DNA of 38,692 nt from a virus. Of the stretch, positions 1 to 38,692 are shown in pieces. The position numbers were made by a program, and so were the translations under genes. The DNA lies in IMG/VR virus record IMGVR_UViG_3300031825_000046, positions 1-38,692 of that record, one strand, 5' to 3'. The notes under the pieces are model-generated. The model did not search any database and was not told where the DNA came from. It saw only the letters and a list, made by a program, of their open reading frames with translations. Each line of letters begins with the position of its first letter. Within the stretch, counting starts at the first letter, position 1.

Positions 1-2
1 GC

Positions 3-290
3 GGCGAGGCATCCGTATCGAGCGTGGCAGAGGCCCTCGGTCGCCGTACCGAGTCGCTGCGCCACCAGTTCGACAACTATGCCGCCAACGGCTTCATGAC
101 GATCGAGCCAGGCTATCCACGCGGCAGCAACGAAGGCCGCGGCCGGCCAACCACTCGCATCTTCAAGTTGACACCGGCAGCCCTGCAACTGCTGGCTGCA
201 AACCCACATATTCCCGCAGCCAAAGCAAAGCAGGCGCCGCAGCGCCCACTTATCAACTCGGTATTCAGCTTAGGTGCTAATGCCGCATAA
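3..290 (+). CDS. Winged-helix-like protein, C-terminal fragment (cut by window edge)
   Basis: The frame is open from the first bases of the window to TAA at 288-290, so the true start lies outside. About 95 residues are visible. The first 60 look like a winged-helix unit: a helical stretch (SVAEALGRRTESLRHQFDNY) that could be the recognition helix region, then a Gly/Arg-rich wing (SNEGRGRPTTRIFKLT) and a final helix (PAALQLLAAN). The last 30 residues are Ala/Pro/Lys-rich and probably disordered. It is the only plus-strand gene at this end and converges on the methyltransferase gene, overlapping its 3' end by 14 bp. A DNA-binding regulatory role is an inference from this shape. The GTG at 24 could serve as a start, but nothing favours it because the frame continues upstream. 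Confidence 0.6.
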   Translation, partial: GEASVSSVAEALGRRTESLRHQFDNYAANGFMTIEPGYPRGSNEGRGRPTTRIFKLTPAALQLLAANPHIPAAKAKQAPQRPLINSVFSLGANAA

Positions 291-891
291 ATGCAAAAGT
301 CTCGATATCCTCGCGCTCAGGCTGCTCCATTGTGTTCCAACCCGCCAGCGTGAAGCCATGTCGCTCCATGAAGCGTGTAAGCCCCTCGGCCGAGAAGTAC
401 CAGCAGTGCTCGTCTTTCTTGAAGTGCTTGGAGCCCAGGATGTGGGCGACATTGCGGTAGATCGGCATTGACACCAGCACGCACCGCTCGACGTTGGCCA
501 GGATAGGCCGTGGGTCGTGAATGTGTTCCAGCGAATCCCAAAAGGTCGCCGTGTCAACCTTGCGCAACGATGGGTCCAGGGCACGGCCACTCGACAGCAG
601 CCACTCCAGGGCATGCGGGTTGATGTCCCAGCCCTTGCAGCCAAACTCAACGCAGAAGCGTCCACCACCGATTCCTACGTCCACGGTGCGTGCTGCATTG
701 GCACCCCACCGACGCGCCCAGTCAACGCGCCGTGCCGTTAGCACAGTGCCGACCGGCGTGGCGTCCATCTGACGGTAATTCTGCCAGTAGGCATCGTCAT
801 ACGGGCTTTCCTTGACTGGATACCAGCCAACGCCCAGTTCAGGCAGCCACACCAATTGCTCTTGCGCGAGCGAGTTGCTTAAATCGTTCAA
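277..891 (-). CDS. Class I SAM-dependent methyltransferase-like protein
   Basis: A 204-residue protein with a Rossmann methyltransferase signature. VDVGIGGGRF (about residues 93-102) is the glycine-rich SAM loop, GWDIN supplies the acidic residue after strand 2, and FWDSLEHIHDP is the post-strand-4 motif of Methyltransf_23-type enzymes. The start is TTG at 891, because GGAGGT sits five bases upstream; earlier in-frame codons lie in shadow sequence of the preceding gene. It overlaps the 3' end of the glycosyltransferase gene by 53 bp, so the two are probably translationally coupled. It is the last gene of the leftward block. The substrate is unknown; the pairing suggests methylation of a sugar or glycan, but DNA or another small molecule is possible. 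Confidence 0.75.
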   Translation of the reverse strand: MNDLSNSLAQEQLVWLPELGVGWYPVKESPYDDAYWQNYRQMDATPVGTVLTARRVDWARRWGANAARTVDVGIGGGRFCVEFGCKGWDINPHALEWLLSSGRALDPSLRKVDTATFWDSLEHIHDPRPILANVERCVLVSMPIYRNVAHILGSKHFKKDEHCWYFSAEGLTRFMERHGFTLAGWNTMEQPEREDIETFAFMRH

Positions 892-1702
892 TTGACACCT
901 CCAAAGTGGTCGGGTTGATGGTCTTGTCACAATCGTGCTTGTTGCTCTGGCACATGCAGAAGTTATCGGGAACCACCTGCACGATGTGATCGGTCGGCAT
1001 GCGCGGATCAAGCACCCGCTGCGGCCCATTATGAGCGCCCCAGCCCCCGTAAATCAACAGCATAGGGGTCTGGTAGCCAATGCAGGCCGGAAGCAGCCAG
1101 CCGACACCGCCGATGGCGCCGGCAGCGGTGCTGACCAGGCCGAGGACATCAGTCACGGCCAATTCGCCGTGATGGTAGGTCTCATGGGCAAACGGGGCCT
1201 CTCCGACCAACCATTCCTCACCAGCCTTGAGGTCGGCGATCGAAACAATATGGAAGTCGTGCCGCAGCGCATCGCAAACTGCGGCCAAATATTCAGGCTT
1301 CGGGTTGCGTGAGGCGGCTGGCCATTCGGATCGCACCGTGGCCGGACGAACGATCAGCGTTGCACGCGCTGGCGCTGGAAACCGATATGACGGCAACGAA
1401 AAATCCAGCTTGTCGCGCAGCAGCCCTACCGACTGGCACATGCCCTCGACCATCGTCGGCCCGAGCCCTGCATATCCAATGCGCCGCTCATGGCCACCGA
1501 GCGGCCGCTGGAACATGCCCTTAGCCACCTGCATATTCTTACGCTGGGTGCGCAGCAGTGTGGGTACCTCAATACACCGTACCGGCAGATCGACGTACAA
1601 CTGTGGCCACGGTGTAATCAACTGGCACTCGCCGAGTTCGCGCACGATTGCGCGCTGATAGATGTTGTCGCCCAGGCCGAGCATTCCTCGATAAGTATTC
1701 AA
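839..1702 (-). CDS. GT9-like (heptosyltransferase-type) glycosyltransferase
   Basis: A 287-residue GT-B-like protein. The N-terminus MLGLGDNIYQRAIVREL has the GlGDnI loop expected at the start of GT9 enzymes. The C-terminal half has DVLGLVSTAAGAIGGVGWLLPACIGYQ, resembling the nucleotide-sugar-binding helix, then LIYGGWG and the cysteine cluster CMCQSNKHDC seen near the end of heptosyltransferase-like proteins. The first ATG overlaps the upstream stop (ATGA at 1699-1702), supporting this start. GT9 proteins transfer sugars from activated donors, classically ADP-heptose to LPS. In a phage the acceptor could be host surface glycan, a virion protein or modified DNA; the sequence does not decide. 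It is cargo on the distal end of the replication operon together with the methyltransferase. Confidence 0.75.
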   Translation of the reverse strand: MNTYRGMLGLGDNIYQRAIVRELGECQLITPWPQLYVDLPVRCIEVPTLLRTQRKNMQVAKGMFQRPLGGHERRIGYAGLGPTMVEGMCQSVGLLRDKLDFSLPSYRFPAPARATLIVRPATVRSEWPAASRNPKPEYLAAVCDALRHDFHIVSIADLKAGEEWLVGEAPFAHETYHHGELAVTDVLGLVSTAAGAIGGVGWLLPACIGYQTPMLLIYGGWGAHNGPQRVLDPRMPTDHIVQVVPDNFCMCQSNKHDCDKTINPTTLEVSIERFKQLARARAIGVAA

Positions 1703-1884
1703 CGCAACCTCCGTGGTACACAGGACAGAACGACGGCCTCGTAGTGCGCCTGGCGCTCACGCTGGGCACGCGCAGACGCCTTGAGCCCAGTGCGCTCGAA
1801 CAGTTGCGCCAGGTTGCGCGCACTGACCACAGCTTTGGCCGCTTGGCAGGCGGTCACATGGGCAGCGATGTTGGAGCGAATCAT
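1699..1884 (-). CDS. Small hypothetical protein, 61 aa
   Basis: I do not recognise this protein. It is 61 residues, mostly helical and strongly basic (SARNLAQLFERTGLKASARAQRERQAHYEAVVLSCVPRRLR). Both ends overlap neighbours in the ATGA style: its start overlaps the stop of the 92-aa gene and its stop overlaps the start of the GT9-like gene. That gapless packing is the main evidence that it is translated. Confidence 0.6.
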   Translation of the reverse strand: MIRSNIAAHVTACQAAKAVVSARNLAQLFERTGLKASARAQRERQAHYEAVVLSCVPRRLR

Positions 1885-2159
1885 GTCGCCTCCTGCGGTC
1901 TAACACACAGCGTCAGCGTGATGGTTCGCGGGCCTCCCCATAGCAGTTCTTTCGTCCACTGCACGTCAGGCCCCCATGGAATCATAGCGCCCTCGACACA
2001 CATGTTGTGGTAGGTCAGATTGCATTCGTCGCGCGCGATCAGTTCGGCCAGCATGAGCAGCTTCTTGACGGCCTTGGCCTTGCGTCGAGCATCGTTGTGT
2101 TCGCGTAACGCAACTGCGGTCGGCGACATCCTGGCGAGCATTTGGGCTTTGATGCTCAT
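1881..2159 (-). CDS. Hypothetical protein, 92 aa
   Basis: I do not recognise a family. The start chosen is ATG 2159 (MSIKAQMLARMSP), four bases after the upstream stop and just behind GGGAG; the longer frame upstream reads through the 118-aa gene and is shadow. The N-terminal half is helical and basic (ALREHNDARRKAKAVKKLLMLAELIA). The C-terminal half is beta-like with conserved-looking aromatics (YHNMCVEGAMIPWGPDVQWTKELLWGGPRTITLTL). Its stop overlaps the next start by four bases. Confidence 0.65.
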   Translation of the reverse strand: MSIKAQMLARMSPTAVALREHNDARRKAKAVKKLLMLAELIARDECNLTYHNMCVEGAMIPWGPDVQWTKELLWGGPRTITLTLCVRPQEAT

Positions 2160-2163
2160 GCAG

Positions 2164-2520
2164 TTACTCCCGGTAGTCATCGTAAATTTCGATAACAGCA
2201 TGACCATTGCTGTCACGAGACAACACGCACTGGCCATTGGCATCGATGAATTGCATGATGTCAGGAATCTTGACCGCCCACTGCAATTGAGGCTCCATAT
2301 TACGCTTGATGCGACCGTTCTCGACACGATGGTTTGATCCGCGAGAGAACCAATGCGCGCCGGTCGGGAGATCTTCGGGACGGCTAACGTTTCGTTCGTC
2401 AATCACCTCGACCATAACCTTGGTGGCGCCTTCGCAGGGAGGCATGCTTCCAGAATCACCAAATGTGCCACTTGTGCGACTCACAAGGTACAGCCCTTTT
2501 TTCGGTTTGGTAATCTTCAT
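2164..2520 (-). CDS. Hypothetical protein, 118 aa
   Basis: A soluble, mixed-charge protein with no transmembrane segment and no family I recognise. GGAG lies seven bases before the ATG, so the start is well supported. The C-terminus is acidic (HAVIEIYDDYRE). It is the first gene after a 46-base gap behind the primase-helicase gene. That gap carries tandem GTAATAC boxes and a possible weak promoter, so this gene and the four downstream may form a separately controlled sub-operon. Confidence 0.7.
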   Translation of the reverse strand: MKITKPKKGLYLVSRTSGTFGDSGSMPPCEGATKVMVEVIDERNVSRPEDLPTGAHWFSRGSNHRVENGRIKRNMEPQLQWAVKIPDIMQFIDANGQCVLSRDSNGHAVIEIYDDYRE

Positions 2521-2543
2521 ATCGCTACTCCAAAGTTGTTAAA

Positions 2544-2580
2544 GTAATACCAGTGTAATACACAACTCAGTGTCTTGCAA
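2544..2580 (-). promoter_or_regulatory. Tandem GTAATAC operator-like boxes with a weak leftward promoter
   Basis: On the plus strand GTAATAC occurs at 2544-2550 and 2555-2561, start-to-start 11 bp, about one helical turn. The same pair occurs at 12012-12028, inside an early promoter. On the minus strand a candidate promoter has TTGCAA (2575-2580), a 17-bp spacer and TACACT (2552-2557), each 4/6 to sigma70 consensus, with the -10 overlapping the boxes. The element covers the end of the primase-helicase gene and precedes the 118-aa gene. The boxes are seen directly; operator function is inferred. Confidence 0.5.
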
Positions 2581-4927
2581 GCGAAATTTGTTGGTCTTGC
2601 GAATAGCGTTTGGCTATCTCGGCAGCCCCATTCATATACTGCAACGGTGAGTTCCGCAGCACGAACAGTTGCGGCTTGCGGCCGTCCGGCTGCACGGGGT
2701 TGTTCACGCGGCCGTCAGGCAGCCCCGGGTGGAGCATGTAGCCCATGGCCACCAGCATGTCCCGGCGCTTGCTCAGGGTGATCTTGCCTGCCAGTCCCAG
2801 TTCTTCCAGTAGCTTCTCAAGCATCACCGTGCTCACCCAGCCCCCCATGAAGCCCGGCAGACCCTGCGCAATGGCCTCGGCGATGTGCTGCTCGACACCA
2901 CCTAGGCTAGCAGAGATGGCAGCGTCGGTGGCACTCGTATCGGGCGCGCGATGCAGGGTGTAGCGGGGGTCGAATTCGCGCGGGATGGGGAAGGTGTGGA
3001 GCAACTCGCTCACAATAGCAAAGCCGTTCTGCTCGCGCAGCCACGTCCACAGCCTGGGAAAGTAATCGCCAGGCATGTCGCGCGCAACGTCGGCCGCGGT
3101 CTGCTGGGCGCAGAAGAAGATGCCGAACCGGCGTGCATTGTTGACCGTCTTGCGCACGGCATCGGTGAAGTTGGTGGTGCAGAAGCCGTTGCAGCAAATT
3201 TCGGTGCTGAACTGATCTACCCCCTTCATCTGGATCTGAATGCCCTCGCCCCCTGTGACGATCGTGTAGATTTTCTTGATCACCTCGTCCTGGTGCTCGG
3301 CGGCACGCAATTCCTCGATGGCGATCAGTAGGCGATTGGCCAGGAACGAATTGAACTCAGTCTTGATGCTCACGGCATCAATCCAGTGGACGTAGTGCCG
3401 GCCCAGTGCTTCCTTGAGGCATACGGCCAGCGTTGTCTTGCCGTTGCCCTCGGCACCCTGCACCACCGGCCACCAGCCGAACTTGATGCCCTTGTATTGC
3501 ACGCAGGCAGCCATGTAGGAGAGCAGCAGCATGCGATCGCGCTCGACAGGCAGCATCTTGGTCAGCAAGTCCATGAAGGGGCCAACATCACCCACAGCCC
3601 GCGGCACGTTCGCCGGCCACCATGTGTTCACGTAGACCCGCCCAGCCTCTTTAATGAGCGCCGCGGGCGGCAGGTTTGGTTTGAACGCTGTTGTCTCAGC
3701 AATCGGAGCGCGCAGGATCTGCGACTCGGTGAACGCTTCCCAGGCATTGCGGCTGGTCTTTTGGTTGGCATCGTCCATGGCGAATACATAGCCACCATAG
3801 GTCGCGCGAAATTGGTCGGGCTTGAGCAGCGCACCCCCAGGCACCAACACCCTGTGGCGATCCTGCACGTACACGCAACCGACAAACAGCGCGCGCTGTG
3901 CCTCGCCATTGAGGAACGTCGAGCCCTCCACCGGGCGCTGCATCGGCGAGTCAGCCACGGGGGCTGGCGTGTTGGGCGGCTCGGGCGTTTTATCGCGCAG
4001 CACATCGCCGCCTTTGGCCAACACGTTGGCGATCGTGCGTGGCAGGTAGTCCTCGCGGTCCCACTTGTCACGCACCAGCTTCGACTGGCGCATCAGGCGC
4101 TCAATGCGCGCGCCGTGGCGGCCGGTCCAGAAAGCGAGGTGGGAGATCAGCGCGGCATCGGCACTGGAGGCATCGTAGAGCCGGTCAGGATCGGGGAACG
4201 CCAGCGCCAGACGCTCGGTATTGTTCTCCCACAGATCCGCGAAGCTGGCTTTATTACCGAAGGTGTTGGCAGCACTGCGGCTGGCCAGCGCGCGCCTGAT
4301 CAGGTCGGCGTCATCCGTGGGGCCACGCCAATCCGGGTCAGGCGCATCGGAGAGGTCGAATCCTTCCTCTACAGTACCAGCGTGTGCCACCGCGGGGAAA
4401 TAGTTGGCCGTGAGCCACTGGAGCGCAGCCGTGTGGTCCGTACCGGCATCACCCTGGGCGCTCGTGCCGGTGAGCGCAACGAAGCGTTCCTGCGTGTAGA
4501 ACTCAAGGCCGAGCGGGATATTTTTGCAGGAATGGGCGGGGGCAGCACCTCGACCGATGATGTGGAGGCCAGTGCCTGACTGGGAGAGTTCGACCGCCGC
4601 GCCGCCAAACGCAGAAATACATTGCTGTGCAATATCAGACCATTTAGTACCATCATATGCTCCGTCGATGTCCACAAAAAATAGATCGTCAGATGCGGTG
4701 AATACAAACGCAACACCGTGAGATGCGCCCATACCTACTGCCGTCGCACACGCAGTTGCCGCATCGACCCAGTGCGCCGGATCGTGCGCGTTGATAACGG
4801 CGCCGGTGCGTGGCGATACCGGCAACTTATCCATCTTGCCGGCCTTGCGCTTGCTCGGCACTAACACATAGCAGATAAATTGCCTATATCTGGCTAAATA
4901 CGAAAACGCATCGGGAAGTTTTGTCAT
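2567..4927 (-). CDS. Primase-polymerase / SF3-like helicase replication protein
   Basis: A 786-residue replication protein. The N-terminal part resembles archaeo-eukaryotic primase (prim-pol) domains: FVDIDG (residues 84-89) gives paired metal-binding acidic residues and SQSGTGLHI (115-123) is the SxSGxGxH-type catalytic motif. A linker with a Pro-rich stretch follows. The C-terminal helicase has Walker A GAEGNGKTT (about 491-499) and a Walker B-like LIAIEEL near residue 536. This is the layout of phage DUF5906/D5-like proteins and of the NrS-1-type primase-polymerases. It would make primers and unwind the phage fork. Its ATG overlaps the stop of the upstream HNH gene by four bases (ATGA), so the two are coupled. 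Confidence is high for a primase-helicase and lower for the exact subfamily. Confidence 0.85.
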   Translation of the reverse strand: MTKLPDAFSYLARYRQFICYVLVPSKRKAGKMDKLPVSPRTGAVINAHDPAHWVDAATACATAVGMGASHGVAFVFTASDDLFFVDIDGAYDGTKWSDIAQQCISAFGGAAVELSQSGTGLHIIGRGAAPAHSCKNIPLGLEFYTQERFVALTGTSAQGDAGTDHTAALQWLTANYFPAVAHAGTVEEGFDLSDAPDPDWRGPTDDADLIRRALASRSAANTFGNKASFADLWENNTERLALAFPDPDRLYDASSADAALISHLAFWTGRHGARIERLMRQSKLVRDKWDREDYLPRTIANVLAKGGDVLRDKTPEPPNTPAPVADSPMQRPVEGSTFLNGEAQRALFVGCVYVQDRHRVLVPGGALLKPDQFRATYGGYVFAMDDANQKTSRNAWEAFTESQILRAPIAETTAFKPNLPPAALIKEAGRVYVNTWWPANVPRAVGDVGPFMDLLTKMLPVERDRMLLLSYMAACVQYKGIKFGWWPVVQGAEGNGKTTLAVCLKEALGRHYVHWIDAVSIKTEFNSFLANRLLIAIEELRAAEHQDEVIKKIYTIVTGGEGIQIQMKGVDQFSTEICCNGFCTTNFTDAVRKTVNNARRFGIFFCAQQTAADVARDMPGDYFPRLWTWLREQNGFAIVSELLHTFPIPREFDPRYTLHRAPDTSATDAAISASLGGVEQHIAEAIAQGLPGFMGGWVSTVMLEKLLEELGLAGKITLSKRRDMLVAMGYMLHPGLPDGRVNNPVQPDGRKPQLFVLRNSPLQYMNGAAEIAKRYSQDQQISLARH

Positions 4928-5442
4928 GGCATGTCAGGCCAATACGTATTGGCTTTTCTAACGTTGTGCTCGGCTTTTAATATCTGCAGGTTCCATGCCA
5001 CATGCAATCCACAAACAAGTTTGGATGCCAGTGGAACAATGTGATCTACGTGATGTATGACCCCAGTGACCTTGGTAGTTAGCGAGGCAAGCATGTAGAT
5101 TGCCTTGATATCTCGCTTTTGCTGTTTGTTTAACCATGTAGGGGTCGCAAGCTGATGACGCTTTCTCCGCAAAGAGACTCTGGCCTTGGCTTGTTCTGGA
5201 TTCGCCTTATCACGTCGTGCTGCCGCACGAATTCGCCCTTGCTTTTCTTCGGCCGAAAGGGATCTGTATCTGGCCCTCTCCATGGCTGCGATAAATTCTC
5301 TATTCGCTGCGTACTCGGCTTTCCTTTTGGCCAAAATGACTTCGCGTTCGGCCAAATATCTTTGCCTTGCATTCACGGCAATCCTATTTTTATTTTCTAC
5401 GTACCATTTTGCTTTGTACGCTTTGCGAGCATCGGATTGCAT
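4924..5442 (-). CDS. HNH endonuclease with coiled N-terminal region
   Basis: A 172-residue protein. The first two thirds are highly charged and helical (repeated R/K/E/A-rich segments), probably DNA-wrapping helices. The C-terminus carries the HNH fold: IHHVDHIVPLAS, then CGLHVAWNLQILKAEHNVRK, with the DH pair, a central Asn and a terminal N..K. The start is ATG 5442 (MQSDARKAY), just after the upstream TetR-like gene; the longer frame runs back through that gene. Local base composition is visibly more AT-rich than the flanking genes, as expected for a recently inserted free-standing homing endonuclease. Its stop overlaps the primase-helicase start. A host-DNA-degrading or packaging nuclease is possible, but the position favours a selfish element. 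Confidence 0.8.
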   Translation of the reverse strand: MQSDARKAYKAKWYVENKNRIAVNARQRYLAEREVILAKRKAEYAANREFIAAMERARYRSLSAEEKQGRIRAAARRDKANPEQAKARVSLRRKRHQLATPTWLNKQQKRDIKAIYMLASLTTKVTGVIHHVDHIVPLASKLVCGLHVAWNLQILKAEHNVRKANTYWPDMP

Positions 5443-5447
5443 CACCG

Positions 5448-5744
5448 TCACCCCGCCGATGTCAGCGAAGCCAATGCCGCCTGCTGCAACTCGGCAGGGC
5501 ACTTGAGCGCATGCCGGTCGCGCACCACCAGCCCCTGTGCGATGACGGCCAGGCATTCGGTGCGCACGGCCTCGCGCATGATGTGGCGACGCAACTCGAT
5601 CATCGTGCCCAGGTGGTAGCTTACATTGCTCGGATGCACATCGGCCTCCAGCGCAATCGCGTCACGGGTAATGTTGCGGTAGCCATGCTTGGCCGCCAGC
5701 TTGAGGCACGCCTTGAGGATGTGGGTGCGGGTGGTTTGTTTCAT
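5448..5744 (-). CDS. TetR-like helix-turn-helix DNA-binding protein (DNA-binding domain only)
   Basis: The start chosen is ATG 5744 (MKQTTRTHILKACLKLAAKH), with AGGA eight bases upstream, giving 98 residues; an ATG nine bases earlier is too close to the ribosome-binding site. The sequence follows the TetR N-terminal plan: an entry helix, GYRNITRDAIALEADV as the first HTH helices, and NVSYHLGTMIELRRHIM covering the recognition helix and the start of helix 4. Full TetR repressors have about 200 residues with a ligand-binding C-terminal domain; here only about 35 residues follow the DNA-binding region. It sits in the leftward early operon and is a candidate regulator of the phage early promoters (inference). 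Confidence 0.7.
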   Translation of the reverse strand: MKQTTRTHILKACLKLAAKHGYRNITRDAIALEADVHPSNVSYHLGTMIELRRHIMREAVRTECLAVIAQGLVVRDRHALKCPAELQQAALASLTSAG

Positions 5745-5757
5745 GACGATCATCCTA

Positions 5758-5967
5758 TCAGAGTTTTGACGGCGGCGTCAATCGCTTTAGGCTTGGGTCG
5801 GATTCGAGCGCCGGTTTCAAGCAATCCAAATGCACCCGATGCGTGTTGCCGATTGGATCGACAAGTTCCTCGAATTTGAAGCCACCGCCCTTTTTATAGA
5901 CAAGACGATTCAAGCAATGCCAGCACCGTGGATTGCCGTTAGCAAGTGCTTTTTGAGTGATTGTCAT
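5758..5967 (-). CDS. Small zinc-knuckle-like protein, 69 aa
   Basis: The start is ATG 5967, overlapping the VRR-NUC stop by four bases (ATGA); the longer upstream frame is shadow. The protein has CWHC near residue 15 and HLDC about 30 residues later, a CxxC...HxxC arrangement that could bind one zinc. The C-terminus is basic and Pro-rich. It is probably a small nucleic-acid or protein-binding factor of the replication operon; no specific function can be assigned. Confidence 0.7.
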   Translation of the reverse strand: MTITQKALANGNPRCWHCLNRLVYKKGGGFKFEELVDPIGNTHRVHLDCLKPALESDPSLKRLTPPSKL

Positions 5968-6434
5968 AACGTCCCCTCTCCAGTTGCAAACGCAGCGTCT
6001 CCGCCCATGCTGTTGATCATGTTGATCCATGCGAGTTGTGCCTGCTCGCGGTCAGTGCCGGTATAGCGCCAGCCAGGCGCCTTGATCTCACGGCATAGCA
6101 TCACTCCAACCGTGTGGCCAACCATGTCGGCCGTAACCGTCAGCGGCTTGATGCCAATGAGGTCGCTGCTCTTGATGCGTGAGTTGAGTTGCGCCGAGTC
6201 ATTCGCCAGCCCATAACGCACCACCCGCCCAGCCTCGTCACGCAGGGCTCCCACATTGTTGCGCCACAACCGCATGCCCTTCTGGCTAGCCTCCAGACGC
6301 ACCGCACTCTGCGCCCACGCCTCGCTGCCGGCCGGCCCGCTGTTGGGTGCAGGATCAAGCCCCAGCGTGTCAACGAGGTCGCGTATGGCAGCGGGCGGTA
6401 TCTGCCATTTGATCGCCCAGGCGTGGAAGCTCAT
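5964..6434 (-). CDS. VRR-NUC domain nuclease
   Basis: A 156-residue protein with the VRR-NUC version of the PD-(D/E)XK fold: E48 in the entry helix, the RNNVG segment at 58-62, SDLIG with D91, and the REIKAP strand supplying E116 and K118, followed by Q131 in a helix (REQAQLAWINMI). VRR-NUC proteins cleave branched DNA such as Holliday junctions or flaps and are common next to phage helicases and primases. About 40 N-terminal residues precede the domain. The gene lies six bases after the MazG-like gene, without an obvious strong ribosome-binding site, so coupling is likely. It would act in processing replication or recombination intermediates. Confidence 0.85.
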   Translation of the reverse strand: MSFHAWAIKWQIPPAAIRDLVDTLGLDPAPNSGPAGSEAWAQSAVRLEASQKGMRLWRNNVGALRDEAGRVVRYGLANDSAQLNSRIKSSDLIGIKPLTVTADMVGHTVGVMLCREIKAPGWRYTGTDREQAQLAWINMINSMGGDAAFATGEGTL

Positions 6435-6440
6435 AGTTAT

Positions 6441-6794
6441 TCAGCCGATGTCAATACGATCTGGAAAACCGACACGCTCGCTGACTTCATTGAACTTCAA
6501 TGCTGCCGCCATGCCGAGATCGATACCGTGCATTGCGCAAAAGAGATCGAGATACGTGAGTACGTCTGCGGCTTCTTTTGCGATCTGTTCGTCGGTCGGA
6601 CTGAATTTATTTCCTGCAAGACCGTCGCGTTCTCGGTTCCGCATTTTGATCAAACTCGCAAGTTCGCCAAGTTCTCCTACAATCGCAGTCATCCAGTCCG
6701 AAGCAGACCACGATTCGATACCTTCGGGATGCCATTTGACGCAACGTGCGACATTGGCTGCGCGGAATTCATTAAAGGTGAGATGTTTAGTCAT
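6441..6794 (-). CDS. MazG-like nucleotide pyrophosphohydrolase
   Basis: A 117-residue all-alpha protein with the MazG/dUTPase-2 metal-binding pattern: GELGEL (residues 40-45) followed after about 30 residues by KEAADVLTYLDLF (73-85), i.e. ExxE and ExxD on two helices. These enzymes hydrolyse (d)NTPs, or (p)ppGpp-like nucleotides, to the monophosphate and pyrophosphate. In a replication operon the likely role is cleansing or biasing the dNTP pool or blunting a host stress signal (inference). The start ATG overlaps the helicase stop by four bases. Confidence 0.8.
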   Translation of the reverse strand: MTKHLTFNEFRAANVARCVKWHPEGIESWSASDWMTAIVGELGELASLIKMRNRERDGLAGNKFSPTDEQIAKEAADVLTYLDLFCAMHGIDLGMAAALKFNEVSERVGFPDRIDIG

Positions 6795-8419
6795 ATGCTT
6801 ATAACTCCATGTTGATCCAACTCCAACTGCACCAGAGCCTGCAACTCGCCGGCCTCGCGTGCTCCTAAAGCCATAGCACTCGCAACGTCCGTGCCGTAGC
6901 GGAAGTAGAACAGCTTATAGCATTCGCTCATGTCGTGTCCAAGCGTGGCCTTCCAGCCGGCCCACAAGTCCATGACAGCGCGCAATGCCACCTGTGCCTG
7001 CTGGCGCTCGTAGTGGCGATTCTGCACCGCGCGTCGCGCCATGACATCCAGGTTGCTCGGCACGTAGCACACGCCATCCACACGGGCCACTTCGCGCCAC
7101 ATACTGGCCGACACTGCCGGGTCCAACTCCACCAGATCACCATCAACCTGCTCAGGCGTCGAGCGACCGACCGGCTCATGCGCATGGCCGCAGTACGGAC
7201 AGACCTTGTAGATGCGCTCGTACACGCCCGCGCACTCGACGCATGTGCGCAGAGGGATGGAGTCGTCGGTTTTCTTGCTGCCGCGGCGCTCACGCGCATC
7301 CAGTGACCAACCGCGCTCGGCGTCCGGTAGACCGTGACGCTTGACATTGCCAACATGGTCGAAGTAGACCATGTGCGTCTTGCCTTCCAGCACGCGCAGA
7401 CCGCGCCCAAACCGCTGCAGGTAACGCCCCAGGCTTTCCGTGGCCGCCGCGTCGCTCACCACTTCGACGCCAGGGCAATCGAACCCTTCATCAATCAACG
7501 CCACCGACACGATCTGCATGACCTGGCGGGCCTTGAATTTGGCAAGCACCGAGGCACGCACAAAGTCATCGGTCTTGCCGGTCAGCACCTCGGCCGCCAC
7601 ACCGGCCTCACGGTAGCGGCGGGCAATGTCGATGGCGTTCTCGATAGAGTCGGCAAAGGTCAGACCCAGCTTGTTGCTAGCGTGCTTGACGTAGTGCGCT
7701 ACCACATCGCCGAGCACGGTGGACTTCTTCGTGGTCTCGCGCAGCGCCACCGGGTCGAACTCGCCACTCGCTGTCACCTTCACGTCCTCGCGGTGGAAGT
7801 TGCTGGGCGGCGCGAATATCCGGTACTTGCTCAGGAAGCCCTGCTCGATCAGATGCTTCATGGTCGGCCCGATCACCATGGCGTCCATGAGCCCATGGGC
7901 GTGCCGTCCCAGCCCCTTGCCGTCCGTGCGTAGCGGTGTGGCCGTCACGCCCAAACCGCGCGCATTGGGGAACTTGGCGATAGCCTTGCCAAATTGATTG
8001 GCCTCCAGCAAGTGGTGGGCTTCATCATGGACCCATAGCTGCACCTGGTTGAACCAGCCGCTCGTATCCTTGTAGCTCTGCACGCTCTGGACGCTGGCCA
8101 CGCCGATGCGCGCCGTGGCGTCGTAGAAACTGCGCTTCAACTCGCCCATGTGGCCCTGGACGCATAGCTTGATCAAGTTGCTCGGGCCGACCACCCGATG
8201 CCGCACGCCCTCGCGGGCCAGCGCCAAGCTGATCTGGCTCACAAGTTCGGCTCGATGCGCAAGGACAATGGCGGCTCCGGTCTGCTCGGCGATGACGTGT
8301 GAGAACGTGACGGTCTTGCCGCCCCCTGTTGGAAGCACGGCCAGTACATTCCTCTTGCCCGCCGCCCACTGCGCGTAGATGTCATCGTGCAGTTTTTGCT
8401 GGTAGTCCCTTAGTTGCAT
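6791..8419 (-). CDS. SF2 DEAH-type DNA helicase with C-terminal zinc ribbon
   Basis: A 542-residue helicase. Starting from ATG 8419 (MQLRDYQQKL), which overlaps the upstream stop in a TGATG junction, the Q-like motif RDYQ is followed by Walker A LPTGGGKT (29-36), HDEAH (130-134), VTATPLR (157-163), and motif VI QRFGRGLR (334-341). A four-cysteine zinc ribbon (CVEC...CPYC, about 392-409) follows. The order is that of the UvsW/RadD-like SF2 group. These ATPases unwind or remodel branched DNA. In phages this gene type travels with VRR-NUC, DUF2800, DUF2815 and a primase-helicase, as it does here. ORFs in other frames over this region are shadows. Confidence 0.9.
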   Translation of the reverse strand: MQLRDYQQKLHDDIYAQWAAGKRNVLAVLPTGGGKTVTFSHVIAEQTGAAIVLAHRAELVSQISLALAREGVRHRVVGPSNLIKLCVQGHMGELKRSFYDATARIGVASVQSVQSYKDTSGWFNQVQLWVHDEAHHLLEANQFGKAIAKFPNARGLGVTATPLRTDGKGLGRHAHGLMDAMVIGPTMKHLIEQGFLSKYRIFAPPSNFHREDVKVTASGEFDPVALRETTKKSTVLGDVVAHYVKHASNKLGLTFADSIENAIDIARRYREAGVAAEVLTGKTDDFVRASVLAKFKARQVMQIVSVALIDEGFDCPGVEVVSDAAATESLGRYLQRFGRGLRVLEGKTHMVYFDHVGNVKRHGLPDAERGWSLDARERRGSKKTDDSIPLRTCVECAGVYERIYKVCPYCGHAHEPVGRSTPEQVDGDLVELDPAVSASMWREVARVDGVCYVPSNLDVMARRAVQNRHYERQQAQVALRAVMDLWAGWKATLGHDMSECYKLFYFRYGTDVASAMALGAREAGELQALVQLELDQHGVISI

Positions 8420-8661
8420 CAGCTTGCAACCCCGATGGTTACCGGGGGCATGCCGCCACCAATTACCCACAAGATGATGGGCTTGCCTGCATTGATCAAG
8501 GCGAGTTCCTCTGCATCAGGAACCCAAAACGATGCGATGGCCGGCAAGCCTTCAACCTCGGTATCGGTGATCGGCAGCGCCCCGCATTCGAGCGCCTTCT
8601 GGTCCCAATTCTTCGGGGCGCCGAGTACGCGGTTATTCGACGGATGCTGTGTGTAACGCAT
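8419..8661 (-). CDS. Hypothetical phage protein, 80 aa, first gene of leftward block
   Basis: A compact protein with no family I can name (NWDQKALECGALPITDTEVEGLPAIASFW ... GKPIILWVIGGGMPPV). It looks folded and soluble, beta-rich at the C-terminus. CGGAG lies six bases upstream of the ATG. It follows the strong leftward promoter at 8688-8716 after a short leader, so it should be among the first products made. Its stop overlaps the helicase start. Confidence 0.7.
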   Translation of the reverse strand: MRYTQHPSNNRVLGAPKNWDQKALECGALPITDTEVEGLPAIASFWVPDAEELALINAGKPIILWVIGGGMPPVTIGVAS

Positions 8662-8687
8662 GGTGATCTCCGTTAATATCTGACTGC

Positions 8688-8716
8688 ATCATAAAAGTAT
8701 TTGACAAAGCCGTCAA
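8688..8716 (-). promoter_or_regulatory. Leftward early promoter (sigma70-type)
   Basis: On the minus strand TTGACG (8711-8716) is followed by a 17-bp spacer and TATGAT (8688-8693), each 5/6 to consensus. It drives the leftward block starting at 8661. Its -35 box lies inside the spacer of the rightward promoter, so the two cannot easily be occupied at once. Confidence 0.8.
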
Positions 8717-8729
8717 GTAGTGTAATACT
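8701..8729 (+). promoter_or_regulatory. Rightward early promoter (sigma70, extended -10)
   Basis: TTGACA (8701-8706) is perfect. After 17 bp comes AATACT (8724-8729), preceded by TGT, an extended -10. The predicted start is about 8736, exactly where the long RNA stem begins. TTGAC-AAAGCC-GTCAA (8701-8716) is a perfect inverted repeat that contains the -35 boxes of both divergent promoters and could be an operator. A near-copy of this promoter lies at 12001. Confidence 0.8.
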
Positions 8730-8735
8730 GTGACT

Positions 8736-8890
8736 CATGGCATCTATTGCTGCGCACCGGCCCTCGCTGCCATGGGGGTTCCAAAGCGAGACCTGGCAGG
8801 GTTGAGTGGCGGGAGACAGCGACAAACATCGACCGCCTTCCGGGTGGGCGAAAGTACCAACGATAGTGGTGCGTAGCAATAGATGCCATG
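8736..8890 (+). ncRNA. Structured leader / noncoding RNA with a 23-bp terminal stem
   Basis: Bases 8736-8758 pair with 8868-8890 over 23 consecutive base pairs, with one G-U wobble (8752/8874). Inside lie further helices: 8763-8768 with 8785-8790 (CTCGCT/AGCGAG), 8808-8812 with 8833-8837 (GGCGG/CCGCC), possibly 8801-8804 with 8858-8861 (GTTG/CAAC), and a GAAA tetraloop at 8850-8853. The 5' end matches the predicted transcription start of the rightward promoter. No convincing ORF lies inside and no U-tract follows, so transcription should continue into the gene at 8910. The long stem would suit RNase III processing (inference). It could be a cis-acting antitermination (put-like) leader, a processed sRNA or a 6S-like decoy. 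I cannot match it to a known RNA family. Confidence 0.6.
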
Positions 8891-8909
8891 AAACACAAGG
8901 GGCCACATC

Positions 8910-9332
8910 ATGAAAACCATTTATGCCGTAAATTCCGGCTGCTATTCTGACTATCATGTTGTCGCGCTGTTCTCATCAAAAGAGAAAGCGCAAGCGTTCA
9001 TGACGGCAGTGCCGGATGATGACTACAACGAAATCGAGGAATTCCAACTCGATCCGCCGACTGCGGATCTTATCCGTCGCGGTTATTGGCAATGGCATAT
9101 TCGCATGTTACGGGACGGAACTGTCGAACATGCCATGAAAGCTGACACCGCATGTTCTAGCTATACGCCTACGCCTTACCATGCGATATGGCGTCGTTCG
9201 CAAACTATGCATCCGCCGTACACGCGGCCTGATTGTTTGCAATCAACCGTCATGGCCAAAAACGAAAAGCACGCCATCAAGATCGCCAACGAGCACCGTG
9301 TGCAACTCATTGCAACTGGGCAATGGGATTAA
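8910..9332 (+). CDS. Hypothetical early protein, 140 aa
   Basis: The first protein of the rightward block. ATG 8910 is preceded by AAGGGG at a good distance. The N-terminus (MKTIYAVNSGCYSDYHVVALFSSKEKAQAFM) resembles small phage proteins with a beta-strand/helix pattern of the YxVxxGxYSDYxVxxxF type, which I recall only as uncharacterised. The C-terminal half is rich in His, Tyr and Pro. It directly follows the structured RNA, so its translation may depend on that leader. Confidence 0.75.
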   Translation: MKTIYAVNSGCYSDYHVVALFSSKEKAQAFMTAVPDDDYNEIEEFQLDPPTADLIRRGYWQWHIRMLRDGTVEHAMKADTACSSYTPTPYHAIWRRSQTMHPPYTRPDCLQSTVMAKNEKHAIKIANEHRVQLIATGQWD

Positions 9333-9368
9333 GTTTTCTTCAACCGTAACCAAAAGGAGCAATTCCAC

Positions 9369-10400
9369 ATGCAACTCACCATTGATCTGAGCACCACCGA
9401 CGAAGCCGGTGCTCGCAAGGCCATCGCCATGATCCAGGCGTTCTATGGCATCGAATCCGACAAACACGCCGAAGATGACGCATATCGTCGTGGTATGCAG
9501 GCCGCACGCAACGCAACCGCAGCGGCCGCCGTGTCGAGCGTGCCCGCCCCTTTGGCCCAACCGGCAGCCACTGCCCCCTCTACTGTGGTTGTCGAGCCCA
9601 ATCAGATTGCCCCAGGGGTTCCGCAGGTTACTTCAATCTTGACACCCGCGCAGCCGGCCCCTGTTCTGCCCACCGTGCCCGCGGCGACTGCCCCCACGGC
9701 ACCTGCGGCCCCCACGACCCATGCAAGCGGCGTGGCGATTGACAAGGCTGGCTTGCCGTGGGACGCGCGCATTCACTCCAGTAGCAAGGCGATCAATGCT
9801 GACGGCACCTGGCGCAAGCGTAAGGGCCTCAACGACGAGGGCCTGGTCAAGCGCATCGAGGCCGAGTTGCTGGCCGCCATGGCGGTGCCTGTTGTTCGGG
9901 AAGAAACCGCGCAAGACTCTGCTGATTCATGGAACGCCGTGCTGGCTGCCCCTGTGGCTACACTGACTTATGATGATCCCCGCAGGTCTGTAACGATTCC
10001 GATTCCTACCGCGAATGGCGAGATGCCCGCTATTGTGCCGAGCATTCCCGCTCCGACGGAGGTGCCCGTTGTGGCCGTCCCTTTTACGGCACCACCCTTG
10101 CCGGCCGCCCCCAGCCAGGCGCCTGTCGTTACGATGCCGACCCCTCCTGTGGCGGCTTCTTCTGCGACCCCCACTGATGCTCCGGCAATCCCCACAGCGG
10201 CCCCCACCACGCTGGCTGAGTTGATGCCCCGCATCACTGGCGCCATGATGACCGGCGCGCTGCCTGGAACGGCCCTGCTCGATGTGGTCAAAGCGCCGCC
10301 GTTCGGCATCCCTGACCTGCCAACACTGGCCCACCGTCCCGACCTGATCCCGCAAGTGTGGTCGGTGCTGCAACAAACCTATCCGGGGGTGTTGGTGTGA
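9369..10400 (+). CDS. Pro/Ala/Thr-rich phage protein, 343 aa
   Basis: AAGGAG precedes the ATG. The N-terminal 45 residues form a short folded unit (MQLTIDLSTTDEAGARKAIAM...). Long low-complexity segments of Ala, Pro, Thr and Val flank a conserved-looking core near residues 115-160: KAGLPWDARIHSSSKAINAD, then GTWRKRKG. That core recurs in many phage early proteins of unknown function. The C-terminus (TLAELMPRITGAMM ... LIPQVWSVLQQTYPGVLV) is again ordered. The layout suggests small domains tethered by flexible linkers, perhaps bridging replication proteins (inference). Its stop overlaps the next start by four bases. Confidence 0.75.
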   Translation: MQLTIDLSTTDEAGARKAIAMIQAFYGIESDKHAEDDAYRRGMQAARNATAAAAVSSVPAPLAQPAATAPSTVVVEPNQIAPGVPQVTSILTPAQPAPVLPTVPAATAPTAPAAPTTHASGVAIDKAGLPWDARIHSSSKAINADGTWRKRKGLNDEGLVKRIEAELLAAMAVPVVREETAQDSADSWNAVLAAPVATLTYDDPRRSVTIPIPTANGEMPAIVPSIPAPTEVPVVAVPFTAPPLPAAPSQAPVVTMPTPPVAASSATPTDAPAIPTAAPTTLAELMPRITGAMMTGALPGTALLDVVKAPPFGIPDLPTLAHRPDLIPQVWSVLQQTYPGVLV

Positions 10401-10642
10401 GCACGGAACGTGACACGGGCGGGCCTGCGTTTCCGGTCAGCACGTCGAATCCAAATGACGGTCACCAAGATGGTCATCACACATGGCAATTTCCTGGCAT
10501 GACGCTGCGCGACTACTTTGCGGCAAAGGCGATGCAGGGGATTGCGGCGCGTGGCGTGCCAAATAACAAGGGTGATATTCTGCAATTTATTGCCGAGGAC
10601 GCCTATCGTCTGGCCGATGCGATGATGGAGGCACGCAAATGA
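10397..10642 (+). CDS. Small phage protein with GMTLRDYFAAKAMQ motif, 81 aa
   Basis: The start is GTG 10397, overlapping the upstream stop in GTGA, which gives an N-terminus STERDTGGPAFPVS. The motif pair GGPAFP and GMTLRDYFAAKAMQGI is widespread in small proteins of tailed phages; their function is not known to me. A helical C-terminus (ILQFIAEDAYRLADAMMEARK) ends in an ATGA overlap with the next gene. Confidence 0.8.
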   Translation: MSTERDTGGPAFPVSTSNPNDGHQDGHHTWQFPGMTLRDYFAAKAMQGIAARGVPNNKGDILQFIAEDAYRLADAMMEARK

Positions 10643-11811
10643 GCGACGGCCAACACGCATTCCTCCCACCCAGCGCCGCACACCGTTGGCGGCGGTGCCC
10701 CGGTAGTCCTAAAATGGAAGCAGCACACCCTGATCTGGGCGACAAGCAAGAGGCCGAAGAAGGTAACGCTTGTCATTGGATCATGGCGCAAATGCTGACG
10801 CTCACAGCGCCCACTGTGGTTGCCGGTGCCGTGAGTCCGAACGGTATCACGGTGACGCAGCAGATGATCGACGGCGCGCGTATCTTTGCAGACGATGTGA
10901 TCGGAACGCTCGGTCCGTCATGGCCAGCCGTTGCCAAAGTCGAGCGCCGAGTGAAAATCCCCCGTGTGCATCCGACGCACAACTGGGGCACACCGGACTG
11001 CAAGGCGTGGTTCAATGAGCACCGTCTGCACATCTGGGACTTCAAATGGGGCTTCGGTGTAGTCGAGGTTTTTGAGAACGACCAGTTGATCGACTACGCG
11101 GCCGGTTGCCTGACGGAACAGAACGAACGGCGCGCTGCTGCCGGTCTGCAGGCCATCTCCGAGTCCGACATCGAGATCGTCATGCGCATCATCCAGCCCC
11201 GCGCCTTCCACCCGGACGGCGTAGTGCGGGAATGGCGTGTCAAGGCGACCGATCTGCGCGATCACATCTTTGCCCTGAGCATGGCGGCCGACGAGGCATG
11301 TGGCGACAACCCGCAGTGCAAACCGGTGGCGTCTGCCTGCGAAAACTGTTCGGCGCGGCATGCGTGTGAGGCGTTACAGCGCGCCAGTTACCAGGGCATG
11401 GACATCGCGCGTCGTGCTCACAGTATCGAGATGACGCCGCTGGCCATGGGCCTTGAGTTGCGCCTACTGCGTGAGGCACGCGGTCTGATCGAAGCACGCG
11501 AGAGCGGCCTTGAGCAGCAGGTCGAATCGCTGATTCGTAGCGGCCAGCGCGTGCCCCATTGGACGATGCGGCCAGGCCAATCCCGCGAGAAGTGGCTGGA
11601 AGGCAAGGATGTGGAAATCATTGCTGTCGGCCAGATGTACGGCGTGGATGTCGCCAAGCCGCCCGAGGCCGTTACGCCTGCCCAGGCCAAGGCAAAGGGC
11701 ATGCCCGCTGACATCGTGGCGGCCTACTCGATGCGCCCGCATGGCGTCATGAAACTCGCGGTCGATGACGGCAGCGATGCGCGTATGGTGTTTGGCAGGA
11801 GTACGACATGA
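10639..11811 (+). CDS. DUF2800-family RecB-like nuclease
   Basis: A 390-residue protein matching the DUF2800 plan. An N-terminal LPPSAAHRWRRCPGS segment binds the fold. E40-E41 and H46 follow, then GTPDCKAWFN with its Asp, and HIWDFKWGFGVVEV, the D-x-K of the PD-(D/E)XK nuclease core (residues about 131-136). NDQLIDYA supplies the QxxxY-like helix. A Cys cluster (CENCSARHACEAL, about residues 234-246) is typical of RecB-like nucleases with an Fe-S or zinc site. Such proteins degrade or trim DNA ends and pair with DUF2815 ssDNA-binding proteins in phage replication modules, as here. Both ends overlap neighbours by four bases. Confidence 0.85.
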   Translation: MSDGQHAFLPPSAAHRWRRCPGSPKMEAAHPDLGDKQEAEEGNACHWIMAQMLTLTAPTVVAGAVSPNGITVTQQMIDGARIFADDVIGTLGPSWPAVAKVERRVKIPRVHPTHNWGTPDCKAWFNEHRLHIWDFKWGFGVVEVFENDQLIDYAAGCLTEQNERRAAAGLQAISESDIEIVMRIIQPRAFHPDGVVREWRVKATDLRDHIFALSMAADEACGDNPQCKPVASACENCSARHACEALQRASYQGMDIARRAHSIEMTPLAMGLELRLLREARGLIEARESGLEQQVESLIRSGQRVPHWTMRPGQSREKWLEGKDVEIIAVGQMYGVDVAKPPEAVTPAQAKAKGMPADIVAAYSMRPHGVMKLAVDDGSDARMVFGRSTT

Positions 11812-12053
11812 ATCAGGTATGGGTGATCGCCAAAAAGCAAAACGAAACCTATGGTCATGGTGATTTCGGAACCAGTCTGAAATTGCCGCGACTTGGACCT
11901 TACGACACCGGAAACTTCCATCCGTACTTTGATACCGAGGCCGACGCGACAGCGTACATCGAGTCACTGCAATTTCATTACGATCTTGTTGCCGTGCCGC
12001 TTGACAAAGCCGTAATACCGTGTAATACTGTAAATTCAACCAACCTGGAGTAA
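11808..12053 (+). CDS. Hypothetical protein, 81 aa
   Basis: I do not recognise this protein. It begins MNQVWVIAKKQNETYGHG and looks like a small alpha/beta domain. The start overlaps the nuclease stop (ATGA). Its last 18 codons carry the second early promoter (12001-12029), so the C-terminal sequence (DKAVIPCNTVNSTNLE) is probably constrained more by promoter than by protein function. Confidence 0.7.
   Translation: MNQVWVIAKKQNETYGHGDFGTSLKLPRLGPYDTGNFHPYFDTEADATAYIESLQFHYDLVAVPLDKAVIPCNTVNSTNLE
12001..12029 (+). promoter_or_regulatory. Second rightward early promoter with tandem GTAATAC boxes
   Basis: TTGACA (12001-12006), a 17-bp spacer and AATACT (12024-12029) preceded by TGT. The first 13 bases and the block GTGTAATACTGT are identical to the promoter at 8701; only six bases between them differ. 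GTAATAC occurs at 12012-12018 and 12022-12028, one helical turn apart, covering spacer and -10. It would drive the SSB and polymerase genes independently of the first promoter. Confidence 0.75.
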
Positions 12054-12059
12054 TCCCAA

Positions 12060-13019
12060 ATGTCCTCTCAATCCAATCAGTTCCTCACCCCTGTCGGCCG
12101 CCTGGTTCAAGGCGATCCGATGGACCCGCAGACCAAAGACCAGCAGGGCAACCCGCTGACCATCAAGACCGGCCCCAACATCGGCCAGCCGACGCAACGC
12201 TTTTTCATCGCCTTGGCGTTTCCGAAAAACGATCCGGGCTTTGCCGCACTGCGCGCGCAGATGGTGCAGGTAGCACGCACAGCGTGGCCGCAGTGGTTCG
12301 ACGCTGCCGGCAATTGCACGCACCCCAAGTTCTCATGGAAGATCATGGACGGCGACGGTGTGGACGACAACGGCAAGCCCAACAACACCAAGGAAGGTTT
12401 TGCTGGCCACTGGGTCGTCAAGTTCTCCAGCAGCTTCCCGCCCAAGTGCTTCTATACCGGCCGCTACAGCCCGCAAGACCAGATCCAAGACAAGATGGCC
12501 ATTCGCCGCGGCTACTACGTGCGCGTCGGCGGCACGGTCGAGAGCAACGCCAATCCGCAGAAACCCGGCCTGTACGTGAACCTCAACATGGTCGAACTGG
12601 TGGCGCTGGGCAAGGAAATCGTCAGCGGCCCGGACGCTGCTGCGGTGTTCGGCGCAGCCCCTGCACCCGTGCTGCCGGCCGGTGCGATCGCGTTGCCTGG
12701 GCAGCAGCCCCCTTTCGCCTCGCCCCAGGCAGCAGGCCAGGTGCCTGGGTTTGCCGGTGCGGCCGCGGGTATGCCTCAGAACATGACTGGCAATGCGGGC
12801 TCTGCCGCGATGCTGAGCGCCGCCGTACCCGGCGTCGTTAGCGCACCCGCACCGCTGCCGGTCGCCCCCGCCCCGGCCTTCACTGCCCCGCCCACTGTGG
12901 CCGCCGCACCTGTCTACCAGATGACGGCCAAGGCCAACGGTGCCACGCGTGACCAGTTCATCGCATCCGGCCAGGGCTGGACCGACGAACTGCTTCGTCA
13001 ACACGGCTACATGCTCTAA
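12060..13019 (+). CDS. DUF2815-like single-stranded DNA-binding protein
   Basis: A 319-residue protein. The first 195 residues fit phage DUF2815-type SSBs: LTPVGRLVQGD, a long insert, RFFIALAFPKND, FSWKIMDGD, GHWVVKFSSSFPPKC, and RRGYYVRVGGTVESN with KPGLYVNLNMVELV forming OB-fold strands. A long Ala/Pro/Gly linker follows. The last 25 residues (RDQFIASGQGWTDELLRQHGYML) form an ordered tip, analogous to the partner-binding tail of SSBs. GGAG precedes the ATG, just downstream of the 12001 promoter. It should coat ssDNA at the phage fork and recruit partners. Confidence 0.8.
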   Translation: MSSQSNQFLTPVGRLVQGDPMDPQTKDQQGNPLTIKTGPNIGQPTQRFFIALAFPKNDPGFAALRAQMVQVARTAWPQWFDAAGNCTHPKFSWKIMDGDGVDDNGKPNNTKEGFAGHWVVKFSSSFPPKCFYTGRYSPQDQIQDKMAIRRGYYVRVGGTVESNANPQKPGLYVNLNMVELVALGKEIVSGPDAAAVFGAAPAPVLPAGAIALPGQQPPFASPQAAGQVPGFAGAAAGMPQNMTGNAGSAAMLSAAVPGVVSAPAPLPVAPAPAFTAPPTVAAAPVYQMTAKANGATRDQFIASGQGWTDELLRQHGYML

Positions 13020-13031
13020 GGGGAACCCGCC

Positions 13032-13208
13032 ATGGCAACAACCAAAGCCACTGGCGGGGCTCGCAAGGGCGCCCGCCAAACCAAGCGCGAGTTCGATGCG
13101 ATGATCACTGCTCGCACGACCAAGAAGCAGAAGCGTTACTACACCAAGAGCCTCGGCCCGGTGTGGCTGCGCGAGAAGATCGACGGTGAGATGGTGGTGC
13201 CGAAATGA
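13032..13208 (+). CDS. Small basic protein, 58 aa
   Basis: ATG 13032 is preceded by AGGGG eight bases upstream and the frame closes at TGA 13206-13208, overlapping the next start by four bases. The protein is strongly basic (RKGARQTKREFDAMIT, RTTKKQKRYYTKSLGPVWL) with no acidic patch, so it probably binds nucleic acid or sits in a replication complex. I do not recognise a family. Confidence 0.7.
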   Translation: MATTKATGGARKGARQTKREFDAMITARTTKKQKRYYTKSLGPVWLREKIDGEMVVPK

Positions 13209-13456
13209 GCCGCGACCGCAGGATCGGCCGTTTCCGCATTTCCATGCGACTTATCGAGCGTTTCGACACGGATGTGAAACGGGTCATGGGTCAATGCATT
13301 ATCACAAGGGCCGATTATCTGTTTTCCTGTGATGCTATCGAATACGTAGCAATCAGCGAACATTTCAGGGAATTAGATGAAGGCGAAATTGCCCCCGAAT
13401 ACGCATGGATATTCACGTCTGACGGTGGCATGACGTGTACCGAACTGCCCTGGTGA
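13205..13456 (+). CDS. Hypothetical protein, 83 aa
   Basis: Starts in an ATGA overlap with the 58-aa gene and ends just before the polymerase start. It is a small alpha/beta protein beginning MSRDRRIGRFRISMRLIE, with an acidic C-terminal half (FRELDEGEIAPEYAWIF). No family recognised. Gapless placement between SSB and polymerase suggests an accessory role in replication (inference). Confidence 0.7.
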   Translation: MSRDRRIGRFRISMRLIERFDTDVKRVMGQCIITRADYLFSCDAIEYVAISEHFRELDEGEIAPEYAWIFTSDGGMTCTELPW

Positions 13457-13460
13457 CTCT

Positions 13461-14543
13461 GTGACCTTCATCCCCCCACCGCCCCCGCCAGCCGCAAAGC
13501 CAGTGTTGATGCTCGACACCGAGTGTTACCAAAACTACTGGCTTTGCGCGTTTGACGACGGCACGTACTTTGAGATGACCGAGACCCAGCCGCTGGATGT
13601 GGCTGGGTTGGCGGCCAAGCTGCGTACCTGCAAAATCGTCACCTTCAACGGCAACGGCTATGACATGCCGATAATTTGCCTGGCACTGCAGGGCGCCACC
13701 ACATACGACCTCAAGGCTGCGAGCAATCGCATCATCGTGGATGGCGTGAAGCCTTGGGATATTTGCCGCGTGTTCGATTGGATCGACCACATCGACTTGA
13801 TAGAGGTGAAGCCTGGCCAGGGCTCGCTCAAGGCCTACGGCGGCAAGATGCACTCGCGCAAACTGCAGGACTTGCCGATTGAGCCGGATGCGTGGATCAC
13901 CGATGACCAGCGCGAGGTGCTGCGCGCATACTGCTTCAACGATCTGGTGACTACGCGCGATCTCTATGACGCCATGCAGACGCAGCTTGCTCTGCGAGTT
14001 GACATGAGCGCCGAGTACGGCGTGGACCTGCGCAGCAAGAGCGATGCGCAGATTGCCGAGGCTGCCATGCGCCAGGTGCTCGGCTTCAAGCCCGTAGCGC
14101 CCTATATTGCCCCCGGAACACAGTTTTATTACCGCCCGCCCCCGTGGATGCGGTTTGTGAACCAGCCGCTTTTGGAGATGCTGGAGCAAAACCCCTTCAC
14201 CATCACACAGGCAGGCGGTGTGCAGATGACCGACACCCTCGCCAACACCGTCATTCGCATCGGCGGCACGGCGTACAAGATGGGCATCGGCGGGCTGCAT
14301 AGCATGGAGAGTTGCATCTGCCATGTGACCGATGAGGCGCATGAGATCGGGGATTGGGATGTCAACTCCTACTACCCAAATTTGATATTGAATACTGGCA
14401 TCTACCCGCAGCAGATTGGCCCTCGATTCTCGGAGGTGTACCGGGGGTGGATTGACACGCGGCTAAAAGCAAAGCATCGTGCGTCCGAATTGAAAGCGGA
14501 AATCAAGACACTTAAAGCCAAGATTGCGTCTTTGCCAAAATGA
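13461..14543 (+). CDS. Family B DNA polymerase, N-terminal half (exonuclease + palm motif A)
   Basis: A 360-residue first half of a split DNA polymerase. The start is GTG 13461 with a weak ribosome-binding site. A Pro-rich leader is followed by the proofreading exonuclease: Exo I LDTECYQ (D19, E21), Exo II FNGNGYD (N63, D68) and Exo III YCFND (Y157, D161). Palm motif A is DVNSYYPNL (300-308), preceded by GIGGLHS (275-281), typical of phage polymerases of this group. The chain ends 55 residues later in a charged helix (RASELKAEIKTLKAKIASLPK) and a TGA. Motifs B and C are missing; they lie in the gene at 15220. An HNH-AP2 gene separates the halves. Intact homologues would continue directly into the fingers. 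Confidence 0.9.
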   Translation: MTFIPPPPPPAAKPVLMLDTECYQNYWLCAFDDGTYFEMTETQPLDVAGLAAKLRTCKIVTFNGNGYDMPIICLALQGATTYDLKAASNRIIVDGVKPWDICRVFDWIDHIDLIEVKPGQGSLKAYGGKMHSRKLQDLPIEPDAWITDDQREVLRAYCFNDLVTTRDLYDAMQTQLALRVDMSAEYGVDLRSKSDAQIAEAAMRQVLGFKPVAPYIAPGTQFYYRPPPWMRFVNQPLLEMLEQNPFTITQAGGVQMTDTLANTVIRIGGTAYKMGIGGLHSMESCICHVTDEAHEIGDWDVNSYYPNLILNTGIYPQQIGPRFSEVYRGWIDTRLKAKHRASELKAEIKTLKAKIASLPK

Positions 14544-14552
14544 CCGTATAAT
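14524..14552 (+). promoter_or_regulatory. Promoter of the inserted HNH-AP2 gene (near-leaderless)
   Basis: TTGCGT (14524-14529), a 17-bp spacer and a perfect TATAAT (14547-14552). The predicted start, about 14559, is one or two bases before the HNH ATG at 14561, and no ribosome-binding site precedes that ATG. This would produce a leaderless or nearly leaderless mRNA. The -35 lies inside the last codons of the upstream polymerase half. Confidence 0.6.
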
Positions 14553-14560
14553 TCAAACTT

Positions 14561-15238
14561 ATGGCAAAATATAGACGCGACACCCCGTACCACAAGCGGT
14601 TTAAGCCGGTGCATGAGTTCATCGTGTCCACGCACCCGCTTTATCAAGTGTGGAACAACATGATTGGGCGTTGTTGCAATCCCGATAACGGTAACTACGC
14701 AAACTACGGAGGACGTGGGATCGCTGTGTGTGCCGATTGGCGGCATTCGTTTGAGCGGTTCGCGCTTGACATGGGCATGCCGCCGTCCGACCTACATTCG
14801 CTGGACAGGATCAATAATGAGTTGAGCTACTGCAAGGAGAACTGCCGATGGGCGTCCCGTTCCGAGCAGATGCACAACCGGCGCAAATTCAAGTCAAACA
14901 CGACTGGATTTACTGGCGTCGTTGCCGCAAAGAACGGGCGGTTTTCGGCGCGGTATGACGACGACAAAGACCGATACCGCCTCGGTAACTTTGGCAGTGC
15001 GCAAGAGGCTGCCGCGTATCGGGACATCTTTATCGCAATACTGGCGATAGACAAAGAGGCGGCTATGCTGATGACGGAACGCCGTGCACGATACGACAGC
15101 GCCACGGGCGTTCGTGGCATCTCAGCGCATTCCGATGGCGGGTTCATTGTGCGCAAGACAATCGGCGGTGTGCGTAAGTACCTTGGTTACAGAAAAACAT
15201 TCGATGAGGCGCTGGAGCTATGGAGCGAGCACAATTAG
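14561..15238 (+). CDS. HNH homing endonuclease with AP2-like DNA-binding repeats
   Basis: A 225-residue protein. The N-terminal HNH domain follows the phage pattern: HPLYQVWNNMIGRCCNP (25-41), YGGRGIAVCADW (49-60), F..DMGMPP, LDRINNELSYCKENCRWAS (81-99) and EQMHNRR (102-108). Two AP2-like beta modules follow: NTTGFTGVVAAKNGRFSARY (113-132) with LGNFGSAQEAAAYRD, and SATGVRGISAHSDGGFIVRK (180-199) with LGYRKTFDEALELW. AP2 repeats give long target-site recognition in homing enzymes. The gene interrupts the DNA polymerase gene and its 3' end overlaps the start of the second half by 19 bases. No intron core could fit around it, so it is a free-standing homing endonuclease that split its host gene. 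Confidence 0.9.
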   Translation: MAKYRRDTPYHKRFKPVHEFIVSTHPLYQVWNNMIGRCCNPDNGNYANYGGRGIAVCADWRHSFERFALDMGMPPSDLHSLDRINNELSYCKENCRWASRSEQMHNRRKFKSNTTGFTGVVAAKNGRFSARYDDDKDRYRLGNFGSAQEAAAYRDIFIAILAIDKEAAMLMTERRARYDSATGVRGISAHSDGGFIVRKTIGGVRKYLGYRKTFDEALELWSEHN

Positions 15239-16176
15239 AGTCGCGCTTGGCAGAACTTGAGCGCGAGTTTTCCCGCGAGAAGCGGGTGGCCGATAGCTAT
15301 AAAATTTTGGCAAACGGCACCTTTGGCAAGCTGGGCAACGTGTGGTCGATCTTCTACGCCCCGAGCGAGATGATCCAAGTGACCGTGACTGGCCAACTGG
15401 CGCTGCTCATGCTGATCGAAATGCTGGAGATGTGCGGTATCAGCGTCATCTCGGCCAACACAGACGGCATCATCCTCAAGACGCCCCGTGCGCTGGCCGC
15501 CCAACGTGACTCTATCTTGCGCTGGTGGGAAGCGACCACGGGGTTCGAGACTGAGCGCACGGACTACCGGCTGCTGGCCCAGGCTGACGTGAATACCTAT
15601 TGCGCCATCCAGCCAGACGGCACAGTGAAGCTCAAGGGCCGGCTGGCGCCGCCCGAGCCAGGACCCAGCGGCTGGCCCAACCCCACCGGGCAGGTTTGCG
15701 TGGACGCCGTAGTGGCCTACCTACGCGACGGTATGCCCCTGGAGGAAACGATCTACAACTGCACCGACATCCGGCAGTTTCTGCATGTGCGCGCCGTCAA
15801 GGGCGGTGGATCATGGTGCCCTGACGGTCATCTGCCACCGAGCAGCAAGGTGACGCAGAAGTTCATGCGTGAGCGCCTGGGCGGCGGGCCGTGGTTCGGC
15901 ACGCCCAAAGACGCCGTAATCGCCGCCTATGACGATCTGGTGGCCCGCAATGATGCCAAGCGCCAGTATCTGGGTAAGGTGGTGCGCTGGTACTATGCGC
16001 TGGCCTGCCGTGGCGCTATCGTGACGCCCACAGGTGGGCAGGTGGCCAAGGCCGAGGGCGTGCGCCCGCTCATGGAATTGCCGGACGTGATGCCGACCGA
16101 TGTGAACCGCAGCAAGTACGTCGAGGATGCTCGGGCAATGCTGGCTGAGATTGGAGTTCGATATGACCGCTTATGA
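15220..16176 (+). CDS. Family B DNA polymerase, C-terminal half (motifs B and C)
   Basis: A 318-residue second half of the polymerase. ATG 15220 lies inside the HNH gene, with GAGG ten bases upstream, so it has its own initiation signal. It opens with a charged helix (RAQLESRLAELEREFSREKR), then motif B YKILANGTFGKLG (K28, N32, F35-G36) and motif C SANTDGIIL (D82 retained; Asn where most family B enzymes have the first Asp). The remaining 230 residues form the rest of palm and thumb. The reading frame differs from the first half, so the two must work as separate subunits. The helices flanking the break could pair to rejoin the fingers (inference). Confidence 0.9.
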   Translation: MERAQLESRLAELEREFSREKRVADSYKILANGTFGKLGNVWSIFYAPSEMIQVTVTGQLALLMLIEMLEMCGISVISANTDGIILKTPRALAAQRDSILRWWEATTGFETERTDYRLLAQADVNTYCAIQPDGTVKLKGRLAPPEPGPSGWPNPTGQVCVDAVVAYLRDGMPLEETIYNCTDIRQFLHVRAVKGGGSWCPDGHLPPSSKVTQKFMRERLGGGPWFGTPKDAVIAAYDDLVARNDAKRQYLGKVVRWYYALACRGAIVTPTGGQVAKAEGVRPLMELPDVMPTDVNRSKYVEDARAMLAEIGVRYDRL

Positions 16177-16309
16177 ACTGCCTGCCGGCTATGTCCGTGT
16201 TGCCTTGCGACCTGGCAACACGATCATTGCGTTCGGTCCAGGAATGCCCGTGATTTTCTATGACGACACCCGCAAAGCATGGAGGCCGCTCACTGCGGTG
16301 AAATCATGA
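16163..16309 (+). CDS. Small hypothetical protein, 48 aa
   Basis: ATG 16163 overlaps the end of the polymerase gene by 14 bases and has GGAG six bases upstream; the stop overlaps the HNH start (ATGA). The sequence is beta-rich (YVRVALRPGNTIIAFG, GMPVIFYDDTRKAW) and could be a small SH3-like barrel. No family recognised. Confidence 0.65.
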   Translation: MTAYELPAGYVRVALRPGNTIIAFGPGMPVIFYDDTRKAWRPLTAVKS

Positions 16310-16704
16310 CCGTCGATGAACTGTTCCCGCTTCCACCCGGTCCTCGGCCTGTCGCGCGCCGTAGCCCCTACGATTCGCTATTTCAGCGTCTGGTGGCTAA
16401 CAGTGAGGCCGACCCCGATAACCCTCGCGCATGCTGGGTATGGATCGGCAAGGTGCGTTCTGGTGGCAGCCACGCCTATCCGCATGTCAATGTGTGGCGC
16501 GATGGACGTGTTAAGACGTTCAAGGCCCACCGCGTGATGATGGAGGAAGTGCTTGGCCGGCCGCTAGATCCTTGGATCGAAGTTGACCATCGGTGCCACA
16601 ACACGCTCTGTATCAATCCCGACCACTTGCGCGAGGCGACGTTCGTGGAGAACCAGAACAATCGCCGTGGCTATCGACCAGTCACTTGCCAGAGCCGCGA
16701 CTGA
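16306..16704 (+). CDS. HNH endonuclease (HNH_3-type), 132 aa
   Basis: ATG 16306 overlaps the preceding stop by four bases. The catalytic region is IEVDHRCHNTLCINPDHL (about residues 95-112), then FVENQNNR, the DH..C..N...C.NP.HL pattern of HNH_3 phage homing-type nucleases. An upstream beta region (ACWVWIGKV...YPHVNVWRDGRVKTFKAHRVMME) is the usual NUMOD-like strand pair. It is the last gene of the rightward block and converges on the lysis-end gene, overlapping its 3' end by 23 bases. It may be a third mobile endonuclease or a functional phage nuclease. Confidence 0.85.
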   Translation: MTVDELFPLPPGPRPVARRSPYDSLFQRLVANSEADPDNPRACWVWIGKVRSGGSHAYPHVNVWRDGRVKTFKAHRVMMEEVLGRPLDPWIEVDHRCHNTLCINPDHLREATFVENQNNRRGYRPVTCQSRD

Positions 16705-17239
16705 CGAACCAGTAGGCAAACGCCGTGGACGCCTGCGCTGTGACCCAGGCAAACGCCTGCATGCCGGCCTCGAACCGCTGTGCCTGCGTCATGTCGCCCC
16801 AGCCGTCCGTCATGTGACGAATCAGCAGCCAGTTCAAATACAACGCGGCGCCAGCCAGCAGCACTGTGAGCACCGGACGGATCAGTTTGTTGAACACACT
16901 GGCCCAGACCAGCAGGAAGCCCCATTTGCCGGCTGCCTTGATGTCGTCGGCCGTCACACGCTCAGCGCCTGCTATTTCGCCAATGGCGCCCATACGGGCC
17001 GTCTCGAACGCAGCCTCACCTTCGATGACAGCAATCTCTTTGCGGCCAGCGGCCTCGGCTTGGGCCACCGCCAGATCCTTATCGCGCATCGTGGCATCGT
17101 GATCCCAGCGAGCACGTTCATGGTCGAGTTCCAGGCGCTTGACATCCACATCAGCCTTGCGGTTGAGGATGGCGAAGATGCCTCCGATGATGCTGCCAAA
17201 GGCTGACGAGCCCAGCAGGGCAATGATGGATGCGATCAT
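16682..17239 (-). CDS. Three-TM holin-like membrane protein with charged cytoplasmic helix
   Basis: A 185-residue protein from ATG 17239, which overlaps the DUF5675-like stop (ATGA). Predicted membrane segments are residues 2-25 (SIIALLGSSAFGSIIGGIFAI), 106-140 (one long or two short: WGFLLVWASVF and RPVLTVLLAGAALYLNWLLI) and 162-180 (AFAWVTAQASTAFAYWFVS). Between the first two lies about 75 residues of charged helix (VDVKRLELDHERARWDHD...). The topology resembles gene-transfer-agent and phage 3TM holins, and the position at the end of the late operon, next to cell-wall genes, fits lysis. A virion-release accessory is an alternative. Confidence 0.65.
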   Translation of the reverse strand: MIASIIALLGSSAFGSIIGGIFAILNRKADVDVKRLELDHERARWDHDATMRDKDLAVAQAEAAGRKEIAVIEGEAAFETARMGAIGEIAGAERVTADDIKAAGKWGFLLVWASVFNKLIRPVLTVLLAGAALYLNWLLIRHMTDGWGDMTQAQRFEAGMQAFAWVTAQASTAFAYWFVSRGSGK

Positions 17240-17664
17240 GATGTGATCTCCAAAGTAAAGGGTTCGTCGCCGGCCCATTGCATGAAACGACGCAGCGCCG
17301 GCCGGCTGACAAGCACCGCACGCTGCATTTTGCCAGAGACGTTGATCATGGTGCCGCGACGTTCTCCAGGCGCGATACAGCCCTGCAGCTGCGTCGTCCA
17401 ACCCTTGGTGAGGTCTCCAGCAAGGTTGGCGCTATGAATCAGCACAGCGGAGCGCCCGGGCACATTTTTGACCTCGTAGACGCGACCAAACTTCGGGCTG
17501 CCCACAATGGCGCATTCATAGCGCCCTGGCGGGATGCAACTGATCTGGCGCTGGTTATCGCGCCATGGCAACTCGATCGTGTAGACCTGCTGACCGTCGA
17601 AGCGCAGCGTGCCGTATGTGCCCTCGTCCGAGGACGGCTCGCGCTGCAGTGTGGCCAGCTTCAT
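17236..17664 (-). CDS. DUF5675-family protein, likely lysis-associated
   Basis: A 142-residue protein starting at ATG 17664 (MKLATLQREPSSDEGTYG). It shows the DUF5675 pattern: TYGTLRFDG, TIELPWRDNQ, ISCIPPGRYEC, KFGRVYEVKNVPGRSAVLIH, AGDLTKGW, and LQGCIAPGER with a central Gly-Cys. The H and GC motifs resemble an L,D-transpeptidase-like or cysteine-hydrolase arrangement, so a peptidoglycan-acting role is plausible but unproven. Genes of this family often occupy the endolysin position of phages. Its start overlaps the stop of the 38-aa membrane protein. Confidence 0.8.
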   Translation of the reverse strand: MKLATLQREPSSDEGTYGTLRFDGQQVYTIELPWRDNQRQISCIPPGRYECAIVGSPKFGRVYEVKNVPGRSAVLIHSANLAGDLTKGWTTQLQGCIAPGERRGTMINVSGKMQRAVLVSRPALRRFMQWAGDEPFTLEITS

Positions 17665-17777
17665 TTGAGCCTCAACCACGCGGCTTCGACAATTACGGCT
17701 ATTGCAACACCGAACGCGATGTATGACCACAGGAATGACCAATCGATCTCGGCGGCAATGATGACTTCATTGATCAC
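17661..17777 (-). CDS. Single-TM small membrane protein, 38 aa
   Basis: The start is GTG 17777, overlapping the upstream stop (GTGA); the stop overlaps the next ATG (ATGA). The 38 residues hold one hydrophobic segment (FLWSYIAFGVAIAVIVEAAW, about 15-34) preceded by two acidic residues and followed by RLK, giving a clear inside-positive C-terminus. Position between two lysis-region genes suggests a holin partner, antiholin or Rz-like small protein (inference). It is too small to be found by length filters; the double overlap is the main evidence. Confidence 0.6.
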   Translation of the reverse strand: MINEVIIAAEIDWSFLWSYIAFGVAIAVIVEAAWLRLK

Positions 17778-18091
17778 TTTGCAAGGCCCTTCGACGTGAG
17801 ATCAACTTTCTTGTTGACCCCGGTTCGTTCCATAAGAAGTTCCATGTACAACTCGACACGCTTGAGTGTCTCCATCGTGACCATGGTACCCTCGATCCTG
17901 GCCACATCCTTTTGCAACTGGACGATGGCTGTGTCCTGCACGTCGAGTTTTCGGATGAACGCCTGCTGCGACTCGTACATGCGCCAGATAAAAATGAAAC
18001 AGCCGAGCACAAGTGCTCTAACACCCCAGTCGATAAACTGGTTGATGCGCTGCCGTGCCTTTACGTTGTCCATTTCATCATCGGCCTTCAT
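17774..18091 (-). CDS. TM-anchored coiled-coil protein, 105 aa
   Basis: ATG 18091 has GAGG upstream and overlaps the preceding stop by four bases. One membrane segment (WGVRALVLGCFIFIWRMY, about 23-40) is followed by a helical coiled-coil tail (QAFIRKLDVQDTAIVQLQKDVARIEGTMVTMETLKRVELYMELLM). This N-in, C-out anchor plus coil resembles phage hemolysin XhlA-like or i-spanin-like proteins; which one is not certain. Confidence 0.65.
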   Translation of the reverse strand: MKADDEMDNVKARQRINQFIDWGVRALVLGCFIFIWRMYESQQAFIRKLDVQDTAIVQLQKDVARIEGTMVTMETLKRVELYMELLMERTGVNKKVDLTSKGLAK

Positions 18092-18603
18092 GGTCGCCTC
18101 GCTAAAAAGAAGTCGTTGGTGATTTCATGACCGAATGATACAGCCACGGACGAAAACAGGGCTGGGCCAAAACTGCCGGCAGAATCAAGAAATCGTGCGG
18201 CCACAGCCTGATTGCAGAACCACCGTCCAGACTGCGACCACTGCATTGGCCACGCTGTCGCAAAGGCACCTCGCAGATCATAGGGCTCGCCATCGTGCTC
18301 GGCGAACCACTCCGTGCTAGCCTGCACGCTCCATGCTGGCACGTCAATGATGCGCCAGTGGCCTTCTGCAAGCCTGACGCCGCTCTTGGTGCGAACCCCG
18401 TTCTTTGACCCCGTGCGCAGGCTTCCTTCGCGGATGCTGGCGCTGGCGATCGTCACCGTGCCGTCAGAGTGCTCTGCGTGGATAGCCTCCACATGGGTAA
18501 CCTGGGCGAAGTTGCCTTTCTGGCCCAGACGTGTGACTGCCCAGCCGAGTCTTGCCGCCAGCGTGTCACCACTGTGGTCGCCGATGTAGAGGGCTATTTT
18601 CAT
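18088..18603 (-). CDS. Putative permuted NlpC/P60 (YiiX/YebB-like) peptidase
   Basis: A 171-residue protein from ATG 18603 (MKIALYIGDHSGD). The order of likely catalytic residues is reversed relative to classic NlpC/P60 enzymes: THVEAIHAE comes first (His near residue 35, with Glu) and WFCNQAVAA (Cys near residue 140) comes last. That is the circularly permuted papain-like layout of the YiiX/YaeF group. DGTVTIASASIREGSLRT and HWRIIDVPAW fill the strands between. It lies in the lysis region, so peptidoglycan or lipid/amide hydrolysis is plausible. The start overlaps the upstream stop in TGATG. Confidence 0.65.
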   Translation of the reverse strand: MKIALYIGDHSGDTLAARLGWAVTRLGQKGNFAQVTHVEAIHAEHSDGTVTIASASIREGSLRTGSKNGVRTKSGVRLAEGHWRIIDVPAWSVQASTEWFAEHDGEPYDLRGAFATAWPMQWSQSGRWFCNQAVAARFLDSAGSFGPALFSSVAVSFGHEITNDFFLARRP

Positions 18604-18947
18604 CAGATGTGCTTTCCGCTCGGGTCGGCGGCGTCCAGGATTAACGCAAATCGCACGGCAAATGCCTGCCGCCAGGTGTCGTGGTGCTTTGGCTCGTATG
18701 CGTACCGCTTGAGACGTCCTGTTACAAGCTCTCCCCACCATGCAGGGAAGTCAAGAAGTGGCGCCGACAGAGCGATGTTCATCAGCCAGTCCAGCAGCAC
18801 GGCAGGCGGCAGAACAACGGTGTAGCCAAGCCACTTCATCGGAGCTGGCGCCAAACCGTCATCTATAGCGCGCTTGAGGTTCATCACCGCGAGGTAGTAA
18901 ATATACAACACGTAGATTCCGACGATATATGCAAGTGCAAATTTCAT
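18603..18947 (-). CDS. Membrane protein of unknown function, 114 aa
   Basis: Two likely membrane segments: residues 3-21 (FALAYIVGIYVLYIYYLAV) and about 40-62 (LGYTVVLPPAVLLDWLMNIALSA). A soluble C-terminus follows (RLKRYAYEPKHHDTWRQAFAVRFALILDAADPSGKHI). No family recognised. Its place between the fibre/chaperone genes and the lysis genes makes a role in lysis or host-envelope modification possible. Confidence 0.6.
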   Translation of the reverse strand: MKFALAYIVGIYVLYIYYLAVMNLKRAIDDGLAPAPMKWLGYTVVLPPAVLLDWLMNIALSAPLLDFPAWWGELVTGRLKRYAYEPKHHDTWRQAFAVRFALILDAADPSGKHI

Positions 18948-18952
18948 GGCCG

Positions 18953-19288
18953 CTACTCCGCATCAATAGCCGCTAAGGCGGTCCGTGCATCAGAAAGAGC
19001 GCGATAGGTCACGTTGTCAATGTATGCTTGCCCTACAGTGATGCCAAGCCGCTGACGCTCGCTCTCAAGCAAGGCCCAGTCCTTTTCCAGATGGATGAGG
19101 TTGAAACAACCTATTAAGTCGAGTATCTGGCGGCGACGTTGCTCTTTGGATGGAGGCGCAATAGGCAGCTTTCTTTGTTCAAGAAGAAGCGCTAATTCTT
19201 CCTCTGTGATTTCGACACACCCATCCGGCAAACCAGCAGCAGAGTTCGCCCTGAATGTGTCGTTGTTTGGTGCTTTGAAGATCGGCAT
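18953..19288 (-). CDS. Tail fibre assembly-like protein, 111 aa
   Basis: ATG 19288 lies four bases after the fibre stop; the longer upstream frame is shadow of the fibre gene. The protein starts MPIFKAPNNDTF and continues with an acidic helix (EITEEELALLLEQRKLPIAPP), then a basic and a long amphipathic helix (LIHLEKDWALLESERQRLG). This order, and the position directly downstream of a fibre gene, fit small phage fibre-assembly chaperones. Sequence match to a named family is not certain. Confidence 0.55.
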   Translation of the reverse strand: MPIFKAPNNDTFRANSAAGLPDGCVEITEEELALLLEQRKLPIAPPSKEQRRRQILDLIGCFNLIHLEKDWALLESERQRLGITVGQAYIDNVTYRALSDARTALAAIDAE

Positions 19289-19292
19289 GATT

Positions 19293-20114
19293 TCAACGGA
19301 CAATTTGTACGCTAACCCAGCGGGTATCTGTTGGCGTTCCAGACGATCTAGCAATAGTGTTGATCTTAAGTGCCGAGGCAGTTGGTAATGTATCGTAATC
19401 GACACATCCCATATATGCCTCGGTTCCAGCGTTGTGCTCGGTAGTGATGGATGCCGAATAATTTGCATCACTCATTGGCGTCGCAAAGTTGATCGTATAG
19501 GTGCCGTTAGTATTGCGAGTCACGCTTGTAACATTTCCCCCTGCCGTAGGCGCATTTGTGCCAGCCACAGTGCCATCAAATACGCACCATGCCCGAATAC
19601 GATACGTGGACGTATCTGCTACTACAGGAGTCCCATCGGCTTTCACGATATGCACTTTGAACGTACTGGTCGTGATGGCCTCAAACTCCAACTTGTCGCC
19701 CGCCATTGTGGTGTAGTTTGTGGCACCATCAACGGCGAAGGTTGCGCCATTGGTAATGATGGTCCCGGCAATCGGATACAGGGTACGCCGCGCGCCGGCC
19801 TGGGGGGCGTTCGCAATGGCAGTGATCGTGACAGCAGCTCCTGTGCCGTCGATCACATTGGGTTGCGCCCACAAGTCCATCGTGGTGGCATGCATGGCAA
19901 CAGTGCCACGCGCCTCATTGATAGCGCCAGTAAAAGTGGCACCAGCAGTGCCCGCGACAGCAAGCGCCGTACGTGCATCGGCCGCAGTCCCTGTCGATCC
20001 GAATAGACCGTTCAGATAATCCCAGACTGCGCCAAATCCAGTACGGCCTGTCGCGTTGCTAGGCGCACTAGCCCCAGTCCCGGCAATACTATCTCTTGAT
20101 GGAAGGGCTGACAT
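19293..20114 (-). CDS. Tail fibre / receptor-binding protein
   Basis: A 273-residue protein with an N-terminal Gly/Ala-rich region (NATGRTGFGAVWDYLNGLFG), a segment AADARTALAVAGTAGATFTGAI as seen near the base of many phage fibres, then a beta-rich body full of Thr, Asn and Gly. The last 90 residues (VTSVTRNTNGTYTINFATPMSDANYSASI ... RWVSVQIVR) look like a compact C-terminal beta domain that could contact the receptor. It follows the gpJ-like gene and precedes the chaperone-like gene. AGGT lies upstream of the ATG. Confidence 0.8.
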   Translation of the reverse strand: MSALPSRDSIAGTGASAPSNATGRTGFGAVWDYLNGLFGSTGTAADARTALAVAGTAGATFTGAINEARGTVAMHATTMDLWAQPNVIDGTGAAVTITAIANAPQAGARRTLYPIAGTIITNGATFAVDGATNYTTMAGDKLEFEAITTSTFKVHIVKADGTPVVADTSTYRIRAWCVFDGTVAGTNAPTAGGNVTSVTRNTNGTYTINFATPMSDANYSASITTEHNAGTEAYMGCVDYDTLPTASALKINTIARSSGTPTDTRWVSVQIVR

Positions 20115-20137
20115 AATTTACCTCGCTTTCGCAGATT

Positions 20138-23100
20138 CTAATAGCCTTGGATCGTCGCGTCTACAAGCGATGCAACGGGGGTATTTGTGTCATTAAATGC
20201 TCGAATCAGTGGGCCGAGCGTGGCATCCTTGTCTAAGATGCGCACTCCGATCGCATTATTGCCATCGTCCTGCAGCGTGATCTGCACATTCTTAATCACA
20301 CGGTAGGTCTTTGTGATGGCCAGTCGCGCGCCGCCAGAGACAATAACCTGATCATCTATTGTCTCAACAACATCGACGGCATCGACCTGCGGGGTCAGTT
20401 CGATAATCACGCCTTGCACGCTTCCTGCCGCGACTGTGACTCTAAAGAATATTTCCTCGGTGGCACGAATTTCAATAGACCCTGGCCACACCGTCCAAAC
20501 GCCAGGTGAGCCATATAAAGGTTCTGTATCAGGCCCGTACAATAGGTCATTGTCGGCACCGTAAAAAGCAGATTGGTCATCGCGTCGATACTCGATAACG
20601 AACGGCCCTTGAATGTTGTGTTGAAGCAATAGCCGATCGCCCGCTACGGAAAGTCCTTCCGGTGTTACGATTGAAAATTCATATTGCAATTCGGCGTAAG
20701 TCGAAGTCGGATACAACGGTTCGGTATCAGGTCCATAGAACGGCTCAGTGTCAGGCCCATACAGAAGATCAGTTGCATTTGCTACCAGTTCTCCGGCAAT
20801 AACGCTACCTCCAACTATGGTGCCAGCAAACACTGGCGCTTGCGGCCATTCGATCAGCAGATTTGTGGCGATCTGATCCCCGAGCGAAAGCACGATCTGA
20901 GCGGCGCTCGTTGAATAGTTACCGCTGGTATCGATCGCCTTGATCAATAAGGTTACGGTGCCGGATGGCCTTGCTGCACCCATCGACCATGGGGATGCTA
21001 GAAGTAAATCGCTATGCATTGGCGTGGCAGATTCCCACCAAGCATTCTGGCCATAGTTGAATCGCACTTCATAGCCCGCTAAATCAAGATCGGCAATCTC
21101 GTCCCAATAAAGCGTATCGCCGTCGATGCGGAAGTTCGTCACGTCTGAGGGTGGTGCTGCTTTACCGAGCAGAATCGCAGTGGCAGTGGCTGGCGCACTT
21201 TCACGCGCATCATTAACAGCGACAACACGTACTTCAATCGTGCCGACAGGGCTATCCAATAGCGACGCGGTCGTACCCGCGACATCGGGCAAGAATGACC
21301 ATTCTCCAGTACCAACACGCCATGACACCCGATAGCCGGCGTTGGCTGCTGAGTAGTTCCACGTCACATCCATGCGGGTGCGAACGATACCCTGCGCCTC
21401 GACCAATGTCTCGGATATAGCTACTCCAGTTGGCGTCGTCGGATCGGCGAACAGGCTTGGAAGCTGCCAGGCGGAGAGTGGGGCGGGAACAGTGCCTTCG
21501 TCTGCGTGATGAACATATTGCGCGCCGCTGCCGTCGATATACTCTCCGACAAACGACATTTCAACCTGATGACCGCGCGGGCGCGTTCCCAGCACAACGG
21601 CAAGTTGACGGTATTCAGTGGCGATGCCGAAACTGAAATGCGTGCGTTCCTCGCGTGATCCTGTGTAGGGTGTCATATCTGGCGCGACAGCAAATACGAC
21701 CTCACGCGAGGTTGCGCCTGCGGTAACAACCCACGGGCCACTGAACCCACCATCACGCTTACGCAGCGCCATGTAATGCGTTCCGACACCGAACGTGACT
21801 GGCTCCGACAACGTGGCCGTCAAAGTGCCAATATTCCACGCCGTGATTTCACCGAATTGAGCAGCCGTCAATCGCTCACTACCGATAGACACCAGATCAC
21901 CGAAGGTCGGGATGAAACCCTCCATCTCGGTGGTCAACGTGATCGGCTTGCGACGATAGCGGTTGCAGGCGGCGATATACATCCCTTCGCGCCATGCCTG
22001 GTTACGGTCGGTGACTCCGAACAACTGCACCTTTGCTGGCGTACTCTCAGTGCTGCCTGGAAGGCTGGCGACCACACGGTCCTGCGCCCATATCTCGGCA
22101 TTGAAGAACTCCACCTCAACCGCATCGGCAGTCTCAGGGGTCGGCATGATGTAATCGACCTTGAGACTGCCCTTCACGGTATTGCGCGGCGTGAACATGG
22201 CCACGGGTGTGATTTGTTCCTGATCGCGAATCACATACACCATGCCACTCTGTTGAATCGGCTTGGCGCGGCCCGCACGCGCGATTTGCTGCAGTGCTTC
22301 CCAAAAGGTCATTGCGTTGTCAAACCGCGCATCAAAATGATCACCACGTAATGCCCATGTCGCATCGAGAACTAGCAGATCGTCAAGCGGTAACTTAACG
22401 TCTGCAATACGAGCCCCATAATCAGTATTACGGCAAGCATCGGCAATTGCCCATGCGATACTGCGCGTTGCGGTCGGGGCGCTCCAAGTCGTGCCATTCC
22501 AAATCGGCAATTTACGTGTGGCAGTCACATTCACCTTGCGACTCGATGCCTGGCTGACGTTGTTGGTGGCGCGAGTCCGCATAGCCAGCATCGTGACGTT
22601 GCCATAGGCTTGCGAGCCCGGAATGTATGAACGCAATCCGGCCCAATCAAGTTCGTGCCCTGCTCGGGTGGATTCGTCCTTGATGTCGTCACGAACCAAT
22701 TTGACCTCGTAACGCGAGGTCACCACGGCGTAGCGGAACGACACTCGCTGTGGCGTATTGGTGGCCGCCGTTATAGTTTCTGTTCCAAGTACCGCCCATG
22801 CTCCGAGTGGAGCGCCTGCATTATCAATCTCGCGTGCCGACACGGTGAACGTAACGCTTTTTGATGCAAAGCTGCCGTCGCTGTTGGCGTAGTAGAGTCC
22901 GCGTGGACACACCATATCCACTGCGATGTAGTTTGCAGTGATGCCCGCTCCAGTGGCCACAAAGGGGCCAAGTTCGACCCCTGTCAAAGCCTCTTGGCCA
23001 GAAACCTCTCCGCTCGTTACCACATTGGTTGGAAACAGTGTCACCGAGCCGCCCGGGCCAATTACCTCGTAAGTAACCTCGTCATAGACGCTGATCAGCG

Positions 23101-23767
23101 TTTCCTCGAAGCGAATACTCTCAATGTCATACTCACCTTGGCCAATGCAAAAAAGTTGGTACAGATACTGCTCATTGCCGGCGAAGTCACCATAGGGTTG
23201 CGCAGCGAAATCTGGATACGAAATGTGCCGTCCGTATTGGACTGGAATCACAGATCCAAGGCGCGCGGAATTTCCCTGTGCCTGGAGGCTATACGTAGGG
23301 CTTGGTGCCGCGATACTTGCCGCTTGCTGGGGCGTCGGTGCTTTCGGTGGCGGCAGCACTGCATTGATCAGTGCCATGCCACCAATGGTGATACCCGCCT
23401 CCAGAATGGCAAGTCCAGTTGCTGACCCGAGAAACATCCCTCCGCCGAGAGCGTAGGATAACTGGCCGGCCAGCATAGGGGCATAAACGAGCAACGCAAG
23501 CGTTGCGATTGTGGCTAAAGGATTCTTGCCACCTCCCTCGCCACCACCACCTTTCGGCAATGTGATGAACTCCAACACATCGCCATCCTGCAGTCGAGTG
23601 CTCGACCATTGCTGACGCAACACGTACTGCCCGTTGTGGCGACACACGAACGGAAGCGTCGTCTTTGGGGCGAGTTTGTCGATACGCCGATGGCGGCAGA
23701 CGGTTTTTACGACACGGCCGCGCAGCGGGTAAAAGGGGTTCTGCGTGATGACGACCGTCGCTTGCAT
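20138..23767 (-). CDS. Tail tip host-specificity protein, lambda gpJ-like
   Basis: A 1209-residue central tail-tip protein. The first 170 residues include a hydrophobic Gly/Ala-rich stretch (LATIATLALLVYAPMLAGQLSY) as in the N-terminus of gpJ-like proteins that include an embedded gpI-like ubiquitin-type part. Residues about 165-700 follow the gpJ hub pattern (IPVQYGRHI, VEFFNAE, GMYIAACNRYRRKPIT). FN3-like beta domains follow to about 960, then a repeat region with YGPDTEPLY motifs and a beta-rich C-terminus likely to contact the host. It starts immediately after the TAA of the gpK-like gene. It would form the tail tube cap and fibre trunk and determine host binding. Confidence 0.9.
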   Translation of the reverse strand: MQATVVITQNPFYPLRGRVVKTVCRHRRIDKLAPKTTLPFVCRHNGQYVLRQQWSSTRLQDGDVLEFITLPKGGGGEGGGKNPLATIATLALLVYAPMLAGQLSYALGGGMFLGSATGLAILEAGITIGGMALINAVLPPPKAPTPQQAASIAAPSPTYSLQAQGNSARLGSVIPVQYGRHISYPDFAAQPYGDFAGNEQYLYQLFCIGQGEYDIESIRFEETLISVYDEVTYEVIGPGGSVTLFPTNVVTSGEVSGQEALTGVELGPFVATGAGITANYIAVDMVCPRGLYYANSDGSFASKSVTFTVSAREIDNAGAPLGAWAVLGTETITAATNTPQRVSFRYAVVTSRYEVKLVRDDIKDESTRAGHELDWAGLRSYIPGSQAYGNVTMLAMRTRATNNVSQASSRKVNVTATRKLPIWNGTTWSAPTATRSIAWAIADACRNTDYGARIADVKLPLDDLLVLDATWALRGDHFDARFDNAMTFWEALQQIARAGRAKPIQQSGMVYVIRDQEQITPVAMFTPRNTVKGSLKVDYIMPTPETADAVEVEFFNAEIWAQDRVVASLPGSTESTPAKVQLFGVTDRNQAWREGMYIAACNRYRRKPITLTTEMEGFIPTFGDLVSIGSERLTAAQFGEITAWNIGTLTATLSEPVTFGVGTHYMALRKRDGGFSGPWVVTAGATSREVVFAVAPDMTPYTGSREERTHFSFGIATEYRQLAVVLGTRPRGHQVEMSFVGEYIDGSGAQYVHHADEGTVPAPLSAWQLPSLFADPTTPTGVAISETLVEAQGIVRTRMDVTWNYSAANAGYRVSWRVGTGEWSFLPDVAGTTASLLDSPVGTIEVRVVAVNDARESAPATATAILLGKAAPPSDVTNFRIDGDTLYWDEIADLDLAGYEVRFNYGQNAWWESATPMHSDLLLASPWSMGAARPSGTVTLLIKAIDTSGNYSTSAAQIVLSLGDQIATNLLIEWPQAPVFAGTIVGGSVIAGELVANATDLLYGPDTEPFYGPDTEPLYPTSTYAELQYEFSIVTPEGLSVAGDRLLLQHNIQGPFVIEYRRDDQSAFYGADNDLLYGPDTEPLYGSPGVWTVWPGSIEIRATEEIFFRVTVAAGSVQGVIIELTPQVDAVDVVETIDDQVIVSGGARLAITKTYRVIKNVQITLQDDGNNAIGVRILDKDATLGPLIRAFNDTNTPVASLVDATIQGY
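20516..20766 (-). repeat. YGPDTEP(L/F)Y repeat coding segment in gpJ-like gene
   Basis: Within the tail-tip gene the peptide YGPDTEP followed by L or F and Y occurs three times, as a tandem pair near residues 1001-1019 and once near 1079, with related copies YGADNDLLY and LLYGPD beside them. The period of the tandem copies is nine residues. Short Tyr/Asp-rich repeats of this type are seen in other phage tail tips and may form a stacked turn structure or metal-binding loops (inference). Confidence 0.7.
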
Positions 23768-24172
23768 TTAGCCACCCATGAAACGGTAGAACTCAATCGG
23801 ATTCCAGCCAAGCCGGCGCAATGCTTTGGTGGAAGTGCTCACAACGCCGATTCCTGGCGCCGCATGGAGTATTTTGCCACCATCTACGTCGATCCACACT
23901 CCCACATGATCGGCCGCATTGCCTTTGTAGACCAACACGGCGTCACCTTCGACGGGGCGGGTGACCGGAACCCACCTGGCGCGCTCAGGGTTGACCACAA
24001 ACTCCGTGCGCACCACTGCGCGATCGTGCGCATCCACACTGATGACCGGAAGCATTCGACTAAAGTGCTCACGCTGGACATGCCTCACGAATGCCCAGCA
24101 GTCGAATGCATCCGGCCCCTGCGCGCCGCTCTCCCACGGCAGGCCAATGTAGCGGACGCTCCAGTGGTTCAC
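23768..24172 (-). CDS. Tail assembly NlpC/P60 peptidase, lambda gpK-like
   Basis: A 134-residue NlpC/P60 domain. DCWAFVRHV (Cys near residue 25) carries the nucleophile, DAVLVYKG is the typical strand before the His, and DHVGVWIDVDGGKILHA (His near 88, second His near 101) completes the site. Alone it corresponds to the C-terminal part of gpK. It likely cuts peptidoglycan during DNA injection or processes tail-tip proteins. The stop abuts the gpJ-like start and the start overlaps the DUF1833-like stop by four bases. Confidence 0.9.
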   Translation of the reverse strand: MNHWSVRYIGLPWESGAQGPDAFDCWAFVRHVQREHFSRMLPVISVDAHDRAVVRTEFVVNPERARWVPVTRPVEGDAVLVYKGNAADHVGVWIDVDGGKILHAAPGIGVVSTSTKALRRLGWNPIEFYRFMGG

Positions 24173-24693
24173 CGCACCAGCCCTGGAAAACGGGTCGCCG
24201 TGTATTCCTCGAACGGGAATCTGCGGTTCGTATAGTCGCCGACCATGGCCTTGGCAGTCACTGTGAATTGATCGGCGCTCACGCTCGTCAATGTCATGGT
24301 CAACGGCGGGTTCATAGCCGGCGCGCTCGTGTCGCCGCTCAGATAGGGGCGGTAGGTCACTTCGACCACATCGGTGGTCTGGATGGCCCGATTCATGGCA
24401 TCCTCAATTTCCAGGCTCACGTTGTCGATGCGAATGGTGATCTCGGGGCGTGCGTCAGGGCCGACCTCGGGAAGATCGAGTTCAAAGGCATAACCGGTGA
24501 ACACCACGGCTTCGCCAGGATTTGCCGGCGCATCCGCTTCAAGCGTAGCCGTCAAATTAACGTAATCGCGCACTACGCGGATCGGGCTCGCAAATGATGG
24601 GTGACGAAACTCCAATGTGTGGTAATCGACCACATCGTTTGGGGCCGATGCGTAGGCTTCTTTGATGGCTTGCGAAAGGCTGACATCAGGCAC
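24169..24693 (-). CDS. Minor tail protein, DUF1833-like
   Basis: A 174-residue protein. The start is GTG 24693, five bases after GGAGGT; an ATG 15 bases upstream lies before that site. The sequence LSQAIKEAYASAPNDVVDYHTLEFRHPSF, VRDY, GYAFELDLPEVG and LTSVSADQFTVTAKAMVGDYTNRRFPFEEYT match the DUF1833 pattern found before gpK-like genes. It corresponds in position to lambda gpL and is probably a tail-tip hub component. It overlaps the upstream gene by eight bases. Confidence 0.8.
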   Translation of the reverse strand: MPDVSLSQAIKEAYASAPNDVVDYHTLEFRHPSFASPIRVVRDYVNLTATLEADAPANPGEAVVFTGYAFELDLPEVGPDARPEITIRIDNVSLEIEDAMNRAIQTTDVVEVTYRPYLSGDTSAPAMNPPLTMTLTSVSADQFTVTAKAMVGDYTNRRFPFEEYTATRFPGLVR

Positions 24694-25048
24694 TGCGCAC
24701 CTCCACATCGGCAGTTACTGTCCAGATCAGGCCGCCACTGGCGCTTGCTTGATAAGGGCCAATGAATTTGAATTCGACGTTGCTCAGACCACCATCGCCG
24801 ATGTGCAGTGCCAACGCGACCCATGCGGTCCCGCCATCGGCTTCGGCCGAGCTATCAAACCATGCGCGATAGATGGCCATCTGTGCATCAGTGAGCACCC
24901 ATGTTAGTGATAAGCGATCATTGCGTGCCCGCGTGCGGCGGCGCACCCTAGCAGCACCGACATCCATTTCAGTGCGTAGACTCGGGTCCACGGGTTTGAG
25001 CATGTAGCCACGGGCCACTGGCTTTGGCAAGGTTGCGGGGTATCCCAT
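24686..25048 (-). CDS. Minor tail protein (lambda gpM-position), 120 aa
   Basis: A 120-residue beta-rich protein. LSLTWVLTDAQMAIYRAWFDSSAEADGG is a helix-containing core and VEFKFIGPYQASASGGLIWTVTADVEVR forms the final strands. That ending is common to small tail-tip proteins between the tape measure and the gpL-like gene. The start overlaps the tape-measure stop in TGATG. Confidence 0.75.
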   Translation of the reverse strand: MGYPATLPKPVARGYMLKPVDPSLRTEMDVGAARVRRRTRARNDRLSLTWVLTDAQMAIYRAWFDSSAEADGGTAWVALALHIGDGGLSNVEFKFIGPYQASASGGLIWTVTADVEVRSA

Positions 25049-28011
25049 CAGTATGCTCCTGCTACACGATTGACACCGAAGGTGCTTTGCATAGCGCTTG
25101 CCACCTCTCCACGACCGCTACGTACATCGGCAGCTACCGCTTGCTTGGCAATACGAGCAACATACACGTCGATGGTCTCGCCACCAGCGGTATTGCGCCG
25201 ATCAACGGAGCCAGCTTTGTCCTGCGACTCGATGATATTGATGGTAGTGCCGCCCCCGCCACCAACTGCACGCACCCCAAGGTTGCCGTCAGGAGCCCGC
25301 GTGAGCGGCATGATGGCTTCGGGGCCGGCCTCGCCTGCCACGCCGCCTTTGGCGAAGGCGAAAAACGTGGGTTTATCGAGCACTTGATTGCTGTAGTTCG
25401 ACAGGCTCGGGCTATTGACCACGCCCCCTGACGCAAACGGCAAAAAACTGCGAATAGCCGAGATGATTGATGCATCCCCACCCCCACTCGAATTTCCAAG
25501 AAATGCCTCGGCAAGCGGACCAGTAATGCGCTTTTGCACGCCGATACGGATCAGATCAGACACGATGCTGTCGGCCAACTTTGAGAATGACAACTCACCT
25601 GTTCGAGCAAATTCCACGAATGCATCTTCTGCGCCCTTGAATGCATTGGTCAGCAGATTCTCAACCGATGCTGCTGTATTGGCTACGCTGTCGGTGTAAT
25701 TCTCCAGGCCGCGTGTGACGCCATTGCGCCAGTCGCGCTCGGCCTGTGTCTTGCGCTCGTATGCGCGACGAAAGGCATCGACCTCTTTGGTCTGGAATTC
25801 CTCAAGGACGGCCAAGTCATTGGCATACTTGGCGGCGATCTCGGGTGTCGGTGGCCCGGCAAGCGTAGCCAGTGTGAACGTGTTTTCCAGTTCGCGGCGA
25901 CGTTGGATGAAGCGTTCCTCGACGGCGCTGATGCCCTGCAATTCACCGCGCGCGCGGTCGCCTCTACCGAACCCTTGCTGTTCGCGTGCGAAACCACGTT
26001 CAGCCGTGGCCAAGTACGACTCTGCGGCCTGGCGCGCCTGGAGGAATGAACGAGCAAGATTGTCGAGTGCGGCCTGTTGCTGAATGCCCAGAACGAACTG
26101 AGAGCCACCTGCCTGGATCAGCAACTCGTTGCGTTTCTTGACCAGTTCAACGATCTTCTTTTCGTTCTCGATCTGGCCAGTCGTGCTTCCGAGATTGGTT
26201 TTTTGGCGAAGCGCAATTTCCTCGTCAATGGCACGCTTCTGCGCCTCAGTGGTTAGTTCAAGGAAACTGCGACGTGCCTGGTAGTACTCCGACTCACCGA
26301 GCAAACCGGCAGCACGCACCGCTTCGACGCCTTTCTCGTTGACCGTGTAGGCGCGCAGTTGCTCGGACAGCGCCGACTCTATACGCTTGGCCTCAAGTTC
26401 CAACCGAGCCGCGGCCTTCGACTCGCCACCGTCCTTTTTGTCGAGCGAGATGCGGGCAGCATTGAGTTGGTCGTTGGCCTGCTTCTGGGTGATGGCACCG
26501 GCCCGCACTTCTTCGTTCAACTGGCCCTGCAACTTGAGCAGCGTGTTGCGTTTCTTGGCCTCGTCATCCAGATACTGCAATCCACGTTGGTCGAAACGTG
26601 CTTTGAGTTCGACGGCCTTGGCCGCCTCAAACTCGGCTTTCGCACGATCTTGCGCCGACTTGGCTGCAGCAGCTTGCGCCGCTTCGATGGCCTGCAGCAA
26701 CGCGAGTTCAGCCTTCTGTGCGTCACTCAAGCCACTGAAAATGCCGCGGCCTGGGGCGCGCTTCTGTTCCAACTCAGCAATCCGCTGCCGTGTGGCTGTC
26801 AAGACCGACTCTGCAGTGGCAGGAACAGCATCACGACCGAACTCTTTGCTCAGATCGAACAGCCCCTTGAGCGCGTCCTTGATGCCAATGTAGGCGGCCT
26901 CGATGTAGCCGAGATTGTTGACGACTTCACCAGTGCGGCTCGTTACCGAATTCGCATAGGCTTCCTGGGCCACGCGCGCGGCCTCCACAGTGCGGCCCTG
27001 CTGCTCAAGCGCACGGATCTGTTCGTAGGTGGATGCGGTCAGGAATTTGGTAGTCTCGTTGAGTTTGAGCGCCGCCTTGAGCGGCTCGTCGCCCAACGAC
27101 TTGAACTGCTCGATGGTTTTGTCCAGTCCGATGCCGAGCGACTTGTCCAGACGCACGGCAGCATCGGCGGCAAGACCAATCTCGCGCCCCGTGAGCCCAG
27201 CATTGACTGCCAGTGTGACGGCCGAGGCCGCCGCACCTTTCGTAACCTTGGCGTTATTCGCAATCTCGCCCGACAGTTCACGCAACTGATCAGTGGTCAG
27301 GCCGGCGTAGCGCCCGGTGGTGATCAGCGCCTTGTTGAACTCGTCGGTTTCTTTGGTACCGAGCGCATAGCCGGCGACCACGGCGGCAATCGCGCCGACA
27401 AGCACGGTGAACGGGTTGATCAACCCGAGCACGTAGCGACCCAGTGCCTGGGCGGCGGCACCGGCCGAGCCGAACACGTCCTTCAACTGGCCGCCCTGTT
27501 GCAGAAACACGGTGAGAGGGTTCGTTCCGCCTTGCAGCGACACCACGATGTCGGTGAATTGTGCCGGCACCTGGCGCAGCGCCGCGGCCGTCTGCTTGGC
27601 GGTGAGGCCGGTGGCGCTCAGATCCGTGCGCACGCCGTTGAGGCCGGCCTTGGCCGCTTCCTGGGCCTTCTTCACGGCCTCAAGCTGATCGATCAGCGGC
27701 TTGTAGACCGCCTCGGGCACACCGCGCTGCTGGGCCAGCAGGCGCTGATATTCGACCGTGCTGCGACCGCCCGCCTGTTCGGCAGCAATGACGCGCTGCA
27801 GGCTGTTGACGTAGGCTTTGGTGGAGCGGTCAAGTTTCTCGCCAGCGCCAGCACTTGCGGCGCCCAGGTTGTCCACGCTGCGACCGGCCTTGGTGGTCTC
27901 CCGCGTGACCACATCGGCCATGGTCTTGGCAGACGCGCCGATACTGCCGAACTCGGCCTTGGCCTGGCTCGCATCTACGGTGACTTCAATGTCGGGTTTT
28001 TGATTGGCCAT
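25048..28011 (-). CDS. Tail tape measure protein
   Basis: A 987-residue, mostly helical protein. The N-terminal region includes QVPAQFTDIVVSLQGGTNPLTVFLQQGGQLKDVFG, the hallmark of lambda gpH-type tape measures. A membrane-like helix (YVLGLINPFTVLVGAIAAVVAGYALG) follows, then several hundred residues of coiled coil with DUF-like repeats of K/E/A. The C-terminus has FVEFARTGELSFSKLADSIVSDLIR and GGVAGEAGPEAIMPL, the usual tape-measure ending. It sets tail length and is ejected into the host envelope. A long antisense frame over this gene on the plus strand is a shadow of its regular codon pattern. Confidence 0.95.
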   Translation of the reverse strand: MANQKPDIEVTVDASQAKAEFGSIGASAKTMADVVTRETTKAGRSVDNLGAASAGAGEKLDRSTKAYVNSLQRVIAAEQAGGRSTVEYQRLLAQQRGVPEAVYKPLIDQLEAVKKAQEAAKAGLNGVRTDLSATGLTAKQTAAALRQVPAQFTDIVVSLQGGTNPLTVFLQQGGQLKDVFGSAGAAAQALGRYVLGLINPFTVLVGAIAAVVAGYALGTKETDEFNKALITTGRYAGLTTDQLRELSGEIANNAKVTKGAAASAVTLAVNAGLTGREIGLAADAAVRLDKSLGIGLDKTIEQFKSLGDEPLKAALKLNETTKFLTASTYEQIRALEQQGRTVEAARVAQEAYANSVTSRTGEVVNNLGYIEAAYIGIKDALKGLFDLSKEFGRDAVPATAESVLTATRQRIAELEQKRAPGRGIFSGLSDAQKAELALLQAIEAAQAAAAKSAQDRAKAEFEAAKAVELKARFDQRGLQYLDDEAKKRNTLLKLQGQLNEEVRAGAITQKQANDQLNAARISLDKKDGGESKAAARLELEAKRIESALSEQLRAYTVNEKGVEAVRAAGLLGESEYYQARRSFLELTTEAQKRAIDEEIALRQKTNLGSTTGQIENEKKIVELVKKRNELLIQAGGSQFVLGIQQQAALDNLARSFLQARQAAESYLATAERGFAREQQGFGRGDRARGELQGISAVEERFIQRRRELENTFTLATLAGPPTPEIAAKYANDLAVLEEFQTKEVDAFRRAYERKTQAERDWRNGVTRGLENYTDSVANTAASVENLLTNAFKGAEDAFVEFARTGELSFSKLADSIVSDLIRIGVQKRITGPLAEAFLGNSSGGGDASIISAIRSFLPFASGGVVNSPSLSNYSNQVLDKPTFFAFAKGGVAGEAGPEAIMPLTRAPDGNLGVRAVGGGGGTTINIIESQDKAGSVDRRNTAGGETIDVYVARIAKQAVAADVRSGRGEVASAMQSTFGVNRVAGAY

Positions 28012-28020
28012 GATCGCCCA

Positions 28021-28661
28021 TTATGCCGAAGGCTGCGCCGCGCGCATAGTAGCTATTGCGGCTTGTTCCATGATCTGAATGTCGGCCAGCAATTGATCAA
28101 GTGCGTCGGCTTCGATTTTGCGATGCGCGGCCAGCGAGAACAGCACGTTGTAGTCGAGCCCGATTGGCCCGCCAGGGCCAGTGCGCCATTGCGTTGTCAG
28201 CGTGTTGAACACGGCCACCGATACCCAGCAATCAGGCCATACACCGACTTCCTGCGAGTAATCTTCGGGCTTGAGGCCGAGGGCCGCCAACTCGGCCGGG
28301 TTGGGTTCCGGCTCATAGAGCCGGGTGGCGACCTCGATCAGTTTCCCGAGCGCGGCCCGCTCTTGGTCAACTCGTTGAAATAGACCTCGCAGATGGCATT
28401 GAAGGCGCCCATGTAGCGCGTCACCAGCTTGCCGATGCTCTCGGCATCAAAGGCGTCGTCCAAGTCCCAGCCACTGGCCATGTCCATGATCACTTCCACG
28501 TCCTGGCGGTCAGTCAAGCCTTCCACGAATTCCTTGAACTGCTCGCGGTCGCGGTGCTTGAAGATGAACTCGACCGGCGCCGGCTTACTGCCTGCCACCG
28601 GGATATTGACCACGGATTTGAACGTGGGGGCGGGATCGAGGGTGAACTTGACTTTTGCCAT
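28021..28661 (-). CDS. Tail assembly chaperone frameshift product, gpGT-like
   Basis: This is the -1 frameshift fusion: the gpG-like frame from 28661 joined at the GGGAAAC slip site to the downstream frame, which ends at TAA 28021-28023. The fusion would have about 213 residues. The downstream part (LIEVATRLYEPEPNPAELAALGLKPEDY ... WMTIM-less helical end IQIMEQAAIATMRA) resembles DUF1799-type gpT extensions and has no ATG or good start of its own upstream of residue 30; only a TTG at 28290 with no clear ribosome-binding site. In lambda, G and GT coat the tape measure during tail assembly and recruit tube subunits through the T part. Confidence 0.8.
28338..28661 (-). CDS. Tail assembly chaperone, gpG-like (unshifted product)
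   Basis: A 107-residue acidic helical protein. MAKVKFTLDPAPTFKSVVNIPV is the beta start, then VEFIFKHRDREQFKEFVEGL and VMDMASGW-like IMDMASGWDLDDAFDAESIGKLV, the pattern of phage tail chaperones between the tube protein and tape measure. The stop TGA (28338-28340) follows directly after the slip heptamer. GGAG precedes the ATG. Confidence 0.9.
   Translation of the reverse strand: MAKVKFTLDPAPTFKSVVNIPVAGSKPAPVEFIFKHRDREQFKEFVEGLTDRQDVEVIMDMASGWDLDDAFDAESIGKLVTRYMGAFNAICEVYFNELTKSGPRSGN
28341..28347 (-). promoter_or_regulatory. -1 programmed frameshift slippery site GGGAAAC
   Basis: Read on the minus strand, the last sense codons of the gpG-like gene are TCG GGA AAC TGA, so GGGAAAC lies in the X-XXY-YYZ register immediately before the stop. 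Lambda uses GGGAAAG at the equivalent place. A -1 slip enters a frame open for a further 105 codons. Confidence 0.85.
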
Positions 28662-28675
28662 GTGAAATTCTCCCT

Positions 28676-28897
28676 TTAGTCGGCAGGTGTGAAATCGACA
28701 TACATCTGACGACCCGGCGTGAACTGCGCCGCGGCCTCCTGATTGATGGTGCCGATGTTGATTTCACCATACGGGGTCCATTTGAAGAACGAGTCGTTCT
28801 CAGGGCTGCCGCCTGTCACCGGCTGCAGCTTCACACTCTTGTTACCACCTTCGGACTCGGTGACGGAAATGACTTTGAATTTGGCGCGAACGTTCAT
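28676..28897 (-). CDS. Small tail protein, 73 aa
   Basis: A beta-rich protein (FKVISVTESEGGNKSVKLQPVTGG ... TPYGEINIGTINQEAAAQFTPGRQMYVDFTPAD) of a type I recall between the tail tube gene and the gpG-like gene of several siphoviruses. It may be a tube-associated or chaperone-associated protein; no activity is known to me. AGGAAG precedes the ATG, which follows the terminator at 28917-28953. Confidence 0.75.
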   Translation of the reverse strand: MNVRAKFKVISVTESEGGNKSVKLQPVTGGSPENDSFFKWTPYGEINIGTINQEAAAQFTPGRQMYVDFTPAD

Positions 28898-28916
28898 GAT
28901 GCTTCCTTATGATGAT

Positions 28917-28953
28917 AAAAAGGCCCCGGGGCCGCTGTCGGTAGTCCCGGGGC
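28917..28953 (-). terminator. Rho-independent terminator behind the major tail protein gene
   Basis: On the minus strand GCCCCGGG (28946-28953) pairs with CCCGGGGC (28923-28930), an 8-bp all-GC stem with a 15-base loop, followed after one base by TTTTT (28917-28921). It lies 21 bases after the tail tube stop. It should end most transcripts there and lower expression of the downstream tail genes. Confidence 0.8.
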
Positions 28954-28973
28954 AAGCTCCAACCGATGGCAAA

Positions 28974-29630
28974 TCAGGTGGCGTAGCGAACCGGGCGACC
29001 CTGCAGCGAGAAGGTGGCAGTCACGCCCATGATCTGGTTCTTGGTCATGGTGGGGGTCTCGTTGAACGACACGTAGCCGTTGTAGAGGATCTTGGAGCCG
29101 TCCGGCAGCGTGGCACGCAGGGCGACCAGATCGCGGGCCTCGGCGGCGGCTTTGAGGGCGATATAGCCGGCCAGGGTCGGGTCGTCAGCGATCACCATGG
29201 TCATGGACATGGGCGACTGCTGGGTGGGCAACTGCGACTCGAAATCCTGCTCCAAGAAAGAGTAGGTCACGAACTGCTGCTCACCGCCACTGGAGGTCAG
29301 TTCCAGAATCTGGCTGATCTGCGTGAACGTGGTGATCTCGCGCAGCGAGCCGGTGCCCGAGCCGACCGGGTAATCCTCGGTGTCGGTGGTGTTGATGCCT
29401 TCGAGTTGTAACGTCTCAGGTGAGGCGGACCAGCCGGTCACACGGGCCACCCGGTTGTTGAGGCGAGACCACCCGCTGGTGACTTCCACATAGTCGCCAT
29501 TGGCGAAAGTAGAACTGTCGGTCAGGGTCGCCGTTGCCGGATTGGCATTGGAAAGCGCCGACATCGTGACCGGCGTGCCATAGGCCGTGGCGAGGGCCAG
29601 GAGAACGCCATTGGGGAGAGAAACAGCCAT
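28974..29630 (-). CDS. Major tail (tube) protein
   Basis: A 218-residue protein from ATG 29630 (MAVSLPNGVLLALATAYG); the longer frame upstream is shadow. It is beta-rich with Thr/Ser/Gly repeats. GDYVEVTSGWSRLNNRVARVTGW is followed by FTQISQILELTSSGGEQQFVTYSFLEQDFESQLPTQQSPMSMTMVIADDP and ends LYNGYVSFNETPTMTKNQIMGVTATFSLQGRPVRY, the typical end of gpV-like tube proteins. Gene order (after the gpU-like gene, before the chaperones) supports the call. A terminator follows directly. Confidence 0.9.
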   Translation of the reverse strand: MAVSLPNGVLLALATAYGTPVTMSALSNANPATATLTDSSTFANGDYVEVTSGWSRLNNRVARVTGWSASPETLQLEGINTTDTEDYPVGSGTGSLREITTFTQISQILELTSSGGEQQFVTYSFLEQDFESQLPTQQSPMSMTMVIADDPTLAGYIALKAAAEARDLVALRATLPDGSKILYNGYVSFNETPTMTKNQIMGVTATFSLQGRPVRYAT

Positions 29631-29646
29631 GATTGCACCTCGAAGG

Positions 29647-30000
29647 TTAACGGGTAGCCCAGATATTAAAGTCTTGCTGCATTCCGCGCAAGTCCACGTC
29701 ATCAGTGTACACCGATCGGGCGGCGCCGTCCGGTTTTCCCTGAAAAGTTGTCGCCAGCGTGATTGCTGACTCGACCGCCTTGATCTTCGTCTTGCTGTCC
29801 AACCGCGTGGTTGACCAGTATTCGACGCTGATCAGCGCATTCTCTTTGCTCGGCACTTCGCGGCCCAGAAATGTTGGAGCGTCGCCGCCAACCTGCGAGT
29901 AGGTGATGTAGGGTGGCACCGTACCGTTCGGCGCCACATCAGGAAACACCTGGGGGCAGACCGTCTTGAGCACAGTGAACAGGTCAGATTCGAGGCTCAT
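29647..30000 (-). CDS. Tail terminator/completion protein, DUF3168-like
   Basis: A 117-residue protein from ATG 30000 (MSLESDLFTVLKTVCPQVFPDVAP), one base after the upstream stop. PPYITYSQVGGDAPTFLG, NALISVEYWSTTRLDSKTKIKAVESAI and the DDVDLRGMQQDFNIW ending match the DUF3168/gpU plan. It should cap the tail tube and join it to the neck. Confidence 0.85.
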   Translation of the reverse strand: MSLESDLFTVLKTVCPQVFPDVAPNGTVPPYITYSQVGGDAPTFLGREVPSKENALISVEYWSTTRLDSKTKIKAVESAITLATTFQGKPDGAARSVYTDDVDLRGMQQDFNIWATR

Positions 30001-30001
30001 T

Positions 30002-30547
30002 TCAGCGGCCCTCCATGCGGTCATTGATACGGCGCTGAATCTCGGCAATGGCGGCCAGCCGCGCCTCGGGCACACGGGCGATGGCGTTCTGCACAAAGCG
30101 GTAGGCCGTGGTGCGGAAAGGCGCTGCCAGCGGCACGTAATAGGCGTCCTTGACGGCCTGTGACGCGCGGCGTGATGGCTTCGGGTCACCCTGGCGCTCG
30201 GGCCGCACCATGGGCCGATAGATGCCGTCCTTGGTGACGTAATATTTGTAGCGAACGAAATGCCCCCACTCGATAAGGTTGCCGTGGGGCGCTTTTTTGT
30301 AGTTCCAGCTGATGCGGTACACAGCTTTCTTACCGTCCACGGACATCTCTGGCACGAACTTCTGGTAGATCGAGTCGCGCAGGTTGCCGCTCTTGGTGCC
30401 GATGCGCGACACGTTTTCTTTCACCTGATCGTAGAACACCTGTGCCGCGGCTTGGGCGGCCGGTCGCACCGCCTCGCCCACGGCGTCGCCCATCCTGGCC
30501 AGCAGGCCGTCCAGGGATGCGAAATTGACAGCTGCGGTCATTCCCAT
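30002..30547 (-). CDS. HK97 gp10-like minor tail/neck protein
   Basis: A 181-residue protein. GDAVGEAVRPAAQAAAQVFYDQVKENV is the helical start, GNLRDSIYQKFV and YRISWNYKKAPHGNLIEWGH the HK97-gp10 core with the characteristic H-G-x-x-x-E-x-G-H, and YVPLAAPFRTTAYRFVQNAI the end helix. The start could be ATG 30547 or the ATG two codons later. It is a tail completion protein in the head-tail joining cluster. Confidence 0.85.
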   Translation of the reverse strand: MGMTAAVNFASLDGLLARMGDAVGEAVRPAAQAAAQVFYDQVKENVSRIGTKSGNLRDSIYQKFVPEMSVDGKKAVYRISWNYKKAPHGNLIEWGHFVRYKYYVTKDGIYRPMVRPERQGDPKPSRRASQAVKDAYYVPLAAPFRTTAYRFVQNAIARVPEARLAAIAEIQRRINDRMEGR

Positions 30548-30551
30548 GGCG

Positions 30552-30869
30552 TCACTCGATCAACTCGCAGTCAAAGTCGGTCCACTCAAGGTTCATCTCG
30601 TTCGGGCGCACACCCGTGATGCGATAGGTTTTGCTCTTGTGCGTGATGCGATCGGCTGCCGTGACGTCCGTTCGGTAGCGTGTGCGAATCTCGCAGCGCA
30701 CGACGCTCTTGAGCGCGCCAGCTTTCTCACCCTCAGTCGCCGAGTCATGGCGCACGCGCGCCCATGGTCGAGCAAAAGTTGTCCACGACTCGATGGGCTG
30801 ACCGATCTCGTCCTGCGTACTGCCAAGCCGCAGCACGGTGATTTGGTGACGCAATTGCCCGATGTCCAT
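30552..30869 (-). CDS. Head-tail adaptor/stopper (SPP1 gp16-like)
   Basis: A 105-residue beta-barrel-type protein from ATG 30869 (MDIGQLRHQITVLRLG), overlapping the upstream stop in TGATG. DEIGQPIESWTTFARPWARV, VVRCEIRTRYRTDVTAADRITHKSKTYRITGV and the ending matching LEWTDFDCEL are the Phage_H_T_join pattern. It would close the head connector and accept the tail. Confidence 0.9.
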   Translation of the reverse strand: MDIGQLRHQITVLRLGSTQDEIGQPIESWTTFARPWARVRHDSATEGEKAGALKSVVRCEIRTRYRTDVTAADRITHKSKTYRITGVRPNEMNLEWTDFDCELIE

Positions 30870-31474
30870 CACATCCCCAGGCTGATGCGATATGGGGTAA
30901 GCAGCGACTGCACGCCGAGCGGCAATTCGTAGCGTTGCGTTCCGACAACAGACTGCCGGTTTTCGTAGAGATGGCCGATCGTGAGCAGCATGCCCTGGAT
31001 GATGGCCTTGGGGCATGGATACGGATTGGGACTCTGGCCATCGGTCAAACCTGCCGTGACGGTGGCAATCACCGCATTGGGCGTCACCTTGGTGGCCGGC
31101 CACGCCTCTACCGGCGACACGATACTGGCCGGCCGCGTGTAATTGTCCAGTTCGTAATTTGCGGCGGTAACCGTCTGGGTGGCGCCATTCTGGTCGGTAT
31201 ACGTGATACTGCCAATGGCGGTCACTGGCCACAGTTGCGTGTCGATGATATAGGCCGGAAACTCGTCGAGCGCAACCGTGAAATCACGCTGGGCAATGGT
31301 CAGACCGGTGTATTTCTCGGCAGCCTCGCGCGCAGCCGTGATCAAATCCGTAATCAGATCGTCATCGGGATGCGTCGGGGGTGAGCCCTCTGTCTCCAGC
31401 TTCAAATGCTGACGCGCCCGCGCCAGCGTGATCAACTCTGCGGCGGGAGGTGCGACTTGTTGTGGCTGCTTCAT
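30869..31474 (-). CDS. Head-tail connector protein (HK97 gp6-like)
   Basis: A 201-residue protein. The N-terminal LITLARARQHLKLE and DDDLITDLITAAREAAEKYTGL form the QLRG/gp6 helix pair, followed by a beta insert with WPVTAIGSITYTDQ and TVTAGLTDGQSPNPYPCPKAIIQGMLLTIGHLYENR. The ATG 31474 shares its A with the upstream stop; a GTG one codon earlier is an alternative start. It joins the portal to the stopper. Confidence 0.85.
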   Translation of the reverse strand: MKQPQQVAPPAAELITLARARQHLKLETEGSPPTHPDDDLITDLITAAREAAEKYTGLTIAQRDFTVALDEFPAYIIDTQLWPVTAIGSITYTDQNGATQTVTAANYELDNYTRPASIVSPVEAWPATKVTPNAVIATVTAGLTDGQSPNPYPCPKAIIQGMLLTIGHLYENRQSVVGTQRYELPLGVQSLLTPYRISLGM

Positions 31475-31668
31475 CACTCGGCCTTTTCAGGTAGCATTGT
31501 GGCCACATCGAGTTCGGCCTGAAACAGTTGAGTTACTCGCACCAACACTGCGCCACCAGGGACAATAGGGTCAATTTCAATCCTAGAAACGCCTTTCAAC
31601 GCGACGCCATCCACTAGAACCTTGGTTCCCTCAACAGTGCCATCGCTGATGATTTTTGCAGTCTGCAT
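31474..31668 (-). CDS. Small hypothetical head-region protein, 64 aa
   Basis: AGGA lies six bases before the ATG. The sequence is a small beta protein (KIISDGTVEGTKVLVDGVALKGVSRIEIDPIVPGGAVLVRVTQLF). No family recognised. Its stop overlaps the connector start. Its compact beta pattern would fit an accessory of the neck or capsid, but nothing shows this directly. Confidence 0.65.
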   Translation of the reverse strand: MQTAKIISDGTVEGTKVLVDGVALKGVSRIEIDPIVPGGAVLVRVTQLFQAELDVATMLPEKAE

Positions 31669-31676
31669 GATCGTTC

Positions 31677-32276
31677 CTATTTAAGCAATTGTGCCGCATT
31701 TTCCAGCGTATGGCGAGGGAAGCAGTCAAGGGCTGTCTGCCGGCTGCAGTTGAGCACCGGGACGCCCTCGGCGGCCAGATCCGCTGCCAGCATCGGGAAC
31801 TTAGTACGCCACACCTCGAACGGCTGATGCTGCGACAGGCCGGTCGGATGCTGACCGAACCAATGGGCCTCGCCGCGAACACCAGCACCGCAATCCATGC
31901 CCAACAACACGATAGCGCGCGCGCCCCACAAATACGCCAGGTTGATCGCCTGGTAGCCGCTGTTGCCGCCCTGATGGATCACGCCTTCTCGGCCGAGTCC
32001 TGGGCGATTCTCGCTGCCAATGCGATTCACTCCGTATCGCCGCGCTGCGCCTTCGTCTTGCGTCCAGAGTTCACCGACAAACTGAGTTTCGACCGCGGCG
32101 TGGTGGTGGTCCCACCATCTGCCGTCGCAGGCATAGAGGACATCTGCGTGTGGTGCGAGTTGCCAAGAGTCATTGATGGCAATCGTGCTCCATCCATGGC
32201 GGGCCGCTTCTCGGCAGTCTGCGAGGGTGAGGCTTGGGCCGCTTGCGACGATGCAGGCGACTCGTCCCCACCAGCG
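31677..32276 (-). CDS. DUF115/MptE-like conserved frame without a start codon
   Basis: The minus-strand frame is open from 32351 to TAG 31677-31679. Its protein is well ordered from about 32276: RWWGRVACIVASGPSLT (the ASGPSL loop of DUF115-like Rossmann proteins), HGWSTIAINDSWQLAPHADVLYACD, WWDHHHAAVE, FVGELWTQDEGAARRYGVNRIG, GVIHQGGNSGYQAINLAYLWGAR, VLLGMDCG and HWFGQHPTGL. No ATG, GTG or TTG occurs in this frame before the GTG at 32030, which would remove half of the conserved domain. The N-terminal part overlaps the 144-aa ORF at 32027-32461. Either a -1 frameshift from that ORF (C4 run at its GAC CCC ACA, or the G4 run 32266-32269), or a one-base deletion, is needed for full-length product. 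Related proteins occur in phage head clusters; the biochemical role is unknown. Confidence 0.65.
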   Translation of the reverse strand, partial: RWWGRVACIVASGPSLTLADCREAARHGWSTIAINDSWQLAPHADVLYACDGRWWDHHHAAVETQFVGELWTQDEGAARRYGVNRIGSENRPGLGREGVIHQGGNSGYQAINLAYLWGARAIVLLGMDCGAGVRGEAHWFGQHPTGLSQHQPFEVWRTKFPMLAADLAAEGVPVLNCSRQTALDCFPRHTLENAAQLLK

Positions 32277-32461
32277 ACCAGCGGTGCGGTCTGCTGGGGC
32301 GTTGCGACGGTCGCCACTGTGGGGTCCACAATCTTGACGACACCGAGTGCCTCAAGGCGGTCGGCAGTCACGGGGTCAACAAAGCGGCGGGCCTTGCGTG
32401 TGACGCTGCCCAGCGCGAAGTCGGTGAAGTGGCTGGTGGCCACAATCTCTACTTGTTCCAT
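32027..32461 (-). CDS. Small head-region protein with disordered tail, 144 aa
   Basis: The first 50 residues (MEQVEIVATSHFTDFALGSVTRKARRFVDPVTADRLEALGVVKIVD) look like a common small phage head-cluster protein of unknown role: a beta strand, FTDFALG, and a helix ending in LxxLGVVK. The next 95 residues are low complexity (Ser, Thr, Ala, Pro, Lys). That part is coded by the same bases as the DUF115-like frame and may be only partly functional as protein. The TGA overlaps the GTG 32030 of the other frame (GTGA). Confidence 0.65.
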   Translation of the reverse strand: MEQVEIVATSHFTDFALGSVTRKARRFVDPVTADRLEALGVVKIVDPTVATVATPQQTAPLVAGGDESPASSQAAQASPSQTAEKRPAMDGARLPSMTLGNSHHTQMSSMPATADGGTTTTPRSKLSLSVNSGRKTKAQRGDTE

Positions 32462-32470
32462 TGCATGCTC

Positions 32471-33097
32471 CTATGCGACGTCAACTTCATAAAAATGTAG
32501 GTTGATGGCGATCGTCCGTGCCTGTCCTGATTTGTTGGTGGCGCGAATGAGATGTTTCTGACCGGCAGGAAATATTGTCTCACCGAAGCCGAGCCCTTGA
32601 CCACCTGACGCGTGGCCTGCTGATCCTGCGGCGATGTATCTTTGTGGCAGCGCGCTTCCTGTGTCAGTAATGGTCGGCGTGCGATACGCCAAGGTTCCGG
32701 CCGTCAATACCGAGACCTGATTCATATTCGTTATCGGGACTGCCGTGCCATCAGCGGATGCAGTGACATTCTTGAACAACTGCAAGTATGCATCGCCGCC
32801 AACATCACAGGAATGCCGCATGTGCACGTTCGCCCCAGCAGGCGCCGTGAACAGAATATCAGCATTGGCCGAATCGGCAACACCTTCAAAAACATAACTC
32901 GCGGTGAACAGTTTTCCTCGATGAATCTGCGAATGAATTTCATCCATTACAGATAGCGCGAGCAGCGATCTATCGACATTAGCCACACTCTCGCCGTCGA
33001 AAATAATCGACATGACGCGACGTGCGAACGTGCCATCAAGTTGCTCAATGAGCTTGTCGAGTTTTCCGTCGAGAATCTGAAACGCTTGGTCAGGCAT
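32471..33097 (-). CDS. Capsid-associated protein of unknown function, 208 aa
   Basis: The start is ATG 33097 (MPDQAFQILDGKLDKLIEQL), five bases after GGAG. A helical N-terminus is followed by a beta sandwich-like region (FTASYVFEGVADSANADILFTAPAGANVHMRHSCDVGGDAYLQLF ... TIFPAGQKHLIRATNKSGQARTIAINLHFYEVDV). It sits directly behind the major capsid gene and its terminator, the usual position of decoration or head-fibre proteins, so a capsid decoration role is a reasonable guess. I do not recognise the family. Confidence 0.65.
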   Translation of the reverse strand: MPDQAFQILDGKLDKLIEQLDGTFARRVMSIIFDGESVANVDRSLLALSVMDEIHSQIHRGKLFTASYVFEGVADSANADILFTAPAGANVHMRHSCDVGGDAYLQLFKNVTASADGTAVPITNMNQVSVLTAGTLAYRTPTITDTGSALPQRYIAAGSAGHASGGQGLGFGETIFPAGQKHLIRATNKSGQARTIAINLHFYEVDVA

Positions 33098-33113
33098 GTC
33101 CACTCCAAAAGTC

Positions 33114-33146
33114 AAAAACCCGCCCCAGCTTGTGACCAGGGCGGGT
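33114..33146 (-). terminator. Rho-independent terminator behind the major capsid gene
   Basis: On the minus strand ACCCGCCC (33139-33146) pairs with GGGCGGGT (33118-33125) around a 13-base loop, followed by TTTTT ending at 33114. It lies 16 bases after the capsid stop and just before the ribosome-binding site of the next gene. Confidence 0.85.
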
Positions 33147-33161
33147 CGTTTTCATGGCGGA

Positions 33162-34505
33162 TTAGATGGTGCCGCTGATGAACGCGGCCGGACGGTAGAC
33201 CGTCAAAGCCAGGCGTTCTTCTGCCAGCAGGGTGGCCATGTTCTTCTTGAAGTTGTCACCGTCCTCCAGGCTGATCTGCACCGCAGCGTCCATGCGGTCC
33301 CAGATTTGGGCGCCCATGGTGAAGCCACCAACCAGGAAAGTGTTGGCAGCGATAGCATTGGTGACGACCACACGGCGGCCCCACAGAGTCGGGCCGGCCA
33401 GGTTCATGGGGTTGGCCATGATGTACTCGCCAGTGGTCGATTTGGTCAACTCGATCTGCTCCCAGTCTGCCGGGTTCAGCACAAAGGCGTCCATCATGTA
33501 CTCGGACAGTTGACCCTGAGTGATGGCGCGACGCAGCGTGTCGATGGCGGTGTCGCCGGTCGTGGTGCGGTTGTAGGCCGTGAAGTTGCCGGAATCCAGA
33601 ATGCCGGAGATGTTGCTGCCGGTACCGTCACCGTTGAGCAACTGGTCTTCTTCTTCCAGCTTCAGGCCGTACATCAGGCGACCGTTGACGTAGCTCTGCA
33701 GTTGCGGGGCGTCGTCCAGCACCTGGCGCGAGACCGGGATCCAGTGGGCCAGCGTCACGACCGGCGCATTGGCCAGCGTGAAGGTAATGCCGGATTCGGG
33801 CTTGGTCACGTTTTCACGGTTCGGGCTGGAATATTGCGGGCCAGCGTTGTTGGTGAAGACGTTTTCCTTGGCGAACTGGATCAGGTTGCTCGACGTGCGG
33901 CCCACCGGCAGCAGATCACGGATGGTCATCATGCGGTTCGGGTTGGCGACGATGCCGGGCACGCGCATGTCGGGCACCAGCGGCTGGTTCTGGCCGGTAG
34001 CGTTGACGATGGCGGTCTTGAGTTCCACACGGGCGAACTTGGAGCCACCAGACTGCATGGCCTTGAAGGCGTCAGATTTGGTCAGCACTTCGCCGGCAGT
34101 TTCCGGGTCTTTCTGCTGCATCTGCTCGTAGCCGGCCGCCAGTTTGCGTTCCAGGCCCAGGCACTTCTCGGTCAGTTCGCTCGCGGTTGCTGACAGCGTT
34201 TCGAGTGCGGCCTTGGTCTCGGTCTCCATTTTCTTGGTCGCGTCGAGTTCGCCATTGGCCTTTTCCATCCACGTTTTCAGTTCTCGCGTGGTGGCCAGCA
34301 GGGTGCTCTGGGTGTCGGCCAGGGCTTTGATCTCGGCCACATTCGTGGTGTCGCCGATCAGCGCCAGAGCGCCGAGGCCGGCCGCCCAGTCGGGATTGGC
34401 TGCAACGAGCGCGGGCACGTCCACGCCGAAGGCTTGGGCGGCAAAGCAGACGCCGATCAGCAGCAGACCGAACAGCGCGCGGGGGTTCATCAGGTACTTT
34501 TTCAT
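33162..34505 (-). CDS. Major capsid protein, HK97 fold, with hydrophobic N-terminus
   Basis: A 447-residue HK97-type capsid protein. A charged helical delta/scaffold region (about 60-130: LKTWMEKANGELDATKKMETETKAALETL) is followed by the capsid body: TSSNLIQFAKENVFTNNAGPQYSSPNRENVTKPES (E-loop), VTLAHWIPVSRQVLDDAPQLQSYV (spine helix), LLNGDGTGSNISGIL, FVLNPADWEQIELTKSTTGEYI (A-domain) and a C-terminal FKKNMATLLAEERLALTVYRPAAFISG. Unusually, residues 1-55 precede the delta region and contain two hydrophobic stretches (ALFGLLLIGVCFAAQAFG and AAGLGALALIG) after a basic MKKYLMNPR. GAGGA seven bases upstream of this ATG shows that the extension is meant to be translated. The prohead protease should remove it with the delta domain. 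Confidence 0.95.
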   Translation of the reverse strand: MKKYLMNPRALFGLLLIGVCFAAQAFGVDVPALVAANPDWAAGLGALALIGDTTNVAEIKALADTQSTLLATTRELKTWMEKANGELDATKKMETETKAALETLSATASELTEKCLGLERKLAAGYEQMQQKDPETAGEVLTKSDAFKAMQSGGSKFARVELKTAIVNATGQNQPLVPDMRVPGIVANPNRMMTIRDLLPVGRTSSNLIQFAKENVFTNNAGPQYSSPNRENVTKPESGITFTLANAPVVTLAHWIPVSRQVLDDAPQLQSYVNGRLMYGLKLEEEDQLLNGDGTGSNISGILDSGNFTAYNRTTTGDTAIDTLRRAITQGQLSEYMMDAFVLNPADWEQIELTKSTTGEYIMANPMNLAGPTLWGRRVVVTNAIAANTFLVGGFTMGAQIWDRMDAAVQISLEDGDNFKKNMATLLAEERLALTVYRPAAFISGTI

Positions 34506-34515
34506 TTGGGATTCC

Positions 34516-35220
34516 TCACAGGGTTTGGGCGTCTTTCAGATTGCGGGCGATTTGCGCCGCAACTTCGGGTGGCAGTTGGATCACATCAGAATCCCTCTGA
34601 GCGAAAATACTCTTGCAGCGCGTTGCCGTTGCTGCAGCAAGAGCCCTTGAGAAACCGCCTGCATCTCGCAGGAATTCCTCGAAGTCACGGATGCTATCGA
34701 CGCCCTCAAGCGCCGATTTCACACTGGTCAGGTCGATACGAGCCGCGTCATCGGCCGGGTAGGTCACGATGCTGGTCTCGGGCAGTTCGGCGATCTTCTC
34801 GATGATGCGGCGCTTGCGGCCAGCCTCGTCCTCAACAATCTTGTACTCACCGACCATGAAGCCGATGCTCAGACCATCCACGGTTTCATGCTGCATGGCG
34901 GCCTTGACCTCCTGCGCGCGAGCATTGCCGGGGGTGAGTTCACCTTCCATCAGCAGGCCCTTGGAATCCTCAGACATGGACGTCCACTTACCCACCGGAA
35001 GTTCCCACGAATTGTGGTTGACGAACATCTTGGGCATGCGCGCATCACCCTTTTTGATGCGAGCGATCACATCGGCATACGCGCCCTTCAAAATGGTGTC
35101 GCCGTAGCTGTCTACGCCGCCAAACACGGACGCATACCCGGTGAACTTGCCGGCAGGGTTATCCCCGGCCGCGAACTTGAGTTCGACCTTATTGAGAGGT
35201 AGGTTGAGTTTGGTCAGCAT
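34516..35220 (-). CDS. Prohead maturation protease, HK97 U35-type
   Basis: A 234-residue protease. The start is ATG 35220 (MLTKLNLPLNKVELKF); the longer frame lies in the portal gene. FTGYASVFGGVDSYGDTILKGAY, FVNHNSWELPVGKW (catalytic His near residue 67), GLSIGFMVGEY (catalytic Ser near 117) and ELPETSIVTYPADDAAR are the U35 signature in order. It cleaves the delta domain of the capsid protein during head maturation. It overlaps the portal 3' end by 32 bases. Confidence 0.95.
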   Translation of the reverse strand: MLTKLNLPLNKVELKFAAGDNPAGKFTGYASVFGGVDSYGDTILKGAYADVIARIKKGDARMPKMFVNHNSWELPVGKWTSMSEDSKGLLMEGELTPGNARAQEVKAAMQHETVDGLSIGFMVGEYKIVEDEAGRKRRIIEKIAELPETSIVTYPADDAARIDLTSVKSALEGVDSIRDFEEFLRDAGGFSRALAAATATRCKSIFAQRDSDVIQLPPEVAAQIARNLKDAQTL

Positions 35221-36457
35221 TTGAGGCTCCAGATACGGGCACTTTACCCAACATATCAGCAGGAAGCAAGTTTGATTGCACAGTGAGCACATCGCCACCG
35301 GGCAATGGCGGGTCATTTTCCAGTTGGCGGCACTCGTTACGAGTCTTGATTCCATTCTGCGCCGCCTTGGCGTAAATCTCCATGCGGTCCTTGAGCGTAC
35401 CGCGCAACAGAGCGTCCAGCGAGAACTCCACCTTGTAGCGCGCGCGCTGGGCGCCGGTCAATACGCGGCGTTCGATCGACTGCTCCAGGCTTACGAGCAT
35501 GGGGCGCAGCCGGAACTTGTAGAAACCCTCGATCAACTGCTCGATGCCAGTACCCCAGGTGGTGGTCTTGGCTGTGTCGTTGATCATCACGGAATTGATG
35601 CCGAACCAGCGCGCGATCTCCTCGACCGAGAAGCGGCGCGTCTGGTCGAGTTGCAGATCCACCGGGCTCAGGCTCAAAGGCTCGAACTTGGCGCCGGCCT
35701 CCAGCACCAGCAGGTCGTTCTCGCTGCCTTCAATCAGCCCTTTGTGGCTCTCTCGGATGGCCTCGCGCTGCACCCGCGTGAGCACCTTGTCGATCATGAA
35801 CACGCCGGGACGCTTGCCCGACTTCTGGAACGTGCGACTCGAATGGTTCTGCGCATTGATGGCCAGGCCGACCGACTGCCGCATGTAGTCAAGGCGCGAC
35901 ATGCCGACAATGCCATTGCCCTTGTCGCGCCAGTGAAAGATGCTGTCCTCGGAGTAGATGGCCATCTTCCCCTCGTAAGCGTACTTGTAAATGATGGAGC
36001 GGTCGGGAAGCACCTCGACCTCGACCTGATCGCTGGCCAGCGGCCACATCTCGATGACGGTGCCCAGGTCGTCGCGGATCAGGCGCGCATAGGCGTTGCC
36101 TCGGAACAGGAAGTTCATGACCAGGAACTGCCAGAACTCCATGGGCGTGTGGCGCCGGTTCGGGCTGTCGTGCAGCAGCGTCCACAGGGGCACGCCGCGG
36201 GCGAGTTCTTTGTGGCCAGCCGGCCCCTTGTCGTTGCGCTTGTAGACGAACAGCGGCAGGCTGGCGATGTTGTCTGTAAGCAACTCGATGGCGCTCCAGA
36301 CGGCTGACACTTGCAGCGAGCCGTCAATGCCGTAGTCCGGGTTCGGTAAGCCTCCGGTCACCACAGTCAATGGCTCGCCAAGCTGCACGCCGGCCTGCTG
36401 GCCGGTTGATCCGATGTTGCCGAACCAGCGGCGCAGCGATTGGTAGACGGTTCCCAT
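35189..36457 (-). CDS. Portal protein, HK97 family
   Basis: A 422-residue portal. The start is ATG 36457 (MGTVYQSLRRWFGNIG), ten bases after the terminase stop. AVWSAIELLTDNIASLPLFVYKR, LLHDSPNRRHTPMEFWQFLVMNFLFRGNAYARLIRDD, IFHWRDKGNGIVGMSRLDYMRQSVG, and VEEIARWFGINSVMINDTAKTTTWGTGIEQL followed by FYKFRLRPMLVSLEQSIERRVL are the Phage_portal pattern. Twelve copies form the DNA channel at one capsid vertex and bind the terminase. Confidence 0.95.
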   Translation of the reverse strand: MGTVYQSLRRWFGNIGSTGQQAGVQLGEPLTVVTGGLPNPDYGIDGSLQVSAVWSAIELLTDNIASLPLFVYKRNDKGPAGHKELARGVPLWTLLHDSPNRRHTPMEFWQFLVMNFLFRGNAYARLIRDDLGTVIEMWPLASDQVEVEVLPDRSIIYKYAYEGKMAIYSEDSIFHWRDKGNGIVGMSRLDYMRQSVGLAINAQNHSSRTFQKSGKRPGVFMIDKVLTRVQREAIRESHKGLIEGSENDLLVLEAGAKFEPLSLSPVDLQLDQTRRFSVEEIARWFGINSVMINDTAKTTTWGTGIEQLIEGFYKFRLRPMLVSLEQSIERRVLTGAQRARYKVEFSLDALLRGTLKDRMEIYAKAAQNGIKTRNECRQLENDPPLPGGDVLTVQSNLLPADMLGKVPVSGASNADQTQPTSQ

Positions 36458-36467
36458 TTGAGGCTTT

Positions 36468-38201
36468 CTAGTTCGCCAGTTGCAGCGGCGCGCTGAGGTA
36501 GTCGTCAAGCCGGCCGCCCATGGGCTCCGGGTCCAGGCTCAGGAGCGATGCCGCGTTGAACAGCGCCATGAGTGGGTCGATTTTAGCCGAGCCGCTGACT
36601 TGCTTAGTGATCGAGATGGCATTGCCAACCTTGACGATGCGCGCGTTGCCCACGCTCCAGGCCATCAGAGCACAACCGGAATGCAGCAGCGTGCCGGCAG
36701 CCAAACGGCGTTCGACGGTCTTGATGGCGCCCTGCAGTTTCCAGCCTTGCGAAATGCCCACGAGCTTTTCTTCCTCAATGTCAGCGGCCACAAGGGCGTC
36801 CAGAATGGAGCCGATGCCGTGCTGGTCAACACCGATCTTGTCGAGTAGCCCTGCCTCATTGATGCGCACGACATATTCGACCAACTGCGTTATATCATCG
36901 CCGACTTGGGCCACCACGGTCAAGTCGCCGTTTTTCTCGAAGTCGCGCAGCTTGCTCGCCTCGCCCTTGCGGCGCTCCAGCACGCTCTCATGCGCCCAGG
37001 CGTGCCCCCAGTGCAGCCAGTCGCCGGTATCCCGGTGGCGGCCAAGCGCGGCGAGCCCCAGCAGGTCGTCCAGGCCACCACCGTCAATGCCCACATCGAT
37101 CGCATCCGACCACTCGATCAGGTAGTCCAGCGTGACGTGCCGGCCGCCTGCCAGGGCGCCCAGCCGCGCCGGATCGGGCACGCCGTTGCGCTCCCAGAAC
37201 TCGGCGCCAGGCCAACGGTCGGAGCGAAGGTTCATGCCGATCTCGACATTCAGGTGCTTGGCCAGGAACTGCTGGAAGCTGCCATCGGTCTTGTGGCGGT
37301 TCTTCTCCATCTCGCGCTCGAGCCAGGTCTGCGACACCGACCGGCCCAGGTTGGGGTTGACGATTCGCCAGTTGGCCGGCTCGAGGTACGCCTTGCTGGG
37401 CTCGATCATGTCGTCGGGGAACTCGTAGAGCACGGGCAGGAATGCCGGATCGTGAATCTTTCCATCGCGCACGTCGCGGGCGTATTGCAGCTTGTCCTTG
37501 AACACGCCGGCCGGCGGCTCGTCGCTTTGCGTGGTCAGGAAAATGACCCAACCCTCATTGCGGGACACCTGGCCGCCCAGGGCCTCCATGAACATCGCCT
37601 CGGCGTTGGCGCGCTTTCCGAACAGCCAGTGCTCGTCCACCAGTACCTTGCCCGACTTTTTGCCAGATACGGTATCGGTATCGGCAGCCACAACCTTGAG
37701 GCTGGCCTTGGTGTTGCGGTGCGTGATGGTGCGGATGTGGTCTTGGACGTGGAACAGCGCGGTCAGATCCTCGTCGGCGCGGATCATGCTGGCAGCCGGC
37801 TTGAAGCTGTTGTCGGCCACCTCTTTGGTCGGGCTCAAGATCAGGTGTTCCTCGTCCTCTCGCCAGCACAGGATGGTGGCGGTGAGCATGATACCAGCCG
37901 CGATGGTGGATTTGGTGTTCTTCTTCGAGATTAGCAGGAAGAACTCTCGGATCAACTGATTGCCGGTCTCAGCATCGTAGCCCCCGAAGATGGCGGCCAC
38001 AAAGTCGAATACCCACTGGTCCGAGCACTCGCCGAACGTGGGCTTGCCAGGCAGATCGACCACGCGCAGTTGCTTGAAGATGGCCAGCGCCTGCTCGGCC
38101 TGGTCCGGATAGATGGGCGGCGGGATGATGGACTGGCCAGTGCGCAGACGATTTTGCCAGTCTAGGCAGGCTGTGCTTGGCCGGTTAGCTATGAATTCCA
38201 T
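36468..38201 (-). CDS. Large terminase subunit, HK97-like
   Basis: A 577-residue packaging motor. The ATPase half has the deviant Walker A of this family, LLISKKNTKSTIAAG (about residues 88-102), and Walker B GKVLVDEHWLFG (about 184-195), then the coupling motif LTTQSDEPP. The nuclease half has DVGIDGGGLDDLLG (about 379-392), the first acidic cluster, VVAQVGDDITQLVEYV and the late Asp in SAKIDPLMALFNAASLL. It pumps DNA into the prohead and cuts the concatemer. It begins four bases downstream of the small terminase stop. Confidence 0.95.
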   Translation of the reverse strand: MEFIANRPSTACLDWQNRLRTGQSIIPPPIYPDQAEQALAIFKQLRVVDLPGKPTFGECSDQWVFDFVAAIFGGYDAETGNQLIREFFLLISKKNTKSTIAAGIMLTATILCWREDEEHLILSPTKEVADNSFKPAASMIRADEDLTALFHVQDHIRTITHRNTKASLKVVAADTDTVSGKKSGKVLVDEHWLFGKRANAEAMFMEALGGQVSRNEGWVIFLTTQSDEPPAGVFKDKLQYARDVRDGKIHDPAFLPVLYEFPDDMIEPSKAYLEPANWRIVNPNLGRSVSQTWLEREMEKNRHKTDGSFQQFLAKHLNVEIGMNLRSDRWPGAEFWERNGVPDPARLGALAGGRHVTLDYLIEWSDAIDVGIDGGGLDDLLGLAALGRHRDTGDWLHWGHAWAHESVLERRKGEASKLRDFEKNGDLTVVAQVGDDITQLVEYVVRINEAGLLDKIGVDQHGIGSILDALVAADIEEEKLVGISQGWKLQGAIKTVERRLAAGTLLHSGCALMAWSVGNARIVKVGNAISITKQVSGSAKIDPLMALFNAASLLSLDPEPMGGRLDDYLSAPLQLAN

Positions 38202-38205
38202 AGCA

Positions 38206-38601
38206 TTACGAGCCTACCGCGCGCAGGGGCGGCGGGGCGGCTGCGCCAAACCGGGCAGCGCCAGTCTCTTTGGCCTTGGTGGCGGCGGCCTCTTTTTTAC
38301 CGGTCTCGCCCTTTTTGGCATGCTTGAAGGGCATCAGGGCCTTGGCGGCGTCCTGGCGCGCGATCAGCGGCACCTTGGGCTCGTTCATCACAGCGACCAG
38401 GAAGTCGAGCGGGTCGTCATAGGTCTTGGTGAGGCTCTCGGGAAGCTCGGGCGGCGGGGGCGGGGGCACAGGCGGGCCTGCCGGGGCTTTTACCCCAGAT
38501 CGCATCGTTTCCACCACAAGGGCGGCGATATCCGCTGCTTTTTTGACCCCGCGCGGTCCTTTTGGGGCACCGGCACCAGGTCTTGCACCACCTCTGGGCA
38601 T
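38206..38601 (-). CDS. Small terminase subunit-like protein
   Basis: A 131-residue protein. The N-terminus GGARPGAGAPKGPRGVKKAADIA is the Gly/Arg/Lys-rich leader typical of phage terminase small subunits. A Pro run (PPPPPPELP) separates a helical oligomerisation-like segment (DDPLDFLVAVMNEPKVPLIARQDAAKALMPFKHAKKG) from a basic tail. It would recognise the packaging site in the DNA upstream. GGAGG precedes the ATG. It lies immediately upstream of the large subunit. Confidence 0.85.
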   Translation of the reverse strand: MPRGGARPGAGAPKGPRGVKKAADIAALVVETMRSGVKAPAGPPVPPPPPPELPESLTKTYDDPLDFLVAVMNEPKVPLIARQDAAKALMPFKHAKKGETGKKEAAATKAKETGAARFGAAAPPPLRAVGS

Positions 38602-38613
38602 ACAACCCTCCGT

Positions 38614-38627
38614 TTTGAATATTCAAA
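38614..38627. promoter_or_regulatory. 14-bp AT-rich palindrome upstream of the small terminase gene
   Basis: TTTGAATATTCAAA is a perfect palindrome 12 bases upstream of the small terminase start. It overlaps the 5' leader of the late operon and could be an operator, a late-promoter element or part of a terminase recognition region. GAATAT recurs nearby at 38650-38655. No convincing sigma70 pair is present in the 91 bases before the window edge. Confidence 0.4.
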
Positions 38628-38692
38628 GCCATGGTACACCAATTCGCCGAATATCAAAGGTTTCATATGGTGGGATATTTTCCGCAAATGGG

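Follow-up and report, generated by a model that had tools for sequence, protein, structure and literature searches.

The window, the whole stretch of DNA analysed here, comprises the 38,692 nucleotides of IMG/VR virus record IMGVR_UViG_3300031825_000046 and represents a siphovirus-like phage, with genes for terminase, major head, tape measure and tail proteins. Its replication genes are arranged in two divergent operons, with primase and helicase encoded leftward and exonuclease, annealing protein and DNA polymerase encoded rightward; the ORFs scanned included no recognisable integrase or recombinase gene, and the phage is lytic-looking. The DNA polymerase gene is divided between two ORFs (13461-14543 and 15220-16176, both phrog_1252), which are split by an HNH endonuclease ORF (14561-15238). 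No group I intron was recognised by Rfam in this region (13461-16176), indicating either that the endonuclease was inserted without an intron or that an unrecognised intron is present. A sub-threshold match to the DicF RNA within the HNH ORF (14725-14785; 21 bits, gathering score 48, E = 0.06) is probably a chance match.

The rightward early operon opens with an element of about 155 nt (8736-8890) bounded by the two arms of a long stem (Table 1). Since the sigma-70 promoter TTGACA-17-AATACT ends at 8729, the predicted +1 falls at about 8736, the first base of the stem, as the sequence-only reading had proposed for this strong promoter; its further observation that the element contains no credible ORF was likewise borne out. 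The last base of the stem is 8890, and the start codon of the first gene lies at 8910, so that the hairpin sits exactly between the predicted +1 and the Shine-Dalgarno sequence. No sigma-70-like promoter driving the opposite strand into the element was seen. A second copy of the promoter (12001-12031), 84% identical over 31 nt and with no hairpin behind it, lies inside the end of an 81-aa ORF (11808-12053), upstream of the gene for the Gp2.5-like annealing protein.

Table 1. Features of the early promoter region, the hairpin and the two genes behind it (positions in the window).
Feature	Position	Strand	Remarks
Palindrome TTGAC-N6-GTCAA	8701..8716	.	overlies the divergent promoters' -35 boxes; putative operator, kept in relatives
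Rightward early promoter	8701..8731	+	TTGACA, 17 nt, AATACT, extended -10
5' arm of 23-bp terminal stem	8736..8758	+	begins at predicted +1
Inner 109 nt	8759..8867	+	folding not better than that of shuffles; homologue not found
3' arm of terminal stem	8868..8890	+
Ribosome-binding site AAGGGG	8897..8902	+	just past the stem
First gene behind the hairpin	8910..9332	+	140 aa, N-terminal DUF7336 (PF24024, phrog_3002)
343-aa gene (phrog_11133)	9369..10400	+	homologue directly behind the promoter in many relatives

Comparison of 66 regions, from the window and 65 relatives, found the palindrome with at most one mismatch in 26 of them, whereas shuffles would give about 0.9; its carriers include L018, L020, L021, L023, L024, L027, L029, L030, L039, L054, L061 and L085. 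A second exact copy is located at 5766-5781, just upstream of a TetR-like HTH ORF (5448-5753, minus strand). This pattern suggests a conserved phage operator together with an autoregulated TetR-type early repressor. This putative palindromic operator over the early promoter, conserved within the phage group, is the more general result of the analysis.

The terminal stem itself is genuine and beyond chance. Bases 8736-8758 pair with 8868-8890 on the plus strand in 23 unbroken pairs including one G-U, in full agreement with the initial description, or in 25 pairs if 8735:8891 and 8759:8867 are included, and the pairing probability of the stem is 0.99. Among the short-range inverted repeats of the window it ranks first. 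A score that rewards Watson-Crick pairs and penalises G-U pairs and mismatches gives it 57, whereas 200 dinucleotide shuffles of the window had a median of 33 and peaked at 46 (fitted P ~3 × 10−5); across 947,565 bases of DNA from related phages, the best stem scored 44. Counting G-U fully narrowed the contrast to 25 pairs, compared with 13-22 across 60 shuffles. The single imperfect pair is G-U on the plus strand and therefore pairs in the plus transcript, whereas the minus transcript would carry A·C at this position, which mildly favours a rightward transcript. At the DNA level, the inverted repeat resumes after a 2-nt mismatch as TGTG/CACA (8729-8732/8894-8897), extending to 30 nt at 90% and reaching past +1 into the promoter; this extension is not needed by a purely RNA-level role and counts against an RNA-only origin.

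The enclosed region presents a different picture. The whole element has a folding z of -6.2, as has its complementary strand because an inverted repeat can pair on either strand, whereas the inner 109 nt alone gave z values of +0.79 (plus strand) and -0.44 (minus strand) against shuffles. The sequence-only reading had pointed to several GC-rich inner helices and a GAAA tetraloop. The GAAA loop is present in the minimum-energy fold, with its two short stacks at a probability of about 0.35-0.4, but the inner structure proved to be nothing special: mean pair probabilities of the inner helices were 0.16-0.67, compared with 0.99 for the terminal stem, and these helices are what any G+C-rich sequence of equal length shows. 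The predicted interior is multibranched and ill-defined, and it shows no sign of selection for structure.

Searches for homologues of the element gave uniformly negative results. The covariance search against Rfam 15 yielded no match in the window at the gathering score, and at a relaxed E-value the best sub-threshold match had E = 2.1, consistent with the original impression that the element fits no recognised RNA family. That best match aligns part of the interior weakly with RF03044 (Proteo-phage-1) at 16 bits against a gathering score of 42; it lies so far under the threshold that we regard it as a chance match and reject membership. The P4 ash/CI immunity RNA locus was also considered and rejected, as PF10554 had no match and tblastn of the read-through frame returned only chance-level hits. 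No meaningful match was obtained by blastn of the element in 50,697 phage and 72,556 plasmid records or in E. coli genomes, and 36 related phage records contained only a 24-nt match at 88%, which is at chance level. In IMG/VR, no exact match was obtained to the promoter, to either arm or to three stretches of the interior, and a scan of genome contigs gave only one 6-kb MAG contig; these collections may omit records very near the window's own genome, so the absence of sister copies from them is not proof of uniqueness.

We also compared the locus with its relatives. The annealing protein has counterparts at 39-62% identity on eighty IMG/VR contigs, and the gene order helicase (minus strand), phrog_11133, DUF2800 exonuclease and annealing protein is kept in almost all contigs with enough flank. 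In several of the closest relatives (for example L018, L020, L021, L023 and L030) the divergent region has the same promoter architecture, with about 30 nt of leader between the promoter and the phrog_11133 gene, which comes next. None of the relatives' loci scanned contains a comparable closing stem without interruptions; the folds of some contain long interrupted stems, mostly within coding sequence. One relative, L024, has a different extra ORF at the same site, indicating that the site tolerates insertions. The DUF7336 gene has a G+C content of 50%, compared with 59% for the window, and is absent from 32 related phage records; a protein-based search with the 140-aa product returned no useful relatives, and the fold prediction (mean pLDDT 46) was too poor for use. 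At the head of the rightward operon this gene is probably a recent cargo. Because the hairpin and the low-G+C gene are both missing from the relatives, they look like one private cargo unit, which appears to have been inserted between the old promoter and the old phrog_11133 gene.

The explanation that we favour, to which we tentatively give somewhat below an even chance, is that the element is the 5'-leader hairpin of this cargo gene, serving as a shield of the mRNA, as an RNase III site, or as both. The argument is built on the stem, on its position downstream of the promoter and ahead of the ribosome-binding site, and on its absence from the syntenic relatives examined. The conserved early promoter would produce a rightward early message, transcribed from about 8736, which opens with the 23-bp hairpin, and the hairpin would end right before the ribosome-binding site of the DUF7336 gene. 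Bacterial mRNAs are stabilised by 5'-terminal stem-loops, and an uncut hairpin would act as such a stem-loop, slowing the decay of the message. RNase III, for its part, cuts perfect duplexes of about two turns; the 23 pairs form a continuous duplex of about two helical turns, and the early suggestion that the length of the stem suits this enzyme therefore holds. A cut within the stem would shorten the leader ahead of the gene to about 30 nt, about the leader length of the relatives, and either fate of the hairpin may change the expression of the gene downstream. That the leader might sequester the ribosome-binding site was considered as a further mode of action and rejected, as the predicted accessibility of the site did not differ consistently between the intact and the cut leader; a translational switch is thus not supported.

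The principal competitor places the origin of the repeat in the DNA. Here the element would be what is left of a small mobile element, or some other DNA site with inverted repeats (a MITE, an invertible segment or a binding site), lying in the leader, and the RNA hairpin would be incidental. The reach of the 30-nt repeat past the predicted +1 into the promoter fits this explanation, as do the unstructured interior and the lack of the element in the relatives examined; any tolerated insertion would, moreover, have to fall between promoter and ribosome-binding site. It is opposed by the failure to find a second copy in the window or, apart from the 24-nt chance-level match, in any of the related, phage, plasmid and E. 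coli sequences searched, by the absence of the exact arm patterns from IMG/VR, by the absence of any target-site duplication beyond a 3-nt chance match, and by the lack of a recognised recombinase gene among the ORFs scanned. The sequence-only reading had itself named a transposable MITE copied at unrelated sites as the finding that would overturn it; neither copies nor a target-site duplication came to light, with E. coli as the only bacterial chromosomes covered. We consider a DNA-level origin unlikely, though it is the likeliest of the rivals.

A little less probable again is that RNase III excises a separate phage small RNA of about 155 nt, which acts in trans by antisense pairing or protein binding. 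A closed, stable hairpin placed at the early promoter, with no ORF and no Rfam match, is what such an RNA would look like, but no terminator lies directly past the stem, the interior has neither stable structure nor a detectable homologue, and no long complementary partner of the interior stood out within the phage among the repeats listed. A related and slightly more doubtful proposal is that the element belongs to an undescribed phage RNA family, that is, an early RNA working in trans or in cis, with a 23-bp closing stem, excised by RNase III and carried with the DUF7336 gene as a cargo unit, whose sister copies lie outside the collections searched.

The sequence-only reading had also entertained a cis-acting antitermination leader that modifies RNA polymerase in the manner of a put RNA, an idea that the analysis did not support and that we now consider very improbable. 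The put RNA of phage HK022 is about 70 nt long, forms two stem-loops and binds the zinc-binding domain of the RNA polymerase beta' subunit (PMC9378689). Through this domain, put suppresses both termination and pausing. The element has in common with putL of HK022 its position, structured RNA immediately past a phage early promoter (promoter 8701-8729, stem from 8736), which is the one point in favour of this explanation (PMC9378689). The architecture differs, however, as about 155 nt are organised into a single 23-bp stem around 109 nt of ill-defined fold in place of two stem-loops within about 70 nt. No boxA-like site with two or fewer mismatches was found, terminator-like sites close downstream of the element were no more frequent than expected by chance, and the relatives run the same operon off the same promoter without the hairpin. 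The least probable of the explanations to which we assigned a likelihood is that the divergent early region has here a structure serving as replication origin or primer: the element does lie between the divergent replication operons, but relatives with the same replication genes do without it, making an essential origin here unlikely, and no iterons were seen. A mimic of 6S RNA, which is a long, nearly unbranched hairpin with a central bubble, was rejected in view of the multibranched interior and the absence of an Rfam 6S match.

If the element is a processed leader, it would represent a compact natural device that combines a strong 5' hairpin with a short mature leader for a cargo gene, and it would allow a clean test of the way in which phages accommodate cargo genes downstream of a conserved early promoter. 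So far it is a single, unreplicated case, and as an orphan hairpin leader it is best filed as another case of the structured 5' leader, a known kind. In their familiar features, the RNase III-sensitive leader of lambda N and the early processing sites of T7 share with the element a long 5' duplex of an early message upstream of the ribosome-binding site. They differ from it in that no sequence similarity was found and no boxA is found here, and cleavage of the element is a prediction. The ompA leader, whose 5' stem-loop stabilises its mRNA, shares the hairpin at the extreme 5' end, ending before the Shine-Dalgarno sequence; in our element the stem is much longer and the enclosed region larger, and any effect on half-life is a predicted one.
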